A stretch of DNA of 64,000 bases from Arenibacter sp. F26102 (GTDB lineage Bacteria > Bacteroidota > Bacteroidia > Flavobacteriales > Flavobacteriaceae). This document shows positions 1-64,000 of the stretch, piece by piece (within the stretch, counting starts at the first letter, position 1; each line of letters opens with the position of its first letter). Below the pieces are notes generated by a model. That model did no database searches, was not told the origin of the DNA, and saw only the letters and a list, made by a program, of their open reading frames with translations. The translations under genes were made by a program, and so were the position numbers. Location of the stretch: the NCBI RefSeq assembly GCF_023015865.1, contig NZ_JALKBC010000004.1, forward strand, positions 248,770 through 312,769, in the 5' to 3' direction.

Positions 1-1734
1 CAATATCCAAGAATTTATGGTAGAAGTGGTATCCTTTCTGATATCGTTCACCTCCTTCCCCTGTATGCTATTTACCCTCATGGTAATAATCGGGATATTG
101 TTCAGTACAGGATATCCATCGCGTAAAATCGTATTGGCTACAGCCTCTTTCTGTTCCGTTTGGATATCCAAAAGAATCATATTGGGACTATTGGGGTCTG
201 TGCCCATAGCCGTCTTGGCCAACAAAAAATCCTTAGTGAAATATAGGGTGCTGATCAAAAATGTTCCTATGCCAATAGCCAGTACCAAGGTAAGCGTTTG
301 GTTCTGCGGTCTAAAAAGGTTCAATAAACTATGACGGGCTGTAAAACTCCAAGAAGTAGGAAAGTATTTCTTTATGGCCTTCATAGCCAATCCAGACAAA
401 CCTGCCAGTATAACGAAGGTTATCAAAATTCCGGCCACAAATGACACGGAATACCTCCAATCCTTTAATAACCAAAAGGAAAAAAGAAACAAAAATCCTA
501 AAATTCCCAATGAGACCAACGCCAATCCTCTCTTAGATCTTGAACGGTCAACTTCCTGTACCCTTAAAGCCTGAAGTGGTGAAACATATAAGGTACTCAT
601 TAATGGGTAAAGGGCAAACAAAATGGACATAAATAGGCCTAGCAAAAGACCCATAGCTATTGCTTTTGGCGCTAGGGATATTTGTACATCCACAGGTAGC
701 AGATCCCCTAAAAATATAGGAAACACCTGTTGTAATATTAAGCCAACCAAGGTGCCTATAATTCCTCCAATCAATCCCAACGCCCCAATTTGTATTAAAT
801 AAATTAAAAAAGTTTGTCTTTTGGTAGCCCCTATGCATTTTAAAACGGCTACCGATCGTAATTTTTCCTTTATGTAAATGTTGATAGCACTTGCAATCCC
901 AATACAACCTAAAAGGAGGGCAATAAAAGCGACCAGATTAAGGAATTTCCCAAAATTACCATATCTCCGTCCCAGGTTGGCACTGGTGGAAGTGTGTGTG
1001 TCCAGATCCGCGCCTTCGGCATCCAGGAGCGGATCCAATTTTTTGTCCATTGCTTCAAGGTCTGCATCGGGCTGGACGAAATAAAATTCATAGTCCAACC
1101 TACTTCCCTTCTGGATCAATCCTGTTTCCTGTATAAACCTATATGGAATTACTACTGGAGGAGCAATGGAACTGAACAGCCCGGAACTCCCAGGTATGGA
1201 TCTTAAAGAGCCCGCAATAGGAAAGGTTACTTGACCAACTTTAATACTATCACCAGGTTGTAGGTTATATTGTAGCATAACTGTGGCATCCACCAAAGCG
1301 GCACCTTCCTGTTGATAGTTATTCGCTGCCGATACCGGTACCGTCTCCAAAACACCATAAAACGGAAATCCTCCTTCAATTCCCCGAACTTGAACCAATT
1401 TAGAGGTTCCCGATTTTGGAAAAGCGGCCATGGAGGGAAAGTTAACTTCTTTGGCATCAGGTCCCCCAAGGGAGTCCAAAATTCCTTCTACCCTTTCGTT
1501 GGGAGGATTTCTACTATCCACTATAAAATCGGCTCCCATTAAGGATTTCGATTGTTCGGAAATATTTTTTTTAAGATTATCCCCAAAGGACTGTATAGAG
1601 ACAACGGCGGCAATCCCCATAATGATGGAGGCCATAAAAAGCAGTAGTTTTCTCCTGCTGGCTTTGCCATCTCGCCATGCCATTTTTAGGAGCCACTGAA
1701 ACCCGGCCTTGGAAGTGTTGGTACGATTTTTCAC
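1..1734 (-). CDS. ABC transporter permease, YbbP/FtsX-MacB type (partial, C-terminus off window)
   Basis: Membrane half of an ABC exporter of the FtsX/MacB superfamily. 578 codons are visible and the frame is still open at base 1, so perhaps the last quarter to third is missing. Seen: an N-terminal membrane segment at about residues 25-47, a long extracytoplasmic region to about residue 260, an FtsX-like block of membrane helices at about 263-380 including a KCIGATKRQ loop, then two more helices and the start of a second soluble region. The GTG start at 1734 overlaps the stop of the ATPase gene by 4 bases (GTGA), which implies translational coupling; an ATG at 1683 is the alternative. The layout, with a cognate ATPase upstream and a divergent TesA-like esterase, matches ybbA-ybbP/tesA of E. 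coli. The substrate is unknown; lipid or lipoprotein handling is only inference. Confidence 0.9.
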   Translation of the reverse strand, partial: MKNRTNTSKAGFQWLLKMAWRDGKASRRKLLLFMASIIMGIAAVVSIQSFGDNLKKNISEQSKSLMGADFIVDSRNPPNERVEGILDSLGGPDAKEVNFPSMAAFPKSGTSKLVQVRGIEGGFPFYGVLETVPVSAANNYQQEGAALVDATVMLQYNLQPGDSIKVGQVTFPIAGSLRSIPGSSGLFSSIAPPVVIPYRFIQETGLIQKGSRLDYEFYFVQPDADLEAMDKKLDPLLDAEGADLDTHTSTSANLGRRYGNFGKFLNLVAFIALLLGCIGIASAINIYIKEKLRSVAVLKCIGATKRQTFLIYLIQIGALGLIGGIIGTLVGLILQQVFPIFLGDLLPVDVQISLAPKAIAMGLLLGLFMSILFALYPLMSTLYVSPLQALRVQEVDRSRSKRGLALVSLGILGFLFLFSFWLLKDWRYSVSFVAGILITFVILAGLSGLAMKAIKKYFPTSWSFTARHSLLNLFRPQNQTLTLVLAIGIGTFLISTLYFTKDFLLAKTAMGTDPNSPNMILLDIQTEQKEAVANTILRDGYPVLNNIPIITMRVNSIQGKEVNDIRKDTTSTINSWIL

Positions 1735-2420
1735 AAAGCAGTTGTTTTCTGGTTGGCGATAATCTTGCCTCCTTTTAACCTTAAAATGTGTTGGGTCTTG
1801 GCTGCCAATTCCAAATCATGGGTTACTATAACCAAGGTAGTGCCGGCATCTGCATTGAGCTGGAAAAGTAACTGAATTACCTTCTCCCCTGTTTCTGCGT
1901 CTAAATTACCAGTAGGTTCATCGGCAAATAGGATGGATGGATTATTGGAGAATGCCCTGGCCAGTGCAACACGTTGTTGCTCACCACCAGAAAGTTGTGA
2001 GGGATAATGATGAAAACGATTTTGCAAACCAACCTTGTCCAGTAGTTCCATCCCGTTCTTCATAGCATTTTTATCGCCCCTTAATTCCAGTGGAATCGCA
2101 ACATTTTCCAGAGCAGTAAGCGTTGGCAGTAATTGGAAATCCTGAAATACAAAACCTACATGCCTATTTCGCAGTATGGCTCTTTCGTCTTCGCTTAAAC
2201 TTCCAAGCTCGGTACCGCATAAGGTCACCGTACCCGAATCCGGTTGGTCCAAACCTGCACATAAACCTAACAAGGTAGTTTTTCCGCTGCCGGAAGGCCC
2301 TACGATGGAAAAAGAATCCCTCTCTTCTACATCAAAGGTAATATCCTGCAATACCGTAAGTTTTTTGGAACCACTACTATAGATTTTCCCTAAATTGTTC
2401 ACGTTTAATATCTTTGCCAT
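1731..2420 (-). CDS. ABC transporter ATP-binding protein, YbbA/LolD-like
   Basis: Cytoplasmic ATPase that powers the downstream permease. All nucleotide-binding motifs are visible: Walker [10 protein letters not shown] (residues 41-49), Q-loop VFQDFQ (91-96), signature LSGGEQQ (143-149), Walker B ILFADEP (163-169) and the H-loop THD at about 200. At 229 aa it is a normal length for the MacB/LolD/YbbA group. I chose the ATG at 2420 (MAKILNV) over an in-frame ATG 12 codons upstream because family homology begins there. The stop overlaps the permease start by 4 bases. The gene diverges from the TesA-like esterase across roughly 70 bases. Confidence 0.93.
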
Positions 2421-2492
2421 ATAATGTCTATTTCGTGGTTTTCCTGAAGTAGGCAAAATACAGAAATGATTTTGATTTTAATCCAATATCCT

Positions 2493-3182
2493 ATGCGAAC
2501 CTTGTTAAGATTTTCTTATATATTTTTTATTTTTTGCGCCTCTTGCGGGAATTTGGGCACCAAGAATCCTGCTTTTGAAGAAAAGGAGAAAAATGGTTCT
2601 GAAAGCGTAGTTGATACCAAAACTGAAAAAAAAGTTATTTTGTTTTTTGGAAACAGCCTTACAGCTGGAATGGGGCTCGACCCCAATGAGGCTTTTCCAG
2701 CCTTGATCCAAGCAAAAATTGATTCTTTGCAGTTGCCATTTAAGGTGATAAACGCCGGTTTAAGTGGTGAAACTACTGCTAGTGGTAAAAATAGAATTAG
2801 CTGGGTGCTAAATGGAGATGTAGATGTATTTGTATTGGAACTCGGCGCCAATGATGGACTTCGTGGTATTTCACTGGAAGAAACGCGTAAGAATTTACAG
2901 GAAATTATAGATGTGGTACATCAGAAAAACCCTAATACGACCATTATATTGGCGGGAATGCAAATTCCTCCCAATTTAGGTCAGGAATACACCAAAGAAT
3001 TTAAGGATATATTTCCTGCACTAGCACAAAAGTATGATATTGGTCTAATCCCATTTCTTCTGGAGGATGTGGCAGGTAATCCTGAGCTTAATCAGGCAGA
3101 TGGTATACATCCCACTGCGGAAGGACAAAAAATAATCGCCAATAATATCTGGCCAATAATCACTGAAGCGATTAGGAAGTAG
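2493..3182 (+). CDS. SGNH/GDSL esterase lipoprotein, TesA-like arylesterase
   Basis: Serine esterase of the SGNH fold. Blocks visible with the start at 2493: GNSLT with nucleophile Ser55, an Asn in LGAND (about 120), and the catalytic pair Asp203/His206 in DGIHPTAEG. The N-terminus is a short hydrophobic signal ending CAS-C18, a lipobox, so the protein is probably a periplasm-facing lipoprotein, unlike E. coli TesA, which has an ordinary cleaved signal. An upstream in-frame ATG at 2466 would add nine residues and weaken the signal. It is divergent to the ABC exporter, as in E. coli. Substrates are probably acyl or aryl esters, lysophospholipids or thioesters; the exact one cannot be read from sequence. 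Confidence 0.9.
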   Translation: MRTLLRFSYIFFIFCASCGNLGTKNPAFEEKEKNGSESVVDTKTEKKVILFFGNSLTAGMGLDPNEAFPALIQAKIDSLQLPFKVINAGLSGETTASGKNRISWVLNGDVDVFVLELGANDGLRGISLEETRKNLQEIIDVVHQKNPNTTIILAGMQIPPNLGQEYTKEFKDIFPALAQKYDIGLIPFLLEDVAGNPELNQADGIHPTAEGQKIIANNIWPIITEAIRK

Positions 3183-3308
3183 ATTTTTATGGCTTTTACC
3201 CCGATTTCCTTTTAAGTTAGTGGTAGGCTGTAAAACCCAACAAGAATTAATTATTCTAACTTGGGGAATAAGAAAAAAATGAAAGGTCACAAAAACTATT
3301 ATAAATGA

Positions 3309-3343
3309 CCAATCCCCGAGCTAAGCCCAGGGATTGGTTTTTT
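3309..3343 (+). terminator. Rho-independent terminator after the esterase gene
   Basis: Stem CCAATCCC (3309-3316) pairs with GGGATTGG (3330-3337) and is followed by six T. It lies between the convergent esterase and carB genes and is oriented for the plus strand. Confidence 0.75.
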
Positions 3344-3380
3344 GGAAATTGTTTTCCTGTGAAATTCGCAAATTTTAGGT

Positions 3381-6233
3381 TTACTTGCTCAAGTACATCT
3401 TACGTCTAGAGTACAAATTGTAAAACTCATCGTCCTTAAGACTGTCTATAAACAAAATGCTCTCCCCTGTACTCTTCATTTCCGGTCCTAAATTCTTATT
3501 TACGTTCGGGAATTTATTAAAGGAAAATACGGGTTGTTTTATGGCAAAACCTTCCAATTGAGGATTAAAGTTAAAATCTTTTACTTTTTTCTCGCCCAAC
3601 ATCACCTTGGTGGCATAGTTTACATATGGCTCCTTGTAGGCTTTCGCAATAAATGGTACGGTTCTGGAAGCTCTAGGATTAGCTTCAATGATATAAACGA
3701 TATCATCTTTGATTGCGAATTGAATATTGATCAACCCTACCGTGTTAAGTGCCAAGGCAATTTTCTTGGTATGGTCCTTTATCTGCTGCATTACAAATTC
3801 ACCCAAATTAAAAGGAGGCAAGGTAGCGTTGGAATCGCCGGAGTGGATTCCACATGGTTCTATGTGCTCCATAATTCCGATGATGTATACATCTTCCCCG
3901 TCACAAATGGCATCAGCTTCTGCTTCAATGGCGCCATCCAAATAATGGTCCAACAACAATTTATTGTTAGGTATTTTTCTTAAAAGATCTACAACATGTG
4001 CTTCCAACTCCTCTTTATTGATCACAATCTTCATTCCCTGTCCTCCCAGTACGTAGGATGGTCTAACCAATAAAGGAAAGTCCAGTTCATCTGAAAGTGC
4101 TAATGCTTCATCAGCCGTTTCGGCCACACCAAACTGTGGGAAAGGAATGTTATTTTCCAATAATAAGTTTGAGAAACTTCCTCGGTCCTCAGCCAGATCC
4201 AATGCTTTGAAACTGGTGCCGATTATTTTTATTCCGTATTTATCCAATTTTTCTGCCAACTTAAGTGCCGTTTGCCCTCCAAGTTGAACAATAACGCCCT
4301 CTGGCTTTTCGTGCCTTATAATATCATAGATATGTTCCCAGAAGACAGGCTCAAAATAAAGTTTGTCAGAGATATCAAAATCAGTTGATACCGTTTCAGG
4401 ATTACAGTTGATCATGATGGTCTCATAACCACACTCCGATGCAGCCAACACACCGTGTACACAGCAGTAATCAAATTCTATACCCTGTCCTATTCGGTTT
4501 GGTCCAGATCCTAAGACCACAATCTTTTTCTTATCGGTTACAATGCTATCGTTCTCCACATATCTTTTTCCGTCCGGAGTTTCTATTTCTGCCTCGAAAG
4601 TAGAATAATAATAAGGGGTCATTGCCTTAAACTCGGCTGCACAGGTATCAACCAACTTGTAAATCCTATTAATATTAAGGGCTACACGTTTGTTGTATAC
4701 TTCACTCTCATAGCAATCCAACATATGGGCTATTTGCCTGTCGGCAAAGCCTTTTTGCTTGGCTTCCAACAAAAGATCTTTGGAAAGTGTTTCAATGTTA
4801 TAGTTGGAAATTTCTTTTTCCAATTGATAAAGCTCTTCGTATTGCTTTAAGAACCACATATCTATTTTGGTAATCTCATGGATTCTGCTCAAAGGGATCC
4901 CCAATTGTATGGCATCATAGATAACAAAAACTCGGTCCCAACTGGGAATCGTCAGTTTGCTAATGATTTCATCATAATTTGTGTACCCTTTGCCATCGGC
5001 TCCAAGTCCGTTCCTTTTTATTTCCAATGACTGGGTGGCTTTGTGTAGGGCTTCCTGAAAGGAACGACCAATACCCATTACCTCTCCTACCGACTTCATT
5101 TGGAGTCCCAAAGTTCTGTCCGAACCTTCAAATTTATCAAAATTCCAACGTGGTATTTTTACAATAACATAATCCAACGTAGGTTCAAATAAAGCTGAAG
5201 TAGATTTTGTAATTTGATTGCTAAGCTCATTTAGATTATACCCAATAGCAAGTTTAGCAGCTATCTTGGCGATAGGATAACCAGTGGCTTTGGAAGCCAA
5301 TGCTGATGATCTGGACACCCTTGGATTGATTTCTATAGCAATAATATCTTCTTTTTCATCTGGACTTACCGCAAACTGCACATTACATCCACCTGCAAAA
5401 TCCCCAATACTGCGCATCATATGAATTGCCATATCACGCATTTTCTGAAAGGTTTTATCGGATAGGGTCATTGCTGGTGCAACGGTTATAGAATCACCGG
5501 TATGGATTCCCATCGGATCCATATTTTCAATGGTACAAATAATGACTACATTGTCATTCTTGTCCCTTAGCAACTCCAATTCGTACTCTTTCCAGCCCAT
5601 TAGGGCCTTATCGATCATAACCTCGTGAATTGGGGAAACTTCAAGTCCAAGACTAAGAAGTTCATCAAAATCCTCTGGTTTATAGACTATTGATGCTCCT
5701 GCACCACCAAGGGTATAAGAAGCTCGTATTACCAATGGAAATCCAAACTCCTGGGCAATTTCCTTCCCTTTAAGAAAGGAGGTGGCAGTTGCTTGAGCTG
5801 CCATACCTATGCCAATTTTAAGCATCAACTCCCGGAATTTCTCCCGGTCTTCAGTTATATTTATGGCAGCAATATCTACCCCTATTATTTTTACTCCGTA
5901 ATCTTCCCAAATTCCTTTAGTATCCGCTTCTATACAAAGATTTAATGCCGTTTGACCACCCATTGTAGGTAAAACCGCATCTATATTGGGATGTTTTTCC
6001 AAAATCTCCCTTATGGATTTTGTAGTCAAAGGTTTTAAATAAACATGATCCGCCATGGTTGGGTCGGTCATGATCGTAGCAGGATTACTGTTGATAAGTA
6101 TGGTTTCTATGCCGTCTTCTCTTAATGATCTTAATGCCTGTGTACCTGAATAATCGAACTCACAAGCTTGACCAATAACAATAGGGCCGGAACCAATAAT
6201 TAAAATAGAATTTAAATCTTTTCTTTTGGGCAT
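3381..6233 (-). CDS. carB: Carbamoyl-phosphate synthase large subunit
   Basis: Makes carbamoyl phosphate from bicarbonate, ammonia delivered by CarA, and two ATP, for pyrimidine and arginine synthesis. The two homologous ATP-grasp halves are clear: GSGPIVIGQACEFDYSG near residue 14 and GSGPNRIGQGIEFDYCC near residue 576, each followed by its GGQTAL motif and ATP-binding core. It is 950 aa long, against about 1073 in E. coli. The missing part is the C-terminal MGS-like allosteric domain: the protein ends soon after the second synthetase half (FYNLYSRRKMYLSK). carA is not in the window. The start is the ATG at 6233, about 100 bases downstream of rpmH, with a terminator between them, so carB probably has its own promoter. 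Confidence 0.97.
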   Translation of the reverse strand: MPKRKDLNSILIIGSGPIVIGQACEFDYSGTQALRSLREDGIETILINSNPATIMTDPTMADHVYLKPLTTKSIREILEKHPNIDAVLPTMGGQTALNLCIEADTKGIWEDYGVKIIGVDIAAINITEDREKFRELMLKIGIGMAAQATATSFLKGKEIAQEFGFPLVIRASYTLGGAGASIVYKPEDFDELLSLGLEVSPIHEVMIDKALMGWKEYELELLRDKNDNVVIICTIENMDPMGIHTGDSITVAPAMTLSDKTFQKMRDMAIHMMRSIGDFAGGCNVQFAVSPDEKEDIIAIEINPRVSRSSALASKATGYPIAKIAAKLAIGYNLNELSNQITKSTSALFEPTLDYVIVKIPRWNFDKFEGSDRTLGLQMKSVGEVMGIGRSFQEALHKATQSLEIKRNGLGADGKGYTNYDEIISKLTIPSWDRVFVIYDAIQLGIPLSRIHEITKIDMWFLKQYEELYQLEKEISNYNIETLSKDLLLEAKQKGFADRQIAHMLDCYESEVYNKRVALNINRIYKLVDTCAAEFKAMTPYYYSTFEAEIETPDGKRYVENDSIVTDKKKIVVLGSGPNRIGQGIEFDYCCVHGVLAASECGYETIMINCNPETVSTDFDISDKLYFEPVFWEHIYDIIRHEKPEGVIVQLGGQTALKLAEKLDKYGIKIIGTSFKALDLAEDRGSFSNLLLENNIPFPQFGVAETADEALALSDELDFPLLVRPSYVLGGQGMKIVINKEELEAHVVDLLRKIPNNKLLLDHYLDGAIEAEADAICDGEDVYIIGIMEHIEPCGIHSGDSNATLPPFNLGEFVMQQIKDHTKKIALALNTVGLINIQFAIKDDIVYIIEANPRASRTVPFIAKAYKEPYVNYATKVMLGEKKVKDFNFNPQLEGFAIKQPVFSFNKFPNVNKNLGPEMKSTGESILFIDSLKDDEFYNLYSRRKMYLSK

Positions 6234-6272
6234 TTTAATAATTATTTATAATATGAAAAAAAGGGAATTGGA

Positions 6273-6307
6273 CAAAAAAAAGGTGCTACTTCGGAAAAAG
6301 TAACACC
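6273..6307 (-). terminator. Rho-independent terminator of rpmH
   Basis: Read on the minus strand, GGTGTTACTT (6307-6298) pairs with AAGTAGCACC (6291-6282), with one U-G wobble, and is followed by a run of eight T (6281-6274). It separates rpmH from carB. The wobble pairs only in minus-strand RNA, which supports this orientation. Confidence 0.85.
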
Positions 6308-6335
6308 TTGTTATTTTAAAAAAACAATTCTATCA

Positions 6336-6497
6336 TTATTTTTTGTGCTTCAGCTCCGAGGATACAGATAATTTCTTTCTTCCCTTTGCTCTTCTTCTAG
6401 CTAGAACTTTTCTACCATTGGCAGTAGCCATACGTTCTCTAAAACCATGTTTGTTTTTTCTCTTCCTTTTTGATGGTTGAAATGTTCTTTTGCTCAT
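6336..6497 (-). CDS. rpmH: 50S ribosomal protein L34
   Basis: A 53-residue, very basic protein beginning [19 protein letters not shown] and containing the L34 core [23 protein letters not shown]34 is a small protein of the large ribosomal subunit. The length is normal for Bacteroidota, where a short C-terminal extension (here [10 protein letters not shown]) is common. The gene sits alone with its own strong terminator. It is not next to rnpA or dnaA, unlike the arrangement in many proteobacteria and firmicutes; here it is followed by carB. Confidence 0.97.
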
Positions 6498-6666
6498 CGT
6501 AGCGAATTTTTTATAGTATGCTTAAATTTCTGTTGACAATGTTTAAATCTTGCTTCTTAGACAGCAAAATCCGGCTGCAAATATACAAAGAGTTTTTTCA
6601 TTGGCAAATCAAATTAAAAAAATATTTTTTTTAGGATTGCCCACCCTAAGGCCCACAGTATTTTAT

Positions 6667-6674
6667 TACTTTTG
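6667..6674 (+). promoter_or_regulatory. Candidate Bacteroidota -7 element upstream of the DUF6263-like gene
   Basis: TACTTTTG fits TAnnTTTG and lies 29 bases before the ATG at 6704. No convincing -33 TTG is seen at the usual spacing, so this is only a candidate. Confidence 0.4.
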
Positions 6675-6703
6675 CATCTGCTTAACCGGAATGACAGTTT
6701 AAC

Positions 6704-7588
6704 ATGAAGCGCTTTTTATTTTTAATGGTTTGCATCCTTTGCAATACGGGTGTTTTTGGACAAACCACATTGCAATATCACTTAAAAAAGGGCGATGTTT
6801 TTAAGATCAAACAGGATGCAGAGCAAGTAATTACACAAGAATTGGATGGTGCGTCCCACGAAATTACGAATCATATTGATGGAGTTCTGGAATTTAAAGT
6901 ACTTGGGGAAATCAATAATGGGTATGAGGTAACATTGACATTTAAGGATTTAAACCTAAAAATGAGCTCCAGTATCCAAGGGGAGTTAATGAATGTGAAG
7001 GCGAAAGAGGTCAAGGAAGAAGACATGCAGTCCAAAATATTCAATACAATATTGAACAATCCAGTGAAAATAGTTTTGGCCAAGAACGGAAATATATTGA
7101 AAGTACAGGGTGGCGATAGCCTGGTATCCAAAATGGCAAGGGCCTCGGGTTTGGAAGATGAATTTTCTATCAATATGATGAAAACATCCTTGAAAAATGA
7201 GTTTGGATCGGAAGCTTTGTCCAATAGTTACAAGCAGATGACCTTTATTTATCCTGATAAAAAAGTCAATATAAACGACAAATGGGAGAACGCATATGAT
7301 GGTAAATTAAAGACCGCCAATACCTGGACCCTTAAGAGTATTGTTGATAACAAGACGAAGATTAGTGGCAAGGCCAAGGTATTGATGGATATAACGGATG
7401 CCAATACCAGTATGAAACTAAGCGGGACACAGACCACGACGGTCACTGCCGACACTAATTCCGGTTTTATTATAAATATGCTGGTAGAAAGCCTTACCAG
7501 TGGCATGTCCACAATGACACAAATGGGAGGAGAAGAGATTCCAACCACTATAAAATCTAAAATTACATACGAATTAATTAAAAAGTAA
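6704..7588 (+). CDS. Secreted protein, DUF6263-like, function unknown
   Basis: A 294-residue protein with a clear N-terminal signal peptide (hydrophobic residues 4-17, cleavage near VFG-Q20). It is therefore exported, probably to the periplasm; no lipobox is seen. The rest is beta-rich, with an early LKKGDVFKIKQDAEQ segment and a later NDKWENAYDGKL segment, the layout of bacteroidetal DUF6263 proteins as I recall them. No catalytic motif is recognisable. Its stop is one base from the start of the TPR membrane protein (7590), so the two are probably co-transcribed. Family assignment is from memory of the pattern, and function is unknown. Confidence 0.75.
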   Translation: MKRFLFLMVCILCNTGVFGQTTLQYHLKKGDVFKIKQDAEQVITQELDGASHEITNHIDGVLEFKVLGEINNGYEVTLTFKDLNLKMSSSIQGELMNVKAKEVKEEDMQSKIFNTILNNPVKIVLAKNGNILKVQGGDSLVSKMARASGLEDEFSINMMKTSLKNEFGSEALSNSYKQMTFIYPDKKVNINDKWENAYDGKLKTANTWTLKSIVDNKTKISGKAKVLMDITDANTSMKLSGTQTTTVTADTNSGFIINMLVESLTSGMSTMTQMGGEEIPTTIKSKITYELIKK

Positions 7589-7589
7589 T

Positions 7590-8105
7590 ATGTTCAACAA
7601 AAATTTAAAAATAGTCATAGCTGCTCTGATCATAGCTTATGCAGTATATCAATTTATAGAAGGTAATATCGGAAATGGGATTTCCTTGATTCTCCTCTCC
7701 TCTATTTTTATATTTCTATATTTTAGGAATGAAATTATTTTGTTGGCGTTCTTAAGAATGCGTAAGCAAGATTTGGCGGGTACCAAAAAATGGCTTGATA
7801 AAATAAAAAATCCGGATGCTGCCCTTACCCAAAAGCAAAATGGTTATTATAATTACTTAAACGGAATTATTTTTTCACAGACCAATCTTACCCAAGCCGA
7901 AAAATATTTTAAAAAAGCATTAAAATTTGGCCTTAACATGGATTATGATGTGGCGATGGCCAAATTAAGCCTTGCCGGTATTGCAATGCAAAAACGCAGA
8001 AAAAGAGAGGCTACCATGCTTTTGAACGAGGCCAAGAAGTTGGACAAACAAAATATGCTGGCAGAACAGATTAAGATGATGCAGCAGCAGATGAAAAAAA
8101 TCTAA
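7590..8105 (+). CDS. Membrane protein with C-terminal TPR-like helices, hypothetical
   Basis: 171 residues. Two hydrophobic segments (about 7-23 and 28-47) are followed by a basic stretch and a helical region containing a TPR-like unit (TQAEKYFKKALKFGLNMDYDVA, about 107-128, then a second helix pair to 165). It is probably anchored in the inner membrane with a cytoplasmic TPR scaffold. It starts one base after the DUF6263-like gene and its stop faces the convergent cls gene. I do not recognise a specific function; TPR units usually mediate protein-protein contacts. Confidence 0.75.
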   Translation: MFNKNLKIVIAALIIAYAVYQFIEGNIGNGISLILLSSIFIFLYFRNEIILLAFLRMRKQDLAGTKKWLDKIKNPDAALTQKQNGYYNYLNGIIFSQTNLTQAEKYFKKALKFGLNMDYDVAMAKLSLAGIAMQKRRKREATMLLNEAKKLDKQNMLAEQIKMMQQQMKKI

Positions 8106-8177
8106 GGCCCGGCCTATGATTTTTCCTGTTATTGGAATCTAGAAGTTCATTACTATGCAATCGGGGATATGTATGAT

Positions 8178-9641
8178 TTACAATAAAGGGGCCAATAGTC
8201 TACTAAAGGATTCCTTTAACCTTCTGTTTATATTTCTGTCCTTCCATCGCTCCATGGTAACTTCATCGCAGTCCTCTAGGTCCAAATTGAATTGCTTTCG
8301 CATTTGTTGATTAATGCCTTTATCGTATACCAGGGCATTTATTTCAAAATTCATGGAGAAACTCCTATAGTCCATATTGGCTGTCCCGATGCTAGAAAAC
8401 ATATCGTCGATCACCAAGGTCTTAGCGTGTACAAAACCCTTTCTATACCTATTGATTACAATTCCTGAATTTAAACATTCTTCTATATAGGAGTCGGTTG
8501 CATATTGGGCAGCCCACGAATCCGATTCATAGGGCAAAATAACCTTTACCTCCACTCCACTCCTCGAAGCCGTTGTCAAAGCTGTCATAATAGCATTATT
8601 TGGAATAAAGTAAGGTGTTGTGATCAGAATACTTTCCCTTGCGGAATTAATGGCGCAGAACATAACTTCCATAATATTTGCCCAATCACTGTCCGGGCCA
8701 CTTGCTGCGATTTGAACTGCTACCGGCTTTTGTGAAGCGGCTTTTTGTTTGGGAAGTAGAATTTCTTCAATTTCCATATTTTCCTTGGCCGCAAAATTCC
8801 AACTTAATAGAAAAGCAGACTGAAGGGCGCCTACGGCTCCGCCTGTAATGCGTAAATGCGTATCTCTCCAATATCTTTCATTATCAAAGGTATTGTCGTA
8901 TTTCTGATCCAGATTAATTCCTCCAACATAACCAATGTCACCATCGATTACGACAATCTTCCTATGATCTCTATAATTTAATTTGCTGGTAGAGTTAGAA
9001 AATAGTACGGGCATAAACGCAAAATGCTTCACCCCGCAAGCAGTAAGTTTCTTCTTGTTTTTATTTGATATGTCGCTACCCACATCGTCATAGATCAATC
9101 GAACCAATAAACCCTCCTCTGCTTTTTGGCAAAGTATATCTATAATCTCCGTACCCAGGCCATTGTCAAAAAGTACAAAATATTCCAAGTGAATATGGTG
9201 CTTTGCATTCTTCAGGTCCTCTCGTAGCAATTTAAACTTTGCTTCACCATTGATTAGGATGTCAACCTCGTTATCAAACGTAAGAACGGAATTTTCGTTG
9301 TTACGCATTAGTCGGTAGATCTTAAAAATACCTTCCCCGAAAACTTCCTTTAAATCCTCCCTTTCTTCCCTATTTAGACCAAATTTGTTTCGCCATTGGC
9401 TTAGTCGGTGATTATCTTGGACGTACTTTTTTTGAAAAATCTTGTCCTTTCTGTAGTCTTGACCAAAAAAATAATAGACCAAAGGCCCTATGAAGGGTAA
9501 TGTTGCCAAGACAAAAATATAAGACAAGGTCTTAACCGGATTTCTATTTTTTAGAACGATTAAGACCGAAAGACTTATGGCCAACAAATAATTAATTCCT
9601 AAAAGCAATGACCAAATATTCTCTTTTAGGAAAGACATCAT
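8178..9641 (-). CDS. cls: Cardiolipin synthase (PLD superfamily)
   Basis: Condenses phosphatidylglycerol-type lipids to cardiolipin in the inner membrane. Two N-terminal membrane segments (about 10-27 and 37-57) carry the PLDNTERM-type region with YFFGQDYRK. Two HKD catalytic motifs follow: HRKIVVIDGDIGYVGG near residue 220 and HAKTLVIDDMFSSIGTANMD near residue 400. At 487 aa it is typical of ClsA-type enzymes. The start is the first of two tandem ATG codons (9641), directly abutting the TAA stop of the upstream transglycosylase gene with no base between them, so the two genes are probably one transcript. Confidence 0.95.
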   Translation of the reverse strand: MMSFLKENIWSLLLGINYLLAISLSVLIVLKNRNPVKTLSYIFVLATLPFIGPLVYYFFGQDYRKDKIFQKKYVQDNHRLSQWRNKFGLNREEREDLKEVFGEGIFKIYRLMRNNENSVLTFDNEVDILINGEAKFKLLREDLKNAKHHIHLEYFVLFDNGLGTEIIDILCQKAEEGLLVRLIYDDVGSDISNKNKKKLTACGVKHFAFMPVLFSNSTSKLNYRDHRKIVVIDGDIGYVGGINLDQKYDNTFDNERYWRDTHLRITGGAVGALQSAFLLSWNFAAKENMEIEEILLPKQKAASQKPVAVQIAASGPDSDWANIMEVMFCAINSARESILITTPYFIPNNAIMTALTTASRSGVEVKVILPYESDSWAAQYATDSYIEECLNSGIVINRYRKGFVHAKTLVIDDMFSSIGTANMDYRSFSMNFEINALVYDKGINQQMRKQFNLDLEDCDEVTMERWKDRNINRRLKESFSRLLAPLL

Positions 9642-10598
9642 TTATTTGGAAATCTTATAATAGCCTTTATTTGGAATTTCGATAGTATATTTCTTCTTGG
9701 AAGAATTATTTAAATGTGGCTCCCTTAACCATGGGTTATGCCTCTTTAAAATTTTGTAGTTTATTTCATATTGATTCGCGAAATCGGCAAAATTGCTCAC
9801 CGGTTCATTAATTTCAACATTAAAAGTTGGAACAGCGGTATACATATCCTCCTTTTCAAGATGAAATCCGTATTTCTCAGGATTTGATAATATTTCTTTA
9901 ATTGCCAAAATTCGAAATACGTAGCGACCCGTTTCTTCACCTAAAAGCAGATCATAGTAACCGTCCGCCTTCTGTATTCCCATATACTTATGAATTCCCC
10001 CTGCTCCGGCATTATATGCGGCAGCAGCCAAGGTCCAACTACCAAATTTATCTTTAGATCTTTTTAAATACCTACAGGCTACCTCTGTCGATTTTTCAAT
10101 GTGATATCTTTCATCAACGTTGCCGTTAATTTCCAAACCGTATTCTTTACCGGTTGCACTCATTATCTGCCAAAAACCTGTTGCACCAGCAGGAGAAACT
10201 ACATTTTGAAGTCCACTTTCTGCCAGGGCCAAATATTTAAAGTCGTCCGGAATGCCATTCTTAGCCAATATAGGTTCTATAATGGGGAAGAATTTATTGG
10301 CTCTCTTCATTAACAATAGTGCATTGGATTGCCAATAGGTATTCACCAAAAACTCTCGATCAACACGTTCCATAATCTCTGGATCATCAAAAGGTACCGC
10401 TTCATCGGCGAAATTTAAATCCTCAGGAATCTCAATTGCTGTGATACGGTAGCCAACATCCCCTCCGTCTATTGTTTCGGGTTTGGGATTTTCTATTGCC
10501 ATGGCGGTTTCCTTATACTGGTTTTGCACAGCAAATATTAAGGTGCTTCCCACGAAAATAACTCCCAAAATCATTAAAATATTCTTTATAATCTTCAT
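9642..10598 (-). CDS. Lytic transglycosylase (SLT domain) with a C-terminal LysM-like region
   Basis: Cleaves the MurNAc-GlcNAc bond of peptidoglycan. The start is taken at the ATG at 10598 (MKIIKNILMILGVIF), which gives a good N-terminal membrane or signal segment; an in-frame ATG 27 codons upstream gives a polar leader and is less likely. The SLT core is visible: the catalytic Glu in ALAESGLQN, then SPAGATGFWQIM, and AAAYNAGAGGI later. A C-terminal stretch ending YTIEIPNKGYYKIS resembles one degenerate LysM carbohydrate-binding unit. 318 aa, MltD-like. Its stop abuts the cls start. Confidence 0.9.
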   Translation of the reverse strand: MKIIKNILMILGVIFVGSTLIFAVQNQYKETAMAIENPKPETIDGGDVGYRITAIEIPEDLNFADEAVPFDDPEIMERVDREFLVNTYWQSNALLLMKRANKFFPIIEPILAKNGIPDDFKYLALAESGLQNVVSPAGATGFWQIMSATGKEYGLEINGNVDERYHIEKSTEVACRYLKRSKDKFGSWTLAAAAYNAGAGGIHKYMGIQKADGYYDLLLGEETGRYVFRILAIKEILSNPEKYGFHLEKEDMYTAVPTFNVEINEPVSNFADFANQYEINYKILKRHNPWLREPHLNNSSKKKYTIEIPNKGYYKISK

Positions 10599-10723
10599 CT
10601 GTTTTATTTTATAATTTTTAACTATTCTTATATATCGCACTACATTGGGCATGACCTTTCCGCCAATTTGGTATTCCATACCTGGTACCCAGTTCTACCT
10701 CAAAGATATTAAATAGAACTGCC

Positions 10724-11401
10724 TTATTGCAAAATAATTGTTGGTAAGTGTTCATTAAACCATTTTGACCGGTGAATTATCATCGTATGAGTCCCATTTT
10801 TAACCGTAATACAATCTTTGATGTGAACAATGGGGAAGACGGGATCCTTCTCACCGTGAATATGTACAATATTTTCCTGATACTGGGTTTGTTTCCAATT
10901 CACAATAGTATCTATGGACCAGTCCAGGTAATATTTATCGCGGATGGACAAATATTGTTCATAAAGCGCCAAGCGCTTGGGTATGGTTTCGCCAAAGGCA
11001 TATTTCGCCAATAGTTCCATATTATTTACTAGTCCTGTAGGCAATAGTTTATGCACCTTAGTGTACTTGGCAAAAATCATTCTCTTAGGTAGTTCCGATT
11101 TACTCTTAACACTCGAAATAATGATTACTTTTTTTACTTTAATATGTTTTGCCATTTCCTGAACTAGAATTCCACCGAAGGACACCCCTATTAGTATAGC
11201 ATTTTCGTGTTTTATATAGCTACACATGTTTAGAGCGTAATCTTCCAAGGAAATATCCTTGTTGGGAATTACCCAATCCAAACAGTGCTGTTCAAAGGTC
11301 TCGGATGGCAAGTCTATATTATCAAAAATGGAAGGATTGGCTGCCATGCCAGGCATGAAATATACGTGTATTTTATTTTGGACCACTTGGTTTTTGAGCA
11401 T
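10724..11401 (-). CDS. Alpha/beta hydrolase
   Basis: 225-residue cytoplasmic alpha/beta hydrolase. Seen: an early strand and oxyanion region with FMPGMAANPSIF (about 15-26), the nucleophile elbow GVSFGG (Ser at about 74), an Asp in GEKDPVFP and a His in KNGTHTMI near the C-terminus, which complete the triad. No signal peptide. The fold is confident; the substrate is not readable. It lies upstream of the transglycosylase/cls pair on the same strand, with about 125 bases between, so it may or may not share their transcript. Confidence 0.85.
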   Translation of the reverse strand: MLKNQVVQNKIHVYFMPGMAANPSIFDNIDLPSETFEQHCLDWVIPNKDISLEDYALNMCSYIKHENAILIGVSFGGILVQEMAKHIKVKKVIIISSVKSKSELPKRMIFAKYTKVHKLLPTGLVNNMELLAKYAFGETIPKRLALYEQYLSIRDKYYLDWSIDTIVNWKQTQYQENIVHIHGEKDPVFPIVHIKDCITVKNGTHTMIIHRSKWFNEHLPTIILQ

Positions 11402-11554
11402 GCTATTTAAATAGGATATTTGCTTTTTTTTAGCTAACTTTGTTTTCTTGGCTTTTTTGTCCCCACTTTGTATTTGCTTAATTTGTTTATAAGCCTAGAT
11501 TGTAATTTGAGAACGTTATGATCCAAAATTAGTCATTATTTAAAATCAAACTAT

Positions 11555-11848
11555 ATGAATGAAGTAGAAATTAAGGACAATGGCTTCTTGAGACAATTTG
11601 AAGCCAGGGTTGACGGCCACTTGGCCAAAATTGAGTATTCTTCTCAAGAGCGTAAAGTTTTTTTAACCAAACTCGTTATACCTGAGGAAATAACTAAGGA
11701 TGGTTTTAAAGAAGATTTCATTAAAAGTGTTTTGAGCCATATCCAAGAACAAAATTTAAGAGTCGTGCCTACTAGCCCTCAAATAGCAGGTTTCTTGAGA
11801 AAAAATCGACAATATAAAGAAATGCTTCCCGTTGGAATAAGAATATAA
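11555..11848 (+). CDS. Small GNAT-like N-acetyltransferase (YjdJ/NATD1 type)
   Basis: 97 residues with the compact form of the GNAT fold: LAKIEYSSQERKVFLTKLVIPEEI, then a helix, then RVVPTSPQIAGFLRKNRQYKEML. This matches the small YjdJ/NATD1-type acetyltransferase family in length and layout (VP xx P at the acetyl-CoA-side strand). Substrates of the family are poorly known. It is monocistronic and is followed by a bidirectional terminator shared with mtaB. Confidence 0.82.
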   Translation: MNEVEIKDNGFLRQFEARVDGHLAKIEYSSQERKVFLTKLVIPEEITKDGFKEDFIKSVLSHIQEQNLRVVPTSPQIAGFLRKNRQYKEMLPVGIRI

Positions 11849-11860
11849 CGGTCAATAAAA

Positions 11861-11888
11861 AAACCTCTCATAATCGAGAGGTTTTTTT
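11861..11888. terminator. Bidirectional terminator between the GNAT gene and mtaB
   Basis: Stem AAACCTCTC (11861-11869) and GAGAGGTTT (11876-11884) with a 6-base loop, a T run after it on the plus strand and an A run before it. It can serve both convergent genes. Confidence 0.88.
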
Positions 11889-11949
11889 ATTTTTATTCTT
11901 TTGGATTTAAAGTCTTTTCACAAATAATAATCATGTATGACTGCTTAGG

Positions 11950-13281
11950 CTAGACCGATGCCATGCTTTCCACTTCAATACATCTCACCATTCCGTCATC
12001 ATCAATTTCTGTAAGATTTACCTCTTGCAATGTGTTTACCATGCTTGGATTCCAAGGGGCTTTTACTTTTACATAATTTTCGGTAAAACCGTGTATGTAA
12101 CCTTCCTTGTTCTCCGCTTCGTACAATACTGTTCTTTTAGAGCCCAGTTGTGTCTCATAAAATGCCCTTCTTTTTTTTACAGAAAGTCCCCTTAACATTT
12201 TACTTCTCTTATTTCTGACTTTTTTGGGTACTACACCATTTAGTTCCACTGCTTTGGTATTGTCTCTTTCGGAATAGGTAAATACGTGCAGATAAGAAAT
12301 ATCCAACTCATTTAAGAAGTTATAGGTCTGCAAAAAATGTTCCTCCGTTTCTCCCGGAAATCCAACTATTACATCCACACCTATACAGGCGTGAGGCATA
12401 ACTTCTTTAATTCTATTAACCCTATCAATGTACAATTGGGTCAAATATCTTCTGCTCATTAATTTTAGAATGGCATCACTCCCACTCTGAAGTGGAATAT
12501 GAAAATGGGGCACAAAAGAATTGCTCTGCGCCACAAAATCTATGGTTTCATTTTTTAATAAATTTGGTTCTATTGATGAAATTCGCAAACGGTGAATTCC
12601 TTCTACCTCATCCAAGGCTTTTACCAGATCTAAAAAAGTATGTTCGTGTTTTTTGTTGCCAAATTCCCCTTTACCGTAATCGCCAATATTAACTCCTGTA
12701 AGCACAATTTCCTTAATGCCTTTTGCCGAGATTTCCGCGGCATTCGTTAAAACATTCTGTAGGGTATCGCTCCTGGAAATCCCCCTGGCCAACGGAATAG
12801 TGCAGTAGGTGCATTTGTAATCGCACCCATCCTGTACTTTTAAAAACGCCCTGGTGCGGTCCCCAATAGCATAACTGCCCACATAAAAGTCGGCCTCTTC
12901 TATTTCACAGGAATGCACTTGCCCAAAATCGTTCTTTGAAAGATCATTGACATAATCTGCGATCTTAAATTTCTCAGTAGCTCCCAACACAAGATCAACG
13001 CCGTCTACCGCTGCCAGTTCTTCGGGTTTAAGTTGTGCATAACAGCCAATGGCGGCTACAAAGGCGTTTGGATTGCTTTTTTGTGCTTGCTTAACGATCG
13101 ACTTAAATCGCTTGTCAGCATTTTCAGTTACGGAACATGTATTGATGACATACATATCTGCATTTTCAGAAAAATCCACTCGTTCAAAGCCTTCTTCTGT
13201 CAAATCCCGGGCTATAGTTGAAGTTTCCGAAAAATTGAGCTTGCAGCCCAAAGTATAGAAAGCGACCTTTTTTTTCATCAT
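11950..13281 (-). CDS. mtaB: tRNA (t6A37-C2)-methylthiotransferase
   Basis: Radical-SAM enzyme that converts t6A37 to ms2t6A37 in ANN-reading tRNAs. Seen in order: the N-terminal methylthiotransferase domain with three cluster cysteines (LGCKLN near residue 12, NTCSVTENAD near 48, AIGCYAQ near 82), the radical-SAM motif CDYKCTYC near residue 153, and a C-terminal TRAM-like RNA-binding region (about 375-440). 443 aa is the usual length. NTCSVTE and CxxxCxxC followed by TIPLARG separate MtaB from MiaB and RimO. The start is the first of two tandem ATGs. Confidence 0.95.
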   Translation of the reverse strand: MMKKKVAFYTLGCKLNFSETSTIARDLTEEGFERVDFSENADMYVINTCSVTENADKRFKSIVKQAQKSNPNAFVAAIGCYAQLKPEELAAVDGVDLVLGATEKFKIADYVNDLSKNDFGQVHSCEIEEADFYVGSYAIGDRTRAFLKVQDGCDYKCTYCTIPLARGISRSDTLQNVLTNAAEISAKGIKEIVLTGVNIGDYGKGEFGNKKHEHTFLDLVKALDEVEGIHRLRISSIEPNLLKNETIDFVAQSNSFVPHFHIPLQSGSDAILKLMSRRYLTQLYIDRVNRIKEVMPHACIGVDVIVGFPGETEEHFLQTYNFLNELDISYLHVFTYSERDNTKAVELNGVVPKKVRNKRSKMLRGLSVKKRRAFYETQLGSKRTVLYEAENKEGYIHGFTENYVKVKAPWNPSMVNTLQEVNLTEIDDDGMVRCIEVESMASV

Positions 13282-13407
13282 TATCTTTCTTTCTCTGAAT
13301 ATAATTCAGTTTCTTTTACACCTAATCTATAATGACTGCAAATATACCAAATAATAAGGCAGCCATTAAGTCAATACAAATGGTTTGTAAAAATTAAGGG
13401 GATATGG

Positions 13408-14583
13408 TTATTCCTTACGCCAGTGCTTGGTTTCCTCAAAAACGTGGTTAAGGATCTTGGCATCCATTTCATTGAATTCCACTCCCCTACGCGCCATCAT
13501 TACCTTGGCGGCCTCAAATGCCTTGTTGGGCTGATAGGTAGTGAATCCGGAGGCACCCCCCCAACTAAAACTGGGGACAAAATTCCTTGGGAAACCAGGT
13601 ACATAAATATTGCAGTTTACACCTATTACCGTACCAGTATTAAACATGGTGTTTATGGCTGTCTTGCTATGGTCTCCCATCATTAGGCCACAGAATTGTA
13701 ATCCAGTCTGTTCAAATTTCTCTGTATCGTAATTCCATAAGCGTACTTTGGCGTAATTGTTCTTTAGATTTGAATTATTGGAATCTGCGCCAATATTGCA
13801 CCATTCCCCAAGTACCGAATTTCCAAGGTAGCCTTCATGTCCTTTGCTGGAGTACCCTATAAGAACCGAATTAGAGATTTCACCACATACCTTACTATAG
13901 GGTCCAACTGTCGTTGGGCCATAAATTCTGGCACCCATCTTTACGACGGCCTTTTCGCACAGCGCAAACCCTCCCCTAATTAGGTTGCCTTCCCATACCT
14001 CGGAGTTCTTGCCAAGATATATAGGCCCTTCGGAAGCGTTTAGTATACTGTACTCTACGCTGGCTCCTTCCTCCAAAAATATATTTTCGGGGTTTACCAA
14101 ACTATTGGTCTTGGAAATGGGAGCACTTTTCCTGCCTTCGGTCAAGAGATCAAAATCTGCTTGTAGGGCTTCACCATTTTTAGAAAAAATATCCCAAGTA
14201 TTTTGAATCCGCAATATGGGCCCTTCAAATTCTATATGGGTATAGGCAGAAAAATCTACCTCCTCTTGCGTTTCTTGAGTATAAAAGGCGATAATATCCT
14301 CTCCGTAAAATATAGCTTCATTAGGTCCCAAATTTGCTACCAGATCAACCAATTTGGCATTGGGCAAAAAGGAAGCATTAATAAGAACATTCTCTTCCAT
14401 CTCCACCATAGGGAATCTTTCAGAAAGATAATCCTCCGTTATAGTGGTGATAGTATTGCCAAGGTATTTTTCCCATTTTTCCCTTATGGTCAAAATCCCG
14501 ATCCTAATATCCGCTACCGGTCTGGTAAAAGTAAACGGCAACAAGGCCTTTCTTACCGTACCATCAAAAAGAATATAATTCAT
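13408..14583 (-). CDS. GlmU-family nucleotidyltransferase/acetyltransferase (alternative bacteroidetal type)
   Basis: Predicted to combine a nucleotidyltransferase-like N-terminal half with a left-handed beta-helix acyltransferase-like C-terminal half. Seen: an N-terminal MNYILFDGTVRKALLPFTFTRP segment in place of the classical GlmU LAAGxGTRM loop, and hexapeptide-type repeats from about residue 165 to 345 (IYLGKNSEVWEG, VVKMGARIYGPTTVGPYSKV, SVLGEWCNIGADSNNSN). 391 aa. It resembles the TIGR03991 family, assigned to UDP-GlcNAc synthesis in Bacteroidota; activity on other sugar phosphates cannot be excluded. It lies downstream of rpmE2 beyond a terminator. Confidence 0.85.
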   Translation of the reverse strand: MNYILFDGTVRKALLPFTFTRPVADIRIGILTIREKWEKYLGNTITTITEDYLSERFPMVEMEENVLINASFLPNAKLVDLVANLGPNEAIFYGEDIIAFYTQETQEEVDFSAYTHIEFEGPILRIQNTWDIFSKNGEALQADFDLLTEGRKSAPISKTNSLVNPENIFLEEGASVEYSILNASEGPIYLGKNSEVWEGNLIRGGFALCEKAVVKMGARIYGPTTVGPYSKVCGEISNSVLIGYSSKGHEGYLGNSVLGEWCNIGADSNNSNLKNNYAKVRLWNYDTEKFEQTGLQFCGLMMGDHSKTAINTMFNTGTVIGVNCNIYVPGFPRNFVPSFSWGGASGFTTYQPNKAFEAAKVMMARRGVEFNEMDAKILNHVFEETKHWRKE

Positions 14584-14596
14584 ACAACTAAATTAA

Positions 14597-14627
14597 AACA
14601 AAAAAAGTCACGCAGTTGCGTGACTTT
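14597..14627 (-). terminator. Rho-independent terminator of rpmE2
   Basis: GTCACGCA (14607-14614) and TGCGTGAC (14617-14624) form a strong stem. Read on the minus strand it is followed by a T-rich tract. It lies between rpmE2 and the GlmU-like gene. Confidence 0.88.
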
Positions 14628-14650
14628 ATAACTCTTTTGTAAAGAAAATA

Positions 14651-14902
14651 TTATTTTTTAAACTTCTCGTACTTGCTCTTAAATTTATCGATACGACCTG
14701 CAGTATCCAAAAATTTGGCTTTACCTGTATAGAATGGGTGTGAAGTTCTTGAAATCTCCAATTTCACTAATGGGTATTCAACTCCATCAACATCTAAAGT
14801 TTCTTTGGTATCGGCTGTGGATTTAGTAAGGAAAACCTCTTCGTTGGACATGTCCTTAAAGGCTACCAATCTATAATTCCCTGGATGTATATCTTTTTTC
14901 AT
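14651..14902 (-). CDS. rpmE2: 50S ribosomal protein L31, type B
   Basis: 83-residue L31 beginning [17 protein letters not shown], with [20 protein letters not shown] further on. It lacks the CxxC zinc-binding cysteines of the A-type protein, so it is the zinc-independent B form, which is the normal form in this phylum. The gene stands alone with its own terminator. Confidence 0.97.
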
Positions 14903-15070
14903 TGTAAAAACGTTTGTTCCTGCTTAATTTCAAGGTGCAAATTTAAATATTTTTCTTAAAACCACAACTTAAAATATTAAAAAAGAAAAATAAAAATTAT
15001 CCAGCTTTAAATGTAACAAAATTAAGACCTTCACAACTAATCTAAAAAAATCATTAAAAAATTAATCAAC

Positions 15071-15595
15071 ATGGAAGAAACCAAACCAAAAACAGGTAAA
15101 TACGCTTTAACTTACGGACTTATCCTAGGGGCTATTAGTGTGGTATTTATATTGATGTTATACTCATTGGATATGCATTACCAAGGTGGTCCATTGGTCA
15201 TGGGTGTAAGCCTTCTTATCACCCTTGCCGTGATCATTATAGGTATGATGCAATTCAAAAAAGACAATAAGGGTTTTATGACTTTTGGGGAAGGTTTAAA
15301 AATTGGTGTCGGTATTGGCCTTGTTGCCGGTATCATTGGCATTATCTTCAATCAAATCTTGGCGGGGGTTATTGATCCAGAAATGATGGACAAGGCCATG
15401 GAGTATCAAAAAGGGATGCTTATGGAAACTACTAAAATGACTCCCGAACAAATAGATGCACAAATGGAAATGGGTAAAAAATTCACAACACCCTCCATGC
15501 AAATAGTATTCGGACTAATTTATAGTGTTGTGGCAAGCCTTTTATTATCACTTATTCCCGCATTAATTTTAAAAAGGCAAGAAACTATTCAGTAA
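15071..15595 (+). CDS. DUF4199 domain membrane protein
   Basis: 174 residues with four hydrophobic segments (about 14-31, 39-59, 77-100, 145-166) and an amphipathic Met-rich stretch between the third and fourth (MDKAMEYQKGMLMETTKM). It matches DUF4199, a Bacteroidota membrane family of unknown function often found just before a GT2 glycosyltransferase, as here (the GT starts 35 bases later). It is probably the first gene of the envelope operon running to 20161. The N-terminus is likely cytoplasmic. Confidence 0.88.
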   Translation: MEETKPKTGKYALTYGLILGAISVVFILMLYSLDMHYQGGPLVMGVSLLITLAVIIIGMMQFKKDNKGFMTFGEGLKIGVGIGLVAGIIGIIFNQILAGVIDPEMMDKAMEYQKGMLMETTKMTPEQIDAQMEMGKKFTTPSMQIVFGLIYSVVASLLLSLIPALILKRQETIQ

Positions 15596-15599
15596 TTTG

Positions 15600-15607
15600 T
15601 ACTTTTG
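15600..15607 (+). promoter_or_regulatory. Candidate -7 element before the glycosyltransferase gene
   Basis: TACTTTTG fits TAnnTTTG, 24 bases before the ATG at 15631 and just after the DUF4199 stop. No -33 element is seen. It may be an internal promoter or chance. Confidence 0.3.
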
Positions 15608-15630
15608 AAAAGATTTTCCATTAGTACCGA

Positions 15631-16587
15631 ATGAATATATCTATAATAATTCCCTTACTCAACGAAGAAGAATCGTTAACAGAACTGCATGATTGGATTG
15701 TACGCGTAATGCAATCCAATCATTTTTTATATGAAATACTTTTTATCGATGATGGAAGTACGGATACTTCTTGGGACATCATAACTAAATTGGGCAGGAC
15801 CAATCCTAATGTAAAGGGAATACGTTTCTTAAAGAATTTTGGGAAATCCCAGGCCTTACATGCCGGATTCAAGGCAGCCCAAGGTGATGTGGTCATAACC
15901 ATGGATGCAGATCTACAGGACAATCCAGAGGAAATCCCGGAATTATATCAAATGATCGCTAAAGAAGGTTTTGATCTTATTTCCGGTTGGAAGAAAAAAA
16001 GATATGACTCGATCATTTCCAAAAACCTCCCCTCCAAACTATTTAATTGGGCCGCACGTAAAACTTCCGGTGTACGGTTGCACGATTTTAATTGTGGTCT
16101 AAAGGCCTATAAAAAAGAGGTTATCAAGACCATTGAAGTTTCTGGGGAAATGCACCGCTATATTCCTGTATTGGCCAAAAGTGCCGGATTTCACAAAATT
16201 GACGAAAAGGTTGTTCAACATCAAGCCAGGAAATATGGCAAAACCAAATTTGGCATGGACCGCTTCATTAATGGTTTTTTGGATTTAATTACCATCTGGT
16301 TCGTTTCTAAGTTTGGCAAACGTCCCATGCATCTTTTTGGAGCTTTGGGAGTCTTGATGTTTACCATTGGTTTTGGATTTGCACTTTATTTGGGTATCGA
16401 TAAAGTTTTTATCAATCCCTTTGGAAGGCTCATAACCGAGCGACCCCAATTCTATATAGCACTGATAGCCATGGTAATAGGAACCCAACTTTTCCTTGCC
16501 GGCTTTTTAGGGGAAATTATGGTACGGTCCAGAAAGAATGAAACCCGCTACAATATCACAGATGAGATAAATCTTACCGAAAAATAA
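15631..16587 (+). CDS. Family 2 glycosyltransferase, DPM1/GtrB-like, membrane-anchored
   Basis: Transfers a sugar from a nucleotide donor, probably onto polyprenyl phosphate. The GT-A domain shows IIPLLNEEESL (4-14), FIDDGSTDTSWD (about 39-50), DADLQDNPEE (about 92-101) and the QxxRxxGxTK-like QARKYGKTKFGMDRF segment (about 191-205). Two C-terminal membrane helices (about 233-255 and 270-295) anchor it, as in GtrB and ArnC-type enzymes. 318 aa. It is followed 38 bases later by the phosphohexomutase that could supply activated sugar, within an envelope operon. Confidence 0.92.
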   Translation: MNISIIIPLLNEEESLTELHDWIVRVMQSNHFLYEILFIDDGSTDTSWDIITKLGRTNPNVKGIRFLKNFGKSQALHAGFKAAQGDVVITMDADLQDNPEEIPELYQMIAKEGFDLISGWKKKRYDSIISKNLPSKLFNWAARKTSGVRLHDFNCGLKAYKKEVIKTIEVSGEMHRYIPVLAKSAGFHKIDEKVVQHQARKYGKTKFGMDRFINGFLDLITIWFVSKFGKRPMHLFGALGVLMFTIGFGFALYLGIDKVFINPFGRLITERPQFYIALIAMVIGTQLFLAGFLGEIMVRSRKNETRYNITDEINLTEK

Positions 16588-16625
16588 ACAAATATTCTTT
16601 GTATTTTTAAGAACATATAACACAA

Positions 16626-18341
16626 ATGACTATGGAAGCCATACTAAAAAATGCCAAAAGCTGGTTGACCGATATTTTCGACGACAAGACCAAAAACGAA
16701 ATTCAAAAGTTAATTGACAACAATACTGAAGAGTTAAAAGACCGCTTTTATAAGAACCTAGAATTTGGGACAGGAGGTATGCGCGGAATTATGGGGGCCG
16801 GTACCAATAGAATCAATAAATATACCTTGGGTAAAAGCACCCAAGGCCTTAGTAACTACCTTAACCAGGTATATAAGGATGAACAAGTTAAAGTGGTCAT
16901 TGCCTATGATTGTAGACATAATAGTGACACCTTGGCCAGGACCGTTGCCCAAGTCTTTGCTGCCAATGGTATAAAGGTGTTCCTTTTTTCAGAATTGAGG
17001 ACTACCCCTGAACTATCCTTTGCGGTAAAATACCTTGATTGCCACGCCGGTATAGTGTTAACAGCTTCACATAATCCACCTGAATACAATGGCTATAAAG
17101 TTTATTGGACGGATGGCGGTCAAATAGTACCACCTGAGGACGGAGCTATAGTAAGTGAAATTAATAGCCTTTCTTTTGAAGATATCAAATTCAATGCAGA
17201 TGAAAGTTTAATAGAACTAATAGACAAGGAGGTTGATGAAGCCTTTATAGAAGCATCCGTAAAAAATGGAAACTTTAATGCTAAGGGCAAGGACAACTTT
17301 AAAATTGTGTTTACCTCCTTACATGGCACATCCATTACTGTAATCCCCGAAGTATTAAAACGGGCAGGGTATAAAAATGTTACCATTATTGAGGAGCAAG
17401 CCAAACCCGATGGTAATTTCCCAACTGTGGTCTCCCCTAACCCGGAAGAACCGGAAGCCCTATCCATGGCTATTAAAAAGGCCGAGGAAATTGGAGCGGA
17501 TATGGTTATTGGTACCGATCCGGATAGTGACCGTCTAGGAGTGGCCGTTCGTAATTTGGAAGGAGAAATGGAAATTCTAAATGGTAACCAATCCATGATC
17601 ATGATGACCAAGTTCTTATTGGATCAAAGAAAGAAAAAAGGTATTACAGGGAAGGAGTTTATTGCCTCCACCATAGTTTCTACACCAATGATGGACTCCC
17701 TGGCCAAGGCTTATGGAGTTGAATGTAAAACTGCCCTGACAGGGTTTAAATGGATTGCCAAAATGATCAAGGATTTCCCAAACCAGCCTTTTATTGGAGG
17801 GGGTGAGGAAAGTTTTGGTTTTATGGTAGGCGATTTTGTTCGCGATAAGGATGCAGTTACCGCTACCTTATTGGCATGTGAGATTGGTGCCAACGCCAAG
17901 GCTAATGGCAGTTCTTTTTACAAGGATTTAATAGATTGCTATGTGGATTATGGGTTCTTTAAGGAAAAATTAATTTCCTTGACCAAGAAGGGAATGTCGG
18001 GTGCTGAGGAAATTAAACAGATGATGATCGATTTTAAGGATAACCCTGTTGAAACCATTGATGGCTCCAAAGTGATTGTTGTGGAAGATTACAATACGGC
18101 AACCTCTAAAAATGTTATTACGGGTAAAGTATCGCCAATAGATATCCCAAAATCCAATGTATTGATATACATTACCGAAGATGGCACCAAAATGGCTGCC
18201 AGACCCAGCGGTACGGAACCCAAAATTAAGTTTTACTTTAGTATCAATACCGAATTGAAAAAGGCATCTGATTATAAAAAAGTAGATGCTGAACTCGATG
18301 CCAAAATTGAAAGAATCCTTAAAGAGCTGAATATAGGTTAA
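16626..18341 (+). CDS. Phospho-sugar mutase (phosphoglucomutase/phosphomannomutase)
   Basis: Interconverts hexose 1- and 6-phosphates. All four active-site blocks of the alpha-D-phosphohexomutase family are present: the phosphoserine loop TASHNPPEYNGYK (about residue 145), the metal site GTDPDSDR (about 298), the sugar loop GGGEESFGF (about 388) and the phosphate loop RPSGTEPKIKFY (about 526). At 571 aa it fits the longer PgcA-like subfamily. A second ATG two codons in (16632) is an alternative start. Its TAA shares one base with the ATG of the next gene, so translation is probably coupled. Confidence 0.95.
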   Translation: MTMEAILKNAKSWLTDIFDDKTKNEIQKLIDNNTEELKDRFYKNLEFGTGGMRGIMGAGTNRINKYTLGKSTQGLSNYLNQVYKDEQVKVVIAYDCRHNSDTLARTVAQVFAANGIKVFLFSELRTTPELSFAVKYLDCHAGIVLTASHNPPEYNGYKVYWTDGGQIVPPEDGAIVSEINSLSFEDIKFNADESLIELIDKEVDEAFIEASVKNGNFNAKGKDNFKIVFTSLHGTSITVIPEVLKRAGYKNVTIIEEQAKPDGNFPTVVSPNPEEPEALSMAIKKAEEIGADMVIGTDPDSDRLGVAVRNLEGEMEILNGNQSMIMMTKFLLDQRKKKGITGKEFIASTIVSTPMMDSLAKAYGVECKTALTGFKWIAKMIKDFPNQPFIGGGEESFGFMVGDFVRDKDAVTATLLACEIGANAKANGSSFYKDLIDCYVDYGFFKEKLISLTKKGMSGAEEIKQMMIDFKDNPVETIDGSKVIVVEDYNTATSKNVITGKVSPIDIPKSNVLIYITEDGTKMAARPSGTEPKIKFYFSINTELKKASDYKKVDAELDAKIERILKELNIG

Positions 18342-20161
18342 TGGAGTATTTTAAGAAAATTCTTCGCTTTGCGAAACCATACCGTAAATACGGATTTTTA
18401 AACATTTTTTTTAATATTCTATACGCCCTTTTCAGTGCCCTTTCTTTTGCCGCTTTAATTCCCATGTTGGATGTGCTTTTTAAACCGGAAAAAAAGATTT
18501 TGGTAGAACCGGTCTATGAAGGCTTTGGGGAGCTTAAGGATTATCTACAGGATTATATCAATTATCGTGTCAACCTCTTTTCTGGCGATGATGAAATGAA
18601 AGGCCTAGTCTTGGTGATTGGCCTGGTATTGATTCTTTTCCTCTTAAAGAATTTCTTTAATTATTTGGCCATGTACTTCATTACCTTTTTAAGAAATGGG
18701 GTATTAAAAGACATTAGAAATAAGATGTATGCCAAAATAGTGGATTTGCCTATTTCCTTCTATTCCGAAAAGAGAAAGGGCGATGTTATTGCCCGTATAA
18801 CTTCCGATGTATTGGAGATCCAACATTCATTCCTATCCATTTTGGAACTTATCGTTCGGGAACCTCTTACCATACTGTTTACTATTTTGATTATGTTCGG
18901 GATAAGTACAAAGCTTACCCTCTTCGTATTTATTTTTATACCCATAGCGGGAATGATTATTTCCAGAATTGGAAAATCCCTAAAAAAGAAATCGGATCGG
19001 GTGCAAAGGGAACAGGGGGAGTTTTTATCCATCGTGGAAGAAACCCTTGGCGGTCTAAGGGTTATAAAGGCTTTTAATTCCGAATCTAGATTTTATAAAA
19101 CTTTTTCAAATTCCACCAATAGGTTTTTCCACTTTTCCAACAAGTTGTTGAACAGGCAAAACCTCGCTTCCCCTACTGGAGAATTTTTAGGGATATTGGT
19201 CATTGGGGTCTTACTTTGGTTCGGAGGAAAAATGGTGCTGATAGATAAGACTTTGGATGCATCCTCATTTATTGCCTACATGGGACTGGCTTACAACATT
19301 CTTACCCCTGCCAAGGCTATAAGTAAGGCTTCCTTTGGAGTTAAAAAAGGTAATTCCGCAGCGGAACGAATACTCGAAATTTTGGAAACAGATAATCCTA
19401 TTGTAGAAAAGAAGGATGCCATTTCAAAATCTACATTTGATCAAGGAATAGAAATTAAAAACGTTTCCTTCAAGTATGAGGATGAGTATGTATTAAAAAA
19501 TTTCAATTTAAAGGTTCCCAAAGGTAAGACCGTAGCCCTTGTTGGCCAATCTGGAAGTGGGAAAAGTACAATTGCTAATTTAATGACCCGCTTTTATGAT
19601 GTAAATGAAGGCGATATTGCAATAGATGGTATAGACATAAGGGATTTTAGCAAAAAATCGCTTCGCAGCCTAATGGGGCTGGTTACACAAGATTCCATTC
19701 TTTTCAATGATACCGTTAAAAACAATATTGGTTTGGGGAAGGAGAATGCAACAGAGGAAGAAATAATTGCTGCGGCCAAAATAGCCAATGCCCACGATTT
19801 TATTTCTGAGCTGCCCCTCGGTTACAACACCAACATAGGTGATAGTGGAAATAAATTGAGCGGAGGACAAAAACAACGTTTGTCCATTGCTAGAGCGGTT
19901 CTTAAAAATCCACCTATAATGATTTTGGATGAGGCTACTTCCGCTTTGGATACCGAGAGTGAAAGATTGGTACAGGATGCCTTGGAGAAAATGATGCAGA
20001 ACAGGACTTCCATAGTAATAGCCCATAGGCTTTCGACCATTCAAAATGCCGATACTATAGTGGTTTTACAAAAGGGAGAGATTGTGGAACAGGGGTCTCA
20101 TGCACAGCTCTTGGCAAAAGATGGGGTGTATAATAAGTTGGTTACCATGCAATCTTTTTAA
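18341..20161 (+). CDS. ABC exporter, MsbA-like (fused membrane and ATPase domains)
   Basis: A 606-residue half-transporter of the type that flips lipid A or other lipids. An ABC transmembrane domain with about six helices spans roughly 18-330, followed by an ATPase domain with Walker A GQSGSGKST (about 401), signature LSGGQKQR (about 505), Walker B IMILDEATSALD (about 527) and the H-loop AHRLST. It has a longer loop between the first two helices than E. coli MsbA (FKPEKKILVEPVYEGF region). Its start overlaps the mutase stop by one base. With the GT2 and mutase upstream, a role in exporting a glycolipid or lipid A is plausible inference. Confidence 0.93.
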   Translation: MEYFKKILRFAKPYRKYGFLNIFFNILYALFSALSFAALIPMLDVLFKPEKKILVEPVYEGFGELKDYLQDYINYRVNLFSGDDEMKGLVLVIGLVLILFLLKNFFNYLAMYFITFLRNGVLKDIRNKMYAKIVDLPISFYSEKRKGDVIARITSDVLEIQHSFLSILELIVREPLTILFTILIMFGISTKLTLFVFIFIPIAGMIISRIGKSLKKKSDRVQREQGEFLSIVEETLGGLRVIKAFNSESRFYKTFSNSTNRFFHFSNKLLNRQNLASPTGEFLGILVIGVLLWFGGKMVLIDKTLDASSFIAYMGLAYNILTPAKAISKASFGVKKGNSAAERILEILETDNPIVEKKDAISKSTFDQGIEIKNVSFKYEDEYVLKNFNLKVPKGKTVALVGQSGSGKSTIANLMTRFYDVNEGDIAIDGIDIRDFSKKSLRSLMGLVTQDSILFNDTVKNNIGLGKENATEEEIIAAAKIANAHDFISELPLGYNTNIGDSGNKLSGGQKQRLSIARAVLKNPPIMILDEATSALDTESERLVQDALEKMMQNRTSIVIAHRLSTIQNADTIVVLQKGEIVEQGSHAQLLAKDGVYNKLVTMQSF

Positions 20162-20247
20162 GTGAGGTAAACAATCCTTATACCTATTAATAACCACTTG
20201 ACTCTAGTATAGGGATATTGCCCTGTAAGACAACTTGAAAAATACCG

Positions 20248-21297
20248 TTATCTTGAAACCTGTTGTTCCAAGATTTGCTTTTGGATCAACCTATTCTGAA
20301 GTACGTCCAAATATTTGAGGGCTTCCTTATTGTCATAATCCGTATGTGATTTTGTTGCCCATTCCATGGCCGATTTCAAGTCGCCATTGATTTCGTTTTT
20401 AACTGCCATGTTATAACATGCCCTTCCTGCAATTCGAGGATTGGAATTCTCTACATCCTTTTCCCATAATTCTGATGCTCCCTGTAAATCTCCATTTTCC
20501 ATAAGTTGGCCAGCTAGGTCCAGGTTATCGGTGCCACGGGTAAAATACGATCTCTTAACATTGTTTTCAAAGGGTAATAATCGTTGGCCATAATTGCTGC
20601 CCGTTGACTTGCTCTGTTCAACCAAGGTGTCCTTTCGTCCCTCTATGGCCCTATAGGCCTCTATAGGGTTCGTGCCTTTGCCCCTGGAGATCACTTGACC
20701 ATTAAAAACAAATTCATCTATTATTTCATTATTATTTGGATAATAAATTTTCCAGCCATTTTCTATAAGTGTTTCCAGGGTAATCTCTTGAGCCGGAACC
20801 TTTACCTTTACTCTCATTAGGTTAGGTTGCAACATAGATGTTTTCTTTACGGAAACTGTGGTCTCAGCATCAAAATAGGACATGGAAAATATAGCGTCCA
20901 CATTGTTAGCCTGGCAAATTTCTTCAATGGATGCCCAAGAAATGGAATTATTTCCAGTATCAAAATTCAATAGCCCTTCAGGCACGGAATCGAGCATTTG
21001 AATAGATTGGAATCGGTTGTCCTTTAACAGTTCGTTGAATAATCCCGTAAGAGCGGCATCCCTTCCCTGCTCGGAAAGCCATTGTTCTTCGGCTGACACC
21101 ATTCTGTTAAGTGCGGTTTCATCTTCTTCTACATCAGGCAGAATGCTCCTATTGATGATGCCTATCTTTTTAATTTTTTTTGAAATATGTACAGGTGATG
21201 GCTCAATTGTCTGAAGAACGATTTGCTTGGTTGGGCTACAACTTATAATTATCATTAGTAGGCCTGAGGCAAAAAACCTAATAGAAAACTTGCTCAT
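20248..21297 (-). CDS. DUF6340-like lipoprotein, copy 1
   Basis: Starting at the ATG at 21297 (MSKFSIRFF), the protein has a lipobox signal ending ISC and then a conserved EPSPVHISKKIKKIGIINRS segment. A region with a repeated SISWASIEEICQANNVDAIFS pattern and TPR-like helices near the C-terminus follow (ELWEKDVENSNPRIAGRACYNM). A start 22 codons upstream at 21363 is also possible. The family is known from Bacteroidota and I recall it as DUF6340; function is unknown. It is clearly paralogous to the next gene, end to end. Confidence 0.82.
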   Translation of the reverse strand: MSKFSIRFFASGLLMIIISCSPTKQIVLQTIEPSPVHISKKIKKIGIINRSILPDVEEDETALNRMVSAEEQWLSEQGRDAALTGLFNELLKDNRFQSIQMLDSVPEGLLNFDTGNNSISWASIEEICQANNVDAIFSMSYFDAETTVSVKKTSMLQPNLMRVKVKVPAQEITLETLIENGWKIYYPNNNEIIDEFVFNGQVISRGKGTNPIEAYRAIEGRKDTLVEQSKSTGSNYGQRLLPFENNVKRSYFTRGTDNLDLAGQLMENGDLQGASELWEKDVENSNPRIAGRACYNMAVKNEINGDLKSAMEWATKSHTDYDNKEALKYLDVLQNRLIQKQILEQQVSR

Positions 21298-21611
21298 GCT
21301 ATTTAAATGAAGTTCAATTGTTAAAAGGATTAAGCGTATAAACATAACCTTCCTAAAACTCATTTTATAGGCAAAATATTGTCCTGTAGCCCAAAAACAT
21401 GGTATTTAGGGGCTTTTTAATCTTTAAACCGCATAAATGCCTCCATTTTTGGAATGCCTTTAGTACCTATCCAATAAGACCTCCAATTCTATTAAGTATT
21501 AACTAGAATAGTACGAAAGCATCAAGAGTCCAGCTCCCCTTTTCTGAATACCGGACCCTTTTGTTGTATTATTCCAAAAAAAAATCGACACTTATTCTCC
21601 GGTAGATGTGC

Positions 21612-22661
21612 TCATCTAGATGCCTGTTGCTCCAAGACTTCATTTTGCGAGAGCCTATACTTTAAAATATTTAGATACCTAAGGGCATCCTTATTGTCAT
21701 AATCGGCATAGGATTTTGAAGCCCAATCCATAGCGGCGTTCAAGTCGCCATTTATTTCATTTATTATGGCCATATTATAACAGGCCCTGCCAGCAATTTT
21801 GGCTTTGGAATTATCCAATTCTTTTTCCCAAAGCTGTGCGGCACCTTGCCAGTCTCCAGTTTGTGCCCTTCTTTTGGCTACCACAAAATTGTCCGTACCT
21901 CGAACAAAATAATCCCTGCTGATCCTATGTTTGTATGAGGATATCCTAGATCCATAGGCATAACCAATATTTTTGCTGAATTCTTCAACAGTTTCATTTC
22001 TACGGGCTACGGCCTCGATTGCCTTGATTGGATTAATCCCTTTTCCCGATGAGACAAGATGATCCGTGTACATAAATTCATCCACGATTTCCCTGGTCTG
22101 GGGATTATAGATTCTCCACCCATTTTTTATAAAGGTGTTTAAAGTGACTTCATGCGCCGGGACCGCCACTTTTATTCCTAAACTGTTGGGAAGTTGCATC
22201 ATAGTGGGTTTATACGATACTTGGGTATCGGTGTCGTAAAATGCAAGTGAAAAGATGGCGTCAACTCCGTTGGCTTCGCAAATTTTTTCAATGGCATCCC
22301 ATGACAGGCTAGCCGGAAAGACATCCAGTCCTTTTCTGATTTCTGTTTCGTTATCCAAAATTAGTATTTCCTCAAATCTTCCAGTTCTTGTTAGTTCATC
22401 AGATAGGGCGGTAATTGCTGCCTCAGCTCCTTTTTTATCCAAATTAAGGCCTTCAGCGGACAATATTTGATCTATTTTATCAAGTTGTTTATTTCCCTCA
22501 GAAGGTAAACTTCTATTGATAATTCCAATTCTCTGAATATCGTTTGGAATATGAACAATAGCTGGTTCAGTAGCTCCCATGGTTAAATTATTGGTGGCAC
22601 TGCAGGATATCAGTAATATGCCAATACCAATATATCCGAAGATTAATTTAAGGTTTTTCAT
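21612..22661 (-). CDS. DUF6340-like lipoprotein, copy 2
   Basis: 349-residue lipoprotein (signal ending ISC near residue 20) with the same architecture as the downstream copy: EPAIVHIPNDIQRIGIINRS, the ASLSWDAIEKICEANGVDAIFS block, the GWRIYNPQTREIVDEF block, and the C-terminal helical repeat LWEKELDNSKAKIAGRACYNMA with the shared ending LEQQASR (copy 1 ends LEQQVSR). It has no catalytic motif I can identify. It is probably the upstream member of a tandem pair; the 310-base gap contains no terminator I can see. Confidence 0.84.
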   Translation of the reverse strand: MKNLKLIFGYIGIGILLISCSATNNLTMGATEPAIVHIPNDIQRIGIINRSLPSEGNKQLDKIDQILSAEGLNLDKKGAEAAITALSDELTRTGRFEEILILDNETEIRKGLDVFPASLSWDAIEKICEANGVDAIFSLAFYDTDTQVSYKPTMMQLPNSLGIKVAVPAHEVTLNTFIKNGWRIYNPQTREIVDEFMYTDHLVSSGKGINPIKAIEAVARRNETVEEFSKNIGYAYGSRISSYKHRISRDYFVRGTDNFVVAKRRAQTGDWQGAAQLWEKELDNSKAKIAGRACYNMAIINEINGDLNAAMDWASKSYADYDNKDALRYLNILKYRLSQNEVLEQQASR

Positions 22662-22858
22662 AGGTAGGTCTTTTATGGTTTCTATTTAAAACTATTGAAA
22701 TAGTCTAGCTATAAAACATATACTGTGCCAAAAATATTGCTCAATGGACCAATATTCATCAACTTTTTATGTGGTCAACACAACTTATTCCTTTAAAAAA
22801 GGTAGACCTTACTTATAAATACATGGGTCTACTGGCCTCCCATATTGCTCCTATTCCT

Positions 22859-22866
22859 TACCTTTG
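22859..22866 (+). promoter_or_regulatory. Candidate -7 element of mutS2
   Basis: TACCTTTG fits TAnnTTTG, 37 bases before the mutS2 ATG. No -33 TTG is seen at the usual spacing. Confidence 0.4.
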
Positions 22867-22903
22867 AAGGTTATAAAATGTTATGGTAAGGAAATCACAA
22901 TAA

Positions 22904-25075
22904 ATGAATAATATAGGTTCAAAAACGCTTCAAGATTTAGAATTTAACACCGTACTCCTGCAATTGGCTGGGCGTTGTACCACAGAACTCGGAAAGGAAC
23001 AGGTGCTAAGCTTGGAACCAATAGCGCTTAAAGATGAACTTTTGAAGGTTTTGGGACAAACTTCGGAGTATCTGGCTTCCTACTCCAATGACAATAGGAT
23101 ACCCAACCATAACTTTGATGCCATTAACTCTGAATTAAAGCTCCTAAAAATTGAGAATACCACTTTGGAAGTTGGTGGTTTTAAGAAAATAGGTGCCCTT
23201 TGTACAACTGTTGCAACACACATAAAGTTTTTTATAAAATTCAAGGAATACTATCCCTTACTTTTTGAGGTTACGGAATCTATTACCCTAAACACTGAGA
23301 TTCCTCGGCATATAGAGGGCGTTTTGGATAAGTTTGGAGAAATAAAGGACAATGCCTCCTCCAATCTCCAAAACATTCGATCCCATATGGGGGTCGTCAA
23401 GGGCAAGATAAATCAAAGCTTTGCCAGCGCCCTTAACACCTATCACGCTTCCGAACTGTTGGATGAAATTAGGGAGTCGGTTGTAGACAATAGACGGGTG
23501 CTTGCCGTAAAGAGCATGTATAGGAAAAAGGTAAAAGGTGCCGTGATGGGAACTTCCAAAACCGGCAGCATTATTTATATAGAACCGGAAGCCACTCTTA
23601 GGTATAGTAGGGAACTAAGTAACCTGGAATTCGAGGAAAGGGAGGAGATTCAAAAAATATTGAATGATCTAACAAATCGGATACGGCCTTTTAGCCCTGA
23701 CCTGTACTCATATCAAGATTTTCTTGTTCATATGGATATAACTGCTTCCAAGGCTAAATATGCCTTGGAAATGGATGCGCTATTGCCCGAAATAACTGAT
23801 GACAGGGAGCTTTACCTTAGGGATGCCTACCATCCTTTGCTGTATTTGAGCAATAAATACAAAAAGGAGAAAACGTACCCACAAACCATTGCCCTGCATC
23901 CGGAAAACAGAATTATTGTCATTTCAGGACCTAATGCAGGGGGCAAGAGTATTACCTTAAAAACCATAGGCCTATTGCAGGTAATGCTACAAAGCGGATT
24001 ATTAATTCCAGTACATGAGCGATCCAAGGTTTGTTTGTTCGACAATGTACTTACCGATATTGGTGACAATCAGTCCATAGAGAACCATCTCAGCACCTAT
24101 AGTTACCGGTTGAAGAACATGAATTACTTTTTGCGGAAGTGTAACGATAGGACCCTTTTTCTAATCGATGAATTTGGTACAGGAAGCGATCCAGAATTGG
24201 GCGGTGCTTTGGCTGAGACTTTTTTGGAAGTCTTTTACGAGCGCGGTGCCTATGGTGTAATTACTACCCATTATGCCAATCTTAAACTCTTGGCCAATGA
24301 ATTGCCATACATTAGCAATGCCAATATGTTGTTCGACGGAAAATCGTTGGAACCTACCTATCAATTGGTTTTGGGACAGGCTGGTAGCTCCTTTACCTTT
24401 GAAGTGGCGCAGAAGAATGGCATTCCCTATAGCCTCATAAACAGGGCTAAAAAGAAAATAGAGCGCGGTAAGGTTCGTTTTGATGCTACTATTGCAAAGC
24501 TGCAAAAGGAACGTAGTAAAATGGAGAAAACCGGTTCCAGACTGCAGGAGGAAGAATCCAAGGCTAGAACCGAGGCCCAAAAACTGGAAGACCTAAATTC
24601 CAAGATCAAATCCAAATTGGAGAATTACCAGGAACTGTATGACCACAACCAAAGGATGATCTATTTAGGGAACAAGGTAAATACGGCTGCAGAAAAATAT
24701 TTTCAGGATAATAAGAAGCGTATTTTGGTTTCCGAATTAATACGTATTGTGGAAACAGAAAACAGTAAGCGTAAAAAACAAACGGTAAAAGAGGTTAAGG
24801 TACAAAAGGCAAGAAAGGCCAAGGTTGAGCAAGAGGTCATTAAAAAGGTGGAGGTAATCCGCGAAAAGAAAAAAGTAGAAAAGAAGAAGGCCGAAGTAAA
24901 GGAGAAAAACAAGCCGCGCCCCATATTTACAGTGGGCGATCGTGTTCGTTTAATAGACGGAAAGGCAGTAGGAAGTATAGATAGTTTGGAAAAGAACAAG
25001 GCCATTGTCAACTATGGTATTTTTACTACCAATGTGGGAGTAGACCAACTGGAATTGGTAGAAAGAAAAAAGTAA
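22904..25075 (+). CDS. mutS2: MutS2-like ATPase without the Smr nuclease domain
   Basis: 723 residues. The N-terminal MutS2-type core and long helical lever (about 1-300) are followed by the MutS ATPase: Walker A GPNAGGKSIT (about 344), then DIGDNQSIENHLSTYS (about 385) and Walker B LFLIDEFGTGSDPELGGA (about 420). A long charged coiled coil and a Lys/Glu-rich linker (about 520-670) follow. The protein ends in a small beta domain (FTVGDRVRLIDGKAVGSI, about 675-720). The C-terminal Smr nuclease of Bacillus and Helicobacter MutS2 is absent. The family blocks recombination or rescues collided ribosomes in other bacteria; which role applies here is unknown. Confidence 0.92.
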   Translation: MNNIGSKTLQDLEFNTVLLQLAGRCTTELGKEQVLSLEPIALKDELLKVLGQTSEYLASYSNDNRIPNHNFDAINSELKLLKIENTTLEVGGFKKIGALCTTVATHIKFFIKFKEYYPLLFEVTESITLNTEIPRHIEGVLDKFGEIKDNASSNLQNIRSHMGVVKGKINQSFASALNTYHASELLDEIRESVVDNRRVLAVKSMYRKKVKGAVMGTSKTGSIIYIEPEATLRYSRELSNLEFEEREEIQKILNDLTNRIRPFSPDLYSYQDFLVHMDITASKAKYALEMDALLPEITDDRELYLRDAYHPLLYLSNKYKKEKTYPQTIALHPENRIIVISGPNAGGKSITLKTIGLLQVMLQSGLLIPVHERSKVCLFDNVLTDIGDNQSIENHLSTYSYRLKNMNYFLRKCNDRTLFLIDEFGTGSDPELGGALAETFLEVFYERGAYGVITTHYANLKLLANELPYISNANMLFDGKSLEPTYQLVLGQAGSSFTFEVAQKNGIPYSLINRAKKKIERGKVRFDATIAKLQKERSKMEKTGSRLQEEESKARTEAQKLEDLNSKIKSKLENYQELYDHNQRMIYLGNKVNTAAEKYFQDNKKRILVSELIRIVETENSKRKKQTVKEVKVQKARKAKVEQEVIKKVEVIREKKKVEKKKAEVKEKNKPRPIFTVGDRVRLIDGKAVGSIDSLEKNKAIVNYGIFTTNVGVDQLELVERKK

Positions 25076-25100
25076 AAAAAGGGGTTACACCTCTACTAAA

Positions 25101-25511
25101 ATGATTGAAAACAAAAAAATAATTCTATTTGACGGGGTTTGCAACCTCTGTAACAGTTCCGTGCAATACGTAATTAAACACGATGCCCGTAACGAATTTA
25201 AGTTTGCTGCCTTACAAAGTGAAATCGGGCAAAAATTAGCCCGGGAACGCGGAATAGATACATCTGTGGTTGATTCCATTATTCTGATAGAGACAGGAGT
25301 GGCCTATTATACCAAATCTACCGCTGCACTGAAAATAGCCCAATCTTTTGGAGGTGCTTGGGGATTGACAAGCATACTGGAATGGATTCCTGAAAAATTG
25401 CGAAATTGGGTATATGATTATGTGGCCAGAAACCGCTACCACTGGTATGGCAAAAAAGAAGCGTGCATGATGCCATCTCCTGAAATTAATGAGAGATTTC
25501 TAAAGGATTGA
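25101..25511 (+). CDS. DCC-family thiol-disulfide oxidoreductase (DUF393)
   Basis: 136 residues with the hallmark DGVCNLCN motif (residues 12-19), which places a thioredoxin-like CxxC at the N-terminus, then SVQYVIKHD and a C-terminal RNRYHWYGKKEACMMP segment with a further Cys. This is the DUF393/DCC family, predicted thiol-disulfide oxidoreductases whose partners are mostly unknown. It begins 25 bases after mutS2 and probably shares its transcript. No signal peptide, so it is cytoplasmic. Confidence 0.9.
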   Translation: MIENKKIILFDGVCNLCNSSVQYVIKHDARNEFKFAALQSEIGQKLARERGIDTSVVDSIILIETGVAYYTKSTAALKIAQSFGGAWGLTSILEWIPEKLRNWVYDYVARNRYHWYGKKEACMMPSPEINERFLKD

Positions 25512-25530
25512 GTTAAATAAACTTTGTTAT

Positions 25531-25575
25531 TACCAGAGCAGGTCTAAATTTTGCATTTATAACCTGCTCTTGGTA
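25531..25575. repeat. Long imperfect inverted repeat between convergent genes
   Basis: TACCAGAGCAGGT (25531-25543) pairs with ACCTGCTCTTGGTA (25562-25575) with a single bulged base and an 18-base loop. It lacks a T tract, so it is not a classical intrinsic terminator, but it lies exactly between the convergent DCC and CHRD genes and could stabilise 3' ends. Confidence 0.6.
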
Positions 25576-25601
25576 GTATAGAATTTTAAAATAGAATTTT
25601 C

Positions 25602-26141
25602 TTACAATTGTCCTCTTATCTCCCCTCCGGGATACTGAGATGTATGAACATTTACATAGATATTACCGGCACGGATTTCATCTATCAAGTTGGACAAGGG
25701 TTGTCCCAACATTGAGTTGATCAGATCATCTGCTGTAATTATCCCTTCCACCAAAACACCGTTCTGGGGCCCTGAGGGTTGATTCGTATTGGAATACAAA
25801 AAGGCTACCACTCCCCCATTGCTTCCCATTGGAGCAACATGAAAATGTGCTGCCCTTACGTTTTCAATATTGGCAGCGGTAATTTTGTAATGTATTTCAG
25901 TTTCATCTTTATTTATTTTAATGCTTACATGTCCAGCAGCATCCGAAGGCACAGCAGGGACTTCATTCCTTCCCTTTAGGGAGGTCGTAAAATTAAAAGT
26001 TTCCCCCATTTTTGATTTCACTGATAAGGGGTAGATCTGTTCTGTTGGTTCAAATACCACATCTGAGGAACACCCCCCACACAATAATATTAGGGCTAAA
26101 AGCCCCAAAAAACCCATTGAAAAATTAATAATTTTTTTCAT
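25602..26141 (-). CDS. CHRD-domain lipoprotein
   Basis: 179-residue lipoprotein with a signal ending CGGC24. It is mostly one CHRD domain: LKGRNEVPAVPSDAAGHVSI, then AAHFHVAPMGSNGGVVAFLY and the terminal YVNVHTSQYPGGEIRGQL motif. CHRD domains occur in chordin and in many secreted bacterial proteins, and their ligand in bacteria is unknown. The gene stands alone, with AT-rich DNA on its 5' side. Confidence 0.9.
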   Translation of the reverse strand: MKKIINFSMGFLGLLALILLCGGCSSDVVFEPTEQIYPLSVKSKMGETFNFTTSLKGRNEVPAVPSDAAGHVSIKINKDETEIHYKITAANIENVRAAHFHVAPMGSNGGVVAFLYSNTNQPSGPQNGVLVEGIITADDLINSMLGQPLSNLIDEIRAGNIYVNVHTSQYPGGEIRGQL

Positions 26142-26384
26142 AATACTGTTTAGATTTATACTTGGAGTAAAAAAAACACCTGGCAGGAAACGCCATTTAA
26201 AGAACCTTATTAAATTACAAAATAATTACACTGGATTTGAGGAATTATAAAAATAAAATATATTCAGAAATTGTATTAGCAGAATATCTAAAACAGTTGA
26301 TTTTGGAATTGTTATAATTCTTTAAAATGGCTATTAAAACAACAAATCAAGCTCCTTAAATTTTATAACTCATTGATATAAACG

Positions 26385-26392
26385 TAAATTTG
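26385..26392 (+). promoter_or_regulatory. Candidate -7 element of fumC
   Basis: TAAATTTG fits TAnnTTTG, 27 bases before the fumC ATG, inside a 278-base AT-rich gap with no other feature that I see. No clear -33. Confidence 0.4.
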
Positions 26393-26419
26393 TAATTATC
26401 AATAAACTCATTTTAAATT

Positions 26420-27817
26420 ATGGAATACCGTATAGAAAAGGATACCATGGGCGAGGTTAAAGTGCCGTCCAACAAATACTGGGGAGCGCAGACCGAACGC
26501 TCGAGAAATAATTTCAAAATTGGTCCAGCAGCTTCAATGCCATTGGACATAGTTTATGGATTTGCCTATTTAAAAAAAGCGGCGGCCTACGCCAACCATG
26601 AATTAGGTGTACTTTCCGAAGAAAAAAGAGATCGTATTGCACAGGTTTGTGATGAGATTTTAGATGGAAAGCACGATGACCAATTTCCTTTGGTCATATG
26701 GCAGACCGGTTCGGGAACACAAAGTAATATGAACGTAAATGAGGTTATTGCCAATAGGGCCCATGAGCTTGCGGGAAAGAAAATCGGTGAAGGTGAAAAA
26801 ACCATACAGCCCAATGACGATGTAAATAAATCCCAGTCGTCCAATGATACATTCCCTACAGGGATGCATATTGCCGCATATAAAAAAATTATTGAAGTTA
26901 CTATTCCAGGCGTTACCCAACTAAGAAACACCCTGGATAAAAAGGCGAAAGAATTTGCCAAGGTGGTAAAAATAGGACGTACGCATTTAATGGATGCCAC
27001 TCCCCTAACCTTAGGGCAGGAAATTTCGGGTTATGTTTCCCAACTGGACCATGGATTGAAAGCTTTGAACAACACCTTAGATCATTTAAGTGAGTTGGCT
27101 CTTGGAGGTACGGCGGTAGGGACAGGTTTGAATGCTCCTAAGGGCTATGATGTTCTTGTGTCACAGTATATAGCCAGATTTACCGGGCTACCATTTAAAA
27201 CTGCCGAGAACAAATTTGAGGCCTTGGCCTCACATGATGCCATTGTAGAAAGCCACGGAGCTTTAAAACAGTTGGCTGTAGCCCTTAATAAAATAGCCAA
27301 TGACATTAGAATGATGGCATCAGGTCCAAGATCTGGCATTGGAGAAATTATTATTCCGGCGAACGAACCTGGTAGTTCCATTATGCCCGGAAAGGTAAAT
27401 CCAACCCAATGTGAAGCCTTGACCATGGTATGTGCTCAAGTAATGGGGAACGATGTAGCCATAAGCGTAGGTGGAACCCAGGGCCATTATGAGCTGAATG
27501 TTTTTAAACCCATGATGGCGGCGAATATTTTACAGTCTGCTCAATTAATCGGCGATGCCTGTGTAAGTTTTGACGAGAATTGTGCCGTTGGTATAGAACC
27601 AAACCACGATGTAATAAAGCAACTACTTAATAACTCTTTAATGTTGGTTACTGCTTTAAACACAAAGATTGGGTATTATAAGGCTGCGGAAATAGCGAAT
27701 ACTGCCCATAAAAATGGTACCACCTTAAAGGAGGAAGCTATTAATTTGGGATATGTTACTGCAGAGGAATACGATGAGTGGGTAAAACCTGAAGATATGG
27801 TGGGTACCTTGGATTAA
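26420..27817 (+). CDS. fumC: Class II fumarate hydratase
   Basis: Interconverts fumarate and malate in the TCA cycle; oxygen-stable and iron-free. Signatures: [14 protein letters not shown] (about residue 95-108), [14 protein letters not shown] (about 139-152), [16 protein letters not shown] (about 186-201) and the superfamily loop [15 protein letters not shown] (about 317-331) with the mobile catalytic Ser. 465 aa is the normal length, and there is no frameshift. It is monocistronic with a strong terminator. Confidence 0.97.
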
Positions 27818-27835
27818 TACTTGAAGTCAATAATT

Positions 27836-27868
27836 AAAAAAGGCCAATCCCGAAAGATTGGCCTTTTT
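27836..27868. terminator. Bidirectional terminator after fumC
   Basis: AAAAAAGGCCAATC (27836-27849) and GATTGGCCTTTTT (27856-27868) with a 6-base loop, an A run before and a T run after. It lies between the convergent fumC and coiled-coil genes. Confidence 0.9.
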
Positions 27869-27890
27869 AATTAAATGGATAGTGTTACTA

Positions 27891-28778
27891 TTATTTCAAT
27901 TGAAACTTGGAAGTTCCCAATAATTTTAAACCATTATCATAAACATTTACCATATAATTCCCTTTTTGGAATTCTCCCGCTGGCTTGTCAATGAAATCAC
28001 ATACATCCAAAGAACGGTTCTCATAGTAGAAATCGGTTCCTTTACTGTAAGTTACAGAAGCTCCGGAATCACTTGTTTTAGAGAAACTTTCTCCTAGTAC
28101 ATTTCCCTGTGGATCTAGAACTTCAATAAAGAATTGTCTGTCACCAGCTTGTGCAATAACGTTATCTGCAACAGTGAAACAAACTTTTAATTTGTCAGTT
28201 GCCTTAGCTCTAGAAGTAGATACCATTTTACCACTAGTTCTTTCTTTAACCGCATCAACAGAAAATTTTGATAGATTCAAAGCTGACCCTTTTGAAACTA
28301 CGTCTGCCAACTGAGTGTTCTGTACTACTAATGAATCGTTGAAAACTGTTTGTTTTTCCAATTCAACATAAGTACTGTCTCTTTGCATTGCCAAGAAAGT
28401 ATTAGATCTGGTTAAAGAATCTACTTTTCTTATTAATTGCTCTCTTTCTTTGGTTAAAATACCCACTTGCTTTCTGTATCGATATAGACTTGCAATATCA
28501 GATTTCATAGTTTTAACAGAATCGATGTATTTTGCAATGTTATCCCTGGCAGAAACCAATTCTTCATTGGTAGCATTACTTTCCAAGATAGCCTTGTCGT
28601 ATTCTGATTTTAAACTGGTCAAGTCTTCAACAACCAATTCTTTTTCTTTTGTAAGTAATGCAGTGTTCTTTTGTTTATCTTGATATAAACTTACTGTGTA
28701 AATGATTACACCAAGTAAAATAACACCTAATAAACCTGCTATAACCTTCAATCCATTATTACTTTTTGTTTCAGTCAT
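27891..28778 (-). CDS. Single-pass membrane protein with long coiled coil, hypothetical
   Basis: 295 residues: one N-terminal membrane helix (about 10-29), a charged coiled coil (about 35-165), then a compact beta-rich domain (about 190-295) with LKVCFTVADNVIAQAGDRQFFIEVLDPQGNVLG cut in two by no obvious linker. Such proteins are common in Flavobacteriaceae and are sometimes labelled chromosome-partitioning proteins on coiled-coil similarity alone; no ParA motif is present. The membrane anchor places the beta domain outside the cytoplasm. Function unknown; an envelope role is plausible. Confidence 0.8.
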   Translation of the reverse strand: MTETKSNNGLKVIAGLLGVILLGVIIYTVSLYQDKQKNTALLTKEKELVVEDLTSLKSEYDKAILESNATNEELVSARDNIAKYIDSVKTMKSDIASLYRYRKQVGILTKEREQLIRKVDSLTRSNTFLAMQRDSTYVELEKQTVFNDSLVVQNTQLADVVSKGSALNLSKFSVDAVKERTSGKMVSTSRAKATDKLKVCFTVADNVIAQAGDRQFFIEVLDPQGNVLGESFSKTSDSGASVTYSKGTDFYYENRSLDVCDFIDKPAGEFQKGNYMVNVYDNGLKLLGTSKFQLK

Positions 28779-28949
28779 AATTGTAATTATTAATTATTTA
28801 ATTTTTTTAGCCTTAAAATTATTTGTTTGTAACACTCTATATACGATCAAGTTTGGATTTTAGATTTTTTTAGTTAAAAAAAAATAAATTTTCTCCCAAA
28901 GAATCCAAAATTCTTACCTTAACCTTAGGAATAAGGTGATTTTGCTGAT

Positions 28950-29414
28950 ATGGGTTTAAAAATAGTCCCCTTTAAATCAAGCTATGCCAAAAGGTTTAAA
29001 GAGCTTAATGTAGCATGGTTGGAAAAATATTTTTATGTTGAACCAAAAGACGCCATTCTTTTGGAAAATTGTGAGGCCAACATAATAGATAAGGGTGGCT
29101 ATATATATTTTGCCCAGTACAATGAGGATTTAGTGGGTTGTTTTGCATTGCTAAAAATGGGAAAAAACGAATATGAATTGGGTAAAATGGCGGTAGATCC
29201 AAATTATCAGGGATTAAAAATTGGTCAGGCACTTCTTGGTTTTGCCATTAACCTAGCGAAACAAAAGAGATGGAAGAAATTAGTGTTGTACTCCAACACC
29301 AAGTTGGAAAATGCCCTCTATATTTATAAGAAATATGGCTTTATGGAGGTTGCAATTGAAAAAAATATTCCCTACGCCAGGAGTGATATTAAAATGGAAC
29401 TATTAATAAATTAA
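28950..29414 (+). CDS. GNAT family N-acetyltransferase
   Basis: 154 residues with the GNAT core: ELGKMAVDPNYQGLKIGQALLGFAI, holding the acetyl-CoA loop (QxxKIG, a variant of QxxGxG/A) at about 92-97, and LYSNTKLENALYIYKKYGFMEV near the C-terminus. The substrate is unknown. It begins close behind an AT-rich gap and ends 12 bases before the metallo-hydrolase gene, so the two probably form an operon. Confidence 0.88.
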   Translation: MGLKIVPFKSSYAKRFKELNVAWLEKYFYVEPKDAILLENCEANIIDKGGYIYFAQYNEDLVGCFALLKMGKNEYELGKMAVDPNYQGLKIGQALLGFAINLAKQKRWKKLVLYSNTKLENALYIYKKYGFMEVAIEKNIPYARSDIKMELLIN

Positions 29415-29426
29415 AATATTCGAATT

Positions 29427-30227
29427 ATGAGTTATTCAAATCATATTATGGCTTTGGTTGTTCTAACAGGTCTTTTGTCTTATGGTTGCAAGGAAAAAGC
29501 CAAACAAACTTCGGCTGAGGAGGAAATCGTTGAGCTTGTTTCTGAAAATACGTCTTCAGGTTTAGATATTACTCCAATTGAACACGCCACGGCAGTTTTG
29601 GATTGGGATGGGACAATCATCTATATAGACCCAGTTGGAGGCAAGGATGCCTTTGCCAACGTCAAGGAACCTGACCTAATATTGATTACCGATATTCACG
29701 GGGATCATTTCAGTCTGGAAACATTACAGGCCTTAAATACCAAAAAGGCCAAAATAGTTGTCCCACAAGCTGTAGCCGATAAGATTCCATCAGAATTTAC
29801 ACCCCAACTGGACATCCTAAATAATGGTGACTCAAAGGAACGTTATGGAATTAATATCGAAGCTATACCCATGTACAATCTACGTGAAGAAGCCAAAGAT
29901 TTTCATACCAAAGGTAGAGGAAATGGGTATGTGCTTAGTAAAAATGATCAACGCATATACTTTTCCGGTGATACCGAGGATATTCCTGAAATGCGGGCTC
30001 TACAAAATATAGATAAGGCCTTTGTTTGTATGAACCTTCCTTATACAATGACCGTTGAAAGTGCAGCAGACGCTGTTCTGCAATTTAAACCCAAACAAGT
30101 GTATCCTTATCATTATAGGGGTAAGCCAGATGTTGGAGACGTTGTAAAGTTTAAAAAGTTGGTAAATGAAAAGGATTCCAATATTGAAGTGGTACAATTG
30201 GATTGGTATCCGAAGGAAGATTATTAA
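29427..30227 (+). CDS. MBL-fold metallo-hydrolase lipoprotein, UlaG-like
   Basis: 266 residues. The signal ends YGC with a lipobox-like LLSYGC21, so it is probably an outer-leaflet lipoprotein. The metal site reads TDIHGDHFS at about 92-100, so the usual first His of THxHxDH is Asp here. A later SGDTEDIPEM (about 176) supplies the second-site Asp, and PYHYRGK near the C-terminus supplies a final His. The Asp variant recurs in UlaG-like proteins as I recall, so it need not be inactive. Substrate unknown. Confidence 0.85.
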   Translation: MSYSNHIMALVVLTGLLSYGCKEKAKQTSAEEEIVELVSENTSSGLDITPIEHATAVLDWDGTIIYIDPVGGKDAFANVKEPDLILITDIHGDHFSLETLQALNTKKAKIVVPQAVADKIPSEFTPQLDILNNGDSKERYGINIEAIPMYNLREEAKDFHTKGRGNGYVLSKNDQRIYFSGDTEDIPEMRALQNIDKAFVCMNLPYTMTVESAADAVLQFKPKQVYPYHYRGKPDVGDVVKFKKLVNEKDSNIEVVQLDWYPKEDY

Positions 30228-30283
30228 TCGATGTTCTGATAAACCATATGCGTTAACATAAAATCCATAACCTTTTAAGTAAT

Positions 30284-30328
30284 AAAACGCTGTTTCTTAA
30301 TCATCTCGATTAAAGAAACAGCGTTTTT
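30284..30328. terminator. Bidirectional terminator between the metallo-hydrolase gene and ettA
   Basis: AAAACGCTGTTTCTTAATC (30284-30302) pairs with GATTAAAGAAACAGCG plus a T run (30308-30328), with one bulged base. It has A and T runs on its two sides and serves both convergent genes. Confidence 0.88.
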
Positions 30329-30348
30329 ATTAATAATATCGCTAGTAA

Positions 30349-32040
30349 TTAGCGTATTAACTTCTTATATTTTAGTCGCTTCGGTATTAAATCTCCTCCC
30401 AAACGTTTCTTTTTATTTTCTTCATATTCAGAGAAAGATCCTTCAAAGAAATAAACTTGAGAATCCCCTTCAAACGATAAAATATGGGTACAAACCCTAT
30501 CCAGGAACCACCTGTCGTGGGAAATAACTACCGCACATCCGGCAAAATTTTCCAGACCTTCTTCCAAGGCCCTTAAAGTATTAACATCCAAATCGTTAGT
30601 TGGCTCATCTAAAAGTAGTACGTTACCCTCCTCCTTTAAAGTCATGGCCAAATGCAAACGGTTCCGTTCACCTCCCGAAAGCATATCCACTTTTTTGTTC
30701 TGCTCACTACCAGAAAAATTGAATCTACTTAAATAGGCTCTGGAATTCACCTGTCTGCCTCCCATCATGATCAATTCCTGCTCATCACTAAAATTCTGCC
30801 AAATAGTTTTATCAGGATCTATATTGGAATGACTTTGATCTACATAGGCAATTTTTGCTGTATCCCCCACTACAAATTCACCCTTATCCGGTTTCTCCTC
30901 GCCCATTATCATACGGAAAATGGTAGTTTTACCTGCCCCGTTGGGACCAATTATGCCTACTATACCAGCTTGTGGCAATTTAAAGTTCAAATCTTCATAA
31001 AGCAATTTATCCCCGTAGGCCTTACTTACTCCATTGGCTTCAATGACATTGGTTCCCAATCGAGGTCCATTAGGGATATAGATTTCCAGTTTCTCATCCA
31101 ATTGTTTTTGGTCCTGGCTCATTAATTTATCATAGTTCTGCAAACGGGCCTTTTGTTTGGTCTGTCTGCCCTTAGCCCCTTGTCTGACCCAATCCAACTC
31201 TCGCTCTAATATTTTTTGTCTTTTGGAGGCTGTTTTGCTTTCTTGGGCCATTCTCTTGGATTTTTGATCCAACCAGCTAGAGTAGTTCCCCTTCCACGGA
31301 ATACCTTCTCCCCTATCCAATTCCAATATCCATCCGGCCACATTATCCAAGAAATATCTATCATGGGTCACGGCAATAACGGTTCCTTTATACTCCGCTA
31401 GATGATGCTCCAACCAATGAACGGATTCTGCATCCAAATGGTTCGTTGGCTCATCCAGCAAAAGAATTTCAGGTTCTTGCAACAATAATCGACATAAGGC
31501 AACACGTCTCCTTTCACCACCGGAAAGTATTCCAATTTTCTTATCGGGGTCCGGTGTACGCAAGGCATCCATGGCTATTTCCAATTTGGTGTCCAGCTCC
31601 CAGGCATTGCTGGCGTCTATTTTGTCCTGAAGTTCCGCTTGCTTGTCCATGAGTTTTTGCATCTTATCCGCATCCTCATATACTTCGGGAAGCCCGAACA
31701 TATCATTTATTTTATTGTACTCATCCAAAATAGCAACGGTTTCGGCAACGCCCTCCTTGACAACTTCCAATACTGTTTTATTTTCGTCCAACTGGGGTTC
31801 CTGCTCAAGATAACCAACCTTATAACCTGGAGAAAAAACTACATCTCCCTGGAAGTTCTTGTCCACTCCCGCTATTATTTTTAGCAAGGTAGATTTACCG
31901 GAACCATTAAGACCCAGAATTCCGATCTTTGCTCCGTAAAAGAAGCTTAAATAAATGTTCTTTAATACCGGGGTATTGGCAGTTTTGTACGTCTTGGTAA
32001 CCCCGGACATGGAGAAAATCACTTTCTTATCGTCCGACAT
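30349..32040 (-). CDS. ettA: Energy-dependent translational throttle protein EttA (ABC-F)
   Basis: Ribosome-binding ABC-F ATPase that gates elongation according to energy charge. Two ATPase domains and no membrane domain: Walker A GLNGSGKST (about 41) with signature LSGGERRRVALCR (about 170), and GPNGAGKTT (about 362) with LSGGERNRLHLAM (about 462). The linker contains the P-site tRNA interaction region of ABC-F proteins (SKRMAQESKTASKRQ, about 265). 563 aa matches EttA. Convergent with the metallo-hydrolase. Confidence 0.94.
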   Translation of the reverse strand: MSDDKKVIFSMSGVTKTYKTANTPVLKNIYLSFFYGAKIGILGLNGSGKSTLLKIIAGVDKNFQGDVVFSPGYKVGYLEQEPQLDENKTVLEVVKEGVAETVAILDEYNKINDMFGLPEVYEDADKMQKLMDKQAELQDKIDASNAWELDTKLEIAMDALRTPDPDKKIGILSGGERRRVALCRLLLQEPEILLLDEPTNHLDAESVHWLEHHLAEYKGTVIAVTHDRYFLDNVAGWILELDRGEGIPWKGNYSSWLDQKSKRMAQESKTASKRQKILERELDWVRQGAKGRQTKQKARLQNYDKLMSQDQKQLDEKLEIYIPNGPRLGTNVIEANGVSKAYGDKLLYEDLNFKLPQAGIVGIIGPNGAGKTTIFRMIMGEEKPDKGEFVVGDTAKIAYVDQSHSNIDPDKTIWQNFSDEQELIMMGGRQVNSRAYLSRFNFSGSEQNKKVDMLSGGERNRLHLAMTLKEEGNVLLLDEPTNDLDVNTLRALEEGLENFAGCAVVISHDRWFLDRVCTHILSFEGDSQVYFFEGSFSEYEENKKKRLGGDLIPKRLKYKKLIR

Positions 32041-32154
32041 ATTATATATGTATTATTAATTTTGATTATTTTATTTTGAGGTGTTAGGTGAGTCATTATT
32101 GGTTTCCAGCATTTTGTTCTATTCTTTTGGTAAACCTTAACCCAATGTAATACC

Positions 32155-32337
32155 TTATACCCTTCCTTTTAATGCATTAAAAACCCATGCAATTGCGAAG
32201 AAACCTATTCCTACCGAGGCAAATCCCCATCCGGCTACATCATCATATCTAAAAGCACCTAACGCAATAAGCGATAGACCTACAATTATCATTATAAAGG
32301 TTGCCCAAGCAAGTACTGTATTCTTATTCATTCCCAT
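32155..32337 (-). CDS. Small two-helix membrane protein (CAL67264-like family)
   Basis: 60 residues. Two hydrophobic segments (about 9-27 and 36-53) are joined by a short GAFRYDDVAGW loop. The sequence is very like a small flavobacterial membrane protein family that I recall as CAL67264. Function unknown. The start could be 32337 (MGMNKN) or 32331 (MNKN). No partner gene is tightly linked; ettA is downstream across about 115 bases. Confidence 0.8.
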   Translation of the reverse strand: MGMNKNTVLAWATFIMIIVGLSLIALGAFRYDDVAGWGFASVGIGFFAIAWVFNALKGRV

Positions 32338-32794
32338 GTTTTAATCGGTTTGGTTTGTAGAGCCTCAAATATCGTAAATTTTACAAGAATTTATCATCAT
32401 ACAAAAAACTTTATTCCTACCGATGACGGAATAACTAAAAGCCATAAGGTCCAAGAGCTAAGCTAGTAGGTAAGAACTGGCACGCAATGATGATAGCAAG
32501 GGCTCCTTCCCTTGGATAATGGAAGGTGAATCCTCCGTTAGCTGCGGAGGAGTCGGAAGGGATTGATAGCCCAGGTTTATGGGCGGAGACAATAGATAGG
32601 GTATGGGTTTACGGGACGGGATTTCAATTTCCCCTCTCGATCGTTGCCAGGACTTTTCCCCACCTAGGAGCAGGGCAATGAATTGCCCTCTGCGTTCCAA
32701 GAGGAGAGCCCTTAGCTATTATGCTCAAAATGAGTTCTCAATCGATGTAGAAATTATTTCAACGTAATCCCGATTTGTGCATTTTTTAAAAATG
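32338..32794. other. Intergenic stretch with a structured, GC-richer element
   Basis: 457 bases without a gene. Bases 32450-32717 differ from the AT-rich surroundings, being visibly richer in G and C and containing three strong small hairpins: CAAGGG/CCCTTG at 32497-32514, TCCTCCG/CGGAGGA at 32531-32551 and AGGGCAAT/ATTGCCCT at 32672-32689. The 8-mer TCCAAGAG occurs at 32450-32457 and 32696-32703, and AGCTAAG (32456) has its inverse CTTAGCT at 32711. The element could be a dispersed intergenic repeat or a structured RNA. An 80-codon minus-strand ORF inside it has a low-complexity, unprotein-like product and is not called. Confidence 0.55.
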
Positions 32795-33778
32795 TTATCC
32801 CTCGAAAGGAAATACTATTCCATTTTGCTTTCTCACTGTGTCCAATATCGTTATTAAATCCAAACTGTTTTGATGGCTCCAAAGTGCACTTTCTAATTTA
32901 CCTTGACTAAGACAGGTATGGACCTCATTAATTTCATAATAATAACCCCTTCCGGTTGTTGGTAACTTAATCTCTTCATTTTCATTGTTTTTCCCAATGG
33001 TATATCCTTGGGCCTCATGCCATCTGCCGGGAATATATATAGTACCTTTTTCCCCTGATATTTCAGCTTTCATTTCGGACCTACTTGTAAATCCCGAATA
33101 CAAAATTGCTTGGGCTTTTGGGTACTTAAAAATCATAGACGTCTGTACTTCGGCACCATTTGCATGAAAATTGGAAGTGGATAAAATTTGATCTGGCTTA
33201 CCAAGAAGCAAATAACTTAAAAAAACAGGATAAATTCCGATGTCCAATAAAGATCCTCCTGCAAGTTTCGGATTCAAAACCCTACCTTCGAAATCCCTAT
33301 CTAGGGCATAAAAGGCAAAATCTGCATGTAAATAGGCCAATGAACCTATTTCACCAGTATCCACTAACTCCTTTACCCTTTTAATGGTAGGATTAAATCT
33401 ACTCCATAGGGCTTCCATTAAAAACACTTTGTTTCGTTGCGCAGCCGCTATCATTTTTTGGACCTCCACCCTATTTACGCCCATAGGTTTTTCACATAGC
33501 ACGTGTTTACCATGATCCATGGCCATAATAGTAAGTTCTGAATGCAGGGTATGTGGTGTGGCAATATAGACTACATCAACCTCCTTGCACTCGAAAAGTT
33601 CCTTGTAGCTCCCAAAAGCATTAGGCACTTGGTATTCCTTGGAAAATGCTTGGGCCTTGACCATATCCCGAGAGGCGACGGCATATATTTGAGCTTCATT
33701 CACTAGGGCAAGGTCCTTAACAAAATTGCGGGCGATATTACCCAAGCCTATAATTCCCCATCTCACTTTTAGTCCCAT
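32795..33778 (-). CDS. Gfo/Idh/MocA family oxidoreductase
   Basis: 327-residue NAD(P)-dependent sugar or polyol dehydrogenase-like protein. An N-terminal Rossmann fold starts with GLGNIARNF (about 11-19), followed by the family EKP motif in HVLCEKPMGVN (about 93-103). The C-terminal alpha/beta domain contains GGSLLDIGIYP (about 174-184) with the family Asp. No signal peptide, so it is cytoplasmic. The substrate is not readable. Single gene, divergent from the carboxylase gene across about 70 bases. Confidence 0.9.
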   Translation of the reverse strand: MGLKVRWGIIGLGNIARNFVKDLALVNEAQIYAVASRDMVKAQAFSKEYQVPNAFGSYKELFECKEVDVVYIATPHTLHSELTIMAMDHGKHVLCEKPMGVNRVEVQKMIAAAQRNKVFLMEALWSRFNPTIKRVKELVDTGEIGSLAYLHADFAFYALDRDFEGRVLNPKLAGGSLLDIGIYPVFLSYLLLGKPDQILSTSNFHANGAEVQTSMIFKYPKAQAILYSGFTSRSEMKAEISGEKGTIYIPGRWHEAQGYTIGKNNENEEIKLPTTGRGYYYEINEVHTCLSQGKLESALWSHQNSLDLITILDTVRKQNGIVFPFEG

Positions 33779-33851
33779 TTTGAATATGATTTAATTAAAG
33801 TTAATAAATATAACTCCTTATCTTTATTGCGCAAAAGAAAGCCAGTACAAC

Positions 33852-35480
33852 ATGGATATCAACTTCAACAAAAACGAAGACCACAATAAATTACTATTAT
33901 CAGATTTAAAAAATAGACTTGCCAAGGTAAAACTTGGCGGTGGAAAAAGCCGAATTGAAAAGCAGCATGCCCAGGGCAAATTAAATGCCCGAGAACGTAT
34001 TGATTATCTTTTGGACAAAGGTAGGGATGCTATAGAAATTGGCGCATTTGTAGGTGACGGAATGTACGAAGCCCATGGTGGGTGTCCCTCTGGAGGCGTT
34101 GTTATTAAAATTGGATATATAAAGGGAAAACAGTGTATTGTAGTGGCCAATGATGCTACCGTAAAGGCTGGTGCCTGGTTTCCAATTACTGCAAAAAAGA
34201 ACCTTAGGGCACAGGAAATTGCCATGGAAAACCGCTTGCCCATTATCTACTTGGTAGATAGTGCCGGGGTATACCTTCCCATGCAGGATGAAATTTTTCC
34301 GGATAAGGAACACTTTGGCAGAATATTTAGAAATAATGCTATTATGAGCAGCATGGGAATCACCCAAATTTCCGCTGTTATGGGCAGTTGTGTTGCCGGT
34401 GGAGCCTATCTCCCCATCATGAGCGATGAAGCATTGATAGTGGACAAGACAGGTAGCATTTTTTTAGCTGGTAGCTATCTGGTAAAAGCCGCCATTGGGG
34501 AGTTAATCGACAATGAAACCCTAGGGGGTGCCACAACACATTGTGAAATTAGTGGGGTTACGGATTATAAGGCGAAAGACGATAAAGATGCTTTGGATAC
34601 CATAAAAAGCATTATTGATAAAATAGGCGATTATGACAAGGCAGGGTACAACAGAATAACCCCAATCAGACCTAAGGAAAAGGAAGATGACATCTATGGC
34701 ATTCTCCCAAAATCTAGAACGGAGCAATACGATATGCTTGAGATTATAAAGCGGTTGGTAGATAATTCCGAATTTGAACAATACAAGGAAGGCTATGGTA
34801 AAACAATACTTACAGGTTATGCCCGTATAGACGGTTGGGCTGTGGGCATAGTAGCAAATCAACGTAAGGTGGTGAAAACCAAAAATGGGGAAATGCAGTT
34901 CGGGGGCGTCATATATTCCGATTCCGCGGATAAGGCCACCCGATTTATTGCCAATTGTAATCAAAAGAAAATCCCTCTGGTATTTTTACAGGACGTCACC
35001 GGATTTATGGTGGGTAGTAAAAGTGAGCATGGTGGTATTATTAAGGATGGTGCCAAAATGGTGAATGCGGTGAGTAATTCTGTTGTTCCTAAATTTACCA
35101 TTATTATAGGCAATAGTTATGGGGCGGGAAATTACGCCATGTGCGGAAAAGCGTACGACCCAAGATTGATTGTGGCTTGGCCCAGTGCCGAATTGGCGGT
35201 AATGAGCGGCAATTCTGCTGCCAAAGTATTACTGCAGATAGAAACAGCGTCGCTAAAGAAAAAAGGTGAAAAAATAACGGAAGCCCAGGAAAACGAACTT
35301 TTTAATAAAATAAAACAGCGATATGACAACCAAATATCGCCCTATTATGCCGCCTCACGTTTATGGACAGACGCGGTAATAGATCCTTTGGACACTCGGA
35401 AATACATATCATTGGGCATAGAGGCAGCCAACCATGCTCCTATTGAAAAGCCTTTTAACATGGGAGTGGTACAGGTATGA
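33852..35480 (+). CDS. Acyl-CoA carboxylase beta subunit (carboxyltransferase), methylcrotonyl-CoA type
   Basis: 542-residue biotin-dependent carboxyltransferase. It contains GGCPSGGVVIKIGYI early, QDEIFPDKEHFGRIFRNNA and MGSCVAGGAYLPIMSDE in the first crotonase-like half (about 137-205), and GYARIDGWAVGIVANQ with GNSYGAGNYAMCGKAYDPR in the second (about 320-440). The QxEIFPDxxHFGRIF segment is most like MccB (leucine degradation), although propionyl-CoA enzymes are related. No biotin-carrying alpha subunit lies beside it; that gene must be elsewhere. Confidence 0.88.
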   Translation: MDINFNKNEDHNKLLLSDLKNRLAKVKLGGGKSRIEKQHAQGKLNARERIDYLLDKGRDAIEIGAFVGDGMYEAHGGCPSGGVVIKIGYIKGKQCIVVANDATVKAGAWFPITAKKNLRAQEIAMENRLPIIYLVDSAGVYLPMQDEIFPDKEHFGRIFRNNAIMSSMGITQISAVMGSCVAGGAYLPIMSDEALIVDKTGSIFLAGSYLVKAAIGELIDNETLGGATTHCEISGVTDYKAKDDKDALDTIKSIIDKIGDYDKAGYNRITPIRPKEKEDDIYGILPKSRTEQYDMLEIIKRLVDNSEFEQYKEGYGKTILTGYARIDGWAVGIVANQRKVVKTKNGEMQFGGVIYSDSADKATRFIANCNQKKIPLVFLQDVTGFMVGSKSEHGGIIKDGAKMVNAVSNSVVPKFTIIIGNSYGAGNYAMCGKAYDPRLIVAWPSAELAVMSGNSAAKVLLQIETASLKKKGEKITEAQENELFNKIKQRYDNQISPYYAASRLWTDAVIDPLDTRKYISLGIEAANHAPIEKPFNMGVVQV

Positions 35481-35490
35481 TAATTCGAGG

Positions 35491-35565
35491 ATTTGGAAAT
35501 GGGTTAATTTGGAAATGTACCAATTTGCAAATGTAGCAATATGTTGATTTGGGGATTTGGAAACT
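35491..35565. repeat. Degenerate 16-base tandem repeat between convergent genes
   Basis: ATTTGGAAATG occurs at 35491 and 35507, and ATTTGCAAATG at 35523, an exact 16-base period. A weaker fourth unit at 35539 and two ATTTGG units at 35547 and 35555 follow. It lies between the carboxylase and menE stop codons, with no obvious role. Confidence 0.75.
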
Positions 35566-35588
35566 CTTGAATCCACCCTTCAAATAAA

Positions 35589-36665
35589 CTATTCCAAATG
35601 GAGTAGCCTTAAAGTTTCAGCCCTATTTACCTTGCCACTGCCCGTCTCAACGAACTTGGGTACGCTAAATATTTCTTTGGGGATTTCATATTTGGAAATT
35701 GAGTTAAGGGATTTTATATCCACATGCAATTGCTCAGTATCAACATTTCCTTCGACCACCAAAACCATTTTCTTGCCCAATTGGGCATCAGGGATTCCAG
35801 AAACAAAAAACCTTGAATTAATTAAAGACGACAATTTGGACTCCAATTGTTCTGGAATTAATTTTACTCCGCCCGAATTTATAACATTATCATACCTCCC
35901 CAACCATTGGAATTCTGAAGAAGATATTAGGTTTACCACATCATTGGTCACTATAATTGCGTCCGAAACTTTAGGGGCTTCTATTACTAGGCAATCCCTT
36001 TCGTCCTTAGTGAAAACAACATTTGGTAGTGCATTAAAATTGTTGGTGACGGAACCATCGGAAAGTTTCTTCACTGCAATATGAGTAATGGTTTCGGTCA
36101 TACCATAGGTTTCAAAAACCTTAGTATTTACCCTGCTTAAACTTAATTTTAGTTCTTGCGAAATGGGTGCACCTCCAATTATTAAAGTGGTTATTAGGTT
36201 TAAATAAGGTATTGAATTTTGTACCTGTATAGGTACCATAGCACCAAAATCATAGTGCAGGGAGCTCAATTCCAGTGGATTGGCGGAAGGCTCAACAAAG
36301 TCCATTTCCCAGCCGAGAACCATGGCGCGTACCAACATCATTTTACCAGCAATAAAATTTACCGACAAACAATTAAGGGTCTTAGCTCCTGCTCCCAATT
36401 TAAAAAATACTCCTGTGGCTAGAGCGGAGTTGACCATATGCTCCTTTTTCAAGGTAATTATTTTCGGAATGCCGGTAGAGCCTGAAGTTTTAACTTGCAT
36501 GGAATCCGAATCATCCAGCCAATCCATAAGGAAATTGCCAATCCCTACTTCATACTCTTGTCCTTCCTTGATCAGACTGTATGCCAATTCCTTTAAATCC
36601 ACGAAATCGTAATGGATTCCGTTGAATTTGAATTTGGGATGGATATTTTTATAGATTGGACTCAC
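35589..36665 (-). CDS. menE: o-Succinylbenzoate-CoA ligase-like AMP-forming enzyme
   Basis: Adenylating ligase that activates o-succinylbenzoate in menaquinone synthesis. The A3 loop TSGSTGIPK (about residue 60-70), YGMTETITH (about 190-200) and a WLGRYDNVINSGGVKL hinge region are visible. At about 358 aa it is shorter than E. coli MenE, as is usual in Bacteroidota. There is no ATG near the 5' end: a stop lies immediately upstream of a TTG at 36674, and GTG at 36665 is the next choice, so the start (GTG preferred here) is uncertain. Either way the gene overlaps the end of the upstream protease gene by 17-26 bases. Confidence 0.87.
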   Translation of the reverse strand: MSPIYKNIHPKFKFNGIHYDFVDLKELAYSLIKEGQEYEVGIGNFLMDWLDDSDSMQVKTSGSTGIPKIITLKKEHMVNSALATGVFFKLGAGAKTLNCLSVNFIAGKMMLVRAMVLGWEMDFVEPSANPLELSSLHYDFGAMVPIQVQNSIPYLNLITTLIIGGAPISQELKLSLSRVNTKVFETYGMTETITHIAVKKLSDGSVTNNFNALPNVVFTKDERDCLVIEAPKVSDAIIVTNDVVNLISSSEFQWLGRYDNVINSGGVKLIPEQLESKLSSLINSRFFVSGIPDAQLGKKMVLVVEGNVDTEQLHVDIKSLNSISKYEIPKEIFSVPKFVETGSGKVNRAETLRLLHLE

Positions 36666-37608
36666 TATCCTCAACTAATTGAACTGTTTCAATATTTTGT
36701 ACATCACCAGTCAGACGCTCCTTCCATTTGGTCCAGCCATATTTTTTGGAAAACACAATCAATAGGATGGGATAGATTACCAAAACCGGCAAAAAAACAT
36801 CCCATCCCAACTTTGGTTCGGATATATCCCTGTAGAGCGATTCGGTCTGGAAAGCGGTCCAATCTGCGGTTACCAAGAGGGCCGTTAATAAATTATTGGC
36901 CGCATGGAAACCTATAGCTAATTCCAATCCTTCGTCCATTAGCGTTAAAATCCCAAGAAAAAATCCGGTACCAATATAGTAGACCATTATACCGTACCCC
37001 AATTTTTCTACCTCAGGATTAAAAAGATGCAACAACCCAAAAATCATTGAGGTGATTACCAAAGGCACCCATCTTTTTCCTGATATTAACCCTATGCCCT
37101 GCATGAGATATCCACGCATAAAATACTCTTCAAAACTAGTTTGGAGTGGAATCAAAAATACCGATATAAGGCATAAAATAATAAAGGGTTTCGCATTAAA
37201 ATTGAAGACATAATCCTCAGGGGAGAAATAAATGTCCACTCCAGTAATTAAAATAGTAATCAATCCCCAAAGGCCGAAAGCATAGAAAACTCTTTTCCAA
37301 TCAATTTTAGTTCTACTTGTGGTAAGGGAAACTATGGTTTGGCGATGTACATATTTTACGGTAAGAAAGGTTGCCAATAGACCAAAAACAAATGAAATCA
37401 ACATTAAGAATAGGAATAGGTTGCTTCCTACCATTTTGGACATCCCACTAACATCCGTAGGAAAGGTTTCACCGCCAAGAGACTTCATTATTATAACACC
37501 AAGCAATGGAATTGAACCCACAAGTTGCCATCCAATAAATATGACCACAATTCCTACCAAATATCTCCAAGATTCATGATTTCCTTTATACCCTTGTTCA
37601 ATATACAT
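36649..37608 (-). CDS. CPBP-family intramembrane glutamic endopeptidase
   Basis: 319-residue membrane protein with about eight hydrophobic segments. The CPBP/Abi motifs are complete: EEYFMRG (EExxxR, about 163-169), FGLLHLFNP (FxxxH, about 197-205) and GFHAANN (HxxxN, about 242-248). These are intramembrane proteases related to Rce1 that act within the inner membrane. The gene lies inside the menaquinone operon: it overlaps the end of menC by 11 bases and menE overlaps its 3' end. Its substrate is unknown. Confidence 0.92.
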   Translation of the reverse strand: MYIEQGYKGNHESWRYLVGIVVIFIGWQLVGSIPLLGVIIMKSLGGETFPTDVSGMSKMVGSNLFLFLMLISFVFGLLATFLTVKYVHRQTIVSLTTSRTKIDWKRVFYAFGLWGLITILITGVDIYFSPEDYVFNFNAKPFIILCLISVFLIPLQTSFEEYFMRGYLMQGIGLISGKRWVPLVITSMIFGLLHLFNPEVEKLGYGIMVYYIGTGFFLGILTLMDEGLELAIGFHAANNLLTALLVTADWTAFQTESLYRDISEPKLGWDVFLPVLVIYPILLIVFSKKYGWTKWKERLTGDVQNIETVQLVEDSESNL

Positions 37609-38653
37609 ATATGCTCTGTATTAAATTAGTTTCCCAAACCTTGTTATTGGCATATTTTAAAGTGCCATTCTCCAAGGTCAACGGGCAATCAAAATTATTG
37701 TTGTACAAACCTCCGGTACCCAGTCCCTGAGGTAAGTTATTGTTTAAGGTATAAGTCCATTGGGCAATGGCATTAAGACCAATATTGCTTTCCAATGCAC
37801 TGGTAACCCACCATTTTATATTGTGTGCATCTGCTATTTCAATCCACTCCAAACTTCCCCTGAATCCACCAATTAAACTTGGTTTTAAGATTATATATTC
37901 CGGTTTTATGGTTTGTAGCAGTTTCTCCTTTTCCGTTACATGTGTTACTCCAATAAGCTCCTCGTCCAAAGCAATTGGAATGGGCGTATTTGAACACAAT
38001 CTTTTCATTTCATTGGGGTTCCCAGCCTTAATGGGCTGTTCTATAGAGTGGAGGTCAAATTGAGAAAGACGTTCCAGTTTATCCATTGCCTCCGAAGGAA
38101 GAAAAGCGCCATTGGCATCGACCCTTAGTTCGATTTCCTTTTCACTGTATTTATTTCGAATTGATTTTAATAGGGCTATTTCTTTCTCAAAATCTATTGC
38201 TCCAATTTTTAATTTTATGCATTTGAAGCCTTCCTCCAACTTTTGCTGGATCTGCTGGAGCATAAAATGCTCATCTCCCATCCAAATCAGTCCGTTGATT
38301 GCTATGGGGCTATTGTTTTCCGTGAATTCTGAAGGGTAAAGTAAAAAGGGATTTTGGGAATTTAAGGATAAAAAAGCTTGCTCCACCCCGAACTGAATAC
38401 TTGGGTAATCCATCAAAGCTTCCCATAGTCTTTTTTTTCCCAAATTGATATTATCGCAGGTCCATTTTAGCCTTTCTTCATAGTCTGGGACATCATCAAC
38501 ACTTAATCCCTTTAAAATACCACATTCCCCAATTCCAAATTTTTTATTCTTCTCCAAAATAATAAAGAAGGTTTCTTTATGGGTCATTATACCCCTGGAA
38601 GTACCGCTGGGACGTTTAAATTCTAAAATGTATTTTTTGTAGGTCGCTTTCAT
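37598..38653 (-). CDS. menC: o-Succinylbenzoate synthase
   Basis: Enolase-superfamily dehydratase that makes o-succinylbenzoate in menaquinone synthesis. The barrel motifs are visible: CIKLKIG (KxK type, about 157-163), LRVDANGAF (about 183-191), a Glu in HSIEQPI (about 213-219), a DEE at about 237 and IILKPSLIGG (about 258-267). 351 aa with the ATG at 38653; an upstream TTG five codons earlier is not needed. menC, the CPBP gene and menE overlap each other, so they are probably one operon. The dipeptide epimerase family is a less likely alternative given the neighbours. Confidence 0.9.
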   Translation of the reverse strand: MKATYKKYILEFKRPSGTSRGIMTHKETFFIILEKNKKFGIGECGILKGLSVDDVPDYEERLKWTCDNINLGKKRLWEALMDYPSIQFGVEQAFLSLNSQNPFLLYPSEFTENNSPIAINGLIWMGDEHFMLQQIQQKLEEGFKCIKLKIGAIDFEKEIALLKSIRNKYSEKEIELRVDANGAFLPSEAMDKLERLSQFDLHSIEQPIKAGNPNEMKRLCSNTPIPIALDEELIGVTHVTEKEKLLQTIKPEYIILKPSLIGGFRGSLEWIEIADAHNIKWWVTSALESNIGLNAIAQWTYTLNNNLPQGLGTGGLYNNNFDCPLTLENGTLKYANNKVWETNLIQSIYVY

Positions 38654-38692
38654 GAAATATAAGATCAAATTTAGTTATCTTTTTTTCTTAAA

Positions 38693-39496
38693 ATGAAAAA
38701 AATGACTACAAAAGTCAACAAAGTGGCTTGGATAACGGGGGCTTCCTCTGGCATTGGTGAAGCACTTACCTATGAATTTAATCGCCGGGGCTATAAACTG
38801 GTTATTTCTTCCAGAAAATTAGAAGATATACAATTGGTAAAGAATCGTTGTCCAAATAATGATTACATCTCCTTACTCCCATTAGATCTGGTAGATATGG
38901 ATAAAATGTCTGAAATTGTAAATACTGCTATGTCTTTCCATGGACCAATAGACATATTGATAAATAATGCAGGCATAAGTCAACGTTCCTTAATTATGGA
39001 AACCGATTTGGAAGTGTATAAGAAATTGATGGATATAAACTATATGGGCACCATTGCCCTTACCAAAGCAATACTTCCACATTTTGTGTCCCAGAAAAAT
39101 GGCCACTTTGTTACTGTAACTAGTCTAATGGGGAAGTTTGGATCTCCTTATCGTTCAGGATATTGCGGGGCCAAACACGCTCTTCACGGTTTTTTCGATG
39201 TTCTGCGTATGGAACACGAAAAGGACAACATAAGGGTTACCCTCGTATGCCCCGGTTTTGTAAATACCAATATAGCAATAAATGCCCTTACGGCAGATGG
39301 TACTCCCCAGGTAGACAATGATACTGCCACAAAAAATGGATTATCTACCCAGGTATTTGCTAAAAAAATGGTGAAAGCAATAGAAACTCAAAAATTTGAA
39401 GTTTATATTGGTCGGAAGGAAGTAATGGGTATCTATTTAAAAAGATTTTTTCCTAAACTGCTCCACAAGGTGGTATTGCGAAATAAAGTGAGATAG
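38693..39496 (+). CDS. Short-chain dehydrogenase/reductase, DHRS7B-like
   Basis: 267-residue Rossmann oxidoreductase. The cofactor loop ITGASSGIGEAL (about 14-25), NNAG (about 91-94) and the catalytic SxnY-K set are visible (VTSLMG with Ser, and SGYCGAKHA with Tyr/Lys, about 142-163). The spacing is that of the classical SDR family. No signal peptide. The substrate is unknown. It is transcribed divergently from menC across 39 bases, and its stop directly abuts the stop of the UPF0173 gene on the other strand. Confidence 0.9.
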   Translation: MKKMTTKVNKVAWITGASSGIGEALTYEFNRRGYKLVISSRKLEDIQLVKNRCPNNDYISLLPLDLVDMDKMSEIVNTAMSFHGPIDILINNAGISQRSLIMETDLEVYKKLMDINYMGTIALTKAILPHFVSQKNGHFVTVTSLMGKFGSPYRSGYCGAKHALHGFFDVLRMEHEKDNIRVTLVCPGFVNTNIAINALTADGTPQVDNDTATKNGLSTQVFAKKMVKAIETQKFEVYIGRKEVMGIYLKRFFPKLLHKVVLRNKVR

Positions 39497-40177
39497 TTAA
39501 ACCCCTAAAGACTCCCCTATTCCCAATAATATTAATGCCTTTCCTAGCTTGGAAAATTTTTGAATGGACTCTTTATGATCTATCACTATATACCCAAAGG
39601 TATCATAATGGTAGCCCAATATCTTAGGGCATTCAACAAAATCAGACGCTTTAATGGCGTCCTCAACCCCCATTGTAAAGTTGTCCCCAACGGGTAATAC
39701 GGCAAGATCCAATTTAAAAGACATTGGAATAAGCTTCATGTCCATAGTCAATGCAGTATCTCCGGCGATATATATATGTTTATCTTCAGAAGATAAAACA
39801 AATCCTCCTGGTTGCCCCCCGTAAGATCCATCAGGAAAGGAAGAGGTATGAATGGCATTAACATATTTAAGGGTCCCAAAATCGAAATCCCAGCTCCCGC
39901 CATGATTCATAGGGTGAGCGGTAAGGCCCTTGCTCTCATAGTAAGTGGCAATCTCATAATTGCTTACCACTGTGGCATTGTTCATTTTTCCAATTTCCTC
40001 AACATCCAAGGTATGATCTTGATGGGCGTGGGTAACCAGGATGTAATCGGGTTTTAAATCTTTTATGTCAATTTTTCCAGAAGTTTTTTCATTCCCGGAA
40101 ATAAATGGATCCACCAATATCCTTTTGCCTGCTGTTGTAATTAGCAAGGAAGCATGACCTAGAAAAGTAATTTGCAT
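39497..40177 (-). CDS. UPF0173 metal-dependent hydrolase (MBL fold)
   Basis: 226-residue cytoplasmic metallo-beta-lactamase-fold protein. It has the N-terminal TFLGHASLLI segment (about 3-12), the metal motif THAHQDHTLD (about 49-58), IAGDTALTMD (about 139-148) and a C-terminal GYHYDTFGYI (about 184-193). These are the marks of UPF0173. Proteins of this family often sit near menaquinone genes in Bacteroidota, and menC/menE lie about 1 kb away. The natural substrate is unknown. Confidence 0.9.
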   Translation of the reverse strand: MQITFLGHASLLITTAGKRILVDPFISGNEKTSGKIDIKDLKPDYILVTHAHQDHTLDVEEIGKMNNATVVSNYEIATYYESKGLTAHPMNHGGSWDFDFGTLKYVNAIHTSSFPDGSYGGQPGGFVLSSEDKHIYIAGDTALTMDMKLIPMSFKLDLAVLPVGDNFTMGVEDAIKASDFVECPKILGYHYDTFGYIVIDHKESIQKFSKLGKALILLGIGESLGV

Positions 40178-40201
40178 AAGTTGAACTGTTTTAATTCAAA
40201 T

Positions 40202-42166
40202 TTATTTAAAATTGAACCAAAAACGAACTCCTTCTGATGTTTTATCAATATTTAATTTAGATTGTAGCTGATTTACCAATCGATTCATTAACCTTATTCC
40301 CATTGAGGAATTGGCCCTATCGTCTGTATCTTCGGGTAATCCTATGCCATTATCGGTATACTCAAAATACCCTTCTTGACTCCCTGTTTTCCTTAAATGG
40401 ATATAAATTTTTCCATTTTCATCATCATCGGGGAAGGCATACTTAAATGAATTGGAAACCAATTCGTTTAAAATAAGTCCAAAGGGAATGGCCCTGTCAA
40501 TATCCAACTCCACGCCTTCGGCATCTATGGCAATGTTTATATTATGGCCACCTTTTTTGTAAACCGATTGCACACTATTGATAAGACTTTCTATATACCC
40601 TTGCATTTCTATGACCGAGAGATCATCATTCTGATACAATTTTTGATGGATCAACGCCATGGCCTTAACCCTACTCTTCCCTTCTTCCAGGGCCTCTATG
40701 GCAGCCTTACTTCGGGTATTTTTTGTTTGAAGACTAAGTAAGCTGGAAACCATCTGCAGGTTATTTTTTACCCTATGGTGTATTTCTTTTAAAAGTGAAT
40801 CCTTTTCCACCAAAGATGCCTCGATAATCCGCTTTTGCTCGGCTATCAATCTCTGGTTCTTAATACTTTTTAAATAAGCAAATACAAGGCCTGCAAATCC
40901 CAGAAGAGTAAAAATCAAGGAAATAAAAACAATGTTGATTCTTTCCTCTTTGGCCTGTAAATCGCTTCGGGATTGCTCCAAGTCCTTCTTCTGCTGCTCC
41001 ATCATCTTTTTGGAGTACTCTATTTCCTGTCCTGCTACAGCCGCCAACTGTTGCTTTTTCATAGAGGATTCATTCCTATTTAACGAATCCCTTATCCGTA
41101 CATTTCTCTTTAAATATTCAACTGAATTTTTAAAATCCCCTATTCGGTCATAGTATGATGCCAATAATCTATTCTTCCTAAGAATATTTTCAATTTTTAT
41201 GGGATCTAATCCATTTAAAAGATACTCCTTAGCTTTTTCGTAATCTTCCTTCTGTAGATAGCAATCTGCTAATTCCAAGGTGTTCTCTACCATTTCGGAA
41301 GAGAATTTGCCCTTGTTGAACTCGTTTATAAGGGTAACGGAATTTTCCAAATATGGAATTGCAATATCATATTCCTTTAATAGGGCATGGCATTTACCTA
41401 TATTGCCCTCAATGATTCCCTTTAATAAATTGCCATTACTTATTTCCTGTTCGGTTTTCTCCCTACTTATATCATTTAGATATACATCAATAAAGCCTTT
41501 GGCCTTCTTATAATACGTTAAGGCTGTAGGTATGGACATATCCAAAAGAAGATAGTTTCCAACGTTGCTCTGATATTGGGCCTGGCCATAATAGTCATCC
41601 TCACGAATGGTTTTTAACTTATCCTTAATATAGTCATCCATGGCCTTTCTGTGAAGTCCAAGGTTGGAATAGATATCATAAAAAATAACCTTGTCCGTAA
41701 GACCTAAATTCTTTTTCTCATTTCTAATTTCAAATTGGCGATCATAGAGTCCCAATTTAGCATAGTTGTTATCTATTAAATCCAATAGGATCTTTTTGGA
41801 TTCCATATCCAAATTTTCAATTTTCTTATATAATTGATTTGCAATGGCAACACTTTTGCTAAAATCCCCAATATCATAATAGAGTTGGGATTGCATAAGC
41901 TCATATTTCTTAGTGCTTAATGTATCTTGAACTTTTTGTGCATTGTTGTGATATACATTTACAGTTGCCTGCCAGTCGTAGGCCGAATTTTCTGAATAGC
42001 GATTTGTAGTACCAAAGAAATAATCGAATCTTTCCTGCGCACCCTGTTTATTTTGAAACTCTTGAAAATGATCCGGCTTGGTAACTGAATCTTGGGCTGG
42101 TAGATACCAAAAACTCACTGAACAAATCAATAATGAAACAAATATTTTTTTAAAAGACTTCGCCAT
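40202..42166 (-). CDS. TPR-containing sensor histidine kinase (HisKA_2 type), orphan
   Basis: 654 residues: an N-terminal signal-like segment (about 7-24), a periplasmic TPR-rich region (about 50-385), a coiled coil, one membrane helix (about 408-430) and a cytoplasmic kinase. The phosphoacceptor H-box EIHHRVKNNLQMVSSLLSLQ (about 463-482) is the HisKA_2 form. The ATPase shows the N-box LNELVSNSFKYAF (about 548) and G1 YTDNGIGLPED (about 612). This architecture is common in Flavobacteriaceae, where LytTR or other regulators often pair with it. No response regulator is adjacent. Confidence 0.93.
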   Translation of the reverse strand: MAKSFKKIFVSLLICSVSFWYLPAQDSVTKPDHFQEFQNKQGAQERFDYFFGTTNRYSENSAYDWQATVNVYHNNAQKVQDTLSTKKYELMQSQLYYDIGDFSKSVAIANQLYKKIENLDMESKKILLDLIDNNYAKLGLYDRQFEIRNEKKNLGLTDKVIFYDIYSNLGLHRKAMDDYIKDKLKTIREDDYYGQAQYQSNVGNYLLLDMSIPTALTYYKKAKGFIDVYLNDISREKTEQEISNGNLLKGIIEGNIGKCHALLKEYDIAIPYLENSVTLINEFNKGKFSSEMVENTLELADCYLQKEDYEKAKEYLLNGLDPIKIENILRKNRLLASYYDRIGDFKNSVEYLKRNVRIRDSLNRNESSMKKQQLAAVAGQEIEYSKKMMEQQKKDLEQSRSDLQAKEERINIVFISLIFTLLGFAGLVFAYLKSIKNQRLIAEQKRIIEASLVEKDSLLKEIHHRVKNNLQMVSSLLSLQTKNTRSKAAIEALEEGKSRVKAMALIHQKLYQNDDLSVIEMQGYIESLINSVQSVYKKGGHNINIAIDAEGVELDIDRAIPFGLILNELVSNSFKYAFPDDDENGKIYIHLRKTGSQEGYFEYTDNGIGLPEDTDDRANSSMGIRLMNRLVNQLQSKLNIDKTSEGVRFWFNFK

Positions 42167-42727
42167 TGTTCAATTGTTGTCTAAAATTCTCTAATTAGTC
42201 TTTGGTATTTTTATTATTATTTATGGTCTTTGGTATAATGGTACACAATACTACAAACGTCAAATAGAGGTTAATGTTGTTCCCCGAATAGTCTCATAAA
42301 ACATTAAATTTAGGGTCCTATCACCAACTCTAACCAATTTTAGGTTTATGTGGGCAAGTTAACCATTATTTCAGATTTCCTGTTTTTCCCCGGCAATATG
42401 TGGGATTCAAAAATAAAAAAGGCGATACAATATAATTGCACAGCCTTTTTATATATGTAATGATAAGATTTGGGACTCTTGATCAGATCAAAAATATGTT
42501 GAAGCAATGGAATTTTTAGAATTTTGTTGTGTAATACCTATATGTTGTTGTGAAAGTAATAAATTCTTGAAAATTGTGTATTTCATCGAAGATATTGTGC
42601 ATTTCGTCGGATAAAATTAAGATAGGTAAAGCCCTACAATATATAGATCTAAATCCTATGAAACACTACAAAGAATATTAGATATAATTCTAGACAATTC
42701 CATTCCTGAGCCCTTCTTGAATAAAAA
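42167..42727. other. 561-base intergenic region between the histidine kinase and repressor genes
   Basis: No gene is supported. It holds an imperfect stem with A- and T-run flanks (AAAAAAGGC at 42415-42423 with GCCTTTTT at 42443-42450), possibly a weak terminator. A 21-base near-tandem repeat, ATTGTGYATTTCRTCGRA, lies at 42573-42593 and 42594-42612. The rest is AT-rich. The histidine-kinase promoter is presumably here, but no clear TAnnTTTG plus -33 pair was picked out. Confidence 0.5.
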
Positions 42728-43495
42728 TTAATCGTTGACCTTTTTTAATTGATTTTTCAACTCCTCCATAGATTCTTGAAGTTGTCTTAATAATCCTTTC
42801 TCGGAGGTGGCATCGACACCAAAAGTTATTTTACTACTAACCTGCCAAAGCTCTTGTATGTCCTCCGTACCTACAGAATAAGGAGGGTAATTTTCATTTA
42901 AAGAAATTAATGAAATAACCGATGGATTTGGAGATTTTTCTATTTTTTTCACCAACACTGCGTCCTGTAAGACCACAACGTAAATCTTATTGGGACTAAT
43001 TTCCTGAAGTCCTTCCACCGCCTTGGCCAATACCCACTCCCCTGGTTTTAAATTGGGCAACATACTGTCCCCTTCAATCTGAAAACCGCGATAAGTTGCA
43101 TTTCTAAACTCTGGCAAAGGAATATCAAATGCGGGAAGTTGTCTGTACCAACTGGTATCCTGAATATTTTGTGGATAACCGGCTGCCGCTTTTGCATTCA
43201 CCAATACCATATTTTCGTTATCGGAGGAGTTTACGGTAACCACCTTTGGTATAACGCTGATATTTGTAACCGATAAATGCTTTTGGTTACTTTCTCCGAA
43301 TAACCAAAGTGGATTGATCTTAAATTGCTTAAGAAGTTCCGCCACTACTTTTCCAGACAACTTTGTACGCCCCCTTTCAATATCCGCAGTGGTATTTGAA
43401 ATACCAAGTAGTTTGGCAAAATCGGATTGGGTATATCCCAACTCCCTGCGTAGATCGGTAAAACGCTTTGTTACAATTTCCATATCCTCGTTCAT
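42728..43495 (-). CDS. XRE-type repressor with S24 peptidase domain (LexA/CI-like, autocleavable)
   Basis: 255-residue regulator. The N-terminal XRE helix-turn-helix (about 8-65) contains YTQSDFAKLLGISNTTADIE. The S24 domain has a predicted Ala-Gly cleavage site at A105-G106 (AKAAAGYPQ), the catalytic Ser144 in GDSML and Lys183/184 in AVLVKKIE, which together form a LexA-type self-cleavage dyad. A short coiled coil (about 233-253) ends the protein. It is divergent from the 59-aa/DUF4130 operon across 173 bases carrying repeated dyads that are candidate operators. That a RecA-dependent damage signal triggers cleavage is inference from the family. Confidence 0.92.
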   Translation of the reverse strand: MNEDMEIVTKRFTDLRRELGYTQSDFAKLLGISNTTADIERGRTKLSGKVVAELLKQFKINPLWLFGESNQKHLSVTNISVIPKVVTVNSSDNENMVLVNAKAAAGYPQNIQDTSWYRQLPAFDIPLPEFRNATYRGFQIEGDSMLPNLKPGEWVLAKAVEGLQEISPNKIYVVVLQDAVLVKKIEKSPNPSVISLISLNENYPPYSVGTEDIQELWQVSSKITFGVDATSEKGLLRQLQESMEELKNQLKKVND

Positions 43496-43528
43496 TCTCC
43501 AGATTTTAAATTGATGAAGTTACCATAG

Positions 43529-43544
43529 GCATATTCAAATATGC
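43529..43544. promoter_or_regulatory. Palindrome in the 5' region of the S24 repressor gene
   Basis: GCATATT-CA-AATATGC is a perfect 7-base dyad lying 34 bases upstream of the repressor ATG, downstream of its candidate promoter. It differs from the nearby operator dyads and could be a separate protein site or a small RNA hairpin. Confidence 0.5.
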
Positions 43545-43568
43545 TGAACAATTAACTTCCTATAGGCT

Positions 43569-43597
43569 CAAATATACGCAATTTGGAATATATCCAA
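43569..43597 (-). promoter_or_regulatory. Candidate promoter of the S24 repressor gene
   Basis: On the minus strand, TATATTTG (43576-43569) fits the -7 TAnnTTTG element, and TTG (43597-43595) stands 18 bases upstream. The -33 element lies within the first operator dyad, consistent with autoregulation. Confidence 0.5.
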
Positions 43598-43658
43598 AAT
43601 ATTTTTTGGACTATCTCCATAATTAGGAAATAATCCATATATTTGGAATAATTACAAA
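43582..43658. promoter_or_regulatory. Array of four dyad operators, consensus TTTGGA-N5-TCCAAA
   Basis: Four imperfect dyads with a 5-base spacer. 43582-43598 is perfect. 43605-43621 has TCCATA as its right arm, 43623-43639 has TTAGGA and TCCATA, and 43642-43658 has TACAAA. Their centres are about 23, 18 and 19 bases apart. They fill the region between the divergent promoters of the S24 repressor and the 59-aa protein, overlapping both -7 or -33 elements. They are the obvious candidate binding sites for the S24 repressor. Confidence 0.65.
43638..43645 (+). promoter_or_regulatory. Candidate -7 element of the 59-aa/DUF4130 operon
   Basis: TATATTTG fits TAnnTTTG, 23 bases before the ATG at 43669, and overlaps the fourth dyad. 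No -33 TTG is seen at the usual spacing, as might be expected for a tightly controlled promoter. Confidence 0.45.
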
Positions 43659-43668
43659 TACAACAAAA

Positions 43669-43848
43669 ATGACTCTGGAAGCTATACACCAAAAATTAAA
43701 CAGACTAGCCCATTCCGGGATGGAGGATAACCACTATTCCAACAATCCGTCCAGTAAGGTTCATAACACCATCAGAAGTCATTCCGTAAAAAAGGAAAGA
43801 AGACGCTTAACAAAAGAATTTAGTGTGCAACTCAGTTTATTTGATTAA
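43669..43848 (+). CDS. 59-aa protein with C-terminal beta-clamp-binding-like motif
   Basis: Below most length cut-offs: MTLEAIHQKLNRLAHSG at the start, a central polar, probably disordered region, a basic KKERRRLTKEF stretch, and the C-terminus QLSLFD (residues 54-59). QLSLF is the consensus by which polymerases, ImuB and other repair proteins bind the DnaN sliding clamp. The gene sits directly behind the operator array and its stop is two bases before the DUF4130 start, which argues for real co-translation. An alternative is that it is a deletion relic of a radical-SAM repair gene, keeping only the two ends. It has no other recognisable domain. Confidence 0.62.
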   Translation: MTLEAIHQKLNRLAHSGMEDNHYSNNPSSKVHNTIRSHSVKKERRRLTKEFSVQLSLFD

Positions 43849-43850
43849 TT

Positions 43851-44564
43851 ATGGAAAATCCTAAAATTTTAATTTACGATGGCAGCTTCAACGGGTTTTT
43901 AACCACAGTTTTTAAAGTGTTTGAGGAGAAAATTGAAGTAACCAACATTCAAAGGAACACAGAGAACCAAAAAGGACTGTTTTCCGAGGCCATAACCGTT
44001 TTTACCCAGATGGATAAGGCAAGACGTGTTTGGAACAGTATACAAAACAAAAGCAATGCCGCTATAAAGGCAATATACTTCGCTTTTTTAAGTGAATCCA
44101 AAGGTGTTGAACTTCTTCTATACCAATACATCCGATCCATGTATGCCAATCCCAATGAAGACCCCTTAGACGACATAGCGGAAATTGTATTAAAAATTCA
44201 GCAACAATCAAGAATGGTGGCGAGGGAAAAACATAGAATTGAGGCCATGGCTAATTTTACAATATCAAAAGACCATATCCAATTTTCCGAAGTGGCTCCC
44301 AGTTTTGACGTACTGCCACTAATTTCAAAGCACTTTCGCACGAAATTCAAGGGTCAAGAATTTATGATTTATGACCGAAAAAGAAAGTATGCCATATACT
44401 ATAACCTGTACACTGTTGAAATTATCTCCTTGGAGCTATCGGCATATCATAACAAGGAAGTTATATCGCAGACCACTTTAAAATATCTAATAAACCATAA
44501 ATTACATTCACAATATACCAATAAACCACAGATGGCATATTTAAATGAAAGGGCTGCAGTATAA
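43851..44564 (+). CDS. TIGR03915/DUF4130-like putative DNA repair protein
   Basis: 237 residues beginning ILIYDGSFNGFLTTVFKVFEEK, with an RRVWNSIQNK segment (about 59-68), an IYFAFLSESKGVELLLYQYI block and the HFRTKFKGQEFMIYDRKRKYAIYYN region (about 164-188). This is the pattern of the DUF4130/TIGR03915 family, which in other bacteria is encoded with, or fused to, a radical-SAM protein and a UDG-like domain and is presumed to act in DNA modification or repair. Here it is alone apart from the 59-aa protein, and no UDG domain is fused. Its biochemical activity is not established. Confidence 0.88.
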   Translation: MENPKILIYDGSFNGFLTTVFKVFEEKIEVTNIQRNTENQKGLFSEAITVFTQMDKARRVWNSIQNKSNAAIKAIYFAFLSESKGVELLLYQYIRSMYANPNEDPLDDIAEIVLKIQQQSRMVAREKHRIEAMANFTISKDHIQFSEVAPSFDVLPLISKHFRTKFKGQEFMIYDRKRKYAIYYNLYTVEIISLELSAYHNKEVISQTTLKYLINHKLHSQYTNKPQMAYLNERAAV

Positions 44565-44686
44565 CCAGTTATTTACCAAAATTTTCTACCTAATGAAATT
44601 CTAAATCTGCTTTCCGTGTTATAAAGTTTGATCCTTTGTAAAGGAAATCGGCTTAATTAAATTTTAGAACCCATTCCTAAGTTAGA

Positions 44687-45214
44687 TCACTTGGTTTTTT
44701 CACCAACAAAATTATCACTCGGACTTTTAAAAAGCACATTGAATGTGGTTAAGCTTCCATATATACGGGTAATGTATTGTTGTAAATCTACCTTTTCCTG
44801 GTCGTCCAAATTATTACTGCTGTTTATTTTCTGTTCCATTACTCTAATTCGATCTCTAACCATAACAATTTTATGAAAAAAAGTATCCATTGGAATTTCT
44901 TTGTCCGACAAATTGGTATCCCCAGGTTTTAGAACCAGACTCCCACCCTTCCACTTATCTGCAATTGGGGTTATGGCACTGGCATCACTCCATCTTTTTA
45001 ATATTGAGATCAGCGATTGTTCCACTTCGGAAAAACTTATGGTATCCACTTCATCCTCAACTGCCTCTATGACCTCAAAATCAGCATTCAAATCAATGGT
45101 TTCCAATCCATTATCCATAAAAGTGACCCAATAATGTTTGGAGGTAACATTGGTAACCACTCCTTTTCCATATTCGCCGTGGTTGATTCGTGAACCTATT
45201 CCTAAAAGTTGCAT
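44687..45214 (-). CDS. Protein with N-terminal Tudor/KOW-like domain, hypothetical
   Basis: 175 residues. The first 45 (GIGSRINHGEYGKGVVTNVTS, then YWVTFMDNGLETIDL) look like the small Tudor-like barrel at the end of UvrD/PcrA helicases; the same NHxxxGxGxV core ends the uvrD product of this window (GSLVNHTRFGRGQVIKIEG). A helical region with two amphipathic helices follows. The gene lies between the DUF4130 gene and uvrA and is divergent from uvrA. An RNA-polymerase or nucleic-acid contact is plausible inference; there is no catalytic motif. Confidence 0.78.
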   Translation of the reverse strand: MQLLGIGSRINHGEYGKGVVTNVTSKHYWVTFMDNGLETIDLNADFEVIEAVEDEVDTISFSEVEQSLISILKRWSDASAITPIADKWKGGSLVLKPGDTNLSDKEIPMDTFFHKIVMVRDRIRVMEQKINSSNNLDDQEKVDLQQYITRIYGSLTTFNVLFKSPSDNFVGEKTK

Positions 45215-45330
45215 TTAAAAATATTTTAAAGTTAAGAACGCTAATTTATAGCTAAGGTTTTAATCTACAAAAAACTAAATAGCACCAACTTCATTTTTAG
45301 GCTTCAAAGTCGTAACTTCGCACATTGCTA

Positions 45331-48171
45331 ATGAAAATGATTAAGTACGAAGAGAATATAGAGGTTAGAGGCGCTCGTGTGCACAACCTAAAAAATATAG
45401 ATGTTACCATACCACGCGAAAAGCTGGTTGTTATTACCGGATTGTCTGGAAGCGGAAAATCATCCCTGGCCTTTGATACGATTTACGCAGAAGGCCAAAG
45501 GAGATATATTGAAACCTTCTCGGCATATGCCCGACAGTTTTTGGGTGGACTGGAACGACCCGATGTTGACAAAATCGACGGACTGTCGCCCGTAATTGCC
45601 ATTGAGCAAAAAACCACTTCAAAATCGCCCAGATCAACAGTTGGAACTATTACCGAAATTTACGATTTCCTTAGACTTTTATTTGCTAGGGCAAGTGATG
45701 CCTACAGTTACAATACTGGGGAAAAGATGGTTAGTTATGATGATGGGCAAATAAAGGAATTGATCATATCCTCTTACGAAGGTAAAAAGATTAATGTACT
45801 GGCGCCTATCATAAAATCAAGGAAAGGGCACTATAGGGAACTTTTTGAACAGATTGCCAAACAAGGATTTGTTAAGGTAAGGATAGATGGGGAAATAAAG
45901 GATATTGTAAAAGGTATGAAAGTCGACCGTTACAAGACCCATGATATCGAGATTGTAATAGACCGACTGAAAATTGAGGAGAGTTCCGAGCTGGACAAAC
46001 GGATATCTGAAACTATTAATACGGCCATGTACAGTGGCGAAAATGTATTGATGATTTTGGAGGAAGGAACCGAAGTGCCCCGCTATTTTAGTAGGGATTT
46101 AATGTGTCCCACAACCGGAATTTCATATCCTTCCCCTGAGCCCAATACTTTTTCCTTTAATTCACCAAAGGGCATGTGCCCGGATTGTAACGGGCTCGGG
46201 CATGTCTATGAAGTTAATGAAAATAAGATTTTTCCGAACAAAAAAATATCGATCAAAGCAGGCGGCATTGCCCCTTTGGGAGAGTATAAAAATTCTTGGG
46301 CCTTTAAACAGATTGAAACTATAGCCCAACGGTATAATTTTGAAATTACGGCCCCTATTTCCCAAATTCCGGATGAAGCCGTGCAAATATTGCTCTTTGG
46401 GGGCAAAGAAAGTTTTGAGGTAGATTCCAAAACCTTAGGGGTAAAACGACTGTACAAAATAGATTACGAAGGGATATCGAACTTTATTAAGAGTCAATTC
46501 CACGAGGCCAATTCTACTTCTATCAAACGATGGGCAAAAGAATATATGGACAAAATTGAATGTCCAAGCTGCGATGGAACCAGATTAAAAAAGGAGTCCT
46601 TATATTTTAGGATTGCCAACAAAAATATTGCCGACCTCTCTGGTCTGGATATTACGGATTTGGCCGATTTCTTTAACGGTCTGGAAAGAAAATTGGAAGG
46701 AAACCAATTAAAAATTGCCGAAGAAATTATTAAGGAAATAAAAACAAGGATTCAATTTTTATTGGATGTAGGCCTGGATTATCTTTCCTTAAATAGAAAT
46801 AGTAAATCACTTTCTGGAGGGGAGGCACAGCGTATAAGGTTGGCCACACAAATTGGATCTCAACTTGTAGGTGTCCTATATATATTGGACGAACCTAGTA
46901 TAGGTTTGCACCAACGGGATAACGAACGTTTAATAAAATCATTGGAATCACTTAGGGACCTTGGAAATTCGGTAATTGTTGTGGAACATGACCGCGACAT
47001 GATAGAACGTGCAGACCATGTTATAGACATGGGGCCTAAAGCGGGGAAACACGGAGGGGAAATTATATCTGAAGGAATACCGGAGGCGCTAAAGAACCAT
47101 CATACCCTGACTGCTGATTATATTACCGGAAAATTAAAAATTGAGGTTCCCAAAAAACGTAGGGAAGGGAATGGGAAAAGCCTTGTTTTGACTGGTTGTA
47201 CCGGTAATAATTTAAAGAATGTCTCCGTAAGTTTTCCTTTGGGGAAAATGATTGGGGTCACTGGGGTTTCCGGAAGCGGAAAGTCTACCTTGATCAATGA
47301 GACCCTATATCCAATATTGAACGCCTTTTATTTTAATGGGGTTAAAAAACCAATGCCCTACAAAAAAATTAAGGGACTGGAGAATATAGACAAGGTAATA
47401 GACATTAATCAATCTCCCATAGGAAGAACACCAAGGTCCAATCCGGCCACCTATACTGGTGTTTTTAGCGAAATTAGATCGCTTTTTGCCAAGACACAGG
47501 AAGCTGCAATTAGGGGGTATAAACCTGGTCGTTTTAGCTTTAATGTAACTGGGGGACGTTGTGAAACCTGCCAAGGGGGAGGTCTAAGGGTTATTGAGAT
47601 GAATTTTTTGCCCGATGTATATGTCGATTGTGAGACCTGCAACGGGAAACGTTTTAACAGGGAAACCTTAGAGATAAGATATAAGGGCAAATCCATTGCA
47701 GATGTACTGGAAATGACCATAAACGAATCTGTGGCGTTCTTTGAGAATATCCCCAAAATATATCGCAAATTAAAGACTATTCAAGACGTCGGCCTTGGAT
47801 ATATATCCTTGGGCCAACAGTCCACCACCCTTTCGGGAGGAGAAGCACAACGAATAAAATTAGCTACCGAATTATCTAAAAGAGACACAGGAAATACCTT
47901 TTATATATTGGACGAACCAACTACCGGCCTGCACTTTGAGGATATAAGGGTATTGATGATCGTTCTTAACAAACTTGTAAATAAAGGCAATACCGTTGTC
48001 GTAATCGAACACAATATCGATGTTATTAAAATGATGGACTACATTATAGACATTGGTTACGAAGGTGGGCGAAATGGTGGTATGGTAGTTGCAAAAGGTA
48101 CTCCTGAAGAAGTGGCCCTGGATAAAAAGAGTTATACATCAATATTTCTGAGAAAAGAATTAGGTTTGTGA
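45331..48171 (+). CDS. uvrA: Excinuclease ABC subunit A
   Basis: Damage-recognition ATPase of nucleotide excision repair. Two ABC modules: Walker [10 protein letters not shown] (about 38) and GVSGSGKST (about 647), with signatures [19 protein letters not shown] (about 493) and [19 protein letters not shown] (about 838). The C-terminal zinc motif CETCQGGG then CETCNG is intact, as is CPSC near residue 407. In the first zinc module the leading CxxC reads CPTT ([16 protein letters not shown]), so one cysteine is missing. 946 aa from the ATG at 45331; the earlier TTG start is unnecessary. Confidence 0.97.
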
Positions 48172-48266
48172 AATTAATGGTCAATTTAACATACTATTTT
48201 CTTAATAATAGCATTTTATATGCAACGCAAGTAATAGTCTAAAATGATTATGGGTAAAATTACAAT

Positions 48267-48953
48267 ATGAGAAAAGAACAACATCATAAAGGATGGAATG
48301 AGATAAAAACCAACGATTCTTGGGCCCTATTCAAAATTATGGGCGAATTTGTGAATGGATTTGAAAAAATGAGCGCTATTGGCCCATGTGTTTCCATCTT
48401 TGGGTCGGCACGTACTAAACCAGGAGACAAATATTACGAATTGGCGGTAAGTGTGGCCAAGAGCATTTCTGAGGCCGGTTATGGAATTATTACAGGTGGT
48501 GGCCCGGGAATTATGGAAGCCGGTAATCGAGGGGCACATTTGGCAGGAGGTACCTCTGTAGGATTGAATATTGATCTTCCCTTTGAGCAACATGACAATC
48601 CTTACATAGACGGTGATAAAAGTTTGGATTTTGATTATTTCTTTGTGCGCAAAGTTATGTTCGTAAAATATTCCCAAGGCTTTGTGGTATTGCCGGGCGG
48701 TTTTGGAACGTTGGATGAACTTTTTGAGGCCATAACCTTGATACAGACAAACAAAATAGAACAGTTCCCTATCATTTTGGTAGGTACCGAGTTTTGGAGT
48801 GGATTGATGGATTGGGTGAAAGATTCTATGCTCACCATGGGAAACATTAGTCCAAAAGATTTGGATTTGATCCAGATTGTTGACTCGGAAAAAGAAGTTG
48901 TAGACATAATTGACGCCTTTTACAAAGGCAATATTTTAAGTCCAAACTTTTAA
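48267..48953 (+). CDS. LOG family protein (TIGR00730), lysine decarboxylase-like fold
   Basis: 228-residue Rossmann-fold protein with the family motifs GGGPGIMEAGNRGA (about 76-89) and PGGFGTLDELFE (about 139-150). These are the catalytic signatures of LOG phosphoribohydrolases, which release cytokinin-like bases from nucleotide 5'-monophosphates; related bacterial proteins also cleave AMP-type substrates. The longer subfamily (TIGR00730) fits. The true substrate is not readable. It lies 95 bases after uvrA, on the same strand. Confidence 0.9.
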   Translation: MRKEQHHKGWNEIKTNDSWALFKIMGEFVNGFEKMSAIGPCVSIFGSARTKPGDKYYELAVSVAKSISEAGYGIITGGGPGIMEAGNRGAHLAGGTSVGLNIDLPFEQHDNPYIDGDKSLDFDYFFVRKVMFVKYSQGFVVLPGGFGTLDELFEAITLIQTNKIEQFPIILVGTEFWSGLMDWVKDSMLTMGNISPKDLDLIQIVDSEKEVVDIIDAFYKGNILSPNF

Positions 48954-48986
48954 CTTTAAAGATTTTTGAAGCAGTTGGTATATATT

Positions 48987-51812
48987 ATGAAACCTATTTT
49001 TTTCTTGATGATTTTGTTTGTCAGTGGTCTTTGTATAGCCCAACATACCAACAAAGTTATAGCAACATTAAATAAGGAAATTAATGAATTCACAATTCAA
49101 CAGGAAATTGAGTATGTAAATAAATCCAAGGACACTTTAAAGCTTGTTTACCTTAATGATTGGGCTAATGCCTATGCCAATAAAAACACGGCATTGGCCA
49201 AAAGATTTGCTGAAGAATTTAAAAAAGGCCTACATCTTGCAAAAGATGAAGAGAGAGGCAATACTAAAATCGTAAGTACCGTTGATGACGACTATCGAGG
49301 ATTGGATTGGGGGTATGCCCGTGGTAAGGATATTATTAAAATTGACCTTAATAGTCCCCTACTACCTGGGGCATCTACTAAAATATTTATTACTTATAAA
49401 GTAAAATTACCTTCCGACAAATTTACTACCTACGGGTATAATAATAAAGGAGGTTATTATCTTAAGGACTGGTATCTTACACCTGCAGTGTATGATGGGA
49501 GTTGGCATTTGTACTCCAATAAGAATTTGGAAGATCTTTATACGGATATGGCCAACACTTCCATAGAACTCATAATTCCCGAAAATTTAAATGCGGTCTC
49601 AAATTTTCATGAATTAAGTAAAAATATAGTAGGCAATCTTCAACATATTTATTTTCAGGGAACTCAACAAAAAAGTGGTGAAATAATAATAAGTCCATCC
49701 AAAAATTTTGTAAAACATGTAACTCCCGAACTTACAATTTTGACCGATCTGAGGTCTCCCAGGTACGACGAAATTTCTTCAGGAATTTCCATTAACAGGG
49801 TATCTAAATATATCTACGAAAACTTGGGCGACTTTCCACATAAACATTTACTGGTAAGTGAATTGGACTATAACAAGGATCCCCTATATGGTATAAATCA
49901 ACTTCCTAGGTTTATACAGCCTTATGAAGAGCAGTTTCAATTTGAAATGAAATTTCTAAAAACCGCGCTCAATAGTTTTATTAAGGAAACCATGTTTCTT
50001 GATACAAGAAATGAAAAATGGGTTACCGATGCCATTTTGAACTATCTAATGATCGGTTTTGTTGAAGAATATTATCCAGATCAAAAATTGTTGGGCAAAT
50101 TATCCAGCATTTGGGGTATTCGTAGTTTTCGTTTGGCGAAAATGAATTTTAACGAACAATATCCTTTGCTTCATATGCTATCGGCCAGAAGAAATGTTGA
50201 TCAATCCTTGACCACACCTAACGATTCGCTTATAAAGTTCAACCAAAAAATTGCAAACAGGTACAAGGCAGGATTGGGTCTGGCCTATTTGGCGGATTAT
50301 ACAGGTAAGGAACATGTAGATCGCAGCGTGAAGGAGTTCTACATAAACTATAGGTTAAAACCATCTACTGCGGCAGATTTTAAGTTTATAGTCGTGGAAA
50401 ACTCCGATAAGGATATCAATTGGTTTTTTGATGAATATGTGTCTACTACGAGTAAAATTGATTTCAAAATAAAAAAAGTCCAAAAACTGGAGGACTCCTT
50501 AGTTGTAACTTTAAAAAATAAAGAAGGCACCAATGTCCCTATTTCCCTTTTCGGAATAAAAAATGACACGGTTGTTTCCAGTTATTGGTTCAGGGATATA
50601 GCAGAACAACAGACTTTTACCATTCCAAGGAATGGTGAGGACCGTTTGGTTTTGAATTATGATCAGACCATACCAGAATTCAACCAGCGGGATAATTGGA
50701 AATCATTGAACGGTTTCTTTTCCAGTAACAAAAAATTAAAATTTCAATTTTTTAAGGATGCCGAGGATCCGTATTACAACCAGGTTTTTTATGTTCCTGT
50801 TTTGGGGTTCAATAAATACGATGGACTCTCCCCAGGTATGAGGTTGCACAACAAAACTTTATTGGAAAGGCCTTTTGTTTTTGATATAGCTCCTGCATAT
50901 GCACCTAATGAAAAGACATTCGTGGGATACGGTAAATTTAATTTTCGTCAGTACCACGGAACCAGTGGGTTATACGTCACCAATTATTCCCTTAGGGGGT
51001 CTACATCCCATTTTCAGGAAAATTCGCGTTATAGCACATTAAGCCCATCTATAGGTTTTGGTTGGAAACCCAGTAATCTTTTACTGAATAAAAGAGAAGC
51101 ACTAATTTTTAGATATATAAGTGTTTTTAGGGACATTGACCCTAGTCTACAAACTTTGGGTCTTGAAACGGACCCAGACTATAATGTTCTTAACGCTAAA
51201 TATTACAACACCACGAACAATATAATTAACTACCTGTCCTGGTCCGTGGATGCGCAGTATTCCGATAAATTTACCAAGCTTGCCTACGAATTGGAATACC
51301 GTAAACTTTTTGAAAACAATAGGCAATTTAACTTACGTTTTTTCGCAGGTAAGTTTATAAGAAATGAAACCGCGGGGAGTACGGATTTTTTTAGTTTTGC
51401 CCTGGACCGACCTACGGATTACCTGTTTGATTATGAATACTTAGGTAGATCGGAAGGATCTGGAATCTACAGTCAACAAATTATAGTTGCGGAAGGTGGC
51501 TTTAAATCCAAATTGGAAAACCCTTTTGCCAATGATTGGATGGCAACCGTTAATACCAGTGTAAATATTTGGCGTTGGATTGAGCTATACGGAGATTTGG
51601 GTTTGGTTAAAAATAAAGGAACAAAAGAAAGGGTAGTTTACGATTCTGGCATACGATTAAATCTGTTAACGGATTATTTTGAACTTTATTTTCCCTTGTA
51701 CTCCAACAATGGCTGGGAAATATCACAATCTCAATATGATCAAAAAATTAGATTTGTCATAACCTTTAGTCCTAGGACCTTAACCGGACTATTTACCAGA
51801 AAATGGTTTTAA
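48987..51812 (+). CDS. Outer-membrane protein: degenerate M1-peptidase-like domain plus beta-barrel
   Basis: 941 residues from the ATG at 48987 (signal MKPIFFLMILFVSGLCIAQ); a TTG seven codons earlier is less likely. The N-terminal half follows the M1 aminopeptidase layout: a beta saddle, a GYNNKGGYYLKDWYLTPAVYDGSWH block, then a helical region with NEKWVTDAILNYLMIGFVEEYYP where M1 enzymes carry their W-L-EGxA motif. No HExxH zinc motif or second-ligand Glu is present, so catalysis by the usual mechanism is unlikely. The C-terminal part (about 600-941) has alternating aromatic beta-strands and ends in Trp-Phe, as outer-membrane barrels do. Confidence 0.8.
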   Translation: MKPIFFLMILFVSGLCIAQHTNKVIATLNKEINEFTIQQEIEYVNKSKDTLKLVYLNDWANAYANKNTALAKRFAEEFKKGLHLAKDEERGNTKIVSTVDDDYRGLDWGYARGKDIIKIDLNSPLLPGASTKIFITYKVKLPSDKFTTYGYNNKGGYYLKDWYLTPAVYDGSWHLYSNKNLEDLYTDMANTSIELIIPENLNAVSNFHELSKNIVGNLQHIYFQGTQQKSGEIIISPSKNFVKHVTPELTILTDLRSPRYDEISSGISINRVSKYIYENLGDFPHKHLLVSELDYNKDPLYGINQLPRFIQPYEEQFQFEMKFLKTALNSFIKETMFLDTRNEKWVTDAILNYLMIGFVEEYYPDQKLLGKLSSIWGIRSFRLAKMNFNEQYPLLHMLSARRNVDQSLTTPNDSLIKFNQKIANRYKAGLGLAYLADYTGKEHVDRSVKEFYINYRLKPSTAADFKFIVVENSDKDINWFFDEYVSTTSKIDFKIKKVQKLEDSLVVTLKNKEGTNVPISLFGIKNDTVVSSYWFRDIAEQQTFTIPRNGEDRLVLNYDQTIPEFNQRDNWKSLNGFFSSNKKLKFQFFKDAEDPYYNQVFYVPVLGFNKYDGLSPGMRLHNKTLLERPFVFDIAPAYAPNEKTFVGYGKFNFRQYHGTSGLYVTNYSLRGSTSHFQENSRYSTLSPSIGFGWKPSNLLLNKREALIFRYISVFRDIDPSLQTLGLETDPDYNVLNAKYYNTTNNIINYLSWSVDAQYSDKFTKLAYELEYRKLFENNRQFNLRFFAGKFIRNETAGSTDFFSFALDRPTDYLFDYEYLGRSEGSGIYSQQIIVAEGGFKSKLENPFANDWMATVNTSVNIWRWIELYGDLGLVKNKGTKERVVYDSGIRLNLLTDYFELYFPLYSNNGWEISQSQYDQKIRFVITFSPRTLTGLFTRKWF

Positions 51813-51922
51813 ATAATTAATAAATTCTTATAATAGAGTTAATTTTTTGTGATATTCTCAATATTTAAAAACACACTACAATTTTCTTTAAAGAATTATT
51901 AATTATTATCCTCTTCTATTGG

Positions 51923-51953
51923 TTGCAAAAACCATAATGATTTGATATTTTTG
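51923..51953 (+). promoter_or_regulatory. Promoter of the E1 dehydrogenase gene
   Basis: TTG (51923-51925) and TATTTTTG (51946-51953, fits TAnnTTTG) are separated by 20 bases, the standard Bacteroidota -33/-7 arrangement, 21 bases before the ATG. This is the best promoter match in the window. Confidence 0.7.
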
Positions 51954-51974
51954 CGAGAAACCATTAATTCCGAA

Positions 51975-54386
51975 ATGAATATAGATTCCGAAGCAAGCAA
52001 CGATATTTCATTTGACGATTTTCAATTACAGATATTGAAAGACTATGAAATTGCCGTCACAAGCAGGGAATGTAGCTTGCTGGGAAGAAGGGAAGTTCTT
52101 ACGGGAAAGGCAAAATTCGGAATTTTTGGCGATGGTAAGGAACTCCCTCAATTGGCTATGGCCAGATCTTTCAGGGATGGGGATTTCAGAAGTGGTTATT
52201 ATAGGGATCAAACTTTTATGATGGCCCTGGATTTGCTTTCACCTAAGGAATTTTTTCATGGTTTATACGCTACTACCGATATAACAAAAGATCCCATGAG
52301 TGCGGGTCGGCAAATGGGAGGACATTTTACTACCTTCAGTTTAAATGAAGACGGAAGCTGGCGAGACCTTACTAAACAAAAAAACAGTAGTGCAGATATT
52401 TCTTGTACGGCCGGACAAATGCCAAGATTATTAGGCTTGGCACAAGCCTCCAAAATCTACAGGAACGTTAAAGTTCAAAATAGTTCAAAATTTTCGGATA
52501 ATGGTAATGAAGTGGCATGGGGAACCATAGGTAATGCCAGTACCAGTGAAGGTGTCTTTTTTGAAACCATAAATGCTGCCGGTGTATTACAAGTACCTAT
52601 GGTAATCAGCATTTGGGATGATAACTACGGTATTTCCGTTCATGCCAAACATCAGACTACCAAAGAAGATATATCCAAAATTTTAGTTGGTTTTCAACGG
52701 GACCAAAAGAATGCCGGCTATGAGATTTTGAAAGTAAAGGGCTGGGATTATACCGCCCTGATCCACGCTTATGAAAATGCCTCGGACATTGCCCGGGATG
52801 AACATGTTCCTGTGATTATCCATATTACCGAACTCACACAGCCTCAGGGTCATTCTACCTCAGGTTCGCATGAACGTTACAAAAGTGAGGAACGTTTGCA
52901 ATGGGAAAAGGAAAATGATTGCAATAAGCGCTATAGGGAATGGATACTGGAGAATAAGATTGCTACCGAAGAGGATTTAAAAACTCTTGAAAAGAATATA
53001 AAAAGACTGGTACGCAGTGCACGTAAGGAGGCTTGGGAAGAGTTTTTGGCTCCCCATAAACAGCAGAAAAAAATATTGGTTAACTTATTGGATAATGCCG
53101 CCAACTCCAGCATTAATAAAAATTTTATAACCAAAATCAAGAACGATTTAATTGCGATTGAAGAACCCATAAAAAAGGATATGGCTTCCAAGGCTAGAAA
53201 GGCCCTGCGATATTTATTGGGGGAAAGCAGCAAAGAGAAAGATATTTTGGCCGCTTGGACCAATAATTTTTTAGAGGAATCCCAAGCCAAGTTCAGTACC
53301 TATCTTTACAACGAACAAAGCAACAATGCTTTGAGTGTTCCAGAAGTGAGACCTTCATATAATACAGAACCCGAAGAAGTAGATGGTAGAGTAATTCTTA
53401 GGGATAATTTTGATAAGCTTTTTGAAAAATATTCTCAAGCACTAATTTTTGGTGAGGACAGCGGGGCTATTGGAGACGTAAATCAGGGATTGGAAGGATT
53501 GCAAAAGAAATATGGGGAACTTCGGGTAGCCGATGTGGGAATTAGGGAGGCCAGTATAATTGGGCAAGGAATAGGAATGGCAATGAGAGGTTTGCGTCCC
53601 ATTGCTGAAATTCAATATTTGGATTATATTTTTTATGCCCTATTTACCTTGACCGATGATTTGGCTACACTTTTATACAGGACCGTTGGCAAACAGAGAG
53701 CCCCATTGATCGTAAGGACCCGTGGTCACAGATTGGAAGGAATTTGGCATTCAGGGTCGCAAATGGGTGGATTAATTCACCTATTACGCGGCATGTATAT
53801 TCTGGTTCCCAGAAATATGACCAAGGCGGCTGGGTTTTACAATACACTTATGAAAGGAAACGAACCTGCCCTATTGATCGAAAGTCTAAACGGATACCGA
53901 CTAAAGGAACCTATGCCCAATAATTTAGGGGAATTATGTACGCCCATAGGTGTGGTTGAAGTGGTTAGGCCAGGAGAGGATATTACTTTATTATCCTATG
54001 GCTCTACACTTAGAATTGTAATGCAAGCGGCAAAAGAACTCAAAGAAGTAGGTATAGATGCAGAGGTAGTGGATGCCCAAAGTTTATTGCCTTTCGACCT
54101 ACGCCAAGATTTATGTAAGAGTGTTAAAAAAACAAATAGATTGTTGGTTATAGATGAAGATGTACCTGGTGGCTGCTCTGCCTATTTAATACATGAAATT
54201 ATTGAAAAACAAGGAGCTTACCAATATTTGGACAGTGCTCCCCAAACACTAACTGCAAAGCCACATAGACCGGCTTATGCCACTGATGGCGACTATTTTT
54301 CCAAACCAAATTTGGACGATATTTTTGAGAAAGTATATTCCATAATGCACGAATCCAACCCTATGGATTTTCCCAAGCTAAGATAG
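51975..54386 (+). CDS. Branched-chain 2-oxoacid dehydrogenase E1, fused alpha and beta subunits
   Basis: 803 residues. The N-terminal half is the E1 alpha thiamine-diphosphate enzyme (SGYYRDQTFMMALD near 75, AGQMPRLLGLAQA, and the GNASTSEGVFFETINAAGV / WDDNYGISVHAKHQT cofactor block near 190-230). The C-terminal half, from about residue 455 (VILRDNFDKLFEKY, then GEDSGAIGDVNQGL), is E1 beta, ending with the LLSYGS and DAQSLLPFDL segments. Subunits that are separate in most bacteria are one chain here, as is common in Bacteroidota. ATG at 51975; an upstream TTG lies inside the promoter. Confidence 0.93.
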   Translation: MNIDSEASNDISFDDFQLQILKDYEIAVTSRECSLLGRREVLTGKAKFGIFGDGKELPQLAMARSFRDGDFRSGYYRDQTFMMALDLLSPKEFFHGLYATTDITKDPMSAGRQMGGHFTTFSLNEDGSWRDLTKQKNSSADISCTAGQMPRLLGLAQASKIYRNVKVQNSSKFSDNGNEVAWGTIGNASTSEGVFFETINAAGVLQVPMVISIWDDNYGISVHAKHQTTKEDISKILVGFQRDQKNAGYEILKVKGWDYTALIHAYENASDIARDEHVPVIIHITELTQPQGHSTSGSHERYKSEERLQWEKENDCNKRYREWILENKIATEEDLKTLEKNIKRLVRSARKEAWEEFLAPHKQQKKILVNLLDNAANSSINKNFITKIKNDLIAIEEPIKKDMASKARKALRYLLGESSKEKDILAAWTNNFLEESQAKFSTYLYNEQSNNALSVPEVRPSYNTEPEEVDGRVILRDNFDKLFEKYSQALIFGEDSGAIGDVNQGLEGLQKKYGELRVADVGIREASIIGQGIGMAMRGLRPIAEIQYLDYIFYALFTLTDDLATLLYRTVGKQRAPLIVRTRGHRLEGIWHSGSQMGGLIHLLRGMYILVPRNMTKAAGFYNTLMKGNEPALLIESLNGYRLKEPMPNNLGELCTPIGVVEVVRPGEDITLLSYGSTLRIVMQAAKELKEVGIDAEVVDAQSLLPFDLRQDLCKSVKKTNRLLVIDEDVPGGCSAYLIHEIIEKQGAYQYLDSAPQTLTAKPHRPAYATDGDYFSKPNLDDIFEKVYSIMHESNPMDFPKLR

Positions 54387-54519
54387 TATTGGATATTGGA
54401 GCCAATGTTTTTTACCTGCCCTTAAATGCAATTCTTTTTTACAATTTATAAAAATATAAGAAACTAATGGTTACTTTTAACCCGCTCTAAATCTATTAAT
54501 TTATTTATACAATCCCCGA

Positions 54520-54882
54520 ATGAAAGACCTAGGCCTACTACTTTTACGCGTTTCCTCCGCTGTTTTAATGATGACTCATGGACTCCCAAAATTTCAAAAA
54601 CTTATTGGAGGTAATTTTGAATTTGGTGATCCCATTGGCATAGGTGCTGCACCTTCCCTATTTCTTGCCGTTTTAGGTGAATTTGTATTCCCTATTTTGG
54701 TTATTATAGGGTTTAAAACACGTTGGGCCACTGTACCCACTATAATTACCATGTTGGTAGCGACATTGATAGTACACGGTTCCGATCCATTTAATGTAAA
54801 GGAAAAGGCTATTTTATTTTTGATAACTTTTACTTCCATCCTATTACTTGGTCCGGGAAAATATAGCTTGGATAAAAAGTAA
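54520..54882 (+). CDS. DoxX-family membrane protein
   Basis: 120 residues with four hydrophobic segments (about 4-19, 46-64, 70-87, 98-114) and the DoxX pattern LLLRVSSAVLMMTHGLPKF at the start, then LGEFVFPILVIIGFKTRWA. The family includes quinol-oxidase-associated and thiosulfate:quinone subunits, but most members have no assigned role. The gene stands 130 bases after the E1 gene. Plain inner-membrane protein; function open. Confidence 0.88.
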   Translation: MKDLGLLLLRVSSAVLMMTHGLPKFQKLIGGNFEFGDPIGIGAAPSLFLAVLGEFVFPILVIIGFKTRWATVPTIITMLVATLIVHGSDPFNVKEKAILFLITFTSILLLGPGKYSLDKK

Positions 54883-54901
54883 ATCGGTCTACTTTTCAGA
54901 A

Positions 54902-55051
54902 CTATAAAGGAGGTTTATGACGATCCCTGCCCTGTTTGTTTTCCCAGACATTGACTTGGATTGGTACGTGTGCCTTGGAATCAATAAAATTCAATGTCAC
55001 CTTTGGCTTATTTCCGTTAACATCCGATGTGTCAATCGGTAATAATTTAGT
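54902..55051 (-). pseudogene. Possible gene remnant downstream of holA
   Basis: Immediately after the holA stop, and in the same frame, 49 sense codons continue to a TAG: LLPIDTSDVNGNKPKV, then TLNFIDSKAHVPIQVNVWENKQGRD. There is no start codon of its own. The composition is protein-like (alternating beta pattern with Asn/Gly turns). It may be the C-terminal remnant of a lost gene; an unusual 3' extension read by suppression is much less likely. I cannot name the parent family. Confidence 0.35.
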
Positions 55052-56050
55052 TTAGAAAATTTTAAACAACAATTCTTTAAGGAGATCATCTTGGGTCATA
55101 TTGGATCCCACACCTTTTCCCTTGACATCCAATTCCCTTAGATTGGAAATAATTTCACTGACCCGCCTCATGGGATAATTCTTGGCCGCTGCCTGGATTT
55201 CGGTTACGAAATAAGGTCTAATGCCCAAGGCGCTGGAAACACTTTTGGGAGAATGATCTTTTAGGCCATGATAGGTGAGCACTTGGATAAAAAAGGAATA
55301 CATAAGGGTAATAGTTAAAACAAAAGGATTGTCCTTAGGGTTTTGGGCAAAATAACTAACAATTCTAGTCGCTTTCAGAACATCACGTTCCACTATGGCT
55401 TTTTTAAGTTCAAAATTGTTGTAGTCCTTGCTTATACCAATGTTGACCTCAATAGCTTCAGGGGTAATTTCAATTCCTTTTGGGATCACCAGCGACAATT
55501 TCTCAAGTTCTTTATCTATCTTACCTAAATCTGTCCCTAGAAATTCAACCAATAAATTGGCCGCCTTGAAAGTTATTCCATACCCTCTGGAATGCAGGGA
55601 TTTTTTGATCCAATCCGCAACCTGATTTTCATAAAGCTTTTTACTTTCAAATATAATCCCGGATTTTTTGATGGATTTATATAATTTTTTACGCTTATCC
55701 AGCTTATTATATTTATAACATAATACCAATACCGTGGAAGGTTGTGGTTGATCGGAATAAGAAACTAAATTTTCTATGGAACGTGATAAATGTTGCGCCT
55801 CCTTTATAATAACCACTTGGCGTTCTGCCATCATGGGATACCTCTTTGCATTTCCAACGATATCCTCAATGGAAACTTCCTTGCCGTAAAGTATCACCTG
55901 ATTAAATCCGCGCTCTTCCTCCGTAAGCACATTTTTTTCAATATACTCCGCAATCTTATCAATATAATAAGGTTCCTCCCCTGTTAGAAAATATATAGGT
56001 GCAATATTTCCATTTTTTATACTGCTTACAATTTGTTTTACCTCTTCCAT
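55052..56050 (-). CDS. holA: DNA polymerase III subunit delta
   Basis: Clamp-loader subunit that opens the sliding clamp. 332 residues with the family layout: PIYFLTGEEPYYIDKIAEYIEK near the N-terminus (about 18-39), a QVVIIKEAQHL strand (about 73-83), VLVLCYKYNKLDKRKKLYK (about 106-124), then the helical lid and collar regions ending DDLLKELLFKIF. Walker-type residues are absent, as is normal for delta. Start ATG at 56050; the HsdR-N gene diverges from it with 26 bases between. Confidence 0.92.
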   Translation of the reverse strand: MEEVKQIVSSIKNGNIAPIYFLTGEEPYYIDKIAEYIEKNVLTEEERGFNQVILYGKEVSIEDIVGNAKRYPMMAERQVVIIKEAQHLSRSIENLVSYSDQPQPSTVLVLCYKYNKLDKRKKLYKSIKKSGIIFESKKLYENQVADWIKKSLHSRGYGITFKAANLLVEFLGTDLGKIDKELEKLSLVIPKGIEITPEAIEVNIGISKDYNNFELKKAIVERDVLKATRIVSYFAQNPKDNPFVLTITLMYSFFIQVLTYHGLKDHSPKSVSSALGIRPYFVTEIQAAAKNYPMRRVSEIISNLRELDVKGKGVGSNMTQDDLLKELLFKIF

Positions 56051-56076
56051 CTAAAAAAAATCATCAAATTTGCACA

Positions 56077-56523
56077 ATGCAACCTTTAAATTATCCCTCA
56101 TATCCGTTTCGATTCAAAAATAGGGAAAATAAAATCTATATTTTTGATGTCATACGCAAAAAATTTGTGGTTCTACAGCCCGAAGAATGGGTACGCCAGC
56201 ACGTAGTGCAGAATCTTATTTCAGACAAAAACTATCCTCAGGCCCATATTAACGTTGAAAAGCAACTACTGGTTAATAATTTAAAAAAAAGGTACGATGT
56301 GGTTGTCTTTAATCCTAACGGGAGTATCGAGATTCTGGTGGAATGCAAATCTCCGGATATTAAAATAACCCAACAAGTTTTTGACCAAATTGCCAGGTAT
56401 AACCTACAGCTAAAGGCTAAATATTTAATGGTAACCAATGGGATGAATCATTTTTTTTGCAAAATGGATTTCGAAAATGAACAATATAGCTTTCTTAAGG
56501 ATATTCCATCCTATAAATCCTAA
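56077..56523 (+). CDS. HsdR N-terminal-like PD-(D/E)xK protein, stand-alone
   Basis: 148 residues. The core RYDVVVFNPNGSIEILVECK contains the nuclease-type Asp and the ExK pair (about residue 67-87), followed by QQVFDQIARYNLQLKAKYLMVTNG. This matches the isolated type I restriction HsdR N-terminal domain, but there is no helicase, no methylase and no specificity subunit beside it. The start is the ATG at 56077; an in-frame GTG further upstream lies inside holA. Divergent from holA. This solo protein is widespread in Bacteroidota; a DNA repair or housekeeping role is inference. Confidence 0.86.
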   Translation: MQPLNYPSYPFRFKNRENKIYIFDVIRKKFVVLQPEEWVRQHVVQNLISDKNYPQAHINVEKQLLVNNLKKRYDVVVFNPNGSIEILVECKSPDIKITQQVFDQIARYNLQLKAKYLMVTNGMNHFFCKMDFENEQYSFLKDIPSYKS

Positions 56524-56687
56524 AATGACGCTTTATAAAGATCATAGGGCCATCTTAAAAATAAAAGGGAGTGGCTTGTAGTTATTCATATATTCATAGT
56601 CATTTATAGAATATTTCTTTAAATTGCCAACTTAATCCCTTAACATCCAATTAGAATAATTGCCTTATTTGATTGGGCAATATAGAA

Positions 56688-57692
56688 ATGTTGAAAATAG
56701 CAATTGTTATACTTAATTGGAACGGTGAAGCGCTTTTGGAAAAGTTTCTTCCATCTGTAACCACATTCTCCCAAGAGGCAGAGCTCTATGTTGCCGATAA
56801 TGCATCCACAGATGGTTCTATTGCTTTTTTGAAAAAGAACTATCCGCAGATAAACATAATTCAGAATTTAAGCAATGGCGGATACGCCAAAGGGTATAAT
56901 GATGCTTTGCCCAAAGTTAATGCCGATATATATTGCTTGTTGAATTCTGATGTGGAAGTTACCAAAGATTGGTTATTACCAATAATAAAAGAATTTAAGG
57001 AGAACCCTTCCGCTGCTATAATCCAACCAAAAATATTGGATTATAAGAATAAGACCCATTTTGAATACGCAGGGGCAGCTGGTGGATTTATAGATAAATA
57101 TGGCTATCCTTTTTGTAGGGGACGAATTTTTAATGAATTGGAAGAGGATAATGGTCAATACAATGATGTTAAGGAAATATTTTGGGCTACAGGGGCATGT
57201 TTATTTATAAGGAGAGAAGTATTTGATGAACTTAAGGGTTTTGACGAGGATTATTTTGCCCATCAAGAAGAAATAGATTTATGTTGGAGGGCAAAGAACA
57301 AGGGACATGGAGTATTTTATGTTGGTGGCTCAATGGTGTATCATTTAGGAGGTTCAACACTAAGTAGCATGAATCCACAAAAGACTTTTCTTAACTTTAG
57401 AAACTCCCTTTATTCCATTGTAAAAAATCTTCCTTTCAAAAAAGCATTCCCAATAATACTCCTGCGATTGGTAATGGATGGTTTAGCTGGTATCAACTTT
57501 ATTTTTCAGGGGAGATCCAAACACTGTTGGGCTATTTTGAGGGCGCATTTTAGTTTTTATAAAAATTTCATAAATATTTTCAAAAAGCGTGAAAAGGCCC
57601 ATTTTATAAGGAATTATTACGCTACAAAATCTATAGTTTGGTCCCATTATGTAAATCATGTAAAAAAATTTAACATTTTAGTAAAAGATTAA
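56688..57692 (+). CDS. Family 2 glycosyltransferase, rhamnosyltransferase-like
   Basis: 334 residues from the ATG at 56688 (an earlier TTG is unlikely). GT-A fold: IVILNWNGEALLEKFLPSV (about 5-23), VADNASTDGSI (about 35-45), LLNSDVEV (about 86-93, the DxD position), WATGACLFIRREVFDEL (about 164-180) and HQEEIDLCWRAKNKG (about 192-206). The C-terminal tail is basic, with a membrane-associated segment. The layout fits rhamnosyl or related sugar transferases that build cell-surface polysaccharide. It stands alone, with about 160 bases upstream and no export genes. Confidence 0.91.
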   Translation: MLKIAIVILNWNGEALLEKFLPSVTTFSQEAELYVADNASTDGSIAFLKKNYPQINIIQNLSNGGYAKGYNDALPKVNADIYCLLNSDVEVTKDWLLPIIKEFKENPSAAIIQPKILDYKNKTHFEYAGAAGGFIDKYGYPFCRGRIFNELEEDNGQYNDVKEIFWATGACLFIRREVFDELKGFDEDYFAHQEEIDLCWRAKNKGHGVFYVGGSMVYHLGGSTLSSMNPQKTFLNFRNSLYSIVKNLPFKKAFPIILLRLVMDGLAGINFIFQGRSKHCWAILRAHFSFYKNFINIFKKREKAHFIRNYYATKSIVWSHYVNHVKKFNILVKD

Positions 57693-57725
57693 CTAAATTG
57701 GTCTCGCAAAATATTGCGTTTTATA

Positions 57726-57733
57726 TAATTTTG
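57726..57733 (+). promoter_or_regulatory. Candidate -7 element of the OmpA gene
   Basis: TAATTTTG fits TAnnTTTG, 52 bases before the ATG at 57786. No TTG at the usual spacing. Confidence 0.4.
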
Positions 57734-57785
57734 CCTACATTAAATAATTCGAAACTTTTAAATTATTAATTCTATTATCATAACT

Positions 57786-58634
57786 ATGAGAAAAATCATT
57801 TTAGGCTGTTTAGGTATTACCCTTTTGTTGTCTTCATGCGTGTCGCAGAAAAAATTTGCGGATATGGAGGCAAAAGCTAACGAAGCACAAGATTTATTAA
57901 ATTCCGCGACAGTTAAACTAAACACCTGTTTGGAGGATAAAGCTGCTGCTACTTCGAAAATGCAAACTTTGGAAGATCAGAATGCCTTCCTAAAAGCCAA
58001 TAACCAGGACTTAATCAACAATATGGGCAACCTTACGACCCTTACAAGTAAAGGTGCCGATAACTTGGAGAAATCCTTGGAAAGCTTAAAAGAAAAAGAC
58101 CTTACTATAAGAAAGCTTAATGATGCAATTACAAGAAGGGATTCTGTAAATTTGTCTTTAGTTCAAAGTTTAAAAGGTGTTCTTGGAAACTTGGATGATG
58201 AGGATATCGAAATCAGTGTAGAAAAAGGTGTTGTATTTGTTTCTATTTCTGACAAACTTTTGTTTAGAAGTGGTAGCTTTAATGTAACCAATAGGGCCAA
58301 AGAAATTTTAGGCAAGGTTGCACAAGTTGTTAATAACAAACCAGATTTCGAATTTATGGTAGAAGGTCATACCGATACTGATCCTTACAATAGTGGAGTT
58401 TTATATGACAACTGGGATTTAAGTGTTAAACGTGCTACTTCTGTTGTACGTATCTTACAAAAAGATTACGGTGTTGATCCTAAGCGTATGACTGCTGCAG
58501 GTAGAGGAGAATACCTTCCAGTTTCACCATCGGATAAAGCTAAAAATAGAAGAACACGTATTGTTGTTCTTCCAAAAATTGATCAGTTCTACAGCATGAT
58601 CGAAGAAGGAATGAAAGATCCTAAAATTAACTAG
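57786..58634 (+). CDS. OmpA-family lipoprotein
   Basis: 282 residues. The signal ends LLLSSC18, a lipobox, and an A/E/K-rich coiled coil follows (about 25-130). The C-terminal OmpA peptidoglycan-binding domain is at about 145-270, with VEGHTDTDPYNSG (Asp/Arg-type contact residues) and LSVKRATSVVRIL, GRGEYLPV and NRRTRIVVLPK. It tethers the outer membrane to the cell wall. The long coiled coil is a Bacteroidota variant of the Lpp/Pal theme. A strong terminator follows. Confidence 0.93.
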   Translation: MRKIILGCLGITLLLSSCVSQKKFADMEAKANEAQDLLNSATVKLNTCLEDKAAATSKMQTLEDQNAFLKANNQDLINNMGNLTTLTSKGADNLEKSLESLKEKDLTIRKLNDAITRRDSVNLSLVQSLKGVLGNLDDEDIEISVEKGVVFVSISDKLLFRSGSFNVTNRAKEILGKVAQVVNNKPDFEFMVEGHTDTDPYNSGVLYDNWDLSVKRATSVVRILQKDYGVDPKRMTAAGRGEYLPVSPSDKAKNRRTRIVVLPKIDQFYSMIEEGMKDPKIN

Positions 58635-58657
58635 GTATCATTTCATATATAAAATTA

Positions 58658-58684
58658 AAAGCGACCAAATTGGTCGCTTTTTTT
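58658..58684 (+). terminator. Rho-independent terminator of the OmpA gene
   Basis: AAAGCGACCAA (58658-58668) pairs with TTGGTCGCTTT and runs into further T residues. A-run and T-run flanks allow it to serve the convergent YciO-type gene as well. Confidence 0.85.
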
Positions 58685-58718
58685 ATGGAATTAATCGTAA
58701 ATGCAAAACAATTTTCAA

Positions 58719-59339
58719 CTAAAATATATCTATACTCCCCTTGCCTTCCCTAACAATTACGGGCTCGTCCTCTGAAAGGTCTATTACCGTAGAAGCAACA
58801 TTATCCCCATATCCGCCATCTATAACAATATCTACAAGGTTTTTCCATTTTTCAAAGATCAGTTCAGGGTCGGTAGTATACTCTAACAGCTCATCCTCAT
58901 CGCGAATGGAGGTAGAAACAATTGGATTACCCAAGGCTTCAACCAATGTCCTAGCTATGGAATTATCTGGAATACGTATCCCAACGGTTTTTTTCTTTTT
59001 AAATTCTTTAGGCAGATTATTATTCCCTGGAAGAATAAAAGTATAAGGTCCTGGCAAGGCCCGCTTAAGTATCTTAAAGGTCGAGGTATCAATTTGCCTA
59101 ACATAATCGGAAAGATTACTAAGGTCGGCACAAATGAAGGACCAATTGGCCTTAGCCAATTTTACTCCCTTGATGCGTGCAATTTTTTCCAACGCCTTGG
59201 TATTGGTAATATCACAACCCAATCCGTAGACGGTATCTGTCGGATAGATAATTAAACCCCCTTTCCTCAATACATCCACTACCCTCTTAATTTCCTTGGG
59301 ATTTGGATTTTCAGGATATATTTTAATTAATTCTGCCAT
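58719..59339 (-). CDS. YciO-type Sua5/YrdC-family protein (threonylcarbamoyl-AMP synthase-like)
   Basis: 206 residues with the YrdC fold: IIYPTDTVYGLGCDITNTKALEKIARIKG (split as IIYPTDTVYGLGCD and ALEKIARIKG), then SFICADLSNLSDYV, LPGPYTFIL, VGIRIPD and NPIVSTS, ending STVIDLSEDEPVIVREG. The GVKLAKANWSFICADLS segment in place of the KxR..S pattern follows E. coli YciO rather than TsaC. Whether it makes threonylcarbamoyl-AMP for t6A is therefore uncertain; t6A is the substrate of the mtaB product, also in this window. Confidence 0.87.
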   Translation of the reverse strand: MAELIKIYPENPNPKEIKRVVDVLRKGGLIIYPTDTVYGLGCDITNTKALEKIARIKGVKLAKANWSFICADLSNLSDYVRQIDTSTFKILKRALPGPYTFILPGNNNLPKEFKKKKTVGIRIPDNSIARTLVEALGNPIVSTSIRDEDELLEYTTDPELIFEKWKNLVDIVIDGGYGDNVASTVIDLSEDEPVIVREGKGSIDIF

Positions 59340-59385
59340 ATTAAAAGATCAAAATAAACGTTATCAATTTAAGAAATAATATTCT

Positions 59386-60231
59386 ATGCACAAGTCAGCA
59401 TATATTCTGCTTCTAAGCTTCGTTTTTATTATTACAAGCTCTTGTTCGGAAGTAACAATGACACCTGATATTACCTCATTAGAAGCAAAGAATATAATTA
59501 ATTTGGAATACGGTTCCGAACCGCATCAAAAATATGACATTTATCTTCCACAATACAGGACCATGGGCACTAAAGTGCTGATTTTGATACATGGCGGTGG
59601 ATGGAACGCTGGTGATAAATCTGAAATGGACGCTTTTAAGGATTTTATCAAAGATCAATTACCGGAAATAGCGGTGGTAAACATGAACTATAGGCTGGCA
59701 GATGCCGACAATGCTCCTTATCCCATGCAAATTGATGATATAGACCTTGTGGTAAGCCAATTAGGCAATAGGGCGCAGGAATTTCAAATATCCAACGAGA
59801 TAGGATTTATTGGTGCCAGCGCCGGTGCCCACCTTTCCCTCTTATGGAGCTACTCGCACGACACCAATAAACAGGTTAAGATGGTGTGTAGTATTGTAGG
59901 TCCGACCAATCTGTTGGACGAGGCTTATTTAAACACCCCCAATCAAGAATTAAGGACCATTTTAGATCAATTTGGGAATGATCAAAATGTTTTGGAAGAG
60001 GTTAGCCCGTTATACCAGGTAAACTCCACTTCTCCCCCAACTATATTGTTTTATGGGGCTCAGGACCCATTAATTCCCAATTCCCAAGGAATTGGACTAA
60101 GGGATAGGTTAATGGAATTGAACGTAACACACCAATTTACCCTATACCCCAATGGCGTTCATGGTTGGGTAGGGTTAGATCTTTTGGATACTTCCATAAA
60201 ATTAAAGGCTTTTATTCAAGAGAACTTATAG
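59386..60231 (+). CDS. Alpha/beta hydrolase lipoprotein, esterase of the BD-FAE/HSL-like type
   Basis: 281 residues with a signal ending SSC20, so it is probably membrane-anchored outside the cytoplasm. Catalytic elements: oxyanion HGGGWNAGDKS (about 67-77), nucleophile GASAGAHLS (about 144-152, Ser146), Asp in FYGAQDPLIPN (about 223-233) and His in GVHGWVG (about 260-266). The HGGGW and GxSAGAHL pattern is that of carbohydrate- or feruloyl-type esterases, so a deacylase for sugar esters is plausible. It is divergent from the YciO gene. Confidence 0.9.
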   Translation: MHKSAYILLLSFVFIITSSCSEVTMTPDITSLEAKNIINLEYGSEPHQKYDIYLPQYRTMGTKVLILIHGGGWNAGDKSEMDAFKDFIKDQLPEIAVVNMNYRLADADNAPYPMQIDDIDLVVSQLGNRAQEFQISNEIGFIGASAGAHLSLLWSYSHDTNKQVKMVCSIVGPTNLLDEAYLNTPNQELRTILDQFGNDQNVLEEVSPLYQVNSTSPPTILFYGAQDPLIPNSQGIGLRDRLMELNVTHQFTLYPNGVHGWVGLDLLDTSIKLKAFIQENL

Positions 60232-60270
60232 TTGTTCTTCATAATAAAAAGCCCACTGTTAACCTATTTA

Positions 60271-62592
60271 TTAGAGCACTTCCAACTTGGCAAACCTGAG
60301 CAAAAGTTTCTTTATGTCTCCCTTGTCAAATTTAATTTCGGCTTTTTTATCATTGCCGACCCCTTCGATCTTTATTACTTGTCCCCTACCAAATCTGGTA
60401 TGATTTACTAGTGAGCCCTCCGTTAAATTGGGGTCTACCGAGTTGGTATTTCCAACTGGGGTACTAAGTTCCGGTTTTAGTTTGCGTAACTTCCGTAATT
60501 GATTTTCATTGGGCTTTATGCCACTTGGTGGTGTGCCATGTGTAGGCTTGTTCTGCCTTAATTTAGTTTTATCAACATCACCAAAAATATCAACATCTAT
60601 TAATGGGGTATATCTGGACCTCAGTATAGGGGTAAGATTTTCCACATATTTTTCATCAATTTCCTCAATAAATCTACTGGGTTCCGCATCTACCAGCTTG
60701 CCCCAACGATATCTATTCTGGGTATATGTTAAATATGCCTGTTTTTCCGCCCGCGTCAATGCAACATAAAACAAACGCCTTTCCTCTTCCAATTCACTTC
60801 TGGTATTCATACTCATAGCTGATGGGAAAAGATCTTCCTCCATACCAACAATGAATACATAAGGAAATTCCAATCCTTTGGCCAGGTGAATTGTCATTAA
60901 AGCTACTCGGTCATCATCACCTGTATCCTTATCAAGGTCTGTTGCCAGGGCTACATCTTCCAAAAATTCACCTATATCCCCTTTGGCATCTGCCAATTCC
61001 TTTTGCCCTTCAACAAAATCCTTAATTCCGTTCAACAGCTCCTCTATGTTCTCCATCTTCCCAATTCCCTCCGGAGTGCCATCTTTTTTGAATTCCAACA
61101 ATACTCCCGATTTTTTGGCTACATGTTCTGCCAAAGTAAAAGCATCGGCACTTTCATTCATGATCTGAAAGCTCTTGATCATGGCTACAAAGTCGCCCAA
61201 TTTTCTTTTAGTACCCGAATTTATCTTTAGATCTATTCTGTCCAGGTTGTCCATAACCTCAAAAATAGATCGGTTGTAGTGATTTGCGGCAACGGTAAGC
61301 TTATCCAAAGTGCTCTGTCCTATACCACGTGCAGGAAAATTTATAATACGTTTAAGCGCCTCTTCATCTTTAGGATTAATGACCAATCTCAAATAAGACA
61401 GAACGTCTTTTATTTCCTTTCGCTGATAGAAGGAAAGTCCCCCATAAATACGATATGGTATATCACGTTTTCTTAGCGCATCCTCAATAGCCCTAGATTG
61501 GGAGTTGGTCCTATACAATACCGCGAAATTACCATTGGGCATCTGGTTTTGCATTTTCTCTTCAAAAATAGTTCCAGATACAAACCGTCCTTCTTCGGCA
61601 TCCGTTGTACTCCGGTGGACTTTGATCAAAGGTCCTTCGTCATTGGAAGTCCATACTACTTTTTCCAATTGATTTGTATTCTTGGCAATAATGGAGTTTG
61701 CGGCATTCACAATATTCCTGGTGGACCTATAATTCTGTTCCAGGCGATACATACCTACATTGTCATAATCCTTTTGGAAGTTAAGAATATTGCTAATGTT
61801 TGCTCCCCTAAAGGAATATATACTCTGGGCATCGTCCCCTACCACACAGATATTCTGAAACCTGTCCGACAGCGCTTTTACAATCAAATACTGGGAATGG
61901 TTGGTATCTTGGTACTCATCTACCAGGATATATCTAAACCTGTCCTGATATTTGGCCAAAACTTCAGGAAAACGTGTCAACAACTCATTGGTCCTCAACA
62001 ATAAATCATCAAAATCCATTGCCCCGGCCTTAAAACACCTATCCACATAGTTCTGATAAATTTCACCCATTCTGGGACGCTTGGCCATGGCATCTGCCTC
62101 TACCAAATCCGAATTATTATAATATGCCTTAACGGTAATTAGACTGTTCTTATAGGATGAAATTCTATTTTGTACCTGCTTATACTTATAAATATCCTTA
62201 TCCAATCCCATCTCCTTTATAATCGCAGAAAGTAGACGTTGTGAATCTTGGGTGTCATAAATAGTAAAATTGGCAGGATAACCCAACTTATCGCCATCGA
62301 ACCTTAAAAGCTTGGCAAAAACGGAATGAAAAGTTCCCATCCACAGATTTTTGGCTTCGGATGTACCAACAATATCGGCAATACGCTTCTTCATTTCCCT
62401 AGCTGCCTTATTGGTAAAAGTCAAAGACAAAATATTAAAGGAATCTACTCCTAGGCTCATCAAATAGGCAATACGATAGGTCAATACCCTAGTTTTTCCA
62501 GAACCTGCCCCCGCAATCACCATTAGAGGGCCATCCTTGTGTAAAACAGGAGCCTTCTGAGCCTCATTTAATTCATTGATATACTTCTCCAA
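60271..62592 (-). CDS. uvrD: UvrD/PcrA-type ATP-dependent DNA helicase
   Basis: 773-residue superfamily 1A helicase. Motif I GAGSGKTR (about 27-34), Ia TFTNKAAREMKKRI, II LVDEYQDTNHSQY (about 225-237), III VVGDDAQSIYSFRGA, IV YRLEQNYRST, V and VI (DDRVALMTIHLAKGLEF and FYVALTRAEKQAYLT), then a proline-rich linker and a C-terminal Tudor-like barrel (GSLVNHTRFGRGQVIKI). The only sensible start is TTG at 62592 (MEKYINELNEAQ); no ATG precedes the first motif. PcrA and UvrD cannot be separated on sequence alone. Confidence 0.93.
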   Translation of the reverse strand: MEKYINELNEAQKAPVLHKDGPLMVIAGAGSGKTRVLTYRIAYLMSLGVDSFNILSLTFTNKAAREMKKRIADIVGTSEAKNLWMGTFHSVFAKLLRFDGDKLGYPANFTIYDTQDSQRLLSAIIKEMGLDKDIYKYKQVQNRISSYKNSLITVKAYYNNSDLVEADAMAKRPRMGEIYQNYVDRCFKAGAMDFDDLLLRTNELLTRFPEVLAKYQDRFRYILVDEYQDTNHSQYLIVKALSDRFQNICVVGDDAQSIYSFRGANISNILNFQKDYDNVGMYRLEQNYRSTRNIVNAANSIIAKNTNQLEKVVWTSNDEGPLIKVHRSTTDAEEGRFVSGTIFEEKMQNQMPNGNFAVLYRTNSQSRAIEDALRKRDIPYRIYGGLSFYQRKEIKDVLSYLRLVINPKDEEALKRIINFPARGIGQSTLDKLTVAANHYNRSIFEVMDNLDRIDLKINSGTKRKLGDFVAMIKSFQIMNESADAFTLAEHVAKKSGVLLEFKKDGTPEGIGKMENIEELLNGIKDFVEGQKELADAKGDIGEFLEDVALATDLDKDTGDDDRVALMTIHLAKGLEFPYVFIVGMEEDLFPSAMSMNTRSELEEERRLFYVALTRAEKQAYLTYTQNRYRWGKLVDAEPSRFIEEIDEKYVENLTPILRSRYTPLIDVDIFGDVDKTKLRQNKPTHGTPPSGIKPNENQLRKLRKLKPELSTPVGNTNSVDPNLTEGSLVNHTRFGRGQVIKIEGVGNDKKAEIKFDKGDIKKLLLRFAKLEVL

Positions 62593-62860
62593 AACGTGTG
62601 TTGATATTAGGGTCCTTACAATCGGTGAATTTAACCATAATTAGCCTTATCAAAAAATCAACTTTAATATTTATGATGAATAGATCCTCCAAATAGTTCT
62701 ATTTTGAATATATTTATCCTTAAATCCTCATTTAAAGAAAAGAAGTTTTTTATGTAGTAATTCCTGAGAGCCATCAGAACTACAAAATTTTTGAATACTT
62801 TGATTTAAGGTTATGACAAATAGTCCTAGGCTTATAAAATTTTAAAACCCATTTGGTACT

Positions 62861-64000
62861 ATGAAATATTATTTAATTCTCCCCTTACTTTTATGGTCTA
62901 TAAATTCCGCTGCCCAAAAATATAATCTTGATAAAGAATTTAAAGGTATTGAACAAAAGGTAATAGATTGGAGGAGAGATTTCCATCAAAATCCAGAGTT
63001 ATCGAACAGGGAGTTCAAAACAGCTGAAAAAATAGCGGCACATTTAAAATCTTTGGGGATAGAGGTCCAAACTGGAGTTGCCAAAACTGGGGTCGTAGGT
63101 ATCCTAAAAGGAAATAAAAAGGGTAAGGTAATTGCTTTGAGAGCGGATATTGATGCACTACCTGTTACAGAAAGAAACGATCTTTCCTTTAAATCCACAG
63201 CAACCTCTGAATTTCTTGGGCAAGAGACAGGTGTTATGCATGCCTGCGGGCATGATACCCATACAGCCATCCTTATGGGGGTGGCAGAAATACTCGCTAA
63301 AAATAAAGATAAAATTAAAGGAACGGTTAAGTTCATTTTTCAACCTGCCGAAGAAGGACCTCCTCCTGGCGAGGAGGGCGGTGCCCTATTAATGGTCAAG
63401 GAAGGGGTACTTAAAAACCCCGACGTGGATGCGATTTTTGGACTACATATAAACTCGGCCACCCCTGTAGGTGTAATTCGCTATAAATCTGAGGGTCTAA
63501 TGGCTGCCGTACAGCGATTCGTTATTCAGGTTGAGGGCAAGCAAACCCATGGATCTCAACCTTGGAAGGGTATAGACCCTATCCTCATCAGTGCCAAAAT
63601 TATAGATGGGCTGCAGACCATAATTAGCAGAGAAGTTGACCTTACCAATGAAGCAGCGGTAATTAGTGTGGGCAAGATTACAAGTGGGGTGCGTTTTAAT
63701 ATAATTCCTGAAAATGCTGAAATGATTGGCACTATTCGAACTTTGGACTATGACATGCAAAAACTTATTACAGAGCGCATGAAGGAAATGGTACCTGCAA
63801 TTGCTAAAGTATACGGGGGTACGGCGACCATTGAAATCAAAAGCAATACGGACATAACTTACAATGACCCCAACTTGGTAGCGAAAATGCTTCCTACCCT
63901 AAAAAGGGTTGCTGGCATGGACAATGTACAATTACAAAAAGCAGTTACTGGAGGTGAGGATTTCTCGTATTTTCAAAATGAGGTGCCAGGATTTTTCTTT
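62861..64000 (+). CDS. M20-family amidohydrolase, secreted (partial, C-terminus off window)
   Basis: 380 codons are visible and the frame is open at the right edge. A signal peptide (MKYYLILPLLLWSINSAAQ) is followed by the M20D aminoacylase/carboxypeptidase pattern: DWRRDFHQNPELSNREF (about 33-49), LRADIDALPV (about 93-102), MHACGHDTH (about 127-135) with the metal-binding Cys/His, QPAEEGPPPGEEGGA and GGEDFSYF near the edge. Members cleave N-acyl amino acids or hippurate. The presence of a signal peptide places it in the periplasm. Divergent from uvrD. Confidence 0.92.
   Translation, partial: MKYYLILPLLLWSINSAAQKYNLDKEFKGIEQKVIDWRRDFHQNPELSNREFKTAEKIAAHLKSLGIEVQTGVAKTGVVGILKGNKKGKVIALRADIDALPVTERNDLSFKSTATSEFLGQETGVMHACGHDTHTAILMGVAEILAKNKDKIKGTVKFIFQPAEEGPPPGEEGGALLMVKEGVLKNPDVDAIFGLHINSATPVGVIRYKSEGLMAAVQRFVIQVEGKQTHGSQPWKGIDPILISAKIIDGLQTIISREVDLTNEAAVISVGKITSGVRFNIIPENAEMIGTIRTLDYDMQKLITERMKEMVPAIAKVYGGTATIEIKSNTDITYNDPNLVAKMLPTLKRVAGMDNVQLQKAVTGGEDFSYFQNEVPGFFF

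What the first reader, a model, noticed from the sequence alone, without database searches (positions are those of the whole stretch)
43582..43658. Four-copy operator array TTTGGA-N5-TCCAAA between a cleavable S24 repressor and a DNA-repair operon
Seen: four tandem dyads with a 5-base spacer (one perfect, the others with one or two mismatches), centred 18-23 bases apart, filling the divergent promoter region and overlapping both candidate promoters. The repressor beside it has the Ala-Gly cleavage site and Ser/Lys dyad of LexA/UmuD. Known: such repressors bind dyads and are inactivated by RecA-stimulated self-cleavage. Inference: this is a damage-inducible regulon with its own operator sequence, distinct from E. 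coli LexA boxes. I am not aware of this operator being described, but I could not search.
Basis: partly seen in the sequence, partly recalled or inferred. Interest (0 to 1): 0.72.

Follow-up and report, generated by a model that had tools for sequence, protein, structure and literature searches.

The report
Bacteroidetes SOS operators and clamp microprotein
The repeated DNA motif is a DNA-damage switch already described for this bacterial family, but in this species it appears to control an unannotated 59-residue protein that resembles only the two ends of a repair enzyme and finishes in a peptide typical of proteins that grip the replication clamp.

Summary
The array is real and far above chance, but its novelty claim fails. 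GGA-N5-TCC is the published operator of the Flavobacteriaceae group of "non-canonical LexA" repressors (PMC8565304: gel shifts, mutagenesis, mitomycin induction). The window's repressor has the published features: CI-type HTH, S24 domain, Ala-Gly site, Ser/Lys dyad. The first three dyads keep their layout in 79 of 80 named relatives. The "fourth dyad" reads better as promoter: in its register the right half is never TCC, and it overlaps a conserved TAnnTTTG box. In the same Arenibacter genome, paired dyads precede dinB, an SRAP gene and a SplB-like radical-SAM gene. It takes the place that in other genera holds the 420-aa radical-SAM enzyme TIGR03916, and resembles that enzyme's first ~35 and last ~25 residues. 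Of 80 loci, 42 have this microprotein and no enzyme at the locus; 2 have both. I infer, untested, that it is an SOS-induced clamp adaptor for the neighbouring TIGR03915 protein.

The parts
42728..43495 (-). Non-canonical LexA-type repressor, 255 aa (HTH_3 + Peptidase_S24; A105-G106 cleavage site, S144/K183)
   Evidence: Pfam HTH_3 E 9.3e-9 and Peptidase_S24 E 3.8e-12; A105, G106, S144 and K183 invariant in the 20 aligned sequences
43569..43576 (-). -7 promoter box TATATTTG of the repressor gene (predicted)
   Evidence: CAAAnnTA upstream of the first dyad in 78 of 79 loci; TAnnTTTG as sigma-A -7 box, -12 to -5, from PMC9723704 passages
43582..43598 (.). Operator 1, TTTGGAATATATCCAAA; covers the -33 region of the repressor promoter (position reckoned from the -7 box)
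   Evidence: conserved trio in 79 of 80 loci
43605..43621 (.). Operator 2, TTTGGACTATCTCCATA
43623..43639 (.). Operator 3, TTAGGAAATAATCCATA; its end overlaps the operon's -7 box
43638..43645 (+). -7 promoter box TATATTTG of the operon (predicted start of transcription about 43650)
   Evidence: TAnnTTTG after the third dyad in 79 of 79 loci that have the trio
43642..43658 (.).
   Evidence: right half TAC in 68 of 79, TGC in 1, no such element in 10
43669..43848 (+). 59-aa microprotein: N-terminal segment like the first residues of TIGR03916, basic linker, C-terminal sliding-clamp motif QLSLFD
   Evidence: no Pfam or NCBIfam family at E<=0.1; purifying selection; family in 44 of 80 loci; profile comparison with the enzyme
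43851..44564 (+). TIGR03915/DUF4130 putative DNA-repair protein, 237 aa, without the KRYWKYL tail of its enzyme-paired relatives
   Evidence: TIGR03915 154 bits, profile 1-195 of 243; DUF4130 E 1.5e-20; tail compared

Best explanation
The locus is the SOS control point of an Arenibacter genome. [quoted passage not shown] RecA filaments formed after DNA damage stimulate self-cleavage at Ala105-Gly106, and both sides are derepressed. The operon then makes a 59-aa microprotein and a TIGR03915/DUF4130 protein. The microprotein is related to the two ends of the radical-SAM enzyme TIGR03916 that occupies this place in other genera. My proposal is that it docks by its N-terminal segment, most likely on TIGR03915, and holds the partner on the DNA sliding clamp by its QLSLF tail, doing the recruiting part of the lost enzyme without its chemistry. 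Shown here: array, conservation, repressor residues, regulon sites, the coding status of the microprotein, its likeness to the enzyme's ends, the motif. Inferred: binding, cleavage and induction in this species (strong, by published homologues); clamp binding (fair); docking on TIGR03915 (weak). The confidence given is for the regulatory part; for the adaptor reading see the section on the most novel reading.
For: Operator and repressor: published motif, EMSA and mutagenesis; residues invariant in 20 aligned sequences; trio of dyads in 79 of 80 loci, followed by a -7 box in 79 and preceded by a reverse one in 78 of those 79; cluster absent from all shuffles; paired dyads 19 bases apart upstream of dinB, SRAP and a PA0069-family radical-SAM gene in the same genome, reversed-pattern control 0. 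Microprotein: present in 17 of 18 genomes of the genus. dN/dS 0.11-0.38 in eight pairs that I picked; pooled over the 11 closest genomes pN/pS is 0.44, with the first 20 (0.32) and last ten residues (0.18) constrained and the middle loose (0.57). Q, L and F of the tail invariant in the 29 aligned, and a profile of the N-terminal part alone finds 44 family ORFs, the same 44 that have the tail. Of 125 window ORFs over 50 aa it is the only one ending QLxLF. A profile of 43 microproteins run over 11,216 ORFs hits, besides the 44 microproteins, only the radical-SAM enzyme below E 1 (20 of 24 loci), by the enzyme's residues ~7-42 and its last ~25. Profile against profile, the N-terminal parts match at E 1.3e-5 (probability 81%) and the C-terminal parts at E 4.7e-6 (86%), against at most 3.1% in the unrelated and reversed controls; 0 of 1000 column shuffles reach the N-terminal score. 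All 14 hits in 299 family genomes lie at this same locus. QL[S/D]LF or QxxLF is the clamp-motif consensus (PMC12309361, passages); the same genome's DinB carries QINLF.
Against: No binding, cleavage or induction data exist for this species in what I saw, and the S. agarivorans protein was not fetched to align. The AlphaFold model of the repressor was poor (pLDDT 54.5). The microprotein-enzyme likeness is weak when the microprotein profile is run against single sequences: best independent E per part 0.56, best joint E 0.001; a profile of the N-terminal 25 positions alone finds no enzyme at E<=1; against the full-length enzyme the profile-profile match drops to E 4.6e-4, probability 33%. Short tails ending QLxLF could converge. 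Nothing tests that the microprotein touches the clamp or TIGR03915. The link between tail loss in TIGR03915 and loss of the enzyme holds in 3 of 5 tree-independent pairs, is undecided in the other 2, and cannot reach significance (p 0.25). One of 18 Arenibacter genomes lacks the microprotein, and 14 of 80 loci keep TIGR03915 alone, so it is dispensable.
Confidence: 0.85

Rival explanations
1. The microprotein is a decaying remnant of the radical-SAM gene, translated by accident, with no function.
For: It sits where the enzyme sits in other genera and resembles its two ends. Real decay occurs nearby: L151 keeps only the last codons of the enzyme after the array, and L095 has neither gene.
Against: Open frame kept in 17 of 18 genomes of the genus and at 44 of 80 named loci, which overlap with those genomes but reach several other genera; dN/dS below 1, strongest at the two ends; tail residues invariant.
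Confidence: 0.08
2. The microprotein works on its own as a clamp competitor: after damage it occupies the clamp cleft and slows or hands over the replicative polymerase, while TIGR03915 acts separately.
For: It is small, basic in the linker, ends in a strong motif and is under an SOS operator. Its conserved N-terminal segment need not bind TIGR03915.
Against: In the 44 loci that have it a TIGR03915 gene is present too, and 14 of 14 hits in whole genomes are at this locus, which favours a shared job.
Confidence: 0.3
3. The microprotein is an unrelated small gene whose clamp tail and start converged on those of the radical-SAM enzyme.
For: The likeness is short; the N-terminal profile alone finds no enzyme at E<=1; two loci hold both genes side by side.
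Against: Both ends match in register in profile comparison, with controls empty, and the N-terminal match starts residue on residue; the same place in the operon.
Confidence: 0.2
4. The microprotein arose several times, each time by internal deletion of the local radical-SAM gene, rather than once.
For: Loci with it are not one clade on the repressor tree (AU p 7.3e-6; 6 changes, at least 4 forced by starred branches).
Against: 40 of 43 microproteins share a Gly where 24 of 24 enzymes have Ala, and two loci keep both genes side by side (L120, L124): an old duplicate with later losses of one or the other fits better. Transfer of the locus between lineages is also possible.
Confidence: 0.2
5. 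The dyads belong to a prophage-type CI switch, not to the cell's SOS response.
For: The repressor has a CI-type HTH_3 domain.
Against: The same repressor and TIGR03915 gene recur in 80 named loci, 79 of them with the array; same dyads upstream of dinB and SRAP; published regulon. I did not scan the flanks for phage genes.
Confidence: 0.02

Closest known systems
Non-canonical LexA of the Bacteroidetes, GGA-N5-TCC group (Sanchez-Osuna et al. 2021, PMC8565304)
   Same: Same domain make-up, cleavage residues, dyad with 5-base spacer, autoregulation, several dyads per promoter, family (Flavobacteriaceae), and regulon genes (dinB, SplB-like, SRAP, a repair operon with COG4277).
   Different: The paper's main text has no occurrence of Arenibacter or Maribacter (supplements not seen) and describes the repair operon as UDG plus COG4277; here the radical-SAM partner is gone from the operon and a 59-aa microprotein stands in its place. 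That COG4277 is TIGR03916 is recalled.
TIGR03916 radical-SAM protein linked to TIGR03915 (putative DNA repair)
   Same: Same operon behind the same kind of array in 24 of 80 loci (in 2 of them after the microprotein); similar first ~35 and last ~25 residues, including a C-terminal QLxLF.
   Different: The microprotein lacks the whole catalytic body (about 360 residues).
Bacterial sliding-clamp binding proteins (QL[S/D]LF / QxxLF motif)
   Same: C-terminal QLSLF, identical to the PolC motif reported in PMC12309361 (passages).
   Different: Those in the passages I read are polymerases; this is a 59-aa protein with no other known domain, and binding is untested.
E. coli LexA / SOS box
   Same: Works alike: cleavable S24 repressor on dyad operators.
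   Different: Winged-helix DNA-binding domain and a different operator (PMC8565304, and recall); not a member (HTH_3 here).

Membership tests
Non-canonical LexA, GGA-N5-TCC group | N-terminal penta-helical HTH (PF01381) and C-terminal S24 peptidase domain | tested here: met
   HTH_3 35.6 bits over cut-off 23; Peptidase_S24 46.4 over 23.3
Non-canonical LexA, GGA-N5-TCC group | Ala-Gly scissile bond and Ser/Lys dyad | tested here: met
   A105-G106, S144, K183 invariant in the 20 aligned sequences
Non-canonical LexA, GGA-N5-TCC group | GGA-N5-TCC dyads in the repressor's own promoter | tested here: met
   Three dyads with fixed spacing, 79 of 80 named loci
Non-canonical LexA, GGA-N5-TCC group | Same dyads upstream of error-prone polymerase and other SOS genes | tested here: met
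   Pairs 19 bases apart before dinB, SRAP and PA0069/SplB-like genes; 3 places against 0 for the reversed pattern, which as written does not catch the window's own array and so is not exhaustive; recA and umuDC not examined
Non-canonical LexA, GGA-N5-TCC group | Extra C-terminal alpha-helix after the S24 domain | tested here: inconclusive
   Model shows helix 232-254 but with mean pLDDT 54.5
Non-canonical LexA, GGA-N5-TCC group | Sequence orthology to the tested S. agarivorans protein | not tested
   That sequence was not fetched
Non-canonical LexA, GGA-N5-TCC group | Binding, RecA-stimulated cleavage, damage induction | not testable with these tools
   Bench work; binding and induction published for another species
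Canonical LexA | Winged-helix LexA DNA-binding domain | tested here: not met
   HTH_3 family found, no LexA-type domain listed at E<=0.1
TIGR03916 radical-SAM family (for the 59-aa ORF) | Full radical-SAM catalytic domain above the curated cut-off | tested here: not met
   No NCBIfam or Pfam hit at E<=0.1; no TIGR03916 match in the whole genome at E<=0.001
TIGR03916 radical-SAM family (for the 59-aa ORF) | Common descent with the enzyme's two ends | tested here: inconclusive
   Profile-profile match of both ends with empty controls, joint best E 0.001 by profile search, but no enzyme found by the N-terminal profile alone at E<=1
Sliding-clamp binding proteins (for the 59-aa ORF) | QL[S/D]LF or QxxLF pentapeptide | tested here: met
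   QLSLFD at the C-terminus; Q, L, F invariant in the 29 aligned
Sliding-clamp binding proteins (for the 59-aa ORF) | Measured binding to DnaN | not testable with these tools
   Needs a binding assay

The most novel reading that the evidence does not exclude
A DNA-damage-induced microprotein family, related to the two ends of a radical-SAM DNA-repair enzyme (TIGR03916) with its catalytic body missing, replaces that enzyme in a clade of marine Flavobacteriaceae and acts as a bare clamp adaptor for TIGR03915, whose own enzyme-facing tail has decayed in step.
Probability: 0.4. Interest if true: 0.68.

Novelty: new variant of a known kind. Interest (0 to 1): 0.42.

Why it matters
The operator needs no discovery: it extends a published SOS system to Arenibacter and fixes its exact layout (three dyads on two back-to-back promoters). 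The new point is the protein it drives. If the 59-aa product binds the clamp, an enzyme has been reduced to its docking ends, and what remains marks which parts of the poorly understood TIGR03915-TIGR03916 repair pair do the recruiting. That makes the pair's function testable with a peptide and a pull-down.

Tried and rejected
Rejected: 'new operator' (published); 'four operators' in the window (in the fourth's register TCC was found in 0 of 79 loci; six loci have a full dyad 4 bases further on); prophage switch; simple decay of the radical-SAM gene.

Weak or empty: AlphaFold model of the repressor too poor to use, so no fold search was made with it. Model of the TIGR03915 protein good in its core (pLDDT 85.1, tail 217-237 under 50), but its PDB matches are weak: two at E<=0.001, best 8a8k at TM 0.43; a DHH-domain protein and RecJ rank next. 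A lead towards a DHH-like fold only. No solved relative of it by sequence at E<=1. Perfect TTTGGA-N5-TCCAAA sites alone (7 in the genome) are a poor guide: five (L001-L005) lie inside ORFs, one is the window's, and the one in L007 is about 100 bases before a gene that reads as a sulfatase (my reading) and is unexplained. Tree-corrected tests of tail loss against enzyme loss lack power.

Papers: TIGR03915/TIGR03916 gave none; DUF4130 with radical SAM one (PMC3765255, passages read); COG4277 only PMC8565304; clamp-binding motif with QLSLF two listed, one read in passages; small protein with clamp-binding motif and SOS none; sliding clamp with microprotein and SOS response none. The library excludes most subscription journals, and no supplements were read.

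Recall: 'SplB-like' for PA0069, DHH for 8a8k, COG4277 as TIGR03916, and the -33 element are recalled or partly so.

Full report
Observation. The four dyads are at 43582, 43605, 43623 and 43642 with 0, 1, 2 and 1 mismatches to TTTGGA-N5-TCCAAA. GGA-N5-TCC as such is common (16 in the window, shuffled mean 14.7), but three within 80 bases were never reached in 300 shuffles of the window, nor in 20,000 shuffles of the intergenic stretch.

Anatomy. The stretch lies between the start of a 255-aa repressor (42728-43495, minus) and a 59-aa ORF (43669-43848, plus) followed two bases later by a 237-aa TIGR03915/DUF4130 protein (43851-44564). The region has a TATATTTG box on each strand, at 43638-43645 (plus) and 43576-43569 (minus). 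TAnnTTTG is the sigma-A -7 box at -12 to -5 in Flavobacterium psychrophilum (PMC9723704, passages read). By that rule the operon starts near 43650 and the repressor transcript near 43564.

Conservation. I searched 100 related genomes with the repressor (69 with a match) and scanned named genomes, which gave the best 80 loci (534 found) and named the genus as Arenibacter. The trio of dyads with spacings 22-23 and 18 is present in 79 of 80 (L117 has two of the three); the plus-strand -7 box follows it in 79 of 79 and the minus-strand box precedes it in 78 of 79. In the fourth element's register the right half is TAC in 68, TGC in 1 and absent in 10 of 79, never TCC. Six loci (L139, L140, L145, L146, L149, L153) have a complete fourth dyad 23 bases beyond the third. 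In an earlier set of 25 loci, 24 had the 18-spaced pair and L043 did not.

Known system. PMC8565304 (results sections and the first of two parts of the discussion read) reports GGA-N5-TCC as the operator of one group of non-canonical LexA proteins, found mainly in Flavobacteriaceae, with CI-type HTH and S24 domains. For the S. agarivorans protein it reports specific binding, loss of binding when either dyad half or the spacer length is changed, and mitomycin C induction of target genes (not of recA). Its regulon includes dinB, SplB, SRAP and a COG1573-COG4277 repair operon. The window's repressor fits: HTH_3 and Peptidase_S24, Ala105-Gly106, Ser144 and Lys183 invariant in the 20 aligned sequences. 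In this genome a search for paired dyads gave three places against none for the reversed pattern; single sites with an A/T spacer at up to one mismatch number 41 and 49 on the two strands against 14 and 18 for the control. The three pairs lie before dinB (IMS domains), SRAP and a PA0069-family radical-SAM gene.

The overlooked gene. The 59-aa ORF has no Pfam or NCBIfam match at E<=0.1. It is intact in 17 of 18 genomes of the genus (G010 lacks it). dN/dS in eight pairs that I picked within the genus is 0.11-0.38; pooled over the 11 closest genomes pN/pS is 0.44 overall (0.56 over the whole genus set), 0.32 for residues 1-20, 0.57 for the middle and 0.18 for the last ten. It ends QLSLFD. PMC12309361 (passages read) gives QL[S/D]LF or QxxLF as the clamp-motif consensus, with PolC's C-terminal QLSLF binding the clamp. 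In this genome DinB carries QINLF and the PA0069-family protein ends QLKLF.

Its origin. In other genera the gene in this place is the 420-aa radical-SAM protein TIGR03916, which the window's genome lacks (no match at E<=0.001). Of 80 named loci, 22 have enzyme + TIGR03915, 42 microprotein + TIGR03915, 2 all three (L120 Zeaxanthinibacter, L124 a MAG), and 14 TIGR03915 alone. I moved L151 from 'microprotein' to 'alone' because its 45-residue frame starts inside the array and holds only the enzyme's last codons. A profile of 43 microproteins over 11,216 ORFs of these loci hits the 44 microproteins, the enzyme in 20 of 24 loci at E<1 (21 at E<=5) and no other protein below E 1. The profile's positions 1-36 fall on the enzyme's N-terminus and 36-60 on its last 25 residues; each part alone is weak (best 0.56), the joint best is 0.001. 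A profile of the first 25 positions alone finds the 44 microproteins but no enzyme at E<=1. Profile against profile is clearer: N-terminal parts E 1.3e-5 (81%), C-terminal parts E 4.7e-6 (86%), about 32% against the full-length enzyme, at most 3.1% for TIGR03915, repressor and reversed controls; 0 of 1000 column shuffles reach the N-terminal score, whose best register is residue 1 on residue 1. In 299 genomes of the family the microprotein occurs in 14. All 14 are at this locus: ten checked in fetched regions, and the window's own plus three by coordinates beside the repressor.

Once or many times. Microprotein loci are not one clade on the repressor tree (AU p 7.3e-6; six changes, four forced). 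Yet 40 of 43 microproteins share a Gly where 24 of 24 enzymes have Ala, and two loci still hold both genes. I prefer an old partial duplicate followed by loss of one or the other, over repeated deletion; transfer is not excluded.

The partner. The TIGR03915 protein keeps a tail containing KRYWKYL (or a close form) in 23 of 23 loci with the enzyme whose end is readable (L124 is cut by the contig end), 0 of 42 with only the microprotein and 2 of 14 alone. Of five tree-independent pairs that differ in the enzyme, the tail goes with it in 3 and does not differ in 2 (p 0.25). In the window's protein the corresponding stretch (217-237) is predicted with low confidence while the core is well predicted (pLDDT 85.1). 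So the tail probably serves the enzyme and is lost with it.

Mechanism. Shown: anatomy, conservation, coding status, motif, replacement pattern. Inferred from published relatives: repression, RecA-stimulated cleavage, induction. Proposed: the microprotein is the recruiting part of the lost enzyme, with an N-terminal docking segment, a basic linker and a C-terminal clamp hook, tying TIGR03915 to the clamp after damage (my estimate 0.4 for that reading; a free-standing clamp competitor 0.3).

Verdict. Operator: real, important locally, already known in kind. Microprotein: not found described in the papers held here, a new variant of a known SOS operon. I added convergence as a rival and lowered repeated origin from 0.25 to 0.2 to make room for it.

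Noticed in passing
L057:1510-2610 (own genome, contig C11): The PA0069-family (SplB-like) radical-SAM gene under a pair of dyads is interrupted by one in-frame stop in this genome; both pieces match the family and the tail ends QLKLF.
   Followed up: partly
L049, L052, L054: Three of 18 Arenibacter genomes carry a second, complete TIGR03916-TIGR03915 operon elsewhere, with the KRYWKYL tail and without GGA-N5-TCC dyads just upstream.
   Followed up: partly
window 43851-44564: The TIGR03915 model's best PDB matches are weak and include a DHH-domain protein and RecJ; its N-terminal YDGSFNGFL might be a degenerate phosphoesterase motif (my guess).
   Followed up: partly
L151 upstream of the repressor: A deletion running from the array to the last codons of the radical-SAM gene has left TIGR03915 intact: an apparently recent independent loss of the enzyme.
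   Followed up: no
L139, L140, L145, L146, L149, L153: Flagellimonas/Muricauda loci have a fourth complete GGA-N5-TCC dyad 23 bases beyond the third; in L140, read in full, it lies downstream of the -7 box.
   Followed up: no
window 45325-48171: An ORF that reads as uvrA starts about 760 bases beyond the operon, with a minus-strand ORF between, and an ORF with a similar N-terminus lies near the locus in L055.
   Followed up: no
L007:1501-1517 (own genome, contig C77): A perfect isolated TTTGGA-N5-TCCAAA about 100 bases upstream of a gene that reads as a sulfatase; chance or regulation unknown.
   Followed up: no
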